Shown here in pieces: positions 1-64,000 of a stretch of DNA of 64,000 nt. Under the pieces are notes generated by a model. That model had not been told where the DNA came from and did no database searches. It saw only the letters and a list, made by a program, of their open reading frames with translations. Every line of letters starts with the position of its first letter. The first letter of the stretch is position 1. The position numbers were made by a program, and so were the translations under genes. Source of the DNA: Ceratodon purpureus (taxonomy: Eukaryota > Streptophyta > Bryopsida > Pseudoditrichales > Ditrichaceae); NCBI GenBank assembly GCA_014871385.1, contig CM026422.1, positions 11,594,718 to 11,658,717 on the forward strand, read 5' to 3'.

Positions 1-1630
1 AAGGTTGAGTTAACTCGGATTGTATTAAGGTGTGAGTGTCTATACCAGCTGCAAAACATGATCACTATTCCCCTTCAGAAACACCAACACATCTTGTGAC
101 ATTGTTTACCACTCTACCAAAGGCAATGCAACATCGGTGCATTCTTAAGAAACAGGTGCTGAATCCACCATATGGATGGGGATCCTCACGAGGGTCAATC
201 TTAACTTGAAGTATGGTTTTGCCATGGCAAGGCAAAGTAACGAGCGGAGTTAGAAAAGGCTTAGGTTAGACTAGAAGAGAAATCACTAAACCACAATGTA
301 AAGTTTCATAAGAGGAAGTAATTGCCTCAAGGAACTAGGTTAGTGCGTGACGAGGACGTCACCCCTTCTTCTTGTGGGGGGAGGGTGTCACGACCATAAG
401 TTAGAGACACACCGTGACTAAGGTGGCACCCCGGAGTAGTGACCGGGACTTAGTAGGATGGTGGCTCACCCCGGAGTGGGTGAGCAATGTTTTAGGTTGA
501 CGCCGGTTGGCATGACCCTTGTTGGGGTCGGCGGGCGGACCTTGGCCGTTGGAGAAGCATTGCGTTCAATTTTCGTTTTGTTTGTGCCGTACACTACTAG
601 GATTTGGGGGGGTAAGCTACGGCAAATAAGCTACGTCCCCTAAACGAAGCCACGTTTTTCTACGAATGTTGTCTCGGTTGCTGTTTTCTGTTAGATGCCA
701 CGACTAAGCTACGTTTAGTGTTCCCATCAAGAGAACCTTGCACATTCTTGGGTTTCATATATCCCATATGCTTTGCAGACAGTTGGGCTCTCAAACAATC
801 TAAAGATCCCTCCTCTGCGTGGAAGTCTCATCTGTGAGGCATAAGTAAATCCATCTACTTGAGGTTTGAGTGAAAGTACTATGGAGTTTTATTAATAAAC
901 TTCAGATTGGAGTTTTATTAATAAACTTTAAATAAACTGTAGACATGGGTGAAAAATCAACAAATCTAATCAACAAAATCAACGCACCTAATAGGCAGGT
1001 CTATGCTCAGTTCCCCACATGTTACCAACGTTCCCCCAAACGTTCCCCATACGTTCCAATGAAAGTCATTGGCGTTGCTAACGTTACACCCCAAACAGCG
1101 CTTTAGTAGCAGCACTGTTAAGGGCATGTCTCTAACAACGTCCTGACGGGGCCGTGAACCATCGACTCCTAGTGTAAAATGCTACGGCGCAGACCTTGCA
1201 AACCCCCCCAAATCCTAGTAGTGGTAGTGATGCAGGAAAGCTTATTTGCGGATGATGCCAGTCGAATTACCTTGAATTTGGGGAATGGCAATGTGAGGTA
1301 ATGGATAATAGTGAACATACTTGAACAGGTAATTTGAGAGTTGTGCTTAAACTGCTTGATATCGTGTGAAGTTGAGGGTAGTTTCAACGTTTTAACTTGG
1401 ACTAGCGAAATATCAGCACAAGTCTTGTTACCATCCACGCGGTTGAAAACAGTTTCAAAGATTGGAAATGGAACTCTTTAGATCAACTTGTTTGGAACCG
1501 AGTCTACCTCGTGAGGCCTTGATGTTGAATTCTGTGCAAGGACTGAGGGATGGAACGTTGTTGGATTAATAATTGATACCAGGTCCGGGAACATCTTGTC
1601 TTTAGGATAATGCAAGCTGCCAGCAACAGC
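1..1630 (+). mobile_element. LTR retrotransposon remnant, 3' end (probably Ty3/Gypsy)
   Basis: A G-rich polypurine tract at 375-385 is followed at 386 by TGTCACGACC, the usual start of many plant Ty3/Gypsy LTRs. The sequence before it (1-374) looks like the 3' end of the internal region. The LTR is interrupted by a later CACTA-type insertion at 592-1223. The right end of the LTR was not found, so the end given here is a guess. This is an old, incomplete copy; only its 3' part lies in the window. The family assignment rests on the polypurine tract and LTR start only. Confidence 0.45.
592..1223. mobile_element. Non-autonomous CACTA (EnSpm-type) element
   Basis: The element begins CACTACTAGGATTTGGGGGG and ends with the inverted copy CCCCCCCAAATCCTAGTAGTG. 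The terminal inverted repeats match over about 21 bp. It is flanked by a 3-bp target duplication, GTA at 589-591 and GTA at 1224-1226, as expected for CACTA transposons. Subterminal AGCTACG-like motifs occur near 614, 628, 705 and 1178. No transposase frame is present, so it would have moved using a transposase from elsewhere. It sits inside the LTR that begins at 386 and is therefore younger than that LTR. A GTTCC-rich patch lies inside it at about 1009-1085. Confidence 0.85.
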
Positions 1631-2116
1631 CCGATAATTGGTAAGCTACGTGAATTTGGTTCTTTATTTATTTTTAATTTTTTTAAATTTTTTTTTAATT
1701 TTTAATTTTTTTGTTGGAAACACATAGACAATTTCCAATGATAGAGGGAAAAATACCAAGAACCTGGGGAACAAGTCCCCGGCGAGAATCTTTTTAAAAT
1801 TTTCAGAACAAGCAAGCCAATCTGATTGCAACTAAAACACTAAGCAAAGCCATAACAGCTCAAGCAAAAGCCCATCGGTTCTGTATGCTTTCTCATGCAG
1901 CATCTTCAGCTTCCTTTATGTATTTTCTATTGTAGGTCAGGAAATCCAAGATTATTATCTGGTTCTCTCTAAATTATTGCCAAATATGAACGGAGAGCAT
2001 GTTTACCGTAACACCACAGCAAGTTTGTTCATAAACAATTCCCCTTTTTAAAATTTAAAAATAGAAAATTATGGAGACAAAACAACAAAAATAGAAGAAA
2101 TTGTTTTTTGTGATGA
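1631..2116. other. Intergenic, no gene seen
   Basis: AT-rich sequence with T/A homopolymer runs near 1660-1710 and no convincing coding frame. It may contain the undetermined right end of the LTR remnant. Confidence 0.5.
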
Positions 2117-2124
2117 TTTCTTAT

Positions 2125-2367
2125 CAGGGTTGTCATAACGGACGGACATGGGCAAAATTTCCGGACACGGATGGACGGATGGACAGACGGACCGGTCGGT
2201 CCGGGGTGAAAATTGGACATATTCTATGAATATTCCTAATTTTTTCTCGAATATGCTCGAATATTCTCGAATATTCTCTTATGGACCGGACATGACCCTT
2301 AACGGACGGACGAGCGGACCGGACGGACTGTCCGGTCCTTATAAGTTATGTTCCATGAACAACCCTG
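2125..2367. mobile_element. hAT-type MITE
   Basis: The 243-bp element starts CAGGGTTGTCATAAC and ends with ACAACCCTG, giving a perfect 9-bp terminal inverted repeat. It is flanked by an exact 8-bp target duplication TTTCTTAT at 2117-2124 and 2368-2375, the hallmark of hAT transposition. The interior is unusual: dense GGAC/CGGAC repeats near both ends surround an AT-rich core of GAATATTC-like motifs. There is no coding capacity. The perfect target duplication suggests a fairly recent insertion. Confidence 0.92.
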
Positions 2368-2639
2368 TTTCTTATGTCTCAGCCATTTGAGGTTATTTTT
2401 AGTGAGTTTTTGCTAGAAACAAATTCAAGAAATTCAAATATTGAGAGACAAATCTTATTTTTCCAAAAAAAATAAAATATTTGTTTGTCCAAGAATGGAT
2501 CTACTATGCTGTTACGATACTCTATGGCCTAAGTCCGATTTCCTTCTTGACCAATTGAGAGCAAGAGTCCAAAGCGGTGAGTTGAAAAATATAGTACCAT
2601 ATATACATTGGTACCTTTGACTAACCATAATAGCAAGCC

Positions 2640-3250
2640 TTAACCCCTAAATGCTCTTGATGATTTGAGACTCGTAATTGTCTTTTAATACATTTTTATA
2701 AAGTAAGCTTATTTTTTTAATATTTTTTTTGCAATTTAACTAGAGAATCTTGTAACCAACTTATCAAAACATTATTTTCCAAATTCTTAAAGTCAGAAAT
2801 AAAAGCAACTGCAAGATCATAATGTACTTCAAAAATAAGTACTTAAAAAAAAAGATGACTTGAAAATCTTCACAAAAAAAACTCAAAAGATGAAATATTG
2901 ATTTTCATCTTTAAACTATAGAATAGGATGTAGAATAGAAGGGAAAGCTAAATTGTTAATTACGTTCACATAAAAGTAGATAATGTCAATTCTAATAGCA
3001 AAAATGATGAAACAATGAACCCAAAAAAAATCAATTTTTATTCTTGAGAAATTGTTATTATTGAATTCAAAATTAGTTGTTGAAGTTATTTTTGATGAAG
3101 AGTTGACCAAAGTACCCATAGAATATGACTTCTCATATCCTTACCTCACTTATTGGATTGGAGTGTCTCAAAGATTCCTATGTAAATATAAAGCCCAAGA
3201 CGCAATACCTGAATATTTAAAAGTTATTGAATTAAAATTCAGACCAACAA
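2640..3250. mobile_element. Truncated TTAA-flanked element (piggyBac-like MITE family)
   Basis: The left end reads TTAA then CCCCTAAATGC, the same terminus as the elements at 15346-16274 and 40231-41315. The interior at about 2840-3210 can be matched by eye to the reverse complement of 15346-16274. Examples are GCTAAATTGTTAATTACG here against ACTAAATTGCTAATTACA there, and the shared run around ACCTCACTTATTGGA. A right terminus with GGGG-TTAA was not found, so the copy is cut off somewhere after about 3210. It has no coding capacity. Confidence 0.65.
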
Positions 3251-4114
3251 CGCCCCCGCACGCACGCTTACGTTCAACTGCTCTCCAGAGAGCTCCATCA
3301 ACCCCTTGACGACACTGGACGCATCACAAAAAATCCTCTTCGTCATCTAACATACAGCAGGAAGAACAGAACACTTCAGTTCAAAACCACTTAATTAAAT
3401 CACTGCGGACGTTTGTAAGCCTGTCGAGGTTCCTTGCGCATGTCTGTCAACCTAGTAACTGGAAAATCAAAGGAATCAAAGAATTCGAATCGATAGGAAT
3501 GTTCATCGGATGCTTAGTGTGTCTCGGTGTACCTGCTGTTTCCGGTAAGGGTAGAAAAAGTGGAGAGGAACATGAAAGAAAGCTGGCCATCGGAAGTTGG
3601 AACTAGTCATGAACCGACAAGTTAGAGCATTAATTCTGCCGCAGGTTGCACTGCAGGACTTATTGCTCACATTCATGACAAAGAAATTACTTGGGGCTTG
3701 CAAGGAAGCCGCCAGCCTCCACCACCACTGTCTGACTCTCATCATGCCAAAAAGTTCTGCATTCTTCTGTCCAACTCTCTCGGAGTGTTGCCATGGAAGT
3801 TGGGATTGTGCATTGGACGATATGGACAAGCCTGCAATGGACATGAAATAACTGAATTTCTGTATTAGCACAATACATGCAATCAGATTAGGTTAGAACT
3901 CAAGTGTACAGCACAACGTAACCTGCTTGCTTTCATGTCTGAAAAGAAACTCTCTCTAGATTACTTGCAGGAAAATAAACTCTCATAAATTGCTTGCAGG
4001 AAAAGACATGATCTAGTTTAGTTTTTCCCTTCTTTTTTGGAAACCGTTTTCTTCTTTTCAGCAAATTTCATTAAGCTGAGAAAATTCAGACTTCTAGTCA
4101 AAGAGGCCAATTTG
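3251..4114. other. Intergenic; short tandem duplication, probable 3' flank of cyclin-L-like gene
   Basis: No supported gene. Several frames of 60-120 codons overlap on both strands at 3503-3878, but none resembles a known protein. A 29-30 bp unit is duplicated in tandem at 3942-3971 and 3972-4000, both copies ending CTTGCAGG. The right part is probably the 3' untranslated region of the minus-strand gene ending at 4115. CCCCTTGACGAC at about 3302 is repeated at 31930. Confidence 0.5.
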
Positions 4115-4882
4115 TCAAGGTAGCACTGAAGTAGGACTGAAGTGGCATCCATGATCTCTGTAGAACTCATGTAGGGCTTGACAAACAACCTCGATCTCCT
4201 CCCATGTAACATCTGCGAGGATTTCAAACCACTTCTTAGGGAGCGGTATACTCAATTTCTGCGCTGCAGCTTGTATAATTCCACATGCAACAACATGGCT
4301 TTTGCAGCGGATGCAAAGTGTTGTGCAGAAGCTGTCGTTAGTGATGTTCCAGGCAACTTGTTGGAGTTCGAACGGTGCTTCAAGCTCCTTCAAATAAACC
4401 AAGATGAATATGTAAGGAAGATTCATGTTGCAAACATACCCCAGAGCTCTCAACACAACCTCCTCTGCAACAAACAGGTCTTTCTGAAGCTTAGAAAATT
4501 CATCCTTGCTCAAGAGTCCAGGTTGGGGCAGATTTTCATGTAACCTATCAATGTGACGATACAACAACAAAACATCTTGTAGTTTGCGAGGACATTCCTC
4601 TAATCTGCTCGCCAACCACTCACAAGCTTTGGCAGCTCTCCTCACGTCATAGCTAGCAAATGAAATAACAGAAAAGAACCGGTGGAAGAGCACCTGCCCT
4701 GTAGCCATGACCACTTGAGGCTGCCGCAGTTTGATGCCAATCTCCCGAACAAGCAGACTGCCTTCGAAGCGCAGTGCAAGCTCGCGTTTGGGATCAATGC
4801 CATCTCTGCGCGATGGTGAGTTTTGCAATTGTTGCTCTGTCAAATAGAAGCCAGAAATTCCATCGTCAGTCATGATCCTCAT
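4115..4882 (-). CDS. Cyclin-L-like protein, single exon
   Basis: The 255-residue protein matches the cyclin box of cyclin L, the partner of CDK11/CDKG kinases in transcription-coupled splicing. Diagnostic runs are FYLTEQQLQNSPSRRDGID near the N-terminus, QVVMATGQVLFHRFF, WLASRLEECPRK, and WNITNDSFCTTLCIRCKSHV in the second cyclin fold. The start is the ATG at 4882; upstream in-frame codons to 4909 begin with TTG, and a second ATG follows at 4873. The gene covers the N-terminal cyclin folds but stops right after them, so the Arg/Ser-rich tail of canonical plant cyclin L is missing. It has no intron, whereas plant cyclin-L genes are normally multi-exon, so a retrocopy or a diverged paralogue is likely. 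Whether it is expressed cannot be told from sequence. Confidence 0.8.
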   Translation of the reverse strand: MRIMTDDGISGFYLTEQQLQNSPSRRDGIDPKRELALRFEGSLLVREIGIKLRQPQVVMATGQVLFHRFFSVISFASYDVRRAAKACEWLASRLEECPRKLQDVLLLYRHIDRLHENLPQPGLLSKDEFSKLQKDLFVAEEVVLRALGYVCNMNLPYIFILVYLKELEAPFELQQVAWNITNDSFCTTLCIRCKSHVVACGIIQAAAQKLSIPLPKKWFEILADVTWEEIEVVCQALHEFYRDHGCHFSPTSVLP

Positions 4883-6280
4883 TGTTTGAGACGTTCTTGT
4901 CCAAAGCAAACTTCTTGTTCATATATGTTCTTTATATCAGACAACTTTTACTTTTGGTGCAAGTCTTGGTTTTACTTTTGCTTGCAAACCAATTTTTGGG
5001 CCCTGACTTGGGCTTCAAGTCTGGCTTCGTCTTTTGCTTATTCAGGAAGTCTCCCTGCCTAAGTTACTTCATCTTCAAGTTATGGATCTCTGATTGCAAG
5101 TTTGATGGGCTTCACTCGGGTACTCTTGTATTTGGCAGTGAATCTTGAGTGATGAATTGAGACCTGTGATATTGCAGACAGAAATTCACGAGACTGCAGG
5201 AACGGAAACCCAGGCGATAAACCTTGGCATAAAAGCAACAGTACCTTGCCATAGTGACTCAAGCCAAAGCGGGCACTCGTTGGTGGGGACAAAAAAAGCT
5301 CCCTCTTTTTGTTTGATGATTATGATACTAAAAAATTCAGTAAAATATAAATCATAAAATATTCCCTAGAATTACTCAAAATTCTACAGAAAATTTGGAG
5401 TCTTTAATTCCAAAAATAATCTCAAATTATTAACTGGATGTCCTACGGCTCTTAATATAAGAAACAAAGGATAAATAAAGTGATAAAGATAGAGGGAAAG
5501 AGAAGAAAACAAGGTTTACGGCCAAGAGAACGGTTTTATTAAGAAAACCAATAACTCTATAGTTCACCTTTAAAGTTTTTTTAAATCCAATTTGAATTTT
5601 TGGATTAAATGAAGTAGTAAAAAATATTATTCAGGCATTAAAATTTTTGAGAAGGAAAAATTTATTGCAAAATAATCGTGTGAATTTTTTGATAAATTTA
5701 AGAATTTTTGGAAATTTTCCATTGACAAAGCCGTTTTCTCTTTAAATTTGGTAGTAGAAAACTTATTATTTTTAAGATATTTTTTGAATTTTTTTACCTT
5801 AATGTATTCTTAACCAAATTCCTACTCAAATTATCAAGTTATCCGAATTGGAGTATATATGAATCTTTCAAGGATAGGTTTATAAGTTGGAGTATATATG
5901 AGTTTTTCAAGGCTTCATAGTTTGACCAAAAAAAATCTACAATAACTCAAAAACAAATTATGCCCACTTTGAACTTTAAGATCTCACAAATGAAGAAAAA
6001 TCATATTGGTAATTGTATAGTATGTCAAGTTACTTTTAAGATCTTATAGCTAAATTTACTAATAAATGCTTAGATTGAGATGCATTGAACCTCAAGTTGA
6101 AAAGAGTCGATTTTGGCTATTTTGCTCTAAAAACACCAAGAAACTTTAGGAGTTAAACTTGAAGTTTAGCCTTTCAACACCCACATACCCAAAAAGTGGT
6201 GGTTAAATCGAGGTGAAACTGGGCTAAAGCAAAAGCAAAAGAAAATACCGGGGTCTAAAAGCAGACGGAGTTGGACGAGT
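4883..6280. other. Intergenic AT-rich DNA with one TTAA-element-like end
   Basis: 4883-5300 could hold the promoter and leader of the minus-strand cyclin-L-like gene. From 5300 on the DNA is very AT-rich without a plausible gene. At 6120-6156 an end resembling that of the element at 21915-23135 is seen: both share AAAACACCAAG followed by a CTTTMGGRG-like run and TTAA. No matching left end was found. Confidence 0.5.
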
Positions 6281-6289
6281 AAAAAGGAT

Positions 6290-6335
6290 ATGAAGCTGCC
6301 AGGATTTGAACCCGGAACCTCCCCCCCGAAGAGGA
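6290..6335 (-). other. tRNA-like T-arm / polymerase III box B, no complete tRNA
   Basis: On the minus strand the sequence reads CCGGGTTCAAATCCTGG, which forms a 5-bp T-stem (one G-T pair) with a TTCAAAT loop. No matching 5' acceptor strand or D-arm is found in the expected 75 nt, so this is not a whole tRNA. It could be a tRNA fragment or the head of a decayed SINE. Confidence 0.3.
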
Positions 6336-7256
6336 ATTTTCATCGACGAAACGTAGATAACCATAAAACCCCACCGGGGTAAGAGTGACGCCGAAGCGCG
6401 GGAAAAGACAAAACGTAGATGCAGTTAGGTTAATCGCAACAGCTCCGTTAAGGTAGGTGCAAAGAGTTTAATTTATAGTAGAAAGTTCAGGGCCTGAACG
6501 CGTTAAACGAAATGAAAGAAACAACGAGGCCAGGCCCTCGCAACACTCTCGGAGGGAATATAGGAGGGAAGATAAAAATAGAATAATCTCCACAGAAGTG
6601 GTGCGAAACGGTAACGGTAATAGTGATAATTCCTAGTTACATGCTCTAATTGAGTTTAGAATCAAACCTGTGCAACAGGAATTAATGCAGCCAAGTCTTT
6701 CCAGCCCTGATATTCCAAGTCAGGTGTTAAAATAAAAATGAAAATGAAAATAACATAAAATTATAAAAAATTGACTTTTGAATTCTCATGTTTACAATTG
6801 GAGAATTATAGCATACATCTTTTAGAAAAATATAATCTTAATTTACAGTTGTGTAACTATCAAATACTTATGAAAATATTTGAAAGTATCCTATTGATAT
6901 ATATGTTGTATTTGTAAATATTTCGTATTTATTGTCTTTAGAAATCTGCTATCTTGTTAAGTTTTTGGAATTATAACATCTTACTTATATTTTATAAGTT
7001 TATATATTCCAGTCTTGATCAATGAAAAAAATCTTTTCACTTTTTAAGGCATAAATTTTTGTTCTAAACTATAGAATAAGGTTGAAATTGGTCAAAATTT
7101 AATTCAAACTTTATTACATTCTTAGTCACACACCCTACAAAATCAAATTTGTAAATGTGTTCAAAGACCTACTATAATCTTCCAATCTAATTGATTGTTT
7201 ATTCTCTCCAAGATTTATTGGACACTTTTGATTAAAATATGTTTATATTTATGTTG
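6336..7256. other. Intergenic, no gene seen
   Basis: 6336-6720 has higher GC than its surroundings but no open frame of note. 6720-7256 is AT-rich and featureless to the eye. Confidence 0.5.
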
Positions 7257-7792
7257 TTAACCGCTAAATGTCTTCATCTATGTCCAATTTGGGTAATTTT
7301 GCAAAGATGCATTATAAAATGCAATAAACATGAATATTTAAAACTTGATGTGTGAATAAAAATTATACATTTTGAAATTTAGATCACTTGATTTTGTAAA
7401 TGACTGCTATCACTTATATTTTTCTATAAATTTTGAAACATAAAATAAAAAAATATTTTGTAATTTGATTACAAATAAGATATTGACAATATGAGGATGA
7501 AAATGTTGTTATACTCTAGGTGTGGTGATTTTTGGAGATTATTTGGATCCTTCACTTTATGAGTTCATTTTTCAAGAACACTTTTAGACTAAAATCTTCA
7601 AAACTACAACACAAAAAGGAGCAAAAAACTTTAGGAATTGTTTCCTTTTCGATCAGATCACACATACATAAAACTAACTTCTCATAAAAAAATTAGTAAA
7701 AAAATCATTACAAATGTGCAAGAAGGATGAGAAAGTGCGGATGAAATTTTTCCATCATGCAAAATATGCATGGTTGGGCCGCTAGGGGTTAA
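7257..7792. mobile_element. TTAA-flanked short element (piggyBac-like MITE, diverged)
   Basis: The left side reads TTAA then CCGCTAAATGTC at 7257-7272. The right side reads GGGCCGCTAGGGG then TTAA at 7777-7792. The ends resemble the CCCCTAAA termini of the other TTAA elements in the window but match each other only in part. The interior is AT-rich and non-coding. The pairing of these two ends is an inference. Confidence 0.5.
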
Positions 7793-8230
7793 ATATTGTG
7801 AATACTATCACTGATTTCAACACAGAATTTTAAGAAAGAATCACCCAAAAAATGTGGAGAATCTCCATAACTGCTTCTGAGGCGTTAAAGGGTTGACATC
7901 AATCTATACCGCTCTAAAAAGGGGGAAATACACCACCGAACCGTGTTTACAAACTGGTATGAATACCATAACCTTTCTGAATTGGGAGAGGAAATTATCC
8001 TGAACGGTAATTCCAACTGTTTACATCATGAGTTCCTGCTTTATCGTACAAAACTTGCAGAGTTGTCTCTTCAAGTAGTAACTAACCTTGTCTGGTCTAC
8101 CATACACATTCACCGGTAAAAGATCTGGAGGATTGTTTATGGTCAAGCTTGAGAATCCACCAGAACCGACCTGAAGTTCTCCAAAATAATTAGATCAAGA
8201 GTTCTTCTATACTGGTCACCTTTTGCTTTC

Positions 8231-11200
8231 TTAACTAACAACACCATAGGGAGTAAAATTTCCCCCTTCTGTGCACAAGTCAAGCAACGACCGTGAAGAA
8301 GCGCGAGCGAGACCCGAACCAGGCGTGCCAGGCCTACATGAAGACCCCTTCGGCGTACTATTAAATCGACGTTTCTTGCTTGTGCTTGGGCCAGCCTGGG
8401 CAACACCAACCTACAGTTCGTAGATCCAGAATTTCAGAAAGGTAGCAACTCCACAACGACTTTCAACAACTAAGTGGGCAAGAAAAAGAGAACACAAATT
8501 GTTTATGTTATTCTAATTAAGCATAACTTTCGATGCTAGTAAATTACATCGGGTAGCAAAGAATCTGAAAGAAAAGGCAATCTTGAATCTATTTCTAGAG
8601 TCCCAGATTTCTCTATAGAAGTATGGGAGCCTCGTAACAAGATACAGCACTAAATTCATGCATAAGGGACGAGGAGCGGAGCTTGGATATGTACCTGAAA
8701 TTGCAAAGTATGTGGCGAAACGTCGATCAACTGCATCTCATTCTGCTCCATGCCCCGCAGCTCGCGCAACTGCTGGGCAATCTCTTGGATCAGCTTCATC
8801 TCTCCATTTTCTCTTCTCAAAGAGTCAATTGTCTGCTTCATGATGTACCTGTCAGCCTCCAAAGCTTTCAGACGATAGGTCAGCTGTTCAACCTCTTCTT
8901 CCACTAATGACCTAGAGTTGTCCTTCCTGAGCGACGTGGAAATACACAAATCCTTATATTGTGTCCTCTGAATATTTTTCCACTGCGCCTCAGATCCAGA
9001 GTCTTCATCTTCTTGTGGGAATGCTACAGCATTACTCAAAAACTGTCCATCTCGTTCATTGCTGTTTCGAGAATGCTCTTCCTCCACATTAAGATTATCT
9101 GGCTTCCCTAGGCGGTCTGAAATAGGAGACTGCATCTCTAGACCTGACATAGTGCCTGCAACCCATACGCCAAACTTTGATTGAGCTGCATTAGGGTGGT
9201 TCTGTACCTCATAAACATCATGTACAAACAAAGTTTCGTCGGGACTCTCTTCTGACTTCCCAGCGTTGGCATAAAATTCCCCATCGTCATTACTGAATTT
9301 ACCATCACTTCCAGCACTGAAACTGTATTGTCGCGCATAGGTCCTGTCATCACTCTCGTCTTGGAAAGAGTTCATGTTCAACTCTTTTTCAAGAGAACCT
9401 CCGTCGGCGAAGAGTCTTCGCTGCACTAAATCTTCTCTTTCAAGTCTACCTGAACTCCCTGACGATTCTGAAACAGTGCTGCTTTCATATTGAGCAGGAG
9501 TCTTGAACCTATCGTCCTGCTCTCTTCCACCAACACTTCTTGCCCTAGTAAGCTGAGCAGGTGGTTTCCCTGCTTGCTGTTGAAGCTGCTCTTCCAAATT
9601 CCTTACATACTCCAACACTGACAACCTTTTCTCTTCTATACGTCTATCCTCCTTTGCTTTCGCTAAAGTTTCTGCTGAAACTTCCTGAGAACCGCGGGCG
9701 CTCCACCTCCTCTTCAAACTCAGAAGACTGTTGAGCTCAGGTTTAGCAGCAGCTTTTCCATCATCCTTCAACAATTTCTTCTCATTCTCCTTCTTGACTG
9801 CTGCAAAGGGAGGAGCTGGCACATCAACTCCACGGCTGGGAAACACAGGTTCATCAGCGGCTTTTCCATCGTCCTCCACCAATGCCTTCTCGGTTTGTTC
9901 CTCGGCGATTGCTGGAGCTGGAAGATCACTCGCGCCGCTGGCAGATACAGGCTTATCAGCAGCTTCTCCGTCATCCTTCACCGAATCCTTCTTCGGGACC
10001 TTCGGAGGGGGAATTGGCAGACCAATCTCACGACCTGTCTTGATCGCAACCGGCCCTAATGGAGCCTTGTGGCTGTCGTGTTCTAGAATTGGAAGACTTT
10101 CAGCTCTTACAGGAATTTTGGCCATCGCTTCATGAATCTCGTTCGCGAAGCTCACTGACTCTACAAAAGCGCTTGCAGGTTCAGGAATCCCCTCCTGTAG
10201 CAGAGCAGTCAGCAGCTGACTCTTGGTCTTGTTCAGCCTATCCAGAAATTCAACTTCCTCATCCTTCGCAAGCCTTCCGGGAGAAATCCTCTCGGTCATC
10301 AACAGTTCTGCTCGTTCGAATTTTGGAGAGGCCAACTTGTCTTCCAAAGTAGTTCCCTCAAGCAGGAGCATCGGTGCATAATCTCTTCCAACTCTTTCAA
10401 CAGACTCCCTCACTTCCATCAACAAACCGTCTAATCTGTCTTTATACAGCCGCACCTCCTCTTCCAGTGCAATTCTCTCTTCCTCACGTTTCGCAAGGAT
10501 TTCTTTCAAAACCTCAATTGCCTCCTGGTCGTACATGGCCTTCTCCATCACCATCCTCTGAAACTGACGCGACTCCATCTGAACGGCTGCTTTCTCCTCT
10601 TGTAGCCGAGAGATCATGGCTAGGGCTTCACTTGCAGCTGTCGCGGAGGAATTCCTTTCCTCTTCTAACTCGCTGTAAAGAGCAGCCATGGTCTCGCGCT
10701 CAGACTGCAGAGCGTGCAGCAGCTCTTGATCTTTCGCATACTGATCCCTGTCCACGTCCTCCTGACTCCGGTCATTGAAATTTTCTATCACTTGTTCAGA
10801 TCCCTGAGCACTTGCACTCTCAGAAGCGGCTCCTTCTTCTTCTCCTTCTTCTTCAGAAAAGACCTCCAATGGTGAACCGCAATCGCTCTCTATTATAGCA
10901 TAGATTTTGGACGAATTTGAAGGCTTATTTAGCTCACTTTCTCTCGAATATTCATCACCATGATCCCTAATGTCACCTAGTCCCACTTCACTTACAACAG
11001 GAGCACTAATCGGTTTCTGTTTACGCGATACAAGAGCACTTTCACATGTCTCAACTACGTTTCCTGACGGACTCTTTCGATAATGCGTACAGCAAGAGCA
11101 AGGAATGTGAAATCCAGACACTCGAATAAAGGAGGAAGTGACGAAGTTCAGAACCGTACATACGAGAACTAAGAAGGCTACCAACACTTCTATACAACCA

Positions 11201-11262
11201 TCGAGGACGGCAGTTGCACTCCAATGTAGGGCAGCGTCATACTTGCAGCGTCCCCATGCCAT
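8231..11262 (-). CDS. GTD-binding (DUF593) myosin-binding-like protein, two exons
   Basis: Exon 1 runs 11262-8695 (856 codons). A donor CAG|GTACAT and an acceptor TGTAG|GTTGG join it in phase to exon 2 at 8410-8231, giving about 915 residues. The ATG is at 11262; the frame is open six bases further but only with GTG. Residues about 20-48 form one hydrophobic membrane anchor. The GTD-binding coiled coil lies at about 185-270 (LYSELEEERNSSATAASEAL and MYDQEAIEVLKEIL). This family binds the globular tail of plant myosin XI and acts as a vesicle receptor in cytoplasmic streaming. The middle is acidic and low in complexity; a second coiled coil (EEEVEQLTYRLKALEADR) lies near residue 800. Exon 2 encodes a Ser/Arg/Pro-rich tail and is the least certain part. 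Confidence 0.85.
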
Positions 11263-12600
11263 TTCCACGCCACTACGTCCCCCTCACAACAACATAGAGT
11301 CCCTTCTGAGAGTTTCATACGCGAAAATTATCCACTGAAACAAATCCATCCGCACCGCAACTCTTTATCTTCCCATCCGCCTCTCCGACTCTCAAGAACA
11401 CCAATCAACCCGCCTCCAAAGAAGAGAAATCATCAAGCTACGACAAACCGTCCCCGATTGCACACTATATACACAATTAGCGATCCACGGCGCTACGGCG
11501 ATCTCAGAACCTCCAGATCAATACAGATACACACTCAAAGGTCCAATGCGACATCGCAGCAAAAACGCTCGCGACTGTAAACCGCACCCTCCGTACTTCC
11601 ACCACCCCCGCACACTACCAAAAACCAAACCTTCTTATCTACAAAACCACACACTGAACACCGCAATTGCCTCCCGAGATCCAAAACCTTCAACCTCCAA
11701 ACCAAACTCCCGAAACGCACACCGCCTCCACCCGGCTCCCTCCTCCAAAACGCTACACAAATTCCCGTCCTACGCCACCTCCTAAACTTCACCAAAACGC
11801 CAAACACCAAATCGCGCACCGACCTGCTACCTCACCAAAAAACCAACAACACTCTTCCAAGAAGATCTCCACAAAACCTCCAAACTATCGCCCCCAAAAC
11901 CTCCAAGAAAAACCTCCTCCCTCCACCAACAGCTCCAAATCAGCGCGCAATCCCGAACGCGCAGCTCTTTATCCCGAACTCCCTCCAAGAACACCCTCAC
12001 CGGCACGAGTCACCAAAACACCAAACCCCGGCCACCCTTGGACGGCGAACCGCCCGTTATTCCCACCACGGTTTCACCTCAATCGCTCGCCACCCGCCGA
12101 TCCACCGGCACAGTCTCCAATTCAGCGTCAAGCTCCACGCGACGCGAGCCCCCTCCCATACTATCACCACCTCCGTCCCCTCAACCAAAGCTCCACCATT
12201 CCTCCGAGGCTCCCCCTCCCTCAACCACCATCTCCCTTCGCAGATCGCAGCAACTCGCTTCAACGCTGCAGTCTGCACTGATTCCTTCGCACTCCCTCGA
12301 GAGAGTTTGTTCAATCGAACGAATTGTCCGTCATGGCTTCTAAACCCGTCATGATACATTATCTACTCTACTCATAGATTTAACTGAGGTAGATCTACAG
12401 ACGTTGGTTTTTAGTAACTGATGGCTTTGGGGGGGTTCTGTTCTTAGGAGCTGCCGATGCGCAATAGCGGGGCCTGGTTGTGGAGCTTGCCGGCGGGAAG
12501 TACGTATGCGTTCCAAGCGAGGCTGGACGAAGACTGCGTCCTCCTCAAAACGGATGACTTTCGTTAACCCCAAGTTACCCTAGCAGTAAATGCCACGTCA
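11263..12600 (-). promoter_or_regulatory. Probable promoter and long leader of the GTD-binding gene
   Basis: The region upstream of the ATG is rich in C and CA on the plus strand (G and GT on the transcribed sense strand). This contrasts with the AT-rich DNA further out and is typical of leaders in this window; compare 33300-34110 before the zinc-finger/UBA gene. Proline-rich open frames on the plus strand here follow from this composition. No TATA box or start site was pinned down. Confidence 0.45.
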
Positions 12601-15345
12601 CTTCACCGTCATTACTCTACCCGAGTGGCGGCTAACTCAAGTTAACGGCACTGCATCATTCCACACTAACTTAGCTCAAATTCCTTACGTCATCGTTCAC
12701 CCTGTGGGACAGTTGTTCCGTTTTTTTTCTTACTCATTCCATCATTTTTACCCACAATTGAAGGAATGATGTTGTTACAGTTGGGCTTGTTCGGAGAGCC
12801 TAGGCTGGGAGAGATCCGAAGGAGGGGGACTGTTTTCGTGTTTTCCTGGTGCGGCGAACCAACGAAATGATACCTTGTCCAACATCCTAACTTAAATGCT
12901 GTCACGAGGCCTTGCAACCATGGTTCATTCCACTCCCACTAAAGAAAGCCTGGGTCGTTTATCGTTACGCTCCATTTACTATTCCTACGCTGCCTTTCCT
13001 GCTGGGCGCCTGCTGGCTCTTTCTATTGTCCCGTTCCCTTCCGTGTTCCTGAGATGGGGAACTCTTTGTTCCCTATGTAGGGGACGCTGTGTTCCCAATG
13101 GGGCCAATCCGGGGCCTGCAAAGTGCCAAGGATAGAGAGGCTTGGAACATGTTCTTGTCCGGGTGTTTGTGGCAGTGGGTAAGTTAGGGGAGGAGAGAAG
13201 TAATTTGGATATGGTGTAATTTAATGGATTGGGATGTTGGGAGTTTATTTTACAAGTGACTTGTGGCCAACCCGGGGACTTCCAACTCTGTGGCCGTTTG
13301 CGCTAATTTTTCTCACGTTGGGATTGACATGAAGTTGTGTTGTGTTGACACTTGTGATGGACGAATACGGGGGAATGGGTCTGACTTGGATGGTCGGTCA
13401 GAGGTTGGCTCACATGGTGGGATCACTTGGGATGCCTGGTCTTTCCTTCTGGTGGAAAAAAGGGATGCATGGAATGGCTTATGTCAGGACGGATCATGCG
13501 CTTTCAAGGACAATTTGCGATGGTTTATTGGGATTGCTGGGCTTTGGAGGGAGGTGGATGTAGGTCCTGTGGTGGTTTTTGATATTATTGTTGTTGTTTT
13601 GTAGGTGGATGTGGGTTTTTGATGTGCTTGGTCTCCCTTGCAAGGCTGCGTAGCCTTGACAGGTAACCGTCTGCTTGACCCCACTTGGAGAATAGTCAAG
13701 TGAGGGATTGAACGATTCATGTACACTGTCAGCGTTTTAGGCCAGCCAGCTAGGTCAGAGAATTGGTCTCATAGTCAGATAATATGTCCTGTGAACGTGG
13801 CAGAAAGGTAAAATACCGGTACCTGAAAGTTGACTTGGTAAAAAAATTGGTTTTATTCAGCTTTTATGGCACTGGGGTAAAGGTTCAGTATGGTATCCAG
13901 TGGTTGTTGTAGAATCCAGAAGCCATGGATTCCCTGGGTAGCTGGTGAACTGGATTTATTGTTTTTAATGTATTCCATATGTGTCTTAAGTTATTTTTGC
14001 ATGGGACAACTCACATCACAATGATTTGAATACTGGAGGGCCTTTAGTACCAAGCCCAAGAAGATGTTTCATCCTGTTGGTTGAAATCGCAATTTGGAAT
14101 TTCAAGGTGTTCAAAGCACTGTCCGTGAAGAGCCGGCGGTTAGTTACAAGGCTACCGGATGGATTTTGAAAATAGCTGGTAGATTTTCAAGGATAGAGGC
14201 AAATCACCGGATCAATTGATTGAAAAATAATTATATTTAGTATTCATAGACATGATATACTGGGTATAATCTAAAAAAACCGGTTGCTTTTTGAAAATAG
14301 AGGACATAGGCTGGTTGGCTCAGAAACCTTCATGAACAGTGGTTCAAAGAATGACTCCAAAGAAACAAGCCTTGTCTTTAGGACGTTTGACTTGTTTTGT
14401 AAATTCATAATCCTTTTTCACCAAAAAAATCGGATGTTTTACTTATTTTTATGAGAAAAAATCTCATTCTAGAATTTAAATGACTCCGTTAAATATGAGT
14501 GTAGCTTTGTTGTATTGAGATATGTGCTTTGAACATAAGTAAAAGTGAGGTGACAAAGAGAATGAGTTCAAAATTCTTTAGACACATGTATGTTGTACAC
14601 AATTCTGTATGAAAATATTACATGTGGCACATATGGATTTTTTACATGAAACACAATGTCATATGGAAATACTAGAAAAGGCAGAAAAATGTTGAAGTAG
14701 CTTTAGTAAAACTGTAGCAAAATTGTAGTATAGCGTCATGTGAGAACTTTTGGAATTTTTTCATGTTTACATAAACCAATGATAAATGTTGTACATTTAA
14801 ATTTATTTTAAATAAAATATATTTTAAATGCAATGCTAAGCTATTAAATTTATTTTAAATGCAATGCCAAAGCATGTCTTCATGCAAGAATTAAGTCATA
14901 TGGATCACCAAACACACAATTCAATGCTAATACATGTCTGCATGCTAGAATTGAGTCATCAGGTTATTGATCCAGCTGAGACACACGGTCATCAGGTTAT
15001 TGTGCCCTTGAACACACAGACCTACCTGAGCAGGACTGCTGGCCAAACATGGTTTTGGATTTGGCACAAGTGTCATGCAACCGCTTCAAAAACCTAATGA
15101 GATATTGCTGCCTAATTTTGTTCAACGTGTAGTTGCAATCTTTTGTGTTTTAAAAGGGAGACATGGGAACTGTACAAGTCCCCCCATCGAGCGTGGCTAG
15201 CTTGGAGCCCAGGTTCAAGAGGGGGTGGGAGACCAGGTTCAAGAGGGGGTGGGAGAGGTGGGCCAAATCCTTACCCTTGTTATTATGTTTCCTTCCTGAT
15301 CTTTAGGGGACCTCCATAGGGTACATTGGAGGCCTACTTCGTGAA
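12601..15345. other. Intergenic; GTTCC-rich patch and small tandem repeat
   Basis: No supported gene. 12890-13740 has near-balanced base composition and a 113-codon plus-strand frame (13263-13604), but it resembles nothing I know. A GTTCC-rich patch lies at 13027-13104. From 13800 on the DNA is AT-rich. An imperfect duplication built around AAATTTATTTTAAATGCAAT lies at 14790-14870. A perfect 24-bp tandem pair lies at 15209-15232 and 15233-15256. Confidence 0.5.
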
Positions 15346-16274
15346 TTAACCCCTAAACTCCCAGGCAACCAAAATGTGGTCGCCTGCTATTTTGGGCAGG
15401 GTCCCACAGTGTCAAAAATAACTTTCAAGTTTTTAGATTCTGTATGTGGATTCTCTAGATCAATACGTACATGCCAAGCTTTGTTTCATAAGATTTGGTT
15501 ATGTAATGCAAAAGTTATGATGGTTGAAGGTAAATAATCTCAACGCGGGCAGCTACAAAAATTTACAAATATATTTTTCAAAAATAATTAAAAATATCAT
15601 CATTTTGTAGAGATTCATATTTAAATAGAATGCTTTGATTCAGTCCATTCCAACAAGTGAGGTAAAAGATATGACAAGTCATGTTATGCGGGCAGTTTAG
15701 TCAAGTCTTCATGAAAAAAAACTTTAAGAGCTCATTTTGAATACAATTTTGACAACTTTTCAAAAATAAAAATTGGAAAAGTTTTTTGTTATGTATCACA
15801 TCATTTTTACCGTTGAAAGTAACGTTATCCACTTTTATGTGGATGTAATTAGCAATTTAGTTTTTCCTTGTATTCATTATTGTATTTAGATTTACATATC
15901 TTTTGAAGATGAAAATCTAGGTTTTTTCTTTTGATATTTTTTGTGTAGATTCTCAAGTCATTTTTATATTAGAATATGGAGTTGACCATTTCAAGTTTGT
16001 AAAGCATATTTTTTGAAAATTCATTGAAAGTGAGATTTCAGCTTTTTGAAGGATTGAAAAGAACTTGTTTTTTAACTTTGAACATTATGATCTTGAAATT
16101 GGTGTTGTATTTTTTTCTAAAACTTTGGAAAAGAATGTCTCAATAAGTTAGCTATAAGATCCAAAGATGAAATTGCAAAAAAATGTCATAAAATTGGAAA
16201 AACTAACTTGCTTCACAAAGGAGTATTGAAGGGCAGTTTTTGATGTGAATTCATGGTGGGCATTTAGGGGTTAA
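15346..16274. mobile_element. TTAA-flanked element with CCCCTAAA ends (piggyBac-like MITE)
   Basis: The 929-bp unit is bounded by TTAA at 15346-15349 and 16271-16274. The left end CCCCTAAACTCCC and the inverted right end CCCCTAAATGCCC agree at 11 of 13 positions. TTAA target duplications and termini starting CCC are typical of piggyBac-type transposons. The interior is AT-rich, has no coding frame, and matches the copy at 2640-3250 in inverted orientation. It is therefore a non-autonomous family member. Confidence 0.8.
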
Positions 16275-17713
16275 GAAAAAACCAAAAAAAAAAAACTGGC
16301 ATCTTAGTCACGCTCATTGAAGAGAAATAAAAAGACCCTTAAACAAACCAAGTTTTTGGATGGAATTATTCCATCAATCTTCCTTTTTACATGATTATTT
16401 GTTACCACATGTATCATTTTGTATCATGTATCATTTTATAGTACAAACAATGTGAAGCTTTTATTTCTTCCTTCTCAAGGCAAGGGTTATAAACCTTCTA
16501 CTATTATTAAAGAATGTAATCAATACATCATCTTGGGCCTCATTGAACTATACTTTTCTTTCATACCAATAACATCCATTATTCAAAAATATATCAACCT
16601 CTAAAAAAAATGGTGTATGCATACATTTTCATTATATTGTATGGGCTTCAGTGCAAGCTTGAATTATTTCCATGGATACATATTGCCCCTTTCTTTACAT
16701 GCATGATTTCTAAAAGCATATGGTGTTATTATTACCATTCAATCAACCTCTTAATATCTGCTGTGACCATTGCAACCAAATATATAAAACATGTTTTCAT
16801 TGTATTTGAAACAACGCCGCTTCTTCAATGAGTTTGACTCAAAAGGAAAATTTATATTCATATTTATGTGGATTTGATGGAATATTGTGATCCCAAATTA
16901 GAGTTTCTTACTAGCACTAAAATTCCAAAATTATATCAAAAGTATATTCTATTCATCATTAGGGGCATTTTAAAGTTTATTTTGGTGTAAATCACAATTT
17001 TCAATGGTATTGTTTATTTTTTCAAAGTTGAGAACTATTTCAAATTTGAATTTATCAAGAATGATGTTTCCACACGAGTAACCATGTTATTTATTGGTAT
17101 GTAAACCAAAATCCTTTCAAGGATATTGTAGGTACAACAAATGTACTGCCCCTTATTTCTGAAGATGTACAATGGAAGTGATCACTGTAGTAAAATTTCA
17201 AATCACAGTAACACATGTCATTGCAAGACACAACTTGTCACAGATCATTTTATTGCAAGCAATTAAGGTAGAGGTACTGAAAACCGAGCAGCTCCAAAAA
17301 TCGTGCAGTAGGGAAAGGAGTAGGTTTTCAAAACCGACTACCTTGGGCAGTAAAAAAACGCAGCGAAAAATAATAATGGTAAAGAGAACGGTTTATAGTT
17401 AACTATGGGTTTGTTTAGGCTAAGAATTTGGATGGAAAATAGATTCTTACCGAACATAATGACGGTTGTAAAAGGGCATACTAATGAGGAGTGATGCTCA
17501 AAAAATTGCCCACAATTTTGACGGTTAGTTCAATAAAGAGTATGTAATTGGCATCCCTTTCGCATGCTTCAAGGATGAAGTGAGGCCACCATTGCAACCT
17601 TATGGGGTTTGATTTTTGAGACACTGTGGCTTGTTTTAGTGAAGAGAGGCACACTCTTGGGCATGTAGGAGGGTGGGTTTAGCACTAGTTTCTCTTGGTA
17701 ATTGAGGGCAAAG
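16275..17713. other. Intergenic, AT-rich, no gene seen
   Basis: Short frames of 60-76 codons occur but look random. The right part (about 17170-17713) may already belong to the transposon whose transposase begins at 17714. Neither terminal repeat of that transposon was found. Confidence 0.45.
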
Positions 17714-20700
17714 ATGGAGACATTAGAGGAGGGGGGTGAGAGCTTCATGAGTGACGAAGATGTGGTGCATGAGACCCAAGCACCCATGTCTTCACAGCAC
17801 TTTTCAGTACAATATGGATATAGACAAAGGATAAATGAGAGTTTGGACTTTGATGATCACATGGCATAAGTAGAGTATGGAACTAGAAGGAGATATAGAA
17901 ACTCTGCACCTACACTGGATGTAAACTCTATTAGCAACTCAAATCAGCAAACACATAGAGGGGGAAAGGAAGGGAGGAGATCAAGTTTGAGGAGTTCCTC
18001 ACCTTTGGTGCACCAATGCACCTCTCAAGTTGATTTCAGCACTGAAGGGGGTGATGCAAATGTTTAGGGGGGCCTAGGAATTTTGTGACTCCACCTACAA
18101 GGACTGAAGAAGGCACATGCACAACAACAAGGAGGGCAGCAATGAAGAAGAATGGCAATCGGACAAATGCCTAATTGAGAAGAGCTATTGATGCAATTAC
18201 AGATTTTAGGATGAAGGTAAGAGATGTAGCTAGAACCTATGGAGTTCCTGCAAGTTCAATTACAGATCACTTGTATGGCATAACAATAGGGGGAAGGAGG
18301 GTAGTAAAGCCAGTTTTGGGAGATGATGAAGATAAAAAATTGGTTGACTATTTATTCAAGATGCAAAATTTGGGCCACACTTTAACCCGAAGCCAATTGA
18401 GGTTGAAAGTGGCCCAAGCTACACAAGCTAAGGAGGCACCATGGAGTGATTTGGGAATGCTTGGAAGGAGCTGGTTCAAAAATTTCAAGCATAGACATCC
18501 TGAATTAACCTCTAGGAAAAGCCAACCACTAGAAGGAGCAAGGGCAAGAGGTTTATGTCCTTCTAATGTAGCTACTATTTACCAAAACTTAGAAAACCTA
18601 TACAATACCTTTAAGTACCCACCCTCACACATATGGAATTGTGATGAGAGTAGTGTACAAGGTGGAAGGAGTTGAGGTGCTACTGTTTTGGCTAGAGTTG
18701 GCTCGAAATCTGTACACGCAATAAAGCCAGACCAAAGGGAGCACTTATCAGTTTTGAGGTGCATCAATGTTGATGGTGGAAAAATACCTAATTTCTACAT
18801 CCTAAAGGGGACATATTTCTTGCAAGATTATGTGGAAAAATGTGAGAAGGGTGCTGTGATGGCTATGCAACTTAATGCACAGATGACTAAGTAGCTCTTT
18901 CAGCCATGGATTTCACATTTCCTTGGATCCTTGAAGGAAACAACAAGCATAGACAAGGAAAACATGCACTTACTAATTTTAGAAGGCCACAATTTGCATG
19001 TGACTTTTGAGGTGGTCACCTTGGCCATGAAGGAGGGCCAAGACATTGTGACATTACCTGCGCACACATCCTATGCCTTGCAGCCATTAGATGTGTCATG
19101 TTTCAAGCCCTTTAAGTCTGCCTTTAGATAAATAAGAGATTTGTGGACACTAGAAAACAAGGTCAGAAAAGTAGAGAAAATGATTTATGTGAGTGGACTT
19201 CTATGGCTTTGGAGAAGTCACTTATTCCAAAGAATATGAAGTCAGGTTTCAAAAAAACAGGGATATAGCCTTTGGATAGGGAAGTTGTGGCAACAAGGCT
19301 TCTACCAAGTCAGAGATTTCAAGAGGATGGTGGGAAGGATTACCTGGAGGAGGAGGGCAGCGGTAATGAAGATGGCTCTCCTCATGAGGAAGGCGAGGGA
19401 GACTGCAGTGACCAAATACTACTGCCAACTATCACAGGTAAGCTATTGCTGCCTCAAAACTGCCTACACAATGCATAACCTAAAACAACTAAAAACTAAC
19501 AGTAACTACTTAACTACATCTGGCCGTGATTGCACACAAGGGGTCGGGGATGAGCTCCAGCCAGCCAGCTACAAAGTCTAGTCAAATTCACCAAAGTTTT
19601 ATAAATCAGCTACAAAACCGGGCGAGTGAAGAGACAGGCGAACAACCTGCATACAATGAAGAGCCTTTAATTTACAGGCATTGGAAAATAAAAATAAAAA
19701 CTAATAAACTGATTGTGTTTGTGGCTGCAGGGGCGGGACTTACCTACTCTCGAAATGAAACTGCAGGTCATTGAGATGAAGCGACTCCAACCTGTATATT
19801 GCCAGGAGCAAGGATTAGAAAGATTTGAAAATAAAAAAATATTAATTGATTATGTTTGTGGCTGCAGAGGCGGAACTTACTACACACACTCGGCTACCAA
19901 CAGGTAAGAGCCAATGAACGCATCTCCTCATGGCCTGATTTACTAGGTGAAAGCAGAGTATAACGAGAGCACCAAAGAAGTACGAGAGTTTGCAAACTTT
20001 AAACCTCATGGCTGGAAACTTACTGTGCAGGGCCGAGACCTAACGAGAATGGGACTGCAGCACCAGGTGAGTGTCTCACAACATCTTGTGCGCCCTCCAC
20101 AAGCAATAGAAATCAATTCAAAAATCGCAATTTTAAAATTTTAAAAAAACTAACCAACTCGGAACTTACCCAGCAGGGCCGAGTCCGACAACCTTCGAGA
20201 CTACTCCGGCAAGGGAGCCTCTCGCCGACCTCCTCGCGGCCTGCAGATGGAGTGGCATCCAGACTCAGAAACTACAGTTTAAAATCAAAAACAAAACTAA
20301 TACACTGAATGATGTTCTGTGCAGGGTTGAAACTCACCTACTCCGCAACTGCTCCACCAGGTGAGCCTTTCACCGACCTCTTCGCAGACACATTCCACAC
20401 TAAAAAAAATAGTTTTATGTAGAATTAAAAGCAAAACTAATGAACTCGAAGCTGTTCTGTCTAGAGCTAAGACTCACCAACACCGCGACTGTTGTACCAA
20501 ATGAGCCTCTCGCCGACCTCCTTGCGGCCCGCACACGGAGGAGTGGCACCTTGACTTAGAAACAACATTTTTGAAAATTTAAATTTTTTTTAAAAAAAAC
20601 TAAAAAACTCAATACTGTCTGTGTACGGCCAAGACTCATCAACTCTCCGACCGCTCCACGAGGTGAGCCAGTCACCGCATCACCTCTCGACATGTACACG

Positions 20701-21303
20701 CAGTGACATGACATTTGAAAACCGCAGCTTGGAAAACAGATTTAAAAAAAAACGAACTCAAGGCAACTGCAGACGAGATCTATGTTGAAAACGGCACATT
20801 GCAAACTTTCAAAAAGAAGTGAGTACCACAACTCTGCTGTAGAGGTGCTTGAATCGCTTACTCAACAATTGCTCCAGCAGTTGAACAACAAGGTGAACAT
20901 CAAGCCCAAGGCAGCTAGGGGGACAACTCTTGGAATTGCGGGGAGGATCTCTTTGGATCTGGATTTGGGAGTGGGGGAGGGGAACCTACATGCAACAACA
21001 AGACACTTTTATGTGGATGTCCCAGATCCACATTAAAGTAATTATGACACTTTTGAGCAACATGTGAACATAGATCCTACATTTAGGGCGGAGATAGAAA
21101 GAAGAAACGAGGGGGATATCACTCAATTTCTATACTTGCCTGAACTCATTCTAGCAAGGAAAAGAAAGAGACAACAACCACTTCTTGACTACACCCACAA
21201 TAGGATCTTAACATCAGAAGACTACATGAATGTTGCTCTTATCTTATATCCTCCAACTTCATGTTATCTATTGGACTTTGAAACCAAAAAGCATTTACTT
21301 TAA
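17714..21303 (+). pseudogene. Pogo/Tigger-type (CENP-B-like) transposase, broken
   Basis: From 18178 the frame encodes a helix-turn-helix (RRAIDAITDFRMKVRDVARTYGVPASSI), then a CENP-B-type binding region, then a DDE domain. The first catalytic Asp is kept in IWNCDESS. The second motif reads LILEGHNLHVT, with Glu where Asp is usual (DGH). The third is kept in SYALQPLDVSCFKP. A diagnostic GFKKTGI-PLDREVV follows, then an acidic stretch. The usual C-terminal motif, here LLDYTHNRILTSEDYM, appears only at 21196-21243, beyond an array of small modules. An N-terminal acidic region starts with ATG 17714. Stops at 18673, 18892, 19129 and 19267, a TAA at 21034, and frame changes before 18079 and near 19150 show it is dead. 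Confidence 0.85.
19402..20662 (+). repeat. Tandem array of nine 36-nt exon-like modules inside the transposase gene
   Basis: Nine blocks of exactly 36 nt start at 19402, 19541, 19731, 19868, 20031, 20177, 20325, 20465 and 20627, spaced 137-190 bp. Eight are preceded by AG (often TGTGCAG or GGCTGCAG). Six are followed by GT (often GTGAGCC or GTAAG). The other donors (TC, GG, AT) and one acceptor (AC) look decayed. Read as 2 nt + 11 codons + 1 nt, all nine are open; examples are AGLTYSRNETA, AELTTHTRLPT, LKLTYSATAPP, LRLTNTATVVP and PRLINSPTAPR. The spacer after the module is also shared (CTCTCGCCGACCTCCTCGCG). A tenth block may start at 20773. Inference: one symmetric micro-exon and its introns were duplicated repeatedly. 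Confidence 0.75.
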
Positions 21304-21914
21304 ATAATTAAAAAGTTGAAAGTAAAATTAAAATTGAAATTTTTATGTTTTTTTACTTTTGTATTTATAATATTGTAAATTAAAAGTTTGAAATTCTTTT
21401 CTTGGAATCAAGTTCAGCAAATTATACTTTTTTGTGAGTCCGTATTTAGATACATATATAATTTAAGATTAATCTTTAAAAAATTTACCTTTTTTCATCA
21501 AACAGTCAAAATTTAAAGGCAATAAAAGAAATTTTCATAGTTTAACATTCAAATTAGTAGTTGCATATCTCAATTGGGTAGTCATTGTTCAAAAATCATT
21601 TTTATTCTTTAAGATTTAAAGATAAATATATTTAAAGGTTAAAATAAATTAAAGAATGTGAAATTATTTGATGAAAAAGAGGTAAATTTTTAACATAGGT
21701 AAGAGTTTGTAATGCAATAACAACGATGAGAATTCAAATTAACACAAATTAATAATTACTATTTCAGATGATGTTTTCTTTAAACAAATATATAATAATA
21801 GAAGTTCTAAAATAGAATTTATAAATGAGCTTTTGAGTCATTACCGTAGCTGTGTAGAATAAAATTATTCTTATTTTTTTTCCAAAAATTACAAAAAATA
21901 GCATAAAATAACTT
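21304..21914. other. AT-rich spacer, no gene seen
   Basis: Highly AT-rich sequence after the last piece of the transposase. It may include the 3' end of that transposon, but no terminal repeat was recognised. Confidence 0.4.
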
Positions 21915-23135
21915 TTAACTCATAGAGGCCCTTGAGACTGTATTTAGCTCGCAACACTTCTAGGCAGGCTATTATAAGCTTTCAGAAATTAAGAATCTTT
22001 TGAAACTTTTACTTCATGTAGCTTCCAAAGACAATTTTCTAATGGGGCAAATTTCAAAGCATTTGGAGTTACCATGAAAAAGTTATGAATTTTAGAAGAA
22101 TCAATTCTAAATCTTGGCAGCCAATAAGTTCCAATCAAAATCTCCTTTTTCTTGCCCTAGCTTCTCGCCATTCACAAAGGTAGAAAGTGATAAGGCAAAA
22201 TTTCAAAGGGTGGAAACTTGCAAAATGATGAGACCAATATTTTTTCATCCATACACATTCATGACATTTATCATCCAATATTGTTTTTTCATCTAAATAA
22301 CCATTTCCATCTAAAGATGTTGCTAATTTTTTCATCCAAATGACAATTATCATCTAGAGCTAAATTTTTATTCAAAATCCATTTTTTCATCCATTTGAAA
22401 TATTTCATCCAATCTTATTTTCATCCAAACTTAAGTAATTTCATCGAGTATCTATGATGTGGCAAAGGTCTTTCCACAAGACCCCCTTTTACAAAAATTA
22501 CCCTTTGAAACAAAAAAAAGGAAATAATACAATTTATCCTTCAAAATGTTCTAGAAATTTGAGATCTACTCCGATTGTTGAAATTTTTTTGGTTCTTTCC
22601 TTCATTGACTTCAACATATCTGCAGTTCTCGTTTCCAATTCGACATTTTTAGATTACTCTTCAAGTAGTTTTCCAATTCGACATTTTTAGATTACCCTTT
22701 AAGTAGTTTTAATTTTGGATAATGTAAGGCAATTTCAGCACACCCCGTTTCACAAAATCAAGGATTTTTTCTCCTTTCCAAGTCCGTATGAGGCTCAAAC
22801 TTTGCTAGCTTATATCTAACTTCCATATCTAAAAGGAATTGATGATCTTCTATGAATCAAATGTGTTTGCAAAGTATAGTTTTTGGGCATCAAAACTTAG
22901 GTATACTCTCGGGTTAGTGTAAAAAAAGACTTTTACAGTGACTTCAAATGATATAATCTCGCAATATGTATGGTGGATTGTCCTCAAAATTGGTATACAT
23001 CTTTTTGAATAAGGTAGTTACTACGGTTGAATATTAAATTAAATTTCTAAATTTAGAACACATTAGGTTTCTATCAATAAGGGTATATTTTTGTGAGTTT
23101 TGACTCCCAAAACACCAAGGGTCTTTCGGGGTTAA
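21915..23135. mobile_element. Possible TTAA-flanked element (diverged)
   Basis: TTAA at 21915 followed by CTCATAGAGGCCCTTGAG is matched at the right by CTCCCAAAACACCAAGGG and CTTTCGGGG, then TTAA at 23132-23135. The inverted ends agree at about 11 of 18 positions, with the CCCTTG core in common. The right end resembles that at 6120-6156. The interior is AT-rich, non-coding, and holds a cluster of TTTCATCCA motifs. The boundaries are an inference from weak termini. Confidence 0.4.
22243..22446. repeat. Irregular cluster of TTTCATCCA motifs
   Basis: TTTCATCCA or close variants (TTTCATCTA, TTATCATCCA, TTTCCATCTA) occur about ten times in 200 bp without a fixed period. The cluster lies inside the possible TTAA element at 21915-23135. 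Confidence 0.6.
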
Positions 23136-23741
23136 ATAGTCAAATACCACTAATTTTTTCTAATCTTAATTATTTTATTCGATCTTTATAATTTCCCAAG
23201 TTTTTTTGTTTCCTTATTTTAATATGATTTATTTATTAAACCAGCTACCCTGCTATGGCAACAACAAAGATATATAAAACAATTTCAGGCCCTGGCTTTG
23301 ATTGCCATACACCATGTAATATGTATATAGGTATAGACACATCACACCCAACATGATTATCCATTCTTTGTATATTGCATTGATTGGCGGAGAGTTATTA
23401 TGTTGTTGGATATAAAGATGATCTGCAGACTTAAGTTTAGTTGTAAGCCGCACCCCATCCATCACCATGGATTCATTCAAATGAAGGAAGTGAGCAATTA
23501 CAGTGATTGGAGACAGTCATAAAGTAAGTCAGCATGGATGGCAGTTTCAAACGAGAGTTGTGCACATTCAATGTGTAGGCATGTGATGTTGTTCATGATA
23601 TATCTGAATGATATCAATGCTCACCATTCCAGCTTTCCACAGTAGGATGAGCTTTAACATATTCAAAGGTGGATAGCTCTTTTGTTGTCCAAATAAATGG
23701 CTCTTACCTGCAATTACTCTTTGGCAGTTCACTGGTCTGTA

Positions 23742-24052
23742 AGGTAGTGGCCCCGAAAACCAATCAGTACCAAAAACCAATCAGTAGGGGCAATCACCTG
23801 AAAGTTAGATTCTAGCTTCCAACTCCAAAATTTAATGTACAAGGGAGCTAGATATTAGGGTGATTGGTTTTGGGAACCCCTACGATTTTACATTCAAAAT
23901 TTCAGAACTAATTCAAAAAGAGTTCAAAAATTATGATTCCATCATCACCAGCCTCCCACGAACTTTGCAAATGCCTCAAAAAATATACCCTTCACCACTC
24001 CACAATATACTTGCCAAATCTGAAATTTGATTGGTTTTCAGTACCACTACCT
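23742..24052. mobile_element. TA-flanked MITE (Tc1/mariner-type ends), copy 1
   Basis: The ends read AGGTAGTGG...AAAACCAATCA and TGATTGGTTTT...CCACTACCT, an imperfect inverted repeat of about 26 bp. TA lies on both outer sides (23740-23741 and 24053-24054). The 311-bp unit is non-coding. Its interior (AACTAATTCAAAAAGAGTTC, then ATGATTCCATCATC) resembles that of the element at 49716-50034, so both probably belong to one family. Confidence 0.7.
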
Positions 24053-24054
24053 TA

Positions 24055-26156
24055 GATGGTTTGAGTTGTATTTACTTTACTGCAATTAAACAAATTAGAA
24101 TAATTATACTTTATATCAAGCAAAAATGTAGAAGTTTCCCACTCTATATTTACTTCTTGACAGATTGTTGACTGAGTGTTGGCCATTTCAATGGAAGTGC
24201 TTACTAGAAACTGAACTCATTACAGACTTGCACAGAGTGGTACATTTTTCTTTGATTGCCAAGCTTCAAATGCAAAATGAAATAAAGAAAAGAAAATCCA
24301 TCTCCATATTTCAGAGATTAATGTAGGGTCTCTCTAAATCTTTCCGACGAGCGTTGCACCACAGACACAAACTCATCCACAAATCCGGCTGCCTGTGTAG
24401 AGAGGTTGCTCGTGATGCAATGCTCATTGGGGAGATTTAAAGTGACCCTTAATGTAGTCATCTTCTAAAACAAACATGATGATAATAGATGTTGTTTGTA
24501 ATAAATAACTCAATGGCATATGATGAATATTATTTATGATATTTATATAAATGTTAAATGATGAGCATTACTTAGTAGAATGAAGGAGATAAGAGATATG
24601 TTAAGAGACAAATATAGTTGTGATGGGTACGGCTTTTAATATCTACCAAAGCAATATGTGATGAATTTTGTATGTGATAACTAACTTAATGGTATGTGAT
24701 GAATATTAGCTGTGATAATTTCATCACACATATGTGATGGATATTGCAAGGTTGAGGGGACCAAAGTCAGTTTATTCTAAGACAACTACAACTATGATGG
24801 ATATGTTCATGAGATAGAATTGTAATGGATATTCCCCAAAAAAAGAGAAACAATTAATAATAGTGGTAGTACAATAATTCTATGTCATCATGGATATTAC
24901 AAATATGAATTTTATAGAAAATAAATGCAAAAGGTATAATGATACCTCCACGTAATGAATAAATAACAATGATTAGTTGAAAGCCACAAGACTTGTATTG
25001 ATACATGATTGATGCTTCATTTACCTTTGCCTTCATTATATACTATAATGACTATTATAAGGAACACATAAAAAATATATATGATTAATTTAAAAGATAG
25101 GCATTGATTGACTTATAGAAGCGATAAAGATTGATGACAATCAACAAAACCTTATAGAAATCCAAAAGTTATCAAGGACGTTATTCAAATATACTTCAAG
25201 AACTTACAAAAAGTAATGCCAATCCTAGGTTTATGATCTTGTAAAAATCCTGGAAGATCCCATAAAAAAATTACCTTTAAGGTGATGCAAATTTTTCTCC
25301 ATGATAATTATTTTATTCAAAACATGTAGTGTTAGATTGCTTATGAATATGAGTCACGCTACTATTAAATCCAAAGGTAAAGATTACTTGCATCTTGAAT
25401 TTCATTTATCAAATTGATTATGACTTCAAAAATCTTGATTCTTATGACATTAATTCTCATTCCATTTTAATAGGGGAAAATCTAGGACTACCTTGAATTC
25501 ATCCACACATATACAATGACTAAACCATTGGCTATGGATTCATATTTCTTGTCATGCTTATGATTAAATTTTGGATTTCTGAAGTCTTCATGAAGGACAT
25601 AAGCATCTTCGATCAGTCATCCACTTTGTAACACAAACATGTAACGCAATTGAAAACATGCATGTATCAGACTCGAATGATCTTACAAATAACTCATCTG
25701 TATACTCAACTTATCCATCTCATACAAGCTTAGTTTTTGCATGGTTTGAAATGATCAGTAGGATAAGGGTTATTTGATTACGACTCCTCATTTACAATGA
25801 AATTCAACGATTTCAATATTTAACAATTTGTACAGGTCACAAATCCCCACATTTGTGTAGTGGATACACGATGTTCCCACCGGTTTTCTAATTGGTCAAG
25901 AGAGTGCATATTTGCGAATTCTGTGTCGTCCCTCGTGAACAATCTGTTGGACAACCAGGGCTTTACCGTGAGGACAAAACTGCGCACAGCCGCAGCAGGT
26001 CCTAAGCCAAATAAGCAAGCCATCATTTGATATGGGTTTGAGCAATGCATTATGATACATAATGTATTTGTGAAAACAATAAGCAGTTGTATCCAAGTTA
26101 GAGTCAAGTGGCACTGCACTGAATGAAGCCTCTTTCTTTACCCAGATTAAGTCTCT
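24055..26156. other. AT-rich intergenic DNA; right part is 3' flank of the zinc-finger/UBA gene
   Basis: No gene seen. 24480-24740 has loosely repeated TGTGATGAATATT-like motifs. The last few hundred bases before 26157 should contain the 3' untranslated region and polyadenylation signal of the minus-strand gene; no single signal was singled out. Confidence 0.5.
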
Positions 26157-29100
26157 TCACACAAGTAAGTGTGACAGAAGCTCTGACATCAGGAGGTCTT
26201 GCTCCTCTGCTGCCTCATCAATTAATTTCACAGGCTGCTGATTCCACAACGATGCACCAAATGGACTTGCGTGATGGAAACCATTCTTTGCAGGAGCTCT
26301 TCTTGCTGAATCAGAGAACGCTGGAGTGAATCCCTCCCCGTATGTTCCAAAAGGAGAGTTGAAGAACGATTGTCCATCGAGTGTCCCATTAAGTGACATG
26401 TAAGGACCGGAGTCTGTAATCCCCTTGTTTGTAGCAAAGCTGGTAAATGTAGAGGAGGGGTAACTCCAGATTCCATTGAGTGACGGGACTGCATTAACAG
26501 TCGAGTCAAATGTTGCCTCATTGACAGCTATAATATCTGTCATGCGTGAAATCAACTGCTCATCGAAACCAAATGTGTCATTCAAGACTGCGGCTGCAAC
26601 ACTAGTGACGGTCGAAGCTGTCAATTCATAGCTGTTCTGCACCTGGCTTTGTAGCCCCCCAGAAGGTGTCTCGTAATATGCAGCATTTCTTTGAGACATA
26701 GACGTCGTATGTACCGACTGTGGCTGACCCTGATTCTCCAGAGAGTATAATCCACCCACTGCTCTACTGTTCCCTGAGGTATGGTGAGAATCTTCCAGGC
26801 CCACTAAAGAATTGTATCGTGCCAGGTCAGAAATAAACCCACTAGCAAATGGACCAAAACTTTTCTGGGAATCAGAACCATTGGCAGAACCAGACAATGG
26901 TGAAAAGTCCTGGCCATCGGCAGTACCGTTCAGCATTCCGTCCCACACACCAGTGGCAAGATCACTAGAACTCTGAGAAGATGCCTGACCGAACGACTGA
27001 TGCGGAGACACCATATTATGGAAAGTACCCTGCAAAAGAGGCAAATACTCTTCAGACTCTGCATTTTAACTTCTTTATCTTATCCGTGAAACAGACCCAT
27101 AGTCTGTTGTAGCACCTTCATGTTTGAACAGTGACTACAAATTCGATATAGTCACAGATAGTGCAAAACAGTTAAATAAGACAAATAAATAACATTGCAA
27201 AGCCCCTTCAGACATTAACGCCAGATTCAACAAGCAGGGAGTTAGCATGTAACACAGAATACTTCCAGAGTTCGAATACAAGTTCAGCATCATTTCTAGA
27301 TCCTGCAGACAAAGTAATATCGGGAAAGTACCTGGCTTGATTCTCGTGAAGAGTTCCAATATGAACTCGAAGACCTCAAAACTTTCAGAGCTGCATCGAT
27401 ATCACCATCAGTGCTTATAACCGCCACCTCCACTTGCTCCTGTACAAGCATAATATTCAAATTAAGAAAAAATATTTAATAGATCGAGATCCTGCGAAAC
27501 TGCAACCAAGACACTTATAAACAGCAAACCTTGACAAGACAGCCAGCGTATAACAGCATTCTCAGAGTTAAATAAATCAGTAATAAAATTTCCAGACAGG
27601 AATCGTAACAAATTTACAAACCTGTGAAAAACCCTCAGAACGCATGACCTCTTTCAAAACATCCATCTCCGAAATTACGTCCTGTTAACCCAGGTCCAAC
27701 CCCTTTTAGAAGATCCACCATGAAGCAGTAATATATGCAACACATACTCTATTGTTATAAGATGTAAAGTGGCGAAAAAGATAAAAGCTTCCAGTATCCG
27801 AGTTTCTACTCGTAACGTCCTCAACTTACATAATCCCTCGTGCCTTGATCACATTATCATGAGAAGAAAGGGAAGGACAATTAACAGAACCACACAGACG
27901 AGTAAGTATAGGTAAAATGATTCTTACTATTTTCTCTTCACGATGCACATGCATGTCTGTTTGCATAGACGATTCATTTCGAAGAAGCCAGTCTAGGCAT
28001 TGCTCCACATCACTACCACATATTCGTACGGCCAAATTCGACTGCCAATCAGTAAATCCATACCTGCACAATATTCCAGGAAGGACGAGGGAGGTAATTC
28101 TCATTATTATGCTCCAGAAAATTAGAAAGAGTAACTGCAGGGTAAAAAACTTACCAGGATCAACTAATATATTAATGAAAGGAACCAGATAATAATTGGC
28201 CGTGCAACTAACAGTCCAAAACTTCCCAGTCCGCCACACGCTTCATAAAAGAGGAGAATGCCTAGGTACTTACAACTCTCTCACCAACTCTATCGAGGTA
28301 AAATCAGAACGAAAAGCTACAATGAATAACTTCAAAGTCAATAAGAAACCCCAATACAATTTTTTATTTCATAAATGAAATCATCTGTAGACGGGAAAGT
28401 ATACTCTGCGTAACAATTTATAGTAGACCAAAATCGTGTATTGTGTTAGGCAATCTTAGGCGAACAAAGATAAATATCCAGGTTTAAACAGTATGTATAG
28501 TAACATGTCAGCTGGCAAAAACGAAAGAACATAACTCGAAGCTGCAGAAGTAACTCACTCTTGTAATAGTTTGGCAAGAGCCAAAAATTTGCGGTGCCGA
28601 ATAGCACTTATGAAATTTTCACTCCACTGCTTGATGATAGTATCAGAATCAGTTTGCTTAGATTGTCTTTCATTCTGCATCACAGGAGTAGCAGCTGAGG
28701 TAGCTGCCAGTGCCGCAGCAGCTTCCTCTGCTTCACGTTTCTCCCGTGCCTTCGCTGCACGCTGCAAGTGCTTCTTTTCATTCTTCGTGCGTGCCCTAAC
28801 AACACATTATACCAAAGTCAAACTCTCAAATTAAATCCCGAGCCTTCTTTCAAAGAAACTTAGATGTGTAACGTAAGTAATAAACAAGAAGAGCTAATCA
28901 AACGGATCCTGTTAAGAACTGGATTGTACACTCATTAACAGACTCAGAACACCTCAAGAAATGTGCAGTACAATGAAGAAAAAACTACAGAAAAGGGAGA
29001 AAGTACAATGTACCTAAGTCGACGAGCTTCCAGGTCATCTTCCTCTCCTACTGCAACTCCAGCGCTTGCAGGTTGTCTAACAACTGGAGGCCGTGGAATT

Positions 29101-31717
29101 GAAGTAGAAGATGTTGGGATGTTAATATCTTGCGAAGGATTAAGTGATACTAAATGAGGAGCAGGTGTCTTTAAGTCTGTTTGCTGCGAATGACATTGAA
29201 TATCAACACGATTACAAGAAAATCCGAAGGCAGGGTGAAGAGCCAAAGCAAAGAACAAAAAGATGGTCCATCAAGTTAACTGTAAATAATAGACTATATA
29301 ATCACACATTACTGCACGTACACATACAGCAAAACTAACAAATATAGCACAGCAATAATCAGTTCATATTAGTGCAGTCTAAAGGGGCTAGTACACGTAC
29401 AGTACTACATTTCTCATACCTATGCTGCCTGTTGGAAAGGTGGCTTAAGAAGAGCTTTCACAGGATGTTTGAATGTTGATAATGAAATGCCTGGCAGGAT
29501 AAATACCTTAAACCCATTCAAAAGCTCGTTACATCGCCCGCGCGCCCATGCATTGACGACAGGCGCTGTCTCCACTCCTCGACCAACTGGAAGAACTTTT
29601 CTGAGATCTTTTGAAATCATCAACTGCCGTGAACTATCATCATCACTCTCTGAATTTTGAGCTGAACGACTGTCGAAAGATGTAGCACTCATGTAAGTCT
29701 CAGTATTGTTCTTTGCACTGGAGCCTCTTTTACTAGCAGCTATCTCAGATCTAGCTGCCGCTATAGCTGCTACAGTTGATTCTCTTGATAACACTTTAAC
29801 CACTGCATTAGAAGTGTTACTAGAGCTGGCACTTGCACTTCCGCTTTGATTAGAAATTCCTTTATTCCCAGGTAGCGATGGAAAGGTTGATGCTCGATTT
29901 AACACTAGAGGTTTAGGTACAGTATCCTTGTTCTCTACTTTGGAAGACTTTGATGTGCTCAATTGTTGGGGTTTATCCTCTTTCTCCTTCTTCCCAGGTA
30001 TCGTAGGTGCAACTGTTGGAAGAACTATTTCAGGCATCTTCGCTTTTCTCCGCTTCTTGCTGTTAAATGTCCAGAACAAACCACATGAGCTTATAAGTAA
30101 AAACATGAAAATCCTACCTGACGATACTGCTATAAGTAGTCCATTCATGCCGCTGCTATCCTACAACAGTGTTTCACATAATTGACTACAACCACAGATC
30201 TATATAGAGTTTTTAATATTCTTCAACGATGGCCTTATTGGTAGGCGAACATGCAGACTTCCCGTTGGAAATATATCTGACTCAAAGTTCTTAAAACGCA
30301 AATAACTTAAACAAAATCAAGGGTAAAACGGTGATTGATTTGTCAACATCACTACTAAGTCAACACAAAACTGGTTCGCCGATAACCTAAGTGAACGGGG
30401 CAAACAGATTTCAGAGCAATCGATCAGATTGTTACTCGTTTCTGAGGATCGTTAATAAATCTCGATAGCTAAATTCTCTGTCTACAAAAAGATCCACTAT
30501 TCAGCGCTTGTAGAAACAGTACTTGCTCTTATATTTAAGGTGACGAGGAACACAACACTAGAGAAAGAGGTGCGCAGTACACATTATAAACAAGATGTTT
30601 TCAATAAGAAATGATGCATACCTACTATCATTCCGAGCATGAATTGGATGTGATTTAGTCACCTGTGCGATGCAACACACGGCTACTTAGTAATCCATCA
30701 TGTTAAGACCCCTACCCTAATAAATATCAAGCAGCTCACATGTTTTAGCTAATTGAGTAGACATTTAACATCTTCCAGCACTACGAATAGCCCGGAAAAG
30801 CCTCAACTACTGTAAATTGAGGAAAAGTTAGGTACTTACTCGACCGGGACATGGTTTGTCACTTTTGGAGCCTTTCCCACACCCTCGTGGACATTGAAAT
30901 CCTGTTTTGCGCTGCCTTCAGACCACAAACAACATATGTTCAAGAAACTGCAGAGAGAGTATCTCAAACTGATAGCAGTCCATGGCATTGAATGATTCTA
31001 CACTTGAGCGCAAGCTAGCACCTGAACTTGAATAATTCCACCAATTACTGCACCCCGCATCATTGAGGCCAACCCGAAAGAAGGCAAATAATGAATGTGA
31101 GAAGTGGGTCATATAAACCCACAAGAATATGGCACTGTTGAAGGAGGATGAAAGACTTTTTGCAACCAGATATCTAGACTCAGAAGGTGCACATTGCTTA
31201 CTGGGTTTTCTGCATCCAAGTGATGAGATACACGACTTTGAATACTTTTTTCATCACTTACTTTAGTATCTAATGAAGAATCTGAGAAGACATGTATGGA
31301 CCAAATCTATCCTGAAAGCAGCAATAAAGGCCCCTTGAGTGGGATCTTAACTCTCTAAAAGTAACTTTATGTACACATTAGAAATTTAGGCTCAACGCAA
31401 AATGAGCAAGGCTCAGGCTCAGCTCTAGATTCGTAAAGGAGTAATGCGAGTAGCACAAACTTTTGCAATAAAAAATGTGTCATCGGCCTCCAAAATGTAA
31501 AGTACACCGGCTTGGGATCAACATACTTGTCAAGACGTATGGTCTTAAGATACGTTTCAATGCAGTGCTGGTGATAAATTGTTGGTGACGGGCATCCTTC
31601 AAATGTGCAAGCAATAGCATTGAGCTCATCCTGCGTACTGTCACAGACTTCTCCACAATATTCACAATAACCTTCCAGCTCATGAAGAGATTGGCATGCC
31701 GCAGGAGCCATGGTCAT
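26157..31717 (-). CDS. Zinc-finger and UBA domain protein, ten coding exons
   Basis: Coding exons: 31717-31527, 30915-30840, 30662-30622, 30059-29507, 29183-29014, 28795-28559, 28063-27928, 27681-27622, 27439-27332 and 27029-26157. All junctions are GT..AG and in phase, giving about 814 residues. A Cys/His-rich finger (CEYCGEVC, then YHQHCIETYLK) spans about 18-60. A second Cys cluster, RKTGFQCPRGCGKG, follows at 66-89, then SHPIHARND and a basic KKRRKAK stretch. A UBA domain (YGFTDWQSNLAV, DVEQCLDWLLR) lies near 423-456. The C-terminal third is Ser/Gly/Asn-rich and probably disordered. UBA domains bind ubiquitin; the finger may be RING-like, but ligase activity is not shown. I know this arrangement from other plants as an uncharacterised protein. 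ATG 31717 is the first in the exon; a second lies at 31711. Confidence 0.85.
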
Positions 31718-34140
31718 TACGGTAGCCACCAGGGGATGAAATAGTAGAGGGCAGGGAAAGGCCAAACGAGACGTAGTTTTGAGTGTCTGAGATGTCCTCT
31801 TAAGAAACACCCTGGGAACAGAAAGGATGAATTAGTATCAGAGATGACGTACACATATGCTAAAGCGGGATAAAGAGTAGAACGGCAGAAAGTTGAAAGA
31901 GAGGGCATCCGCAATACGAATTCATTAACCCCTTGACGACGGATACACCAAATGGAAGATGGCAGCTCCAAAATTCTAAACGGCCACCACAGGAAGCGGG
32001 TGAACTTTCCCTGGTAACTGATCTTTTCAATTTGAAGTATTCAGATCGTTCAAGGCATGGCTGACGTAATACAAAGGCAGTCTATCCTCCTTTATTCATG
32101 AACCTTTCTTTCAACTAGTGTTCATTGACAATGCTTTATACGTGACAACCGATAGCGCCTCATAATCGCCTGCATACTACGCTAAACATCTCTGCACAAA
32201 ATGTGGCCACCAGGAAATGAATAGGCCAGGAACAGGTTAAGTCGGAGTCAATTATTGTGAGACTACTGCTTCCAAAAGTGGACACGTTGTATCAGATGCA
32301 TCATACAACCTGAATAAGGATAGTGCAGCCTGGGTGAGAACTATAATCTAAGCGCTACTACACTAGAACAAAAGCAACTGCTTACGAACTATCAGTAATA
32401 ATGGTAAATAATATGTTAGGGTTTATGGTATTTATCTAACTCCATGTCCTGTCGAGACGGAATTCTAATCGCTTCAATCCTCTTGATGATGAAGCGATTT
32501 AACATCCCAAGCTAAACACAGCAGGAAATACTGAAAACTAAAGTATCTGAAATCAAATGCGGTTACAAAGCGCAAAGTTCCAGTCTGATCGCACCACCAT
32601 TGTCCTCCAATTCCAATCGAAAAGGAAGTCTAAGTTAAACTATTTGCTCTAGCCCTGCTACATTAAGCAGAACTAATCAAGTTTAATGAAAACTGGTACA
32701 AACAAAATATGCTCACTAATTGCGCTACTGTGGATCCTCAAGACGTACATTAGGTGCTGCAGTGCAGAGCATAGGGCAAGAAATGAGTAAACAAGCCAAG
32801 ATCTGTCACGCAACAAACCCTTCAACAGCTCCACAGACAGGCAAACGCTTCTCAACAACATATGCCCTAATTGTTGTCAGAACCTTGATTCAGTCTATCC
32901 AGCCACTTTCTAGCAGGACAACGTAGGATAGAAAGTAAAAAAGAAAGACTCCTCGCACCCTTAAACAACAGAGAACGATCATCGACGCCGGACAATATGG
33001 AAAAGCAAGACAGTATCGCCGCTGAAACGTAGTGAACTTATACTTGAAAACACAAGACGAATACAATATTATCGCGAACATGCAAATCTGCAGGCCCACA
33101 GGTCGGGCAATTGCCCCGATGTGCACCTCCAAATGAGCACACCGATATCCATTTCTAAAATGTAATGTGGCTACTGAATAGTCCTCTAATAGTCATCTCT
33201 ATCACAGTCCCGCACATCTCTGAGTAGACACCTCCACGCAGCCTCGCAATCGCTACAACAGATCTATTCACTCCCAAAACGAATCTAGGGAAAATCTTAT
33301 AACTATTTCCACTTACAACCTCCTCACATACTCCTCACACACACTTCTGCCGATACTAATCGACAAAAAGGTACAAATTGAACCCGAGACACCAAAAATC
33401 AACTCCCACACCTCGAGAATTAGCCTCGATTCCTTAGCCTATACCAAATGGCATCATCCGACACTCCTAACACCACTATCAACGAACCTCCAACATTAAA
33501 CACACCACCACTACCACTCACACTCCTCACACAAACCTCAAAGCTAAAAACAAAAAATAGCGAAATTCCAAACCTCCAAAACAAGACTATCTACGAACCA
33601 CACCGCAGAAACGCTCGGGCTGATCCGCTTCACTACAACCAATCCGGCAGAACTAAGTACTCCACCACAAAAATTAACTCTAAAGAACAAACTCATCATA
33701 ATTGAACTCACACAATCGTACGAACTCACAAGAATGCGATTCCCAAGACGAAAAACCTCCCTCACCACCCCCGAAACGCAACAAATTCCGCCTCATCTCA
33801 CCACGACCAAACCTCCAATCACTGCCACCCCCCGACCAGAGAATTAGCTCACTATCAATCAACCACCCTACCCTCACACAATTTCACTCCGCTCCCGACC
33901 ATCAACCTACCTCCAAACAATCCTCCAAATCCTCCTCCGCTCTCCACCTCCACCGCTGAAAATTCAAACCGTGAAAGCGCCACTCCTCCTCTCCACCAAA
34001 GAGTCGTCAGATTGAGGCTCCCAGACCGACAAGCGCAGCAACAACAAGATGACGGACGCCGAACTCGAGCTCCCACACACAAGCTTATTCTCTTCAAAGA
34101 ACAACTCTAATGAAGCTTTCTCGCCCCTTCACACTCCGCG
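31718..34140 (-). promoter_or_regulatory. Leader, probable 5' UTR intron and promoter of the zinc-finger/UBA gene
   Basis: An acceptor (TTCCCAG|GGTG) sits at 31811, 94 bases before the ATG, so an intron in the 5' UTR is likely. The C/CA-rich stretch at about 33300-34110 (plus-strand view) resembles the leader at 11300-12300 and probably holds the first exon and promoter. Open frames there on both strands are low-complexity and not convincing genes. Confidence 0.45.
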
Positions 34141-36078
34141 AGAGAGACGAAGTTCCCACGTTCCCCATCGTTCTCTCCCGTTCCCTACGAGTTCCCTCCC
34201 GTAGCTTCCGGTACGTTCCCCATTCGAGCTCGACGGACGAGGACAGAACGGACTTTGTATATTTTAGTCTCGTTCGTTGGTCTCCTCGACGACGTTCAAA
34301 TTTTGACGAGGGATTTTGACGGAGGGGGACGAAATGGGCGAGGCAGACGAAGTTCCTATGAAAGTGCTTTTGTTATTTTTGGTTCCCAATGACGTTCCCA
34401 GTTTGAGTTTGACGGAGGGGGACGAGAAGGACGGACGAGTTTTTGTGTCAGTGGCGTTGCTGACGAACGGTTCTCTGTACCGCAGATGTCTCTGTCGAGT
34501 AAGTGGGATGGTGACCTTTTTACTTTTTAGCGTTGGGGGTTTACTTTTCTTGGGGGACTGAGTTTACCTTTTTCTTTTTAACTTGTTCGGTTGGACGGCA
34601 AGTTGGTGGAGGAACCCAGGAGCGGGGACTTAGCGTTTTTAGGAGAGTGTGAGAATGAGTTTGTGGTTCCTGGGTTGTGTTGTGGGATTCATCTAGAGTA
34701 TATGCTCTTGGTTTCAGGATTTTGGATTGGGTTTTGATGCGTTGGGAGGGTGACTTCACGTATAATTAACTGCGGCTTTAAGTTATGTTAGATGCTTGTA
34801 CCTATGATTTGAAAAGAAGGTGTACTAGTGGATTTTTTTATTGAGAAGACTATTCTAAAGATGAAGTGAAATGGTGGAGTTCAATCAAACACGTCTTGCG
34901 TGTCTGGGGTAAAGTTCAATTTTTTTGACTCATAAAGATGTCCGTCGGATGACAGTACAACTTATCTTCAATTATTGTGATTACAGACAACAGAATCGTA
35001 AAAGATACTCTAGATGCAGATCAGGTCCAACCGTACTAGCCGTGTACGCAAGAAACGCTAAAATATCCTCTTAGTCAAATAAGGTGTACGCATGTCGGCC
35101 AGTTGTCCTCATGGACAGATAAGATCTAAGGTTATTGGTCATCCTTTCTGAACAGATAAGATCTAAGGTTATTTGTCATCTTTAGTTGACAGCTAAGGTT
35201 TAAACTTATTAGCTATCTGTAACAGACGAACATCAAAGGTCTAAGCATATAAACCATCTAAGCATGACTACAACATACATTTTGAAGTTTAAGACACAGT
35301 TAGAATACAATAATTTTAGTCATATGGCTAAAAAGTGCAACTTTGGATTAATTGTGTTAATTGCGTATTCATTTATGACAGATATTCAAATATAAAAAGA
35401 ATTGAGTATGGATAAGACTTCTACATCAAAAAACATTGGATTGCTGAATATAAATTAATATAATTTAGCCAATTCTAAAGCCTAAATAGAAAGCAATAGA
35501 ATATACAATTGAATAAAGTTTTCATTTTTTATATACACTCTAAATCAATTTTCTAATCAATTATTTTTTATTTTTGAATTTTGGGTAAATTTCATTTAAA
35601 TTATAAATTTTTGAATTTGTTTCTTGATGTAGAAAATTGCAAAAAAATTTGGAAATCTAATCTTTTCTTTGGTCCAAGTAGTAGAAAAAAAAGGTTGTAG
35701 TGTCCATGCAACAATTTTAACTAGTTGGATAGTTTGGAAGCTATAGTTTACCTTTCTACCGCCATCAAGATTTTTCAATACAAAAAGCTAACATGTTAAT
35801 CTTTCAAATTATTGAAAAGCAAAAAATACTTTTTTTTAATTCAAAATTTTTCTCTAAGAATAATAAAATCTTTACACCTACTCAATCAAGTTAAAAATAT
35901 TGAATCTCCAGTGGAGCAAGAATTTGACACAAACGCCTTGGAGGGGTGGGTGGGCGGGTATAGGTGTTTATACCTTAACATCATTGTTCTCAAGAACCAA
36001 AAATCAATGGCTTTGGTTTGCTCTAGACATCAGGGAATGTTATCATTGTGGGGCATAGGCACACTAGAGCATCAGGTA
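34141..36078. other. Intergenic; GTTCC-rich patch then AT-rich DNA
   Basis: 34149-34410 is rich in ACGTTCCC/AGTTCCC repeats and in ACGGACGAGGAC-like runs. 34760-36078 is mostly AT-rich with no supported gene. Near 35125-35200, AGATAAGATCTAAGGTTATT is repeated with small changes. Confidence 0.5.
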
Positions 36079-36483
36079 AGGTCGACCCTCCTAAAACCAA
36101 CAACTTAAGGATTTTGAGTTTTTTTTTGCAGAGTTATAACTTATTTTCAGGGTGTATTTTTTCCATCTAGGAAAGTTGTTTTCTAAGAGAATGCAATTTT
36201 TTCAAAATTTTCTTTCCAATATTGAAATAAATACAAATTTTTAAACACGAAAGTACTTCACAGCCCAAAACTGATATGTAGACCCTCCCAAAACCACACC
36301 TAGCTGCTACTTAATTTCACTCATGATCCGACCCAAAATCACCAGCTTTTACAGCCTTTTAGAGTGTATTGATGGGTTAATTTGAATTGAGTGTTCTGAC
36401 AAGGCTAGTTCACCCAAGTTGCGGTTCTGAGGAGATCTACAGGTTGATTCTTGGGTGGAAGGTGGTTTTAGGAGGGTCGGCCT
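36079..36483. mobile_element. TA-flanked MITE with 21-bp inverted ends
   Basis: The left end is AGGTCGACCCTCCTAAAACC(A). The inverted right end is identical except for one base (GGTCGGCC instead of GGTCGACC). TA flanks both sides (36077-36078 and 36484-36485), so this is a Tc1/mariner-type non-autonomous element of 405 bp. A similar run, AGACCCTCCCAAAACCACAC, occurs inside at about 36280. Partial look-alikes at 42495-42530 and 43180 suggest decayed relatives. Confidence 0.8.
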
Positions 36484-37004
36484 TATTATTAGCCTTGTCT
36501 GTTCTTGTGGTTTCAGTTCGTGAGCTTTGAGCCGATGCTTTTGTTTTGAACTTATTAAAAAACGTGTTTAATTTCTATCAGTGAGCTTCATACTTCTACG
36601 TTGCGTGTTCTACTGTAGTTACATACATCTGTACGTATTGTCTTGAAAGTTTATAACTGGTACAAAATTGACACTTTGTAACTGAATTTCATATTAAAAT
36701 TCATAATTGTATTTATAAATGACTATCATTTATTTTTATCTAAGATATATACAATATTCCCTAACAACTTTTACTTTTGAATCTACTTTCAAATTCAGTT
36801 TTAAAATTAAAAACTTTTTTTTTTTTTTTTTTTTTACTTTAGCTTCATTATATAAGATCTTCATCACACAAGATCATTTTATATTATTCAAAGTATAAGG
36901 CTCGTGACCATAATATTCTCAACGATTTTTTACATTTTTTTAACTGAACAAATATCATCTCATAAAGTGAAACAAGTTGATCTTATTACGTGAGTTAATA
37001 CACG

Positions 37005-38225
37005 ATGGCCTTTAATGCTGCATTATGGAGTCAACTTCCTTTGGAAGTTCTTGAACAAATATTGTCTTTTCTACCCATGCCAGATTTGTGTAGATATTGC
37101 AGTACATGCAAAACATGGAATGAGCTCATCAACAACCCCGCCTTTAGTGTGCTACATGTGCGCAATAGGAATAAACATTCACCTTTTATAGCAATACATT
37201 CTATTACCACTTCTTTTCAAAATGGACATGAAGTGTATATTGATGGGAGCCAAGTATTATGTTTCCTTGATATTAGCTCAAAGAAATGGTACTCGATGAA
37301 ACCTCGTGATGCTTTTGAAACATCACTTCTATTTGACCATCAAGATTTTGAAATTGTGGCAATGGATGGAGGGCTTCTGCTTCTCAAAGCTCTCAAGGGA
37401 GCTCCGATACTATGTCATCATGAAAGTGTATGTACACAACTATGTGTATGGAATCCCATAAAAGACATGAAGATTATATTGCCATGTGTGCCAAATCATG
37501 ACAATGATTTACCCATAAATTTTGTTGTTGATGACATTGCCGAGACTTTCAAGGTATTTGTTATAAAACAAGATTGGAAAAGTCTTGTGGTGTATGATTC
37601 CGTTATGAAGGAGTGGAAGGCGTCAAGCAAACTTGGAATGAACAACACAAGAATATGTGGAATCCTACAAAGTGTTGTATTTCAAAATCTTCTACACATT
37701 CTATGTTTTGTTTATGATGAAGACTCTCGTTATCGTATTCACTATGAATTATGGAGGTACAACCATCTTGCAGATATTTGGGAAAGATTGCATTTTGCGG
37801 AGGGTTGCTTGATCGAACGTATTTACATAGAGTATATTGAAGAGATTGGATCGTTCGTTGTAAGCAGCAAGCGTCTTTTTGTCCCTTATTGGTGTACATT
37901 ACGAAAAGTATTTGAAGTGCATGAGATTGAGATCCAAAGAATGTCTACAAAATTATTGTTGACATGGACAAGAAGGCATGTAATGAGGATTTTTGATATA
38001 GATGTCAATGTAGATGATTTCTATCCTAACATATATGTTATCGATTTCAATAAGTCTCTCATGCTTGTGTCCAATTTTTCAAGAAATATTGTTATTTTTG
38101 ATGTAGAAACAAAAGAAACATATTTTGATTGGCCTCAACTTCCTTTGAGGAAATTAAGGTTGGAAGAGAAGTATTCATTGATGGGGAAGCAAATGGACTT
38201 TCTTCTTCCTGGTACACTTAAGTAA
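37005..38225 (+). CDS. F-box protein, single exon
   Basis: The 406-residue protein has an N-terminal F-box at about 8-48 (LWSQLPLEVLEQILSFLPMP, DLCRYCSTCKTWNEL). The rest resembles the kelch/galactose-oxidase-like repeats of plant F-box proteins, with repeated blocks such as LCVWNPIKD and SLVVYDSVMKEW. Such proteins bind SKP1 through the F-box and bring substrates to the SCF ubiquitin ligase; the substrate here is unknown. The ATG at 37005 is the natural start, directly before the F-box. A T-run lies at 36816-36835. AATAAA-like sequence occurs at about 38263, just after the stop. It stands alone in AT-rich DNA with repeats on both sides. Confidence 0.88.
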   Translation: MAFNAALWSQLPLEVLEQILSFLPMPDLCRYCSTCKTWNELINNPAFSVLHVRNRNKHSPFIAIHSITTSFQNGHEVYIDGSQVLCFLDISSKKWYSMKPRDAFETSLLFDHQDFEIVAMDGGLLLLKALKGAPILCHHESVCTQLCVWNPIKDMKIILPCVPNHDNDLPINFVVDDIAETFKVFVIKQDWKSLVVYDSVMKEWKASSKLGMNNTRICGILQSVVFQNLLHILCFVYDEDSRYRIHYELWRYNHLADIWERLHFAEGCLIERIYIEYIEEIGSFVVSSKRLFVPYWCTLRKVFEVHEIEIQRMSTKLLLTWTRRHVMRIFDIDVNVDDFYPNIYVIDFNKSLMLVSNFSRNIVIFDVETKETYFDWPQLPLRKLRLEEKYSLMGKQMDFLLPGTLK

Positions 38226-40230
38226 CCAATTATGTCACTTGATGTAGACTTTATTCTTTTTATAATAAAATGCTTATTTTAGAGGCCTTTGTATCAAATG
38301 TAATGGCATGTGTCTACGTAATCCTCTAAAAACTAGATTATGTTGATGGATGACCCTTGGCACTTGAGGGTGAGTTGCCTCATCCATCTGCTAGCTTTGC
38401 CATCCAACTAGTCTAAGATTCCATGAGTTGAAGCTGAGAAAAAATAAGTCTATTTTTATTTTTTTGTTTCTAAGCACTTGAAATGACAATGTTTAAGTGT
38501 TTTTACTAGAATGTAGCAAAGGAATTTTAGAAATTAAACCACTTACAAAATTAAGCATATGTATAAATTATATGCATCAAAATGCATTATTCATTGAGCA
38601 TAGATATAAATGTCTATATTTTATGCTCATTGGATGAAATCACTTGATGCATGCATTGTTATAGCATGAACTATTGTGTTAATTTTTTTTGTTATTTGAG
38701 TAATCTGGTAATATGTTTGTATTGATGGTTATTTACTTTAAAAAGTTACATTGATTTGAAAATCTCAAAAATGTATAATAGAATTATCACTATTAAATTG
38801 TTTGAACAGTGCCAAAAGTTGTTTTTATTTTTATTATTTTTATTTTTTAAAAACATTTCTATAACAACATTGTCTTTCATTCAAAATTTGATATAGGTGA
38901 TCTATTACACAATTCATCTCTTACAAAAGGCTCCAAAATTTTGAAGATTCTATAGTCATAATTTTTTGGCAAATGATGTTCATCATTATCATATTGTAAT
39001 ATTCTAATATATTGTAACGTGTCTTTTATCAGTATAGCGATATATAATTTCTTTAGCTATTAAAATTTTTCCTTAAAGCATTTTTCATCATTGTATACTC
39101 TAAATGGTCTTTTAGCCAAAATTTTGTTTGAAATTGCCTTCTACTTGTTACGTACTAAAATCATCAGCATAATGGTGTTTGAGATAATCAACTTCTATGT
39201 ATGCTTATTTTCTAAACAAAACAAAGTGAGCATGTAGATGTCACCTTTCTATCTTCTTTTTCATGCGCGACAACTATTTGATAAAATCTATTGAATTTTA
39301 AGTCATAAGTAGTGTCTTTTTTTTTTTCCCTACAAAAGTCTTGTTTCTTTTAGATAGAAAAGTAGCTTTATCTATTTACCTTCTACCTCTTAAGATTTAA
39401 ATACCTTTTGGCTATATAAATTCTTCATCTGAATGCATCTAGCAATTCTTTAATTATTGGGATGTTGACATAAAAAAAAAAAAAAAACATGAAAACACTT
39501 ATTTCAAATTTGATATTGAAAAAATAATAACAACTAATTTTGTTTTGTGATGTTTACTAGTGAAATCTAGAGATGATGGAAAGTGAGATATGGAAGGACA
39601 TTCAATATGTAAAGATATGTGAAATTAATTTTATAAATAAAGAAAAATATTACCATTTTGTGGTGCAATATTGCCAATTTATTCATTCACAATATATGAT
39701 AGAATTTTTACCTTTTGAATGTTGAAAATAAAAAATAAAAAATAAATAATTGAATTCTATATGTATAGTTTTATAAGATTTTACTATTTTTCTAATTGTA
39801 TTGATTTCTTATCTTATATATAAAAATTTGTAAAATTTTCATTTTTTCAATAAGCCAAGCCCATGAGGCACTTAAAAAAGAAGGAAAAGAAGAATTAATT
39901 AATCCTCAAATACATATTCAGGTTATATTTTTTATATATTATTAAAAACCTAAGGTTATTTGAAAAAAAATATATATTATGAATTATATATACAAAATTT
40001 TCACAACTGAATTAAGATAAAATTATTATTTTTTATGTTTAAAATACTAAATTAAGCTTAATTATGGAAAACAAAATATCATAAATTTGTATAAGAATAC
40101 ATAATTGTGTTAAATTTGTGGAACTATCATGATAGATTGTTGTAGGTTTCTAAATGATTTGAAGAAAATTATTTAACAACAAAGAATGAAAATTTTTAAA
40201 CAGAAAATACAAACACTCTTTACAACTAAA
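38226..40230. other. Very AT-rich intergenic DNA, no gene seen
   Basis: The first 100 bases are probably the 3' UTR of the F-box gene. The rest has A/T homopolymers and no open frame of interest. Confidence 0.5.
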
Positions 40231-41315
40231 TTAACCCCTAAAGCATCAACTCAACAGTTTTGGTATGATTTAGGGTCCGGTTAGGCTTCCTATGAGTCAA
40301 ATTTTACCGGATGTGGCTGTAACTTTGGCACAGTATGGGAAATTGTCATATCTTTTTAACAAGACCAAATTTCACTTTCATCGGGCCTGTAGTTAAGAAA
40401 TAAATCGTGTTTAAAGATCAAAATTCAATTCAGGGCAGCTCGGGCAGGTTTGTGGCAGATGCAAGTGGTGTACCAAATCTATGACAATCTACAGTGACTT
40501 CCAAATGATCCTTTCTGAAATCGTTTTACAATTGTTTTTTAAAACTTGATTTTGAAAAATCCAACCGTAGGATCTTGTTCAGAGCCATCAAATTATTCTA
40601 CTTACCAAATTTTATTAATTTTGACCGTATGGATCTTGAGATATATTCAGTCAAAGTTCCAAGTTTTATAAAAACTGTCAAACAGATCTACAGTGATTGG
40701 GTCACCTTCATCACCCATTTTTCCTTCACCATTATCTCCTCCTAAACCACTATAAAATTCATATCTATTTTGGATTTGTTTATTTTTTGGATTTTTTTCC
40801 TCCACAATTTCTTTTCCATACAAATGCACGTATACACCGTTTGGATTTCAAAAAATAGATGATCTTCTTAGGCATTTGTAGTGTGGAAAAAGAGCCAGTG
40901 TATATGCATTTCATTTGACTCCCGTCACTAGAAATGTGGTTTTCCAATGCTTTTGTGTGTTGTATTGTCTTCAATTTTTTTGAGCATACTCCCAACTCAT
41001 TTTAGAATCCAAAACTGAAGAGCCTCCAACCACAAGATCTCAAAAAATTGGCTGTTTTATTCTCCGAAGTGTGGCTGTCCCTGCCGGGCAGAACCAAAAA
41101 AAACTTTTCACTCAAGTTCAAACCTTATGATCTTCCAAACAGTGAGGAGTTACAGTCTAAAATTTTGTGTACACATACATGTACAAGTTAGGTACTAGAT
41201 CCTACGGTTAGATTCTTCTAATTACGTTTAAATTTTCATAATTCTACCTTGAACTAAAACAGGGCAGATTTAAGGCAGAATTTGGGATTTTATGGCCAAA
41301 TGCTTTAGGGGTTAA
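40231..41315. mobile_element. TTAA-flanked element with CCCCTAAAGCAT ends (piggyBac-like MITE)
   Basis: TTAA at 40231-40234 is followed by CCCCTAAAGCAT. The right end ATGCTTTAGGGG is followed by TTAA at 41312-41315. The 12-bp inverted ends are perfect. The 1085-bp unit has no coding capacity. The termini belong with those at 15346 and 2640, but the interior is not obviously the same, so it is a separate subfamily. The clean ends suggest this is the best preserved of the set. Confidence 0.85.
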
Positions 41316-42162
41316 CTACATAATACAATTTCAATTCAATTACATTCATTTATATTAATATGTGCTATTATAACTTCAAGCGGGCAAGGTATACTTGTCT
41401 TATTCTTATTTATCCTTAGAGATTTATTAGCTTTTGATGGAAATATTTGAAATAAGTTACAATGATTGTAGTGTTATAAACATAGCAGTACTTTTCTTTC
41501 AAAATTGATATGACAATAATAATACTAAATGATTTTATAATTACTTGATTCTAAAATTAGACAAAAATGATCATAATTTTAACGTAATAATCTCACTTTA
41601 TTTCAATCCACTTCTACTAGAATTAGTCCAAGAATGCAGAGTAAAAGTACACCAATTGTAAATCTCACAATATAGAGAATATTGGTAGTCATCTTTAAGT
41701 CACATCTTCTTGTTCTCCTTTTTGGGTCCAAACAAGGTACAACGATCCGCTAAGGACGTCATCAGTGCTTTTTTTGGAGAATCTTTATCATAACAATTGA
41801 GAAAAATATATAAATTACTAAAAAGATTATAGTCCAATATTCTATACTTATAGATGTATGAAAAATTAAAAAATAATAAGATTTTGTGAATATTACAAGT
41901 ATCAAAAGGACAATTATGTCTTCGTCAACAATCCTTATTTGTCCTTGGTTAAGGACTATTTTTGATGAATTAAGGACCATTTTGGATGAATTAATGACTA
42001 CTTTGGATGAATTATCCAATTTTTTATCTATAGTCTCTCACTTTTATCCATTCCCCTCTCTTTCCTTCTCTTTGTCAAATAGAAAAACAAAAAAACAAAA
42101 AATTTCAAGGATAAAATCAAGTAATGAAAAAAAAATATATATTGGTCTATTTTAAGACATAT

Positions 42163-42202
<40 letters not shown>

Positions 42203-43641
42203 AAAAACAAAAAATCAGAAAATTAATTCTTTTGAATTAAAAACGTTATTTTTTCAAAACATAAAATATTTGTTTGGACGTGCACAAATCTGCTACCCAT
42301 TTACGGTAATATAGCAGTTGGATAACTTGGAACGACAAAGGAACGCTTTGGGAAGCAGATAGGAACGCAGAAGGAAGTGGAGAGAACGCAATGTAGACTC
42401 AGGGAACATGTTGGAAAAATCGGGGGAACAAGTTGGGAACATTAAGGAAATGCAAAGGAAGGAGCGCGGAGAGGAGGGGCTAGAGAGCACAAATAAGGTC
42501 GACAGATACATAGCCGACCACCTCCCTAAAACCAGCCTATAAACCCCCCAAAAACTAGTTCCAGGTTCGATCTATGGCCAATTTCGTATTGTGTCAACGG
42601 TTAACTCACATATTTGATTATTAATAAATGAACATGGTTACATGTTGGCTCCCTTTGGAAATAAGGAGGCGCCTTGGTTAGAAATCAGTGAACATGTGGT
42701 TGGTTATGGGGCTATTTGACGGCCATGTATGGATATATGGAATGACCTTAATAGTGACTTCAAATTCAATTGGTACACATGTTTATTAACCATAACTGCT
42801 TATCAACTCATTGTTTATCAATCATGGTTGGGTGCATGAAGAATCCCTTAGTAGTTTCTAGTCTTAGAGATGGTCGACTTTTAGTAAAGTGATGGTTGGC
42901 ATGCGGGCACTACATCAACAAAATAGTACCAATATTCGTTAGTAGTTTTGAAAAACTTAGTGGTTAGAAATTAATTTTTGATAGTCGATTTTAGATCAAC
43001 CTACACGTTGGTCATATGTAATAACAAAAAAACGGCTTCTAAAATTCATAGTAAATCAAATATTTGTGCCCACATGAAATTGAAAGTTACATTCCTCCTT
43101 AAACCTATTTCCCCTTCAAGGAAAAAACTCCCTCCCTCGACTTAGACACCTTCAAAATCAGTGGAAAATCTCTTAACTGGTCGGTTTTAGGTAACCTGGG
43201 GAGTGCACGGAAATACACACCAATACTTCCGGTTTAACGGAACAAGGTACTCGACTCCACTCTCAAGTGCAGGCAACTCGAAGTGCATGACAAGTGCAAA
43301 AACCCAAGCTAACTGAGCAAGAGGAGCACCAAACCCTAAACGAACAACCTCGATCCTCCGCCAAACGGAAGGAAGGAAGGAAGCTCATCGTAATTAAACT
43401 TACGATAGCCTTAGCGGAAGCGTCACTGCATTAGGGAGGGGAGGGGAGGGGAGGGGATTCCAGCGTCTCTGTGTGTTTGTGTCGGGGTTTGTTCACGTCC
43501 ATCATTTGGACTACCTTGCGGTTGCGGTTGCGGTTGCGGTTGGTTGCCGCGGAGCCATCTTCGTCTTGGACAGGAGCATGCTGGTGTAGCTGACGGACTC
43601 ACGGAGGAGGGGAGGGGAGGGGCTGCGTCCCTGTCTTCGCC
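41316..43641. other. Intergenic: short tandem repeat, poly-T, GTTCC patch, G-rich leader of CstF64
   Basis: A 21-bp unit (core TTTTGGATGAATTAA) is repeated three times at 41954-42016. A run of 36 T lies at 42166-42201. 42328-42441 is rich in GGAAC (GTTCC on the other strand). 43434-43456 holds repeated GGGGA, and 43606-43621 again. A GCGGTT repeat lies at 43516-43540. The last part (about 43200-43641) is the probable promoter and leader of the CstF64 gene. Confidence 0.5.
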
Positions 43642-46600
43642 ATGAGCAACACTCAACACCGCGCCTCCCGCTGTGTCTTCGGTAATACTCACACTCCATT
43701 CCTCTGTTTCTCTCTCTGTTCTCCACCCCGCATTGCGTTGTTTTCATTTTCTGGAACAGAATTACTCTTCTCTACTTCTTTTCCTTCGACGCATGATTCC
43801 TCTTCGGCCGTATGCAATTTTCACTCATTCTAGGGTTTATTAAAGCTACAGTTTGTGGCATTCCGCACGGCTTCATCCCGGGATCAATATCCGTCAGCGT
43901 CATCTGAGTTTCCGTTTATTTATGTTTCTCCGGTTACAATTAGATTTCGCACATGACCTAGGGTTTGTTGGATTAGTGGCTTTCGTTTCGAGGCTGCCGA
44001 TACGTGGAATCTTTGTGGTGAAGGCTCGTGCTTTTACAGGCGTGTCGTTTCTTTTCTGTGTACGTTGGATTATTTTTTAAGTAATTAAGAACACAAGTGG
44101 ATTCATACGCTATCTGATCGTATACTACGAATTAGAGATTCTGCTAGCTTGGGTGGTCCTGTACTCGTATGGTTCCGAAATAGTCATATTTTTGGTAAGA
44201 AACGTATCACTTTAATCACCAAGTCAGGGTCAATTGCGATTTTCATATTTATCAACGTTGCTGTTTTCTTTGGTAAGAGGCCAACAGTTGTGAATTGTTT
44301 GATCCTGTGCCAGTTGGGAATATACCGTACGATGCAACAGAGGAACAGCTCGTACACATATGCGAGGAAGTGGGTCCAGTTGTGAATTTCCGGTACGTAA
44401 TTTGATCATTTGAGTTAAGCATGATTTGTTGCTGCTTTCATACGAGAGATGTAACTTGTATATAACGAGTCGGTACACACTTTCGCTGGAAGGTCCCTTG
44501 AGAACATTTCTGGAACATTTATGATTTGTAACTTGTTGTTATACCAGCCAATATTCTAGAGGTGCTTATTGTAGTTGCTTTTTTCATGAGAGTACGATAC
44601 ATATGTGAGGTTTCTGCTTTAATAGAGCATGGATGCGTTGAAATAGGTATGGTGCAGTAGTGTGAGTGAATTGGGATGTTAGCGACAATTTATTTATTTA
44701 TTTGTTTTCCTTTTTCCTCATGAGCACTAGCTACAGAGTGTGACCTATTATATTTGCTGACCGTCTACATGTAGTTAGATTCGTTATCAGCACTTTGTTC
44801 TGATTTAAGTGAATGTGAAAATCAGGTTGGTACTGGATAGAGAGACTGGCAAGCCCAAAGGATATGGGTTCTGCGAGTTTAGAGATGAGGAAACTGCTTT
44901 GAGTGCTCGTCGGAACCTTCAAGGATATGAGATAAATGGAAGGCAGCTTCGGGTAGATTTTGCGGAGAATGAAAAAGGAGGTGGCGGTGATAGAAATCGA
45001 GAGCAGGTGCTTACCTATTCTCTAGTGCTTGTATGCCTTCGCACATCCTATGTATAACTGATTTCTCATGAATGAAACCTAAGAAGGGATCAAGTGGCGT
45101 TTTGCATGTCATTGAGAGGGCTTTCGGAGTTGTATCCAGCTCACATATTGGGGAATTCTCATTTCATTTGAAGTTTACATCAGATCTTGAACTGCTTCCT
45201 TTAATAGGAGAATTTTACAAAGCTCGGTATGTAGTGCGTATTGTGGAAAATGTGTACGTCTTTTCTTTGGTTTGCTTTTGTTATATGGTTTTTCCTTTTC
45301 CTGTCATACTCTATGATGCCGCTACTGACAATATTCATGCTGTATTGTAGCGTCAAGGCGGACAAGGTCAGCAACCGGGTGGTTTCGGTACTGATTTTTT
45401 ATTTTTATTTTTATTTTTTTTCCACCCCTCTTTAGTTAACTCTGAATTACATGCCTTCAGTCTCATGTCTTCAATGAATATGTCTCCAGAGTTATGTTTT
45501 TTGGACGCTAATTTTGGAGACATATTGTTTGGCATATAGTTTGTGGAGTAGCTTCTTTTCTAGTGGGCTTTGTTGTAGTCATGTTTCTACCAGAAAGAAA
45601 TGACTTGAAAATGGACTGGAATGATTTTTATGACACAGACCCACAAAGACAATCAGGAACTCGACAAGTAGTAAGCAATATTGAACCTGACAGAAGTGGG
45701 GAGCCACCGATAGGTCAAGCAACTGCAGTTGCTGCTGCTCAGTTTCTTACGGGCACTCTGGGAGGCCAGCAACAACCGCAACAACAGCAACAACAGGTAA
45801 AGGTTGAGTTCTTGTATGCAGAAGTGGATAAGGCAAGGGTATTTAAATAAGTGATCAGCTCTGACCTGGATCTGGATCTGTTTGGTCATGCGAATCTTGT
45901 TCTAGTGTTTTGTACAGTTATTTTATCAGGTTGGTCACATGTGGGTTTTTTTTTTTTTGAATATTTGCAGTACGGTGTGTCGATGAATGGGCAGTCGATG
46001 CCTGTGGCAAATGGTACCGCGGCTACTGCAGGCAACGACCAATTAACAAGTCATCTGGCTGGGATGTCTAAGCAACAGCTCTTTGAAGTCATGGTACAGA
46101 TGAAGGTATGTGTCTTCTGATTCTGTAAGCAGCTATGAAATGGACAATAACATTGAGAAGATGGTTTTATTCTGAGCATTTCATACTTCTCTTCTTTCAG
46201 ACGATGATCCAACAAAATCAACAGCAAGCTCGCCAAGTGCTGATGGCCAACCCGCAACTTACGAAGGCTATCTTTCAGGTCAGATTCTCATGATTTTGAT
46301 TGCTGCGAGTCAAGTTTCTTGAAATGATCTTGCTGATAGCGCAAAACGTACAGGTTTTTATTTTTTATTTTTTTAATGACATCTGCGTCTCTTATCAGGC
46401 TCTGGTCCATGTGTGTGCACAAATCTTTATTAAGATATTTTTATGGTCAAGTGTATCTATATTCTTTTACGCCCGTCAAGAAATTAAACGCCTTTTAAGA
46501 TTGTTCTTGATATGGATGCAGGCACAGATAATGTTAGGAATGGTTCGGCCTCCGCAAATGGTAATCCTGCTTTTTGACTGTTGGATGGAAAGCAGATGCA

Positions 46601-48546
46601 GCCAGAAGTACATATGTTGCGAAACGATCAGTTGACATCTATATTCACATTATTGTTCAGTTTACACTTTTTTTTCTTGTTATGTACACATCACTGAAGA
46701 ATGATCATGTTTCAGAATCAGGCCATGCTACCTACACAGCAGCAGCAACAGCAGAGAGCAGCAGTCCCCCCTGCTCCGACCAACTTAATGCAGCAACCCC
46801 CCCTGCCGCCACAGCCTAGACCTGTCCAGCCTCCAGTAATTCCTGGCCAAGTTCAGCAACCAATGAATTATCAGCCACAGCAAATTCAGCAGCCACTCCC
46901 TCAAGCAACCTTTCAGGTTGAATATCCCTAAATGAAATTCCAGAACTTCTTAATTTGATCCTAGTGTTATTTGCAATACTACATTGTGTTCACCTTTTCT
47001 AAAATCCAACGTTGTGACGTGTTTGTAGCATCAGGGAGGAATGGTACAGCAAAGTAGTGGAATGTCAATGTCTTATGTTCAGCAAGGACCAGCTCCACCA
47101 AGTCAGCCTCCTCCTCAACCTCAATATCAGGTTTGATCCGTGTCGAATCTGGTATCCAATGACATGCTGTATATTTGGTCACGTGTCTTTCTGTTTCAGG
47201 TTTCAAATGGAGTTTTGAAAATTTATTACTTCAGCATATATGCTATCATTAAGCAGTGTTCCTATGATTGTTTAATTCTCAACTGTTCCTACGTCTCTCT
47301 GGTTGCAACAGATGCTGCAACAGAATTCTCGTATGGATGGAAGCTCTGGTGCCCCTTCGATTGGACAGGCTGGCATGGTCTCCGGGTCTGAGGCCGTTTT
47401 GCCAACGGGTCAAGTGATGGGACCTGGTGGCATACCTCAGATGGGCAGGAACATGAACATGCCTCAGGCGGGACAATTGGGTAGCATGGGACCTGGTGCG
47501 CCTATGAACCAGCCATCACCACCAAGCGGACCTGGTATTCCTGGTCAAGTGATGCACGGGCTTGTTATGGGTGCTGCCCAACCTATGGGGAGTGGAAACC
47601 AGCCTCTTCTTAATACTGGAGTGCCGGTGTCCAGTGGTCCCTCGTTGATAGGAGCTTCTTTAGTATCTGACAATCAATCTCGGCCAAATTACGGGAACCA
47701 GGCTGGTATTTCAGATGGTGGTGTATCGTCTGCTTCTCCCATGCAGCCTCATCCGTATGGGCAAATGCCAATGCAAAGCCAAGTGCCCCAGCAGCAACCT
47801 CCGGTAAGCATATGGATGTGTGCTTTACTTCTGTAAATTAGAAACTCTTCTGCACGATCGTTTTATTTCTAAGTAGAGCTCTTTAGATTTCAAGGCATAT
47901 CAGTGCTAAGAAAATTTTGGCCCCTTGGAAGTTAAATCCTTTGGGAATATCCATTTAAAAGAACTTAGAGGTTTTCTTCCCTGCTTGTCAACTGACCTTT
48001 CCTGTGGTCAAATCTTTCGCAAATTTTTTTGGGTTGCAATCAATCTTTCGCTCTCAGGCGAATCGCACTAAGTAACCTACAAATTGTTAATTTTTAAAAA
48101 ACATTTAAAGTATCTTGTGTTAAATAGGTTTGGATAAGTGTCAATTTCCTGCTTTGACTTCCGTTGTAAGTGGACACTTTAGTTACCTTTTTAACTGTTA
48201 CTTGAGCATGACGTTGTCATGTTGAGTATTGGTAACCTGCATTGTGAATCACCTTTATATGTTAAAGATTCTTGCTTCTAGATGTTAACTCTTATTGAAG
48301 TTTGACTGGCATAAATTTCAACTGATTTCCTTGATTTTAGACATGTATGTGTTCTATGATACAACATCATTTGTACTTAAAACTCATGAACTGTATTTTT
48401 TTCCCCCTCAGCAGATGGCGGGTGAATTGGAGCAGCAGAAGGCACTATTGCAGCAAGTCCTGAGCCTTACTCCTGAACAGATCAACTCACTGCCTCCTGA
48501 GCAACGGCAGCAAGTATTGCAACTGCAACAAGCTTTACGGACGTAG
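43642..48546 (+). CDS. CSTF64: Cleavage stimulation factor 64-kDa subunit (CstF64), twelve exons
   Basis: Exons: 43642-43681, 44314-44392, 44826-45006, 45351-45387, 45639-45796, 45971-46105, 46201-46278, 46522-46560, 46716-46916, 47029-47130, 47312-47803 and 48412-48546. All are GT..AG and in phase, giving 558 residues. The protein binds the U/GU-rich element downstream of poly(A) sites and drives mRNA 3'-end cleavage in the nucleus. An RRM fills residues 11-88: RNP2-like [12 protein letters not shown] and RNP1-like [11 protein letters not shown]. The hinge that binds CstF77 and symplekin lies near 180-245 ([37 protein letters not shown]). A Gln/Pro/Gly/Met-rich linker follows, then the C-terminal three-helix domain ([20 protein letters not shown]). 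Residue numbers are approximate. Confidence 0.93.
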
Positions 48547-49715
48547 CTGTTTTTATTCTAACATAGGTAGGGTACGGCATTTACACCTGTGATCCTTGGG
48601 GGTTAAAAGCTTCTTGTACATGTAGAGTCATACCGAACTTCCAAGCACTGTGCTAGAAGGGTGTAATTTACAAATCGCTTGATTGGCCTATTATGAAGTT
48701 GGATTACTCTGTCTGAAAGTCCATCAAATCACAATTGCCTGCACTTCCTGTAACTCATGTCCTGACAAGTGACTGGCTTCTTCATCGCTTGGTACTTTAT
48801 CTGGATTATCCGTTCTGAATTTATCGCTAGAGAGAACAGTCTCCTCCTGGTTGCAGTAACCTAATCTGTACTAAAGTGTCGGCCATAACACATTTCACAA
48901 TCTTGTGTCCATCTTACTCTATATCGCCACTCCTTAATTTCCTTCAGCTTGCAAGCCAGTTGCATACTGTCATGAATAGCTTTTGACCAAATATGTTACA
49001 CAGATTATCAAGTCTGAGAGATTGTGTGCCATGGTTGATTGTAAGCCGAGAGGTGAGCTCCTAATGAACGATCTCCGGGATCTGTTGTAAAATCAAAAGT
49101 TAGAAGGAAATCTCGTAGAATGAATCATGATGCATGGGAGAATGGGCTCCAGGTTCCAGTAGAAAGTACTACATGGCGAACACCGGGTCTATTGGTGGAA
49201 GACCTTAACTCGATATCATCGGATAATGGACATTGGATACTGCTTCCTCTCTGGCAAATCTGAAACAATTTGCGTTTAGTGCGAAGTACTTGCTTTCCGA
49301 GTTCCTGAAGCCGTAGATACTAGATAGTGCCACTTTCAGTTTGCACCTTCCTTACATGATTTCTCTTGCAAGACAGTTGGAGTTGCTTGTTGGGCCTTGC
49401 ATGGAATCTATTGATTGCAGAAATCAAGGACCGGGTCAAGGCTCATGCAATAGCCTTGGCCGCTTGACCGAGTTGGCGGTACAGTACCTTGATGAATTTC
49501 AATCCACAATATGGGTCATGTTTTGGAGTGCGCTCATGCACAGTTCTTTTTGTATAGAATTGTGTGCCCAATGTAAAGTGATGTTTCTCATAGCACCACA
49601 GTAGGGTTGTCCAAAAATAATTCTATTTTTTAATAAAAAATAAACATGAACAATCATAATGACATTTAAATCATTCACATCTTGCTCAAAAGTTACTCAA
49701 ATCTTACATGTAATA
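48547..49715 (+). other. 3' flank of CstF64 and spacer
   Basis: The sequence after the stop has balanced composition and is probably a 3' UTR plus intergenic DNA. A frame at 49341-49604 resembles no known protein. No other gene is seen. Confidence 0.45.
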
Positions 49716-50034
49716 TGGTAGAACGACCAAAAATGACGCAGTGCCAAAAATGGAGCTCTAGTAATCTTCCCTAGGGGTACATAATAGCTTCCCCACCCAA
49801 CAATACCATGTACTGATGGAAAACATTATAGGGTGCCATTTTAGGGCGCCATTTTAGAAACACCTATGAATCCATCTTCAAAAATTCATAACTAATTATA
49901 AAAAAATCCAAAAATGATGATTCCACTTGCTCCAACTTTTTAATTAGTTTCCCCATGCATGAAAATTATTTGCACTGCTAATTTCGCAGTAGATTCACCA
50001 GACTGAAATTTGCGCCATTTTTGGTCTTCTACCA
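49716..50034. mobile_element. TA-flanked MITE (Tc1/mariner-type ends), copy 2
   Basis: The left end TGGTAGAACGACCAAAAATG and the inverted right end CATTTTTGGTCTTCTACCA differ by one inserted base. TA lies outside both (49714-49715 and 50035-50036). The 319-bp interior shares AACTAATTATAAAAAAATCC and ATGATGATTCCACTTGCTCC with the related stretch of the element at 23742-24052. It is non-coding. Confidence 0.78.
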
Positions 50035-50036
50035 TA

Positions 50037-50930
50037 TGTGTATCTTACAATACTCAACAAGATCTTTCCAATGAGCCTTAATGAAAGATATAGACGATTG
50101 AAACTACTAATTGAGATTGAATTTAGATTTTCACAGCGATATGGGGATTCATACCAAAACCCTGTCTTCCACACCAAAATCCTGGGTTTAAGCACTCCGA
50201 CCAGTGCAAAAGTGCGTCAAGAACTCAGTAACCCTGGGAACCACGAACATGCGGATCGGAAACGAACTCCAGAGCACAGTCGTTGTTACGACGGGTTCTG
50301 ACCACATCTCGGGCTTCGTGTGATATTAAGTGCGCTCGGGGAGCCCTCGACGCGCGGCATAAGTTCACAACCCCTCATATCCAATCTAGTAGCTCAAAGA
50401 GTCAATACTCATGGAGTACCTGTCGTCCGAAGGTCCAATGTCGGAGCTTACTATTCACGCTACAGCGGTACTTCCCACGCCAAGGAGTGCCGACTCAGCA
50501 CACCCCCGACGCGTTCCACATTTATCAGACATTTATCCGAAGTAAAATATCCGAAGAGAGACTTGACGCGTTCAACGTCATTCCTACGCAAACTACGTCT
50601 ATAAAATCCCATCGCCCTCCTCTGCCTTCTCACACTCTCATGACAAATCTCTTGGTTGTGATCATTAGGAGCCTAACCTTCACACAAATATATTTTCACA
50701 AGAGATACAAATCGGCCCATCAGATAGGTGCGGAGCCGCACAACCATACTTGTTGCAACCTACAGCAGTCAGCTTCTTGTGGTTTGTACTTCGATTCCGT
50801 ACTTGGTCTTGCAAAAGTTGGAGTACATATGGTTCTGTCTTCTAAGTGTTTTTGATCGTCATTGTGCAGTTCCGGATTTCCAGTGAATTTGGGGTCTGTG
50901 GAATTCGCGATCGCCCAGATCACTAGCATC
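50037..50930 (+). promoter_or_regulatory. Upstream region of the VIT/vWA gene
   Basis: GC is higher than in the MITE before it. A 190-codon frame at 50283-50855 has no family resemblance and is read as leader or promoter. The reading frame of the next gene is open from 50862, but without an ATG until 50931. Confidence 0.4.
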
Positions 50931-53807
50931 ATGAGCGGATTCTATTTCGTCGTGGTGCGCAGCGATGGCGGACTTCGTCAAGCCGCCCCGCTCCAGAGCG
51001 TGGCCGTGACGGGTCTGATCCGCGACGCGGTGGCAGAGTATACGATGATCCAAACTTACGTGAATCCGCTTCCCAAGGAGTATATCGATGGGGCTTACAC
51101 ATTCCCGTTGTATGAGGGTGTGGCTGTGACAGGGTTTCAGGCGGAGGTGGGCGGGAGGAAGATCGTCGGCAAAGTTGCGGAGAAGGTTGCGGCGAGGGAG
51201 GAGTACGAGGAGGCTGTGAGAGAGGGGAAGACAGCTTCGTTGTTGGAGCAGGAGAAGCCTGATATGTTCCAAGCTAGTATTGGAAATATTCCGCCGGGGA
51301 AGACGATCTCCATCTGCATCACTCTTGTGTCGGAAATGAAGCACGATGCGGGTGAGAATCAAGTCCGGTTCGTCTTGCCCACCACCGTGGCACCTCGTCA
51401 TGACAGCAGTTTCAATATGCCCGATTTCAGCGGCAGGGGATTTGTGAGGTATCCGAATTCGAGTTCCCCCTTTTCAGTTCCTGCTTCCAAGCTTTCTATC
51501 AACATGGCTTGTGTCATGTCCAAGCCTATCACTTCAGTGCAGTCGCCTTCCCACACAATTGAAGTACATGTCGGCACCACCGAGACTACGGGCTCTTTAG
51601 AATCGTACACCTTCGATCCAAATCGCGCCAGAGTGAGCCTCACGGAAGATGCTCTCCTCGACTGCGATCTCGTCATCATCATCCAGTCACGCGGGCTAGA
51701 TCAACCGCGCGTGCTCGTGGAGCATCACCCCAAAGATCAAACTCACGCAATTTCACTAACATTCCAGCCTCGGTTTACACTTAAGCCCCTGCAAGCTTCC
51801 GAGCTCGTCTTCCTTGTCGACGTCCGCTCGAAATCAATGTTGACACGGGCTGGAGAGGCGCTGGAGCTTTTCCTCCGATACATCCCCTTTGAAAATCATT
51901 ACTTCAATGTCATGGGGCGAAGCACTACGTTTGGTTCCAGCCAGCAGGCCTTATTTCCGACGTCTGTCGAATTCTGTGCGGAGTCTTTGAGGGAGGGAGT
52001 CAAATATGCGCAGAAAATCAAAGGTTACGAAAGCGGCATCGAGATTGGGAGCGCCTTCCTGGAGATTTCCCTACGCCGTCGTCGTGACGTCCCAACGCAG
52101 ATCTTCCTGCTCACCGACGGACAGATTTCGGAAATAGAACAACTTCGAAGAGCCATAAGCAACGCTGTTGACGATGGCGAGAGGAGCAATCAACCCTTCA
52201 GAGTATTCTCTCTTGGCATTGGTGACTCCGTCTCACACCATCTTATCCAATCGGTAGCAAGAGCTGGCCGTGGATACGCCCAGTTGGTCATGGCGGGCGA
52301 GCGCATGGAAAAGAAAGTCTTCAACATGCTCAAAGCAGGACTTATGCCTCCTGTCACCGACACTACTATACAATGGACCGATTCAATTGTGAACGATTTT
52401 GTTATGGTCGGAGGCGAGGACGGTGCTGATGACGATGTCGCTCTTGTGAATAACAATGCCAGCAAACCGCTCATCAATTTATTCTCGGATTCAGAATCCC
52501 CGCCAACGGTCTCACAAGATACTCCACCTCCTGATATCTCTGCTACAATTTACCAAGCGCCGTTCAAGCTCCCCATTCTGTGCCCCGGAGCCAGGTTCAC
52601 AGCCTACGCAATTCTCTCACCAACAATTCCCCTTCCGAAGGAGCTCATTCTGCGCGGTGTCTCTCCGGATGGGCCAGTGGAGCTCCGGGTGAAGATCGAG
52701 TCCGTCGTCGAGGGTGAGACGATGCTGCATTCCCTTGCAGCCCGAGCCTTGGCGCGCGATTTTGAAGAAGCCTCCTCTTCTGTTCACGCACTCGGGAAGC
52801 AGAAGCTCGCACTTTACGAGAAGCAAAAGCTCAAGCACCTTGGCGTGTCTGTGGCGCAGCGAGAAGGCCAGAATCGGAGCGATATCCTGCCCTTGAGCTT
52901 CAACCACGTCGCCGAGATCACAAAACAGAAGCTGATCGACATTGGAGAGACGTATAACCTCTCCACGAAGTATACCAGCTGGGTGGTAATCGACGAAGAG
53001 GGCCCCCGGAACGCCCGAGATGTTGTCCCCGTCGGCTCATATATAGTTGATGTTTCGCGACCCCTCCCTCCTACACCCTGCTTTGGCCACACGACCCCGA
53101 TCTACGGCTCGTCGTTCTTTGGTGAAACTCAAGCATTTGGTGCATCAACTCCAGCATTTGGTGCATCAACTCCAGCATTTGGTGCATCAACTCCAGCATT
53201 TGGTGCATCAACTCCAGCATTTGGTAATTCATCAACTCCAGCATTTGGTGCCCCTCCAGCTCCAGCTTTTGGTGCCATCGCAGCTCCAGCATTTAGTGGA
53301 TTTGGTCCAGCATTTAGTGCAAATGCTTCATCAGCTCCAGCATCTGGTGCACCTCAAGGTGCACTATTTGGGGCACCTTCAGCATATGGTGTACCATTCT
53401 CGTCAAGCACTGGTGTATTCGGAAGTCAAGCCTCGCCCTTTCATAAAGCGCCCATGAGCCCTACCAATCCACAAATGCGGCTTCAATCTCTCCTGCAACT
53501 CCAATCGTTTGATGGCTTGTTCCCGCTGGTTCCAGCCATTGCAGCTCTCTTTAACACGACTGTCGACAACTTGAAGACGAAGCTAGGAGAGCTTCGAAAG
53601 CAGTGCACAGGATTGGTAGTGTTGGCAGAAGGGCAATGGGAGGCAATCTGGGCGACGTGCCTGACTACAGAATTCATCAAGTCGAAACTTAAGGAGCTGC
53701 GAAACGAGTGGGAGCCCGCCGTGGAGAAAGCTGAACGTCGAGTGGCATTTTTGGTGTACAATGAAGAGCATATTGCTCGCTTTAAAGCGTTTGCCAGAGC
53801 TACCTGA
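50931..53807 (+). CDS. VIT and von Willebrand factor A domain protein with FG repeats, intronless
   Basis: The 958-residue protein starts at ATG 50931 (MSGFYFVVV). A VIT domain fills about 10-150 ([40 protein letters not shown]). A vWA domain follows at about 290-470. Its metal site, normally DxSxS as in DRSGSM, reads DVRSKSM, with one extra residue. TDG (FLLTDGQ) is kept. Residues about 730-840 are FG repeats (FGASTPA), including four perfect 21-bp units at 53133-53216. The C-terminus ([12 protein letters not shown]) resembles the end of PARP4/VWA5A-type proteins. This architecture is common in fungi, so lateral origin is possible. The role is unknown; relatives are linked to protein-protein interaction. 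There is no intron in 2.9 kb. Confidence 0.87.
53133..53216 (+). repeat. Four perfect 21-bp coding repeats (FGASTPA)
   Basis: GCATTTGGTGCATCAACTCC(A) is repeated four times exactly, each coding seven residues of the FG-repeat region. Related but diverged units continue to about 53440. Perfect identity points to recent expansion or slippage, so copy number may vary between individuals. Confidence 0.92.
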
Positions 53808-54766
53808 AACGTGCTGCATAATAGGTTTTGCAACGACCATGATTACAAGCTTTGAACAGGGAACCCAACTATATTCATTGCAACCAAAATTATATTTGCA
53901 AAGTTGAGAGCAAGGGAAAACCTAATCAGATCGAAATAAAGTAGTTGCACAGCACCTCATCCGAAATAGAGAAAGCTCCAGCACTTCAGATTTGTTATCT
54001 ACCAACAATAGATGCACATAATTGTAAAACTACGAAAAATAACTTCGTACCATGAGAAACATAGGACTCGTAACTTGGAAGCAGTCGTTACCTAGTAGTA
54101 AGAGCACTGTAGTGCACAACATGTGAGCCCCAAACCACAAACCATGGAAGTAGCTCCAGCATCACTAACGTAGAACAGACAGATCATAAGCCACCGACAG
54201 CAAGAGTCAAGAGGAACATTATTCCTATCCCAAAAACGCAGCTCACTCTGAAACAATCCGAGAACTGGATCCAGAATATGTACAATGTGCCCGTAGGCCT
54301 GATTAATAGGATAATCCCCTACAACATCAGACAGACACGCAATGGCTTCACAAAAGACGAAATACAACTGTATCCAACCAAAACTAATAAAGATCTAAAT
54401 CACTCACACCTCCAACTAGAAACTACCATGACAATTGCATCACAAAGTGCAAATCAGCTTCACAAGCACTTCACCATGAACCACCAGCTAGGTACAACTA
54501 ATGTATCAGTATACTCTAATTGAATAAAGAAAAGTAAAGCAGTTCATCAATGAACTGCTATCATCAACATTACACGTTAGCCTACATATGTCTAAAAGCC
54601 GTTAAATGGTCAACTATCTCCACCCACACTTCTGATTCGAAGTACATCTGTAGCAATGCCAGAAACCAGCAATCTTGGAGCCTCCAAAAAGAAATGTACG
54701 GTGCGACCCTAACCTAAAATCAAAGTCCCTAAAACTGAACTTACTACTCCATGCAATGTAGCAACC
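53808..54766. other. Convergent 3' flanks of the VIT/vWA and GPR107-like genes
   Basis: No gene seen. The region should hold the 3' UTRs of the two convergent genes. AATAAAG occurs at about 53935 on the plus strand. Confidence 0.5.
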
Positions 54767-56065
54767 TCAAAGGTCGAACTCGTCGTCCTTCAGAGCCTCC
54801 AATGCCGCAGCCTCCTCCTCGTCATCGTCCAGCACGAAGTACGGGTTGTGCGACACCGGCCTGAACTTGTACCCCGTGTAGATGTAGAACGCCAGGTTCG
54901 CCGCCTCCTCCGCAAACTTGCTCGTCCACCGGTACCGATACACCGTCACCGTGTACAGCGCGAACACCACTATCCGTGTGAAGTAGATGTAGCTCACCAC
55001 CACGATGTAGAACTGCCGGAACAGCGTCAGCTTCACCAGGTTCCGGGCCGCCTTCCCGTCCGTCCGAGACGCCTCCCGCAGGTGCTTGATCGACCACACG
55101 ATCGGGAACAGCACCGCGCAGCAGCAGATGATGTCCAGCAGCAGAAACACCTGCTTCCACGTGAAGAAGTCCTTCGTCGACGGGCCCGCCTCGTCGTACA
55201 CGATGTACGCCGTGTTCGCAAACACCTGCAGCGGGATCACCACCATCAGCACCTTCTTCTCCTTGTCCTGCAGGAACGGCTTCAGGAACGACCACCCCGT
55301 CCCGATCAGCACGATCACGCTGAACAGCAGCAGCCCCCTCAAAAAGTTGAAGATGTAGTACGCCACGTCCCACCCGTGCGGCGTCCCCGTCCGCTTCACG
55401 TACTGCTTGTCCTCCGCCTCGCAGATCATGTTCAGCGCCTTCAGCACCACCAGCAGCCCCATCAGCGCGTGGATGCGGTGCACCGACGCCTTCTGCGCCC
55501 AGCACACATAGATCCACACCCCCAGCAGCGCCACGTTCGCCAGAAAGAACACGAAGTACATCCGCGGCAGCTGCGTCTGCCCCACCGGCAGGAAATCCTT
55601 GTACCCGCCCTCCACATTGTACATCGACGTCATCACGTCCATCGAGATCTCCGTCTTCACGCAATTCTCGAAGAACAGGCTGTACTCGTTCGACGTCTGC
55701 ACCGTGTGCGTGTAGTTGAACTTCTCCGTCTCCGCCAGCGTGAACAGCGTGTGCATCAGCTTGCTGTCCATCAGACAGTTCTTCCCCTGCGCCTCCAAAT
55801 TGCTCAGCACCGGCACCAGATCCTCCATCGTCGACAGAAAGAACCCCATCCGACTCCGGTCCGCCCCGGCCTCCTTCACATTCACGTTCGACACCACCAC
55901 GCTCACCTCGCCCGACGGCAGAAACCCGAACGTCTCGAACGGGATAATCGCCCGCATGTCATCCTTGATCGACAGATACTTGATCTCCCCGAACACCGCC
56001 GGAAACAAACTCACCAACACCACCACCGCAACCACCCCGCCCCACACCCCACCCCTGCCCGCCAT
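54767..56065 (-). CDS. GPR107/GPR108-like lung seven-transmembrane family protein, intronless
   Basis: The 432-residue protein starts at ATG 56065; the frame is open 22 codons further but only from GTG. A signal peptide (VVAVVVLVSLFPAVFG) is followed by a luminal domain to about 175 with paired Cys (NCLMDSK, FENCVKTEISMDV). Seven membrane helices span about 180-390: MYFVFFLANVALLGVWIYVC, then RIHALMGLLVVLKALNMI, and so on. TM6/7 carry FRQFYIVVVSYIYFTRI. The tail is acidic (DDDEEEAAALEALKDDEFDL). The GPR107/108 (GOST) family sits in the Golgi and endosomes and acts in trafficking; plant members are listed as candidate GPCRs, but G-protein coupling is unproven. Codons end overwhelmingly in C or G, unlike the neighbours, which leaves long false frames on both strands. 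Confidence 0.92.
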   Translation of the reverse strand: MAGRGGVWGGVVAVVVLVSLFPAVFGEIKYLSIKDDMRAIIPFETFGFLPSGEVSVVVSNVNVKEAGADRSRMGFFLSTMEDLVPVLSNLEAQGKNCLMDSKLMHTLFTLAETEKFNYTHTVQTSNEYSLFFENCVKTEISMDVMTSMYNVEGGYKDFLPVGQTQLPRMYFVFFLANVALLGVWIYVCWAQKASVHRIHALMGLLVVLKALNMICEAEDKQYVKRTGTPHGWDVAYYIFNFLRGLLLFSVIVLIGTGWSFLKPFLQDKEKKVLMVVIPLQVFANTAYIVYDEAGPSTKDFFTWKQVFLLLDIICCCAVLFPIVWSIKHLREASRTDGKAARNLVKLTLFRQFYIVVVSYIYFTRIVVFALYTVTVYRYRWTSKFAEEAANLAFYIYTGYKFRPVSHNPYFVLDDDEEEAAALEALKDDEFDL

Positions 56066-57490
56066 TTTGCCCCTGCCCTCACACCCCTCTCCCCGCCCCT
56101 GATGACCCCCTAACCCTCCCCACTCCACCACAGCCTCACCGCAGGCAGCCCAGATCCCGCGCGTCCACGCTCATCCCCTCCCTATCGCCAAGACCACCCC
56201 CCTGCCACCCGCATTCACCCCCGCTTCCGAGCTCAAGAACAAACCCCCCTCATGGACCCGCGGAAGGCAAACCCTAAGACGCACCACGCCCTCCTCCAGA
56301 GCAGCCCCAGACGCGAGAAGCTCCCCCGCGAGAGCACGCCACTCCACAGTGTCCAGTGCTCGGCGCCAGTGAACACACTCCGGAGCGAGATCCAGCAGGT
56401 TGAGATCGAGAGCCGGGTCGGAAATTAGCTGCGGATGGCGAGCGCAACAACGCTGGTGTTGAGCCTTGGTGAGGACTCATGAGTCCATTGCCAGGCTCAA
56501 TCAATGGTACCAGAAATGGTAAGGAAGGTGTGATGGCTGCCAGGGCCCGCTTTGTCGCGGTCTTGGGTCCTTCTCCAATCATGCAACCCCGTGACCCCGT
56601 TGCGTTGTGTTTTTGTGAGTGTCGTGTTTGTTGGCGTTGTGAGTGTTTGTTTGGTTGATTTTTGAGAGAAAGTGTTTGGGTCACTAGTGAAAGTTCCTTT
56701 AATTCTTGTTTATGTAGGTCTGGATCTGAATTGGATGTTTGAGGAGGCCCGTGAGTGATTGCGGTACTGTACGATGGCTGTGGGGAAATAGTTTTCTTTA
56801 ATCACGGGGTTTGGGCAAACTTAGAGGGTGAGAGATGTTTAGAATATAGTTGTACGAGGTGTTTCTTAGCATGATGTTTGGTGTTTGTTCATGGCCCCAT
56901 GGGGTTTTTAGGGTGAGCCTCTCACTTTTTTTTTGGGAAATGAAGTGGAGGTTTGAAATGTTTTTTTGGTTCTGTGGAAGGTTTATGTGAAGAGTTAATG
57001 TCAATGAGGTCAAGCTTGCACCCAAGAGGAGACTTCTGGAAACTTTGATTCTCTTGCAGACGATAAATATTCAACTGGCAACTATGATAATTTACGATGA
57101 CAATTTCGGGCTTATGCAGGCTGGTACATTAGAAACGGGAGACATGCTTAAATCATCTCAGACAAGCAGTATAGATCAATACAAGCGAAATTGAGTGCAC
57201 GAGGAAAAACCTTCAATGACAACATGGCATCAATAGCACCATGATTTTATCTTTATATGGCTAGAATAAGTTAATTGCGCAGAAAGATTTCCCTACATAA
57301 AAAAATGGAGCTTATGAGCATCATCATCTAATGTTGCAATAAAAGGTAATCGATGCTATATTCATGAGATAATCTCAGGCCATGCTCGGAAGGCGTGAGC
57401 ATCCTCAGAAACCGAACGAGGCCGATATTTACACCTTCAACACGACACTGGTGTTGAAAGGCTTACAAGGACAGTGGCTGGACAAAGAAG
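56066..57490 (-). promoter_or_regulatory. C-rich leader/promoter of the GPR107-like gene, then 3' flank of COG5
   Basis: 56066-56470 is GC-rich and most likely the leader and promoter of the minus-strand gene at 54767. 56800-57490 is AT-richer and should contain the 3' UTR of COG5. No other gene is seen. Confidence 0.45.
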
Positions 57491-60400
57491 TCAGCTTGAT
57501 TTCCAAGTGAGGGAAGCACCCAATTGTAACATGAGTGGGTAGATAGGAGAGAACTCCTTGTCTCCTCTGGCCCTGACCTTAGCCGCATACTCATCCAAAG
57601 TTGCCTTGATGCCCTTCCAGGCCTGCTCCTCGCCTTGAGAATCTAGCCACAAGGAGTACTGCTGAGGGGTGAGCTTAGTGCGCTGCATTGGAGACTCCAA
57701 CTCCACAGGTGCCCTTGTGTAAAGATGATGGAGCACAACTGTAGGAGGTAACTCTTGCAACAAAGAACTACTAGCAAACTTCGATGTCTCAAGGAACACT
57801 AAGGGCTTGAATGCACGGAAAGCGCGGTAAGAGGCTCCGAGCTGTTCCACAGGGAATAAACTTTGACCCACCACAAGCTCCAGCTCTGCCATGTCGCTAA
57901 TAAGTTGCAACTTCCCTGATTCTGAAAGAGGCCTGACCATGGCTGCATGTCGAACCCAAAACAGGAGGACACGAGAAGCTAACTTCCTTGCTAGACCAGC
58001 TGATATTGATTCCCCAGACACAGGTGTGACAGCCGTGGTAGAGCCGGCCAATAACTTGGACAGAAACTCACTTCGAAAGTGCATGATTGACCTCTGCACA
58101 TCTTCCATATACCTGGAACATGGCATGGGCATATCCTCCGTTGCGAAACTCTGCTCATGTATCTGCAATATGCAATTCTCTAGTCTCTCCAGCATTGCCT
58201 TGAAAAGAGCAGTTATACAATCCGATGCAACTCCGTACAGAGAACCAAGAGACGGAGAAAGCACCTCAATTGCAGCGCTTGGAAGGCCCACTACCATGGA
58301 CGTAACTCTTGCACGCACATCCTGCAGTTGAAGACAGAGTGTGATATTCTTCAACTGCTGACCCGTCAGAGGACCCATGACTTGTCGTGATTCCGGACCT
58401 GTGGCAGTCTGAAATACACGAGAAATCATGAGTTAGTAACCTTGAACGTACTGGATCGACAATCTGAGAAATGGGTAAGAAACATGCCACTGAGAAATGG
58501 GTAAGAAACAAGGATTAAGTAATTATCCACGAAACACCTTCCTGATTGACTTTTAGCCCAACAACACTTTCATTAATAGTTGCACTCAAATAATGTTATC
58601 ATCTCGCAGGGGGTCATAAAATTTTAGTACGGGATACTATTTCCGTTAGTTTAAAGCATGCAGTATACTTAGAATAATGATTCCTTCATTAAAAATTTGC
58701 ACAGGTAGATCCTAGAGTGAGAAGCTCAAAACCGTTTTTTAATTTTGAAAAGGATTGTAAATTATCAAAATCCTTGTAGATCCCTATTCTAGTGCACACA
58801 TCATCCCAATTCACCTACCACCATATTGATTACACGGCATTCCATAATCAATTACCAAGATAACTAGATCGGGCACTAAAGAGTTGGACACAGGTCCCTC
58901 ACGGAAATACTCTGCTCTACCTTGGCCATTTTATTCATGGGCATCACTGAACAGGTGGACAAAAAATCGAGAACAAAAGTTCGCATTTGCATCTGCGAAT
59001 GAAATCTTTGGCAATGAAATTTGAGTTTGAAGTTAATAACCTGGTATTCAGCTCGTTCAGCAAGAAGTCGAAGAATTTTGCCAATCTCGCGTAAAACCAA
59101 AAATGTAAGCCTCACGTCCGACTTCACAACATCAAGCTCCTCTTGGATGCGAGATATCAATCTAGAAATCTGCTCTTGAGATGGGATGCTTCCCCGGACA
59201 GCAGTGGGGAACATGCTGTTCACAAGCTCAGAAAGTCGGCCCAGGGACTTGCCCAAATAAGCAGTCTGAAAAGGCTCCAGAGCTGCTACAAGCTGATCTC
59301 TAGCTTCGGGCTTGATGGCAGGAGGTACTCCCTTGACGTCTGTATCCCTGACTAGTCTCTCCAGTAAGCCGTCCACCATACCTAGAAGCTTAGGGTAACC
59401 TACAACAAATGTTTCCTTGACAAAGCTCGATGCAGTGAAGGCAGATTTCATCTGGCTGGCATATGATTTTACCACTGTTTCCCAAACCCGGTCTGTCAAC
59501 ATGGAATCACCAGCCTGCACTCCACGCACTAGTACTTTCAGTTCAACGTAGCATCTTACAGACTGAAACACTCACGAATAAAAAAATGCATTTAGACATT
59601 TCTTTCATTATGTTTCCAATAGCAAAAGCCAATGTGGAGCTATCAAAGAAGGGATAGCCCCTCTTCAGCAACCTTCAAATTTCAACTCACAGCATACAGC
59701 TCATTACCTGCATAACTTCGTCCAAGAATCCAACGTGGGAAATGGGATCTCTTTTCTTTGCCAATACTCGCTGCAAATGCCAAACTGCGACTACTATAAA
59801 ATGCAACTGGTCCATGCAGGCTCCCATCCTCTGCCACAAGCTCTCCCTTGCTCTTGGGACACCCGCACCTTGAGAATTGCTACTCCGTTGCATACCACCA
59901 GAACCAAGAGAACCACCAACACTTGCCGAAATCGCTTTCATATCCAAAGCAATGCTCACACTTTTGATAGTCTGCTGCTTGTATTTTCCAATCAATGACT
60001 CAACTGTGGGTTTGAGCTCGCCCATATTGTAATACACCTGCAAAATACTACCCACCTCCGCTTGATTGAGCGCCTCCATCCCCTTTTCTAAACCTTTCAT
60101 TGCTTCGCTTCTAATCTGATTCCCGACTTCCAAGAGCCACGGAATCTCCTCGTCCACGACCTCCACGCCGGCAAGATCGTTTTCCTTTCGGAGAGTCTCT
60201 ATCTCATTGTACAGTTGGGCAGCCTTAGCCAGGTCCACATTAGCACCACCCGCTTCCCACAACTCCTGAAGCCGCTTCACCTGCTTCAGAACCCTAATCA
60301 CCGTCCTCAGAAGCTCCACTGTATCATGCAGCGACGATAATTGCTTCGACTTCGTTTTGATGTGCTTGTAAGGCTCCGCAATCTCTGCCCTCACTCTCTG

Positions 60401-60847
60401 CGTCGAGGCTTGCAAGCTCTCTACACCTGCCCTCACCACCGTCAGCACACTCTCAGTCTCCTTCAAACTCGACAGCTGCTCCAAAAGCTCATCGTGCCGC
60501 AAGAAAACCTCACTCCTCAACTGCCGTTCCAGCAGCTGAATTCCCTCCTGCAGCTTCTCAGACGACGCCGCCGCCGATCCACTGCTCAGCGCCTCACTCG
60601 CGAACTGCGTGGCGTTGAAATCATCCACGAGAAACTTGGAGAAGATCTTATCATTCTTAAACTCCTCAATCGCGGCCCGCGACGCTGCCTCCGCGGCAGC
60701 CGCGTCCGGCGCACTCTCCAAAACACTCTCCCGATCGAACCGAGTCAGCGACGCCGACCTGTGCGACGCCAATGCATGCAGGCGCGGCGAGCCAGAGTTT
60801 GTCCGACTGAACGTGTTGCTCATCCTCTGCACCCGTGGAGACGCCAT
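57491..60847 (-). CDS. COG5: Conserved oligomeric Golgi complex subunit 5 (COG5), three exons
   Basis: Exons are 60847-59708, 59562-59041 and 58408-57491. Each junction falls between codons and is GT..AG (ATGCAG|GTAATG; TTTCAG|TCTGTA; ACCAG|GTTATT; TTTCAG|ACTGCC). The 859 residues fit the family's usual length of about 830. COG5 is part of lobe B of the COG tethering complex, which holds vesicles for retrograde transport within the Golgi. The conserved N-terminus is visible (FLVDDFNATQFASEAL, LLERQLRSEVFLRHDELLEQ, ELWEAGGANVDLAKAAQLYN), as is the C-terminal region (LFWVRHAAMVRPLSESGKLQ, DMAELELVVGQSLFPVEQLG). ATG 60847 begins MASPRVQRMSN; further upstream the frame has only a TTG. It lies upstream of another Golgi gene on the same strand. 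Confidence 0.95.
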
Positions 60848-62883
60848 CTCTCCTCTCCTCCACAATGCAGCTCACATCCGAACGAACTCCCGCCTCCCCC
60901 TCCAGCTCCGTCCCACCTCCGAGATCACTCCTCCACCATCGCACTACATCTCTCAACCCTACCGCACCCCTCACCGGACACCATACCCAACCAAAATGAC
61001 CCCCGCTAAAGCGCTTGAAACACTAATCGGTTGCAGACACAAGGACGAGCAAACAAGTGCAACACATTCCGGCGCCGGCTCGCTAAATGATCGATCTGCG
61101 AGCAACGCAGTGATCTAGAAACACCGACCCCTTCGCAAAACACTCTTCAAAACAGACTCGAAAACATCGTCTTCACGATCTCTTGTCCCGTTCGGGGATC
61201 TTCTATTGATACCTGGTTTATACTGTTGTTGTATTGCGATGCTACATAGGCGGGTATGTGCTGCACACTCATATACTCGGCTGAGGTCTGGGTTAAGGTA
61301 TAAGCACCCATAACCGATAAGTTAAGCATTTCAGCAGATCAGAGCTTGGCTAATCGCTAAGGAGTTGTTTTTTGTGCGTAGGAACATAAGGTTCATGAAG
61401 AATGAGGATTTTTCCAAAATTAATTAGGTAAAATTAGAACTAATACAATTTATTTTTCTCAAAATTTGTTCAGAGCACTTAACGAAAATATAGCTTCACC
61501 TCTGACCAACAACAACAAGAGTAGTGAACAAACATAAGACTATCTAATTCTATAACGGTCACAGACGCATTCTATTAGAGGATGCATCTTGAATCTACTG
61601 TTCATCGATTATCGGCTACTAGTTTTCCATTGTTCAGTAACCAAGAAGCCTACTTATCTGTGATTGGTGCGTTATCGGTTGTGGGTGTCTATATTTTAGT
61701 AGTTTACGCCATTGGGAGCTTGAGTTTAAGTTATTTTTCGTTTGATACCTGCGTGAACTTGTAACGATATTGTTGTGATGCTATGGCGGGTATATGAAGA
61801 AATATTAGCATGTGTTGAGTCTCAGGCGTTTGTTGACACCTTTCGTTATGTCTAAGGCAAGTTTGATACATCCAATATTGAGTTATTGATTTTGTTGAAC
61901 AATAATCTAATCATTGAAAAAATGTTTATGTAATTTTGGATGAAGAGTGAAAATGATATGTATTACTATTACAAATAATTAAGGATTATAAATGAATTAC
62001 ATTGCTAAAAGAAATGTGACATATTCTACAAATATTAAACTTTTAATACTTTTAAATGGTATTTCTAAGGATTAACTTGTAACGAACAAGGTGTGTTTGA
62101 CAAATGATTAGATTTTTTGTTTCTACAATGTCAATTTTGAAAATGGTTTTTTGAAGGAAAACAATTGTCTGGATAGGAAATTATATGAGCTTTGTTGAGA
62201 TATATTTTATACCACCAAATCTCTAAAAAAGAAACTAAGTTCCTTTTAGTTAATAATTTCTTTTACAAAGAGGACCTCTAAAATATCTAGAATTAATTAA
62301 AAAATTTCAAAAATTATTTACATCATTCTATCTTGAATATTGATAATAATTTGGGATTTTTAAAGAATCATAAATACACATTTATGTTTTAAATGTTAAA
62401 AATATTAAAATCTAAAATAATTTTTTTTATCTAAAATCTAATATGTAAATATATTACAATGCATGGCTATAGGATCCATCTTATTCTATTGCATCCACTT
62501 TGAAAAAATGGATGTGATAGCCATCCATTATGCCATCAGCGAAGCTATCTTGTGAGCAGCGAGCAGGAGCAAAGAGCAGTGGAGGCGTTTTTGACGATTT
62601 TTTTTATTTTTTTTTTGAAAAACGCTTCGTTTTTTAACAAGTTTTCGGAAATTTTGGGAATTTTTTACGAAATAGGAGAGAAATTACTAAAATTAGTAAA
62701 GGACCTATCACCGTGGATTTCCGTGGTTTTCAGGATATTTTTGTTAAAAATTCTAAATATAGAAGTTAAAAAAAACTGATCATATATACACTGATTTTAT
62801 TGAAATAAAGATTGGTTAAAAATGATTTCTTACCCTATTTTAACGAAATTTACTGAAATTTTTAATATTAATTTTTTTAAATA
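60848..62883. other. Promoter side of COG5, then AT-rich spacer with imperfect repeats
   Basis: 60848-61140 is the likely leader and promoter of COG5. A roughly 55-bp imperfect direct repeat (TTGATACCTG ... GGCGGGTAT) lies at about 61206-61260 and 61742-61797. An inverted pair, ACCCATAACCGATAA and TTATCGGTTGTGGGT, lies between them near 61306 and 61673. 61860-62880 is very AT-rich and holds no gene I can support. Confidence 0.45.
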
Positions 62884-62992
62884 GAAAAAATTTGATGCGT
62901 TGGAGGTGTATCTTGGATCCGAGAGTCCCCTTGGCTGTGCCTTAAGGGGACCCTCGGAACCGAGATACACCTCCAGCGCATCGAATTTTTTC
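62884..62992. repeat. Long foldback hairpin 1 (49-bp arms, 11-nt loop)
   Basis: The arms 62884-62932 and 62944-62992 pair at 44 of 49 positions as DNA; three of the five mismatches would be G-U pairs in plus-strand RNA. The loop is GGCTGTGCCTT. The arms contain GGAGGTGTATCTTGG and its complement. The size and near-perfect pairing would suit a young MIRNA-type or small-RNA-producing hairpin, or a palindromic transposon relic. Confidence 0.85.
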
Positions 62993-63018
62993 CTAAAGAC
63001 ATAGTTGTATTTGCAATG

Positions 63019-63095
63019 CTGGAGGTGTATCTCGGATCCGAGAGTCCATTTGGCTGTGCCTGAAAGAGACCCTCGGATCTGAAATACACCTCCAG
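63019..63095. repeat. Foldback hairpin 2, related to hairpin 1
   Basis: The 5' arm starts CTGGAGGTGTATCTCGG and is nearly the same as the 5' arm of hairpin 1. The 3' arm ends AAATACACCTCCAG. The loop again contains GGCTGTGCCT. Pairing is weaker in the middle than in hairpin 1. The two hairpins lie in tandem about 27 bp apart and come from one duplication. Confidence 0.8.
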
Positions 63096-63408
63096 AGGAC
63101 AGACATTCAAGTAAACTCAATAATATGTTGTTGAGTTTTCTCACCGGAAAATTGGAGTTATTTGTCATAGGGAAGAAGGACAGAGAGAGATTTCTATTTT
63201 ATTGTGGAAAAAAACTCACCTAATTTGATTGTATATAATGGCATATAAAAATATCATCTTTATTTTTCGCAATTCAAATCAAGACAAATCCAATCCAGAA
63301 CAAAACACTGCCGATATAGTAACCTATTGTCCACTAGGAGGCTACTAACTGAATAATTCTTCAAAAGGCACCCATTCGTTTGAGGATTTCCATAACCTCG
63401 TTGAAACT

Positions 63409-64000
63409 CTAACTCGGAGCGTGCATGAAGGAGTCTTCTTTAGGATCCATCTTGCACATGTACCGAATAACATAATAAATATATTTGCAGTATTTCCATT
63501 GCTTGTTTTTCCCTAGAGTCTCCGAAAGCATCTTGATGAAATCTAGGCAAGTGTATTCCGGAAAGCACCCAATGGTGATGCGGTATAGCTTGCCCCTTCC
63601 CGTGTTAAGGGTAACAACACACCCATATCCTGGATACAGAATAGTTATTATCCATGTAATACCGCAATGGTCCATGACAGCGGTGCTTTCCCACTTGTTA
63701 CAATGCTCCACAGTTGGGGCATCAGAGTTCCTGCGAATGGAATATTCACCTCGGAGCGTAGGTGTGCATTAGGATCTGCTGGTGCCTTGAAATGGTATCT
63801 CAGAAGAGGCCAGTTCGAATTTGCTTGGAATTGGCGGCATGGTGATAGAGCGCCACACTGTTGCCATTGGAAACCCGCTTCTTCCAGGGAGAGTACCTCC
63901 TATCGAGTGACATTGGTTCCTATTTTGACTGGCCATACCATAGGAATTTCCGGCCAATCCACAACAAATGACTTAGGACCCTCCTTCACGCATTGGTTGA
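63409..64000 (-). pseudogene. SWIM-type zinc-finger protein fragment, runs off the window
   Basis: A minus-strand frame, open from about 63711 to a stop at 63409, encodes YRITIGCFPEYTCLDF ... WKYCKYIYYVIRYM. This is the pattern of a SWIM domain (CxC...CxH), but the first Cys and the final His are both Tyr here. SWIM domains occur in MULE transposases, FAR1-type proteins and a multicopy plant family ending in a similar way. A further frame at 63957-63769 may be an earlier part. The start lies in doubt or beyond the right edge, and the damaged metal ligands suggest a degenerate copy. Confidence 0.5.

Follow-up and report, generated by a model that had tools for sequence, protein, structure and literature searches.

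Nine blocks of exactly 36 nt stand in a row inside a transposase gene of the moss Ceratodon purpureus, and the question they raise is whether they are exons of that gene or a DNA repeat of some other kind. The window (the whole stretch of 64,000 nt that was analysed, positions 11,594,718 to 11,658,717 of the forward strand of contig CM026422.1, assembly GCA_014871385.1) contains a copy of this gene, and further copies lie elsewhere in the genome. The initial annotation, made from the letters of the window alone, took the blocks for nine exon-like modules that arose when one short symmetric exon was multiplied together with its introns. We examined this proposal in the window copy and in other copies of the element.

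The window copy and its blocks

Pfam analysis of pieces of the window copy identified HTH_Tnp_Tc5 (E = 1.4e-7) and DDE_1 (E = 4.5e-9), which confirms that the array lies within a pogo transposase gene. The conserved C-terminal stretch was located 3' of the array, in agreement with the statement that this motif appears only after it. Among the copies checked that have the D letters, 10 of 12 show DD35D spacing (L050 was unreadable in this check); in the window copy the spacing is 35 and the second D is changed to E. The spacings given for pogo elements in a survey of the superfamily are DD35D for Fot and Passer, DD29-42D for Lemi and DD29-36D for Tigger (PMC7386202). The moss copies resemble the pogo superfamily (Tigger, Lemi, Fot) in having HTH_Tnp_Tc5, DDE_1 and DD35D, and the domains and DDxD spacing of the window gene place it in this superfamily, within the IS630-Tc1-mariner group. 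The window copy is dead: four stops interrupt its exon-1 part, the frame shifts between the catalytic region and the tail, and one more stop lies in the last exon.

The 5' end of the element lies at about 17260-17264, where the alignments of seven copies start (L042, L038, L040, L036, L041, L035 and L037) and where the copies have (T)TAAGGTA in common. Toward the 3' side, the window copy is similar to other copies up to about 21230, and in those copies the frame ends beyond that point. An inverted-repeat search for transposon ends in the window returned AT-rich chance pairs only. In 10 copies, the roughly 1 kb that follows the C-terminal stretch contained no convincing inverted 3' end, and the best match was 12 nt long, in L042.

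The nine blocks, each of 36 nt, start at 19402, 19541, 19731, 19868, 20031, 20177, 20325, 20465 and 20627, with start-to-start spacings of 139, 190, 137, 163, 146, 148, 140 and 162 bp (range 137-190 bp). AG stands directly 5' of eight blocks (the exception is 20627), and GT stands directly 3' of six (the exceptions are 19541, 20177 and 20465). Phase 2+33+1 is open in all nine, and the other two phases contain stops in two and four of the nine blocks, respectively. This recount was identical to the initial one, including the report of stops in several blocks in the other phases. The blocks, together with their spacers, derive from one unit whose copies have diverged (ungapped repeats reach 106 nt at 60-85% identity), and the array of about 145-bp units is absent from the Tandem Repeats Finder output for the window. 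When the interval of the window copy was parsed for splice sites without regard to reading frame, four internal exons were predicted, all of them 36 nt long.

The count of nine modules had to be revised at one end. The exon-1 frame runs through the first block as ...EGDCSDQILLPTIT, which is followed by gtaagc. Block 1 (19402-19437) therefore belongs to exon 1, as its 3' end, and does not stand as an exon of its own. The proposal of exon-like modules stands for the remaining eight: blocks 2-9 would be eight micro-exon modules, and a ninth module-like stretch would open the last exon. This last stretch (20845-20880) resembles a further block and has a stop in phase 2+33+1 and no donor; the start of the last exon at 20843 presumes a phase-1 reading of its acceptor. 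Both splice sites are present in four of the eight modules; loss of the donor affects three, and loss of the acceptor one. The features of the window copy are:

17263..18174, + strand: 5' part of the element before the first recognised transposase domain
18175..19437, + strand: exon 1 remnant (HTH_Tnp_Tc5, DDE_1, acidic tail), with donor gtaagc in phase 1
19541..19576, + strand: predicted module 1, VGDELQPASYK; no donor (GT replaced by TC)
19731..19766, + strand: predicted module 2, AGLTYSRNETA; both sites present
19868..19903, + strand: predicted module 3, AELTTHTRLPT; both sites present; 3' part matches L068 1256-1286
20031..20066, + strand: predicted module 4, PRPNENGTAAP; both sites present
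20177..20212, + strand: predicted module 5, PSPTTFETTPA; no donor (GT replaced by GG)
20325..20360, + strand: predicted module 6, LKLTYSATAPP; both sites present
20465..20500, + strand: predicted module 7, LRLTNTATVVP; no donor (GT replaced by AT)
20627..20662, + strand: predicted module 8, PRLINSPTAPR; no acceptor (AG replaced by AC); similar to the final module of L068
20843..21230, + strand: predicted last exon with one stop; module-like 20845-20880, joined directly to the conserved C-terminal part

Predicted exon lengths and phases in other copies

The genome was searched with a 67-residue C-terminal piece as query, and 150 of 351 candidates were scored. The C-terminal stretch of a pogo-type transposase was matched at at least 149 genomic places (E ≤ 0.001). 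This abundance in Ceratodon purpureus contrasts with the low amplification stated in one survey text, according to which pogo is without significant amplification in land plants (PMC7386202). The same text confines land-plant pogo elements to eudicots, and a second survey confines them to Selaginella and dicots (PMC7325037).

Twenty copies were taken with 5 kb of upstream DNA, and the transposase core was present in 16 of them. L034, L044, L046 and L049 have the C-terminal stretch and no transposase core within 5 kb upstream, and L068 has no core recognisable by eye in the 2.3 kb examined; all five may be deletion derivatives or fragments. The interval from the acidic tail to the C-terminal stretch measures 0.9-4.1 kb as cut in the 16 copies and 1.7 kb in the window copy. 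Direct repeats were found within it in the window copy as well as in 10 of the 16 others. In L036, no clear exon structure is visible at about positions 970-1210 of this interval, which hold purine-rich, TTAGAAGTCAG-like repeats of about 100 bp. Two pairs of copies are nearly the same. L035 and L037, on different contigs, share about 99% identity across most of the element, and their alignment begins at the element 5' end, which suggests recent transposition. Judged by its alignment, the pair of L032 and L033 is a segmental duplication and not two insertions, because 99.6% identity spans the entire 6.2 kb of two stretches 40 kb apart.

A scan of the other copies for exact 36-nt AG...GT blocks yielded mostly chance matches and was dropped; it was uninformative because the micro-exons of other copies differ in length. 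We used instead a parser blind to reading frame, in which donors, acceptors and branch sites are scored with general plant weights not trained on this genome. The parsed set consisted of 15 intervals, that is, 17 minus the near-duplicates L033 (of L032) and L037 (of L035). L034, L044, L046 and L049 were omitted for want of a transposase core, and nine extra loci with 1.5 kb of upstream DNA only were parsed but not counted.

On the forward strand of the 15 intervals, the length of the predicted exons was a multiple of three (3n) in 27 of 31 cases at scores of at least 18 and in 18 of 18 at scores of at least 20; modules of one array inherit the length of their founder, hence such copies are not independent, and with each length counted once per copy the figures were 22 of 26 and 14 of 14. 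The reverse-complement control gave 3n lengths in 10 of 28 and 5 of 13 exons at the same two thresholds, and both strands of the remaining window gave 13 of 29 and 1 of 7. Dinucleotide shuffles of the intervals produced 3n lengths at chance. The excess was stable under five parameter changes and became weaker at lower scores (37 of 47 at scores of at least 16, and 60 of 101 uncut). When exons of up to 150 nt were allowed, the reverse strand was also in excess at scores of at least 18 (17 of 34 were 3n). L067 and L068, which were taken after the parser had been written, gave 3n lengths in six of eight exons at the lower threshold and two of four at the higher one; by eye, two of the non-3n calls, both in L067, arose from the choice of a neighbouring AG. 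Introns between strong exons had 3n lengths in 12 of 25 cases, which is more than one third.

The ends of the flanking exons agree in phase. The best exon-1 donor was in phase 1 in all 12 copies with a candidate (of 17 examined; two of the 12 are near-duplicates), and the best last-exon acceptor was in phase 1 in 15 of the 16 copies with a candidate, some of these acceptors being AGs within the conserved coding stretch. The calls for L039, L041 and L050, which sit on a conserved AG within that stretch, were set aside. Under a filter that was set post hoc, 10 of 10 acceptors that scored at least 9 and lay at least 90 nt upstream were in phase 1. The coding phase was open in 16 of the 18 3n exons that scored at least 20, compared to 13 and 6 of the 18 for the other two phases; the first of these two figures makes openness by itself weak evidence. 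Together, the 3n lengths, obtained without knowledge of the frame, and the matching phase 1 across copies argue for the initial proposal that one short symmetric exon was multiplied with its introns.

Turnover of the arrays and of their peptides

Other copies of the element have short predicted exons of their own at the same place, and the numbers differ from copy to copy. L042 contains six 30-nt modules and one 33-nt module at a spacing of 145-165 bp, with the acceptor lost in two of the 30-nt modules, and a further 33-nt module-like stretch served as its last-exon start in the phase test. Predicted exon lengths are 45, 36, 48, 51 and 48 nt in L048, 45, 45 and 48 nt in L040, and 45, 42 and 48 nt in L036; within the arrays of these three copies and of L042, lengths differ by threes. 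L067 has about eight modules of 42-48 nt, mostly 48 nt, with a G-x-x-R-x-L-P-like start (assigned partly by eye), and its last exon opens with the same motif. At most two convincing micro-exons were found in L032, L035, L038, L039, L041, L043, L047, L050 and L051, of which L047 and L051 have one exon instead, of 126 and 129 nt. The starting state was likely one or a few symmetric exons that were later multiplied separately in some lineages. As far as these sequence comparisons reach, the micro-exon row is a family-wide and fast-changing feature that extends beyond the window copy. The xLxLTxSxTAPx-like peptide described from the window held up as part of a variable linker but is atypical of the family, because other copies have exons of 30-66 nt with other motifs.

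The unit was sought by DNA search as a satellite outside the transposon, and the window array matched only itself in the genome; the same search missed the related but diverged array of L068, so that array searches of this kind are insensitive at this divergence. The L042 array matched other copies only from its last exon onward, and the L040 array gave matches from its last exon onward and to one 42-nt stretch elsewhere. The L048 array also matched L067, at the exon-1 tail and the first module. In the window copy, modules 3 and 8 enclose four others (20031, 20177, 20325 and 20465), and their counterparts in L068 enclose two (of 39 and 33 nt). These differing counts, together with a peptide that shows no conservation, fit the linker of variable length that had been suggested.

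Between the modules of one array, pN/pS in the coding phase ranged from 0.80 to 1.03, and the other phases gave similar values. The window array gave 1.03 over nine blocks, including the last-exon start, and 0.96 over seven; L042 gave 0.95 and L067 gave 0.80. Measured in this way, the modules of the window, L042 and L067 arrays show no peptide constraint. Identity within the window array was 0.52 for exons and 0.45-0.47 for spacers, which have thus diverged about equally. Since pN/pS is near 1 and exons and spacers are equally diverged, the frame and the splice sites appear to have been kept while the peptide was nearly free to change. The comparison of block and spacer divergence envisaged in the initial annotation accordingly turned up a kept frame and equal divergence, but no constraint on the peptide. 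This pattern suits a linker whose length would be of little importance and whose sequence would matter still less.

Explanations, related elements and known systems

The blocks probably are, or descend from, spliced exons, and we think it quite likely overall that symmetric phase-1 exons and their introns were multiplied separately in several copies, giving variable linkers. Under this explanation, the blocks would be protein-coding micro-exons, partly decayed in the window copy. Exon 1, with the DNA-binding region, the DDE domain and the acidic tail, would end in phase 1, the last exon would start in phase 1, and the short 3n exons between them would be symmetric (1-1). The repeated unit would hold an acceptor, a micro-exon and a donor, and therefore its duplication or loss would keep the frame; duplication may proceed by unequal exchange or slippage. 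Separate multiplication would have occurred in the window copy with L042 and L068, in L048 and L067, in L040 and L036, and in L045. With the exons presumably spliced into the mRNA, the catalytic core and the C-terminal stretch would be constant among the products, and the linker between them, which may be flexible or disordered, would be copy-specific in length and sequence. A bolder and rather doubtful idea is that this moss transposon family has evolved micro-exon cassettes of its own, with copy-wise turnover, optional splicing and many linkers around a fixed core. If so, the cassettes could vary the transposase (its activity, its partners or its recognition by host silencing) and leave the domains untouched.

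The unit of about 145 bp could instead be an ordinary tandem repeat in one long intron, with AG, GT and the open phase as accidents that were copied along. A repeat derived from one ancestor would retain an accidental 36-nt spacing and an open phase, so that the window by itself is compatible with this account too, the peptide has changed in a near-neutral manner, and plain repeats do occur in the same interval of other copies, for example the purine-rich repeats of L036. We nevertheless regard this account as improbable, because it does not explain why 3n exons recur across arrays that do not match one another, why lengths within an array change in steps of three, or why exon 1, the modules and the last exon have phase 1 in common.

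The letters within the blocks also allow them to be read as the 3' ends of introns, with ACTNAC-like branch sites and CAG inside the blocks and with CAG|GTGAGC as alternative acceptors of one last exon. Blocks such as 20325-20360 hold CTCAC...CACCAG, and in L035, L037 and L038 the last exon starts with GTGAGC after a CTAAC branch site, so that the same letters are readable both ways. However, every intact module is flanked by a strong acceptor of its own on the 5' side and by a donor on the 3' side, some modules of L048, L040 and L036 are without such letters, and the 3n rule would have no reason; this reading strikes us as very improbable. Least credible of all is the idea that the transposase or a host factor binds the array as a set of iterons, in which case the array would be kept as DNA and not as protein. 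Binding sites in transposons are known to take the form of regularly spaced repeats, but the arrays of different copies did not match one another by DNA search, with the exception of the first module of L048 in one other copy. This is ill-suited to a shared binding protein, and the 3n and phase rules would again go unexplained.

A related clade appears to have a linker of another make. In L052 (C10:9732264-9735955) and L053 (C13:1917246-1920937), a single frame extends from the catalytic domain as far as the C-terminal stretch, with open stretches of 917 and 681 residues, respectively. Their linker is rich in D, E, Q, R and H and consists of in-frame minisatellites with periods of 21, 24 and 54 nt, with weaker ones as well in L053. 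In an unrooted protein tree of 24 copies, a split with 99% support separates L052, L053, L024, L025, L028, L029 and L054 from the 17 interrupted copies; the continuous frame was verified directly for L052 and L053 only, and that of L054 is broken by frame changes. L052 and L053 resemble the array copies in having the same domains, the same C-terminal stretch and a hypervariable repeated linker at the same place. In contrast to the array copies, their linker lies in one open frame and needs no introns. The two clades offer a natural comparison of what would be two routes to a length-variable linker.

Rows of symmetric micro-exons are known from a few host genes. In titin PEVK, elastin and collagen, a protein stretch of variable length is encoded by repeats of short symmetric exons; unlike these host structural genes at fixed loci, the moss array belongs to a mobile element and its module number differs by copy. 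In the micro-exon genes (MEGs) of schistosomes, very small symmetrical exons of 6-81 bp, the majority of them 3n, make up most of the coding region, and this structure permits protein variants through alternative splicing; MEGs encode secreted proteins and are apparently restricted to platyhelminths (PMC4350168, PMC10526429). The moss transposase likewise has rows of very small symmetric exons, here predicted, and its arrays may work like MEGs, to which they are unrelated, so that we compare them with MEGs and do not class them as such. Its coding region is, unlike that of a MEG, mostly one exon with the transposase domains, and the micro-exons would form a single linker, lack the signal-peptide context and vary from one mobile copy to another. 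Alternative splicing has been demonstrated for MEGs, whereas the moss micro-exons are known from DNA sequence. The main texts of the two pogo surveys do not contain the word "intron" (PMC7386202, PMC7325037), and no description of micro-exon arrays in a transposase was found among titles and the opening parts of abstracts of the open-licence papers searched.

Many copies, from young to old, are present in one genome, and the birth, spread and decay of micro-exons could be traced in them step by step. The rule that holds micro-exons to 3n lengths and phase 1 can likewise be followed across copies. Automatic annotation may well split such genes or overlook their small exons. Elsewhere in the window, positions 53126-53321 hold a tandem repeat with a period of 21 nt, a multiple of three, in 8.9 copies with 84% matches.
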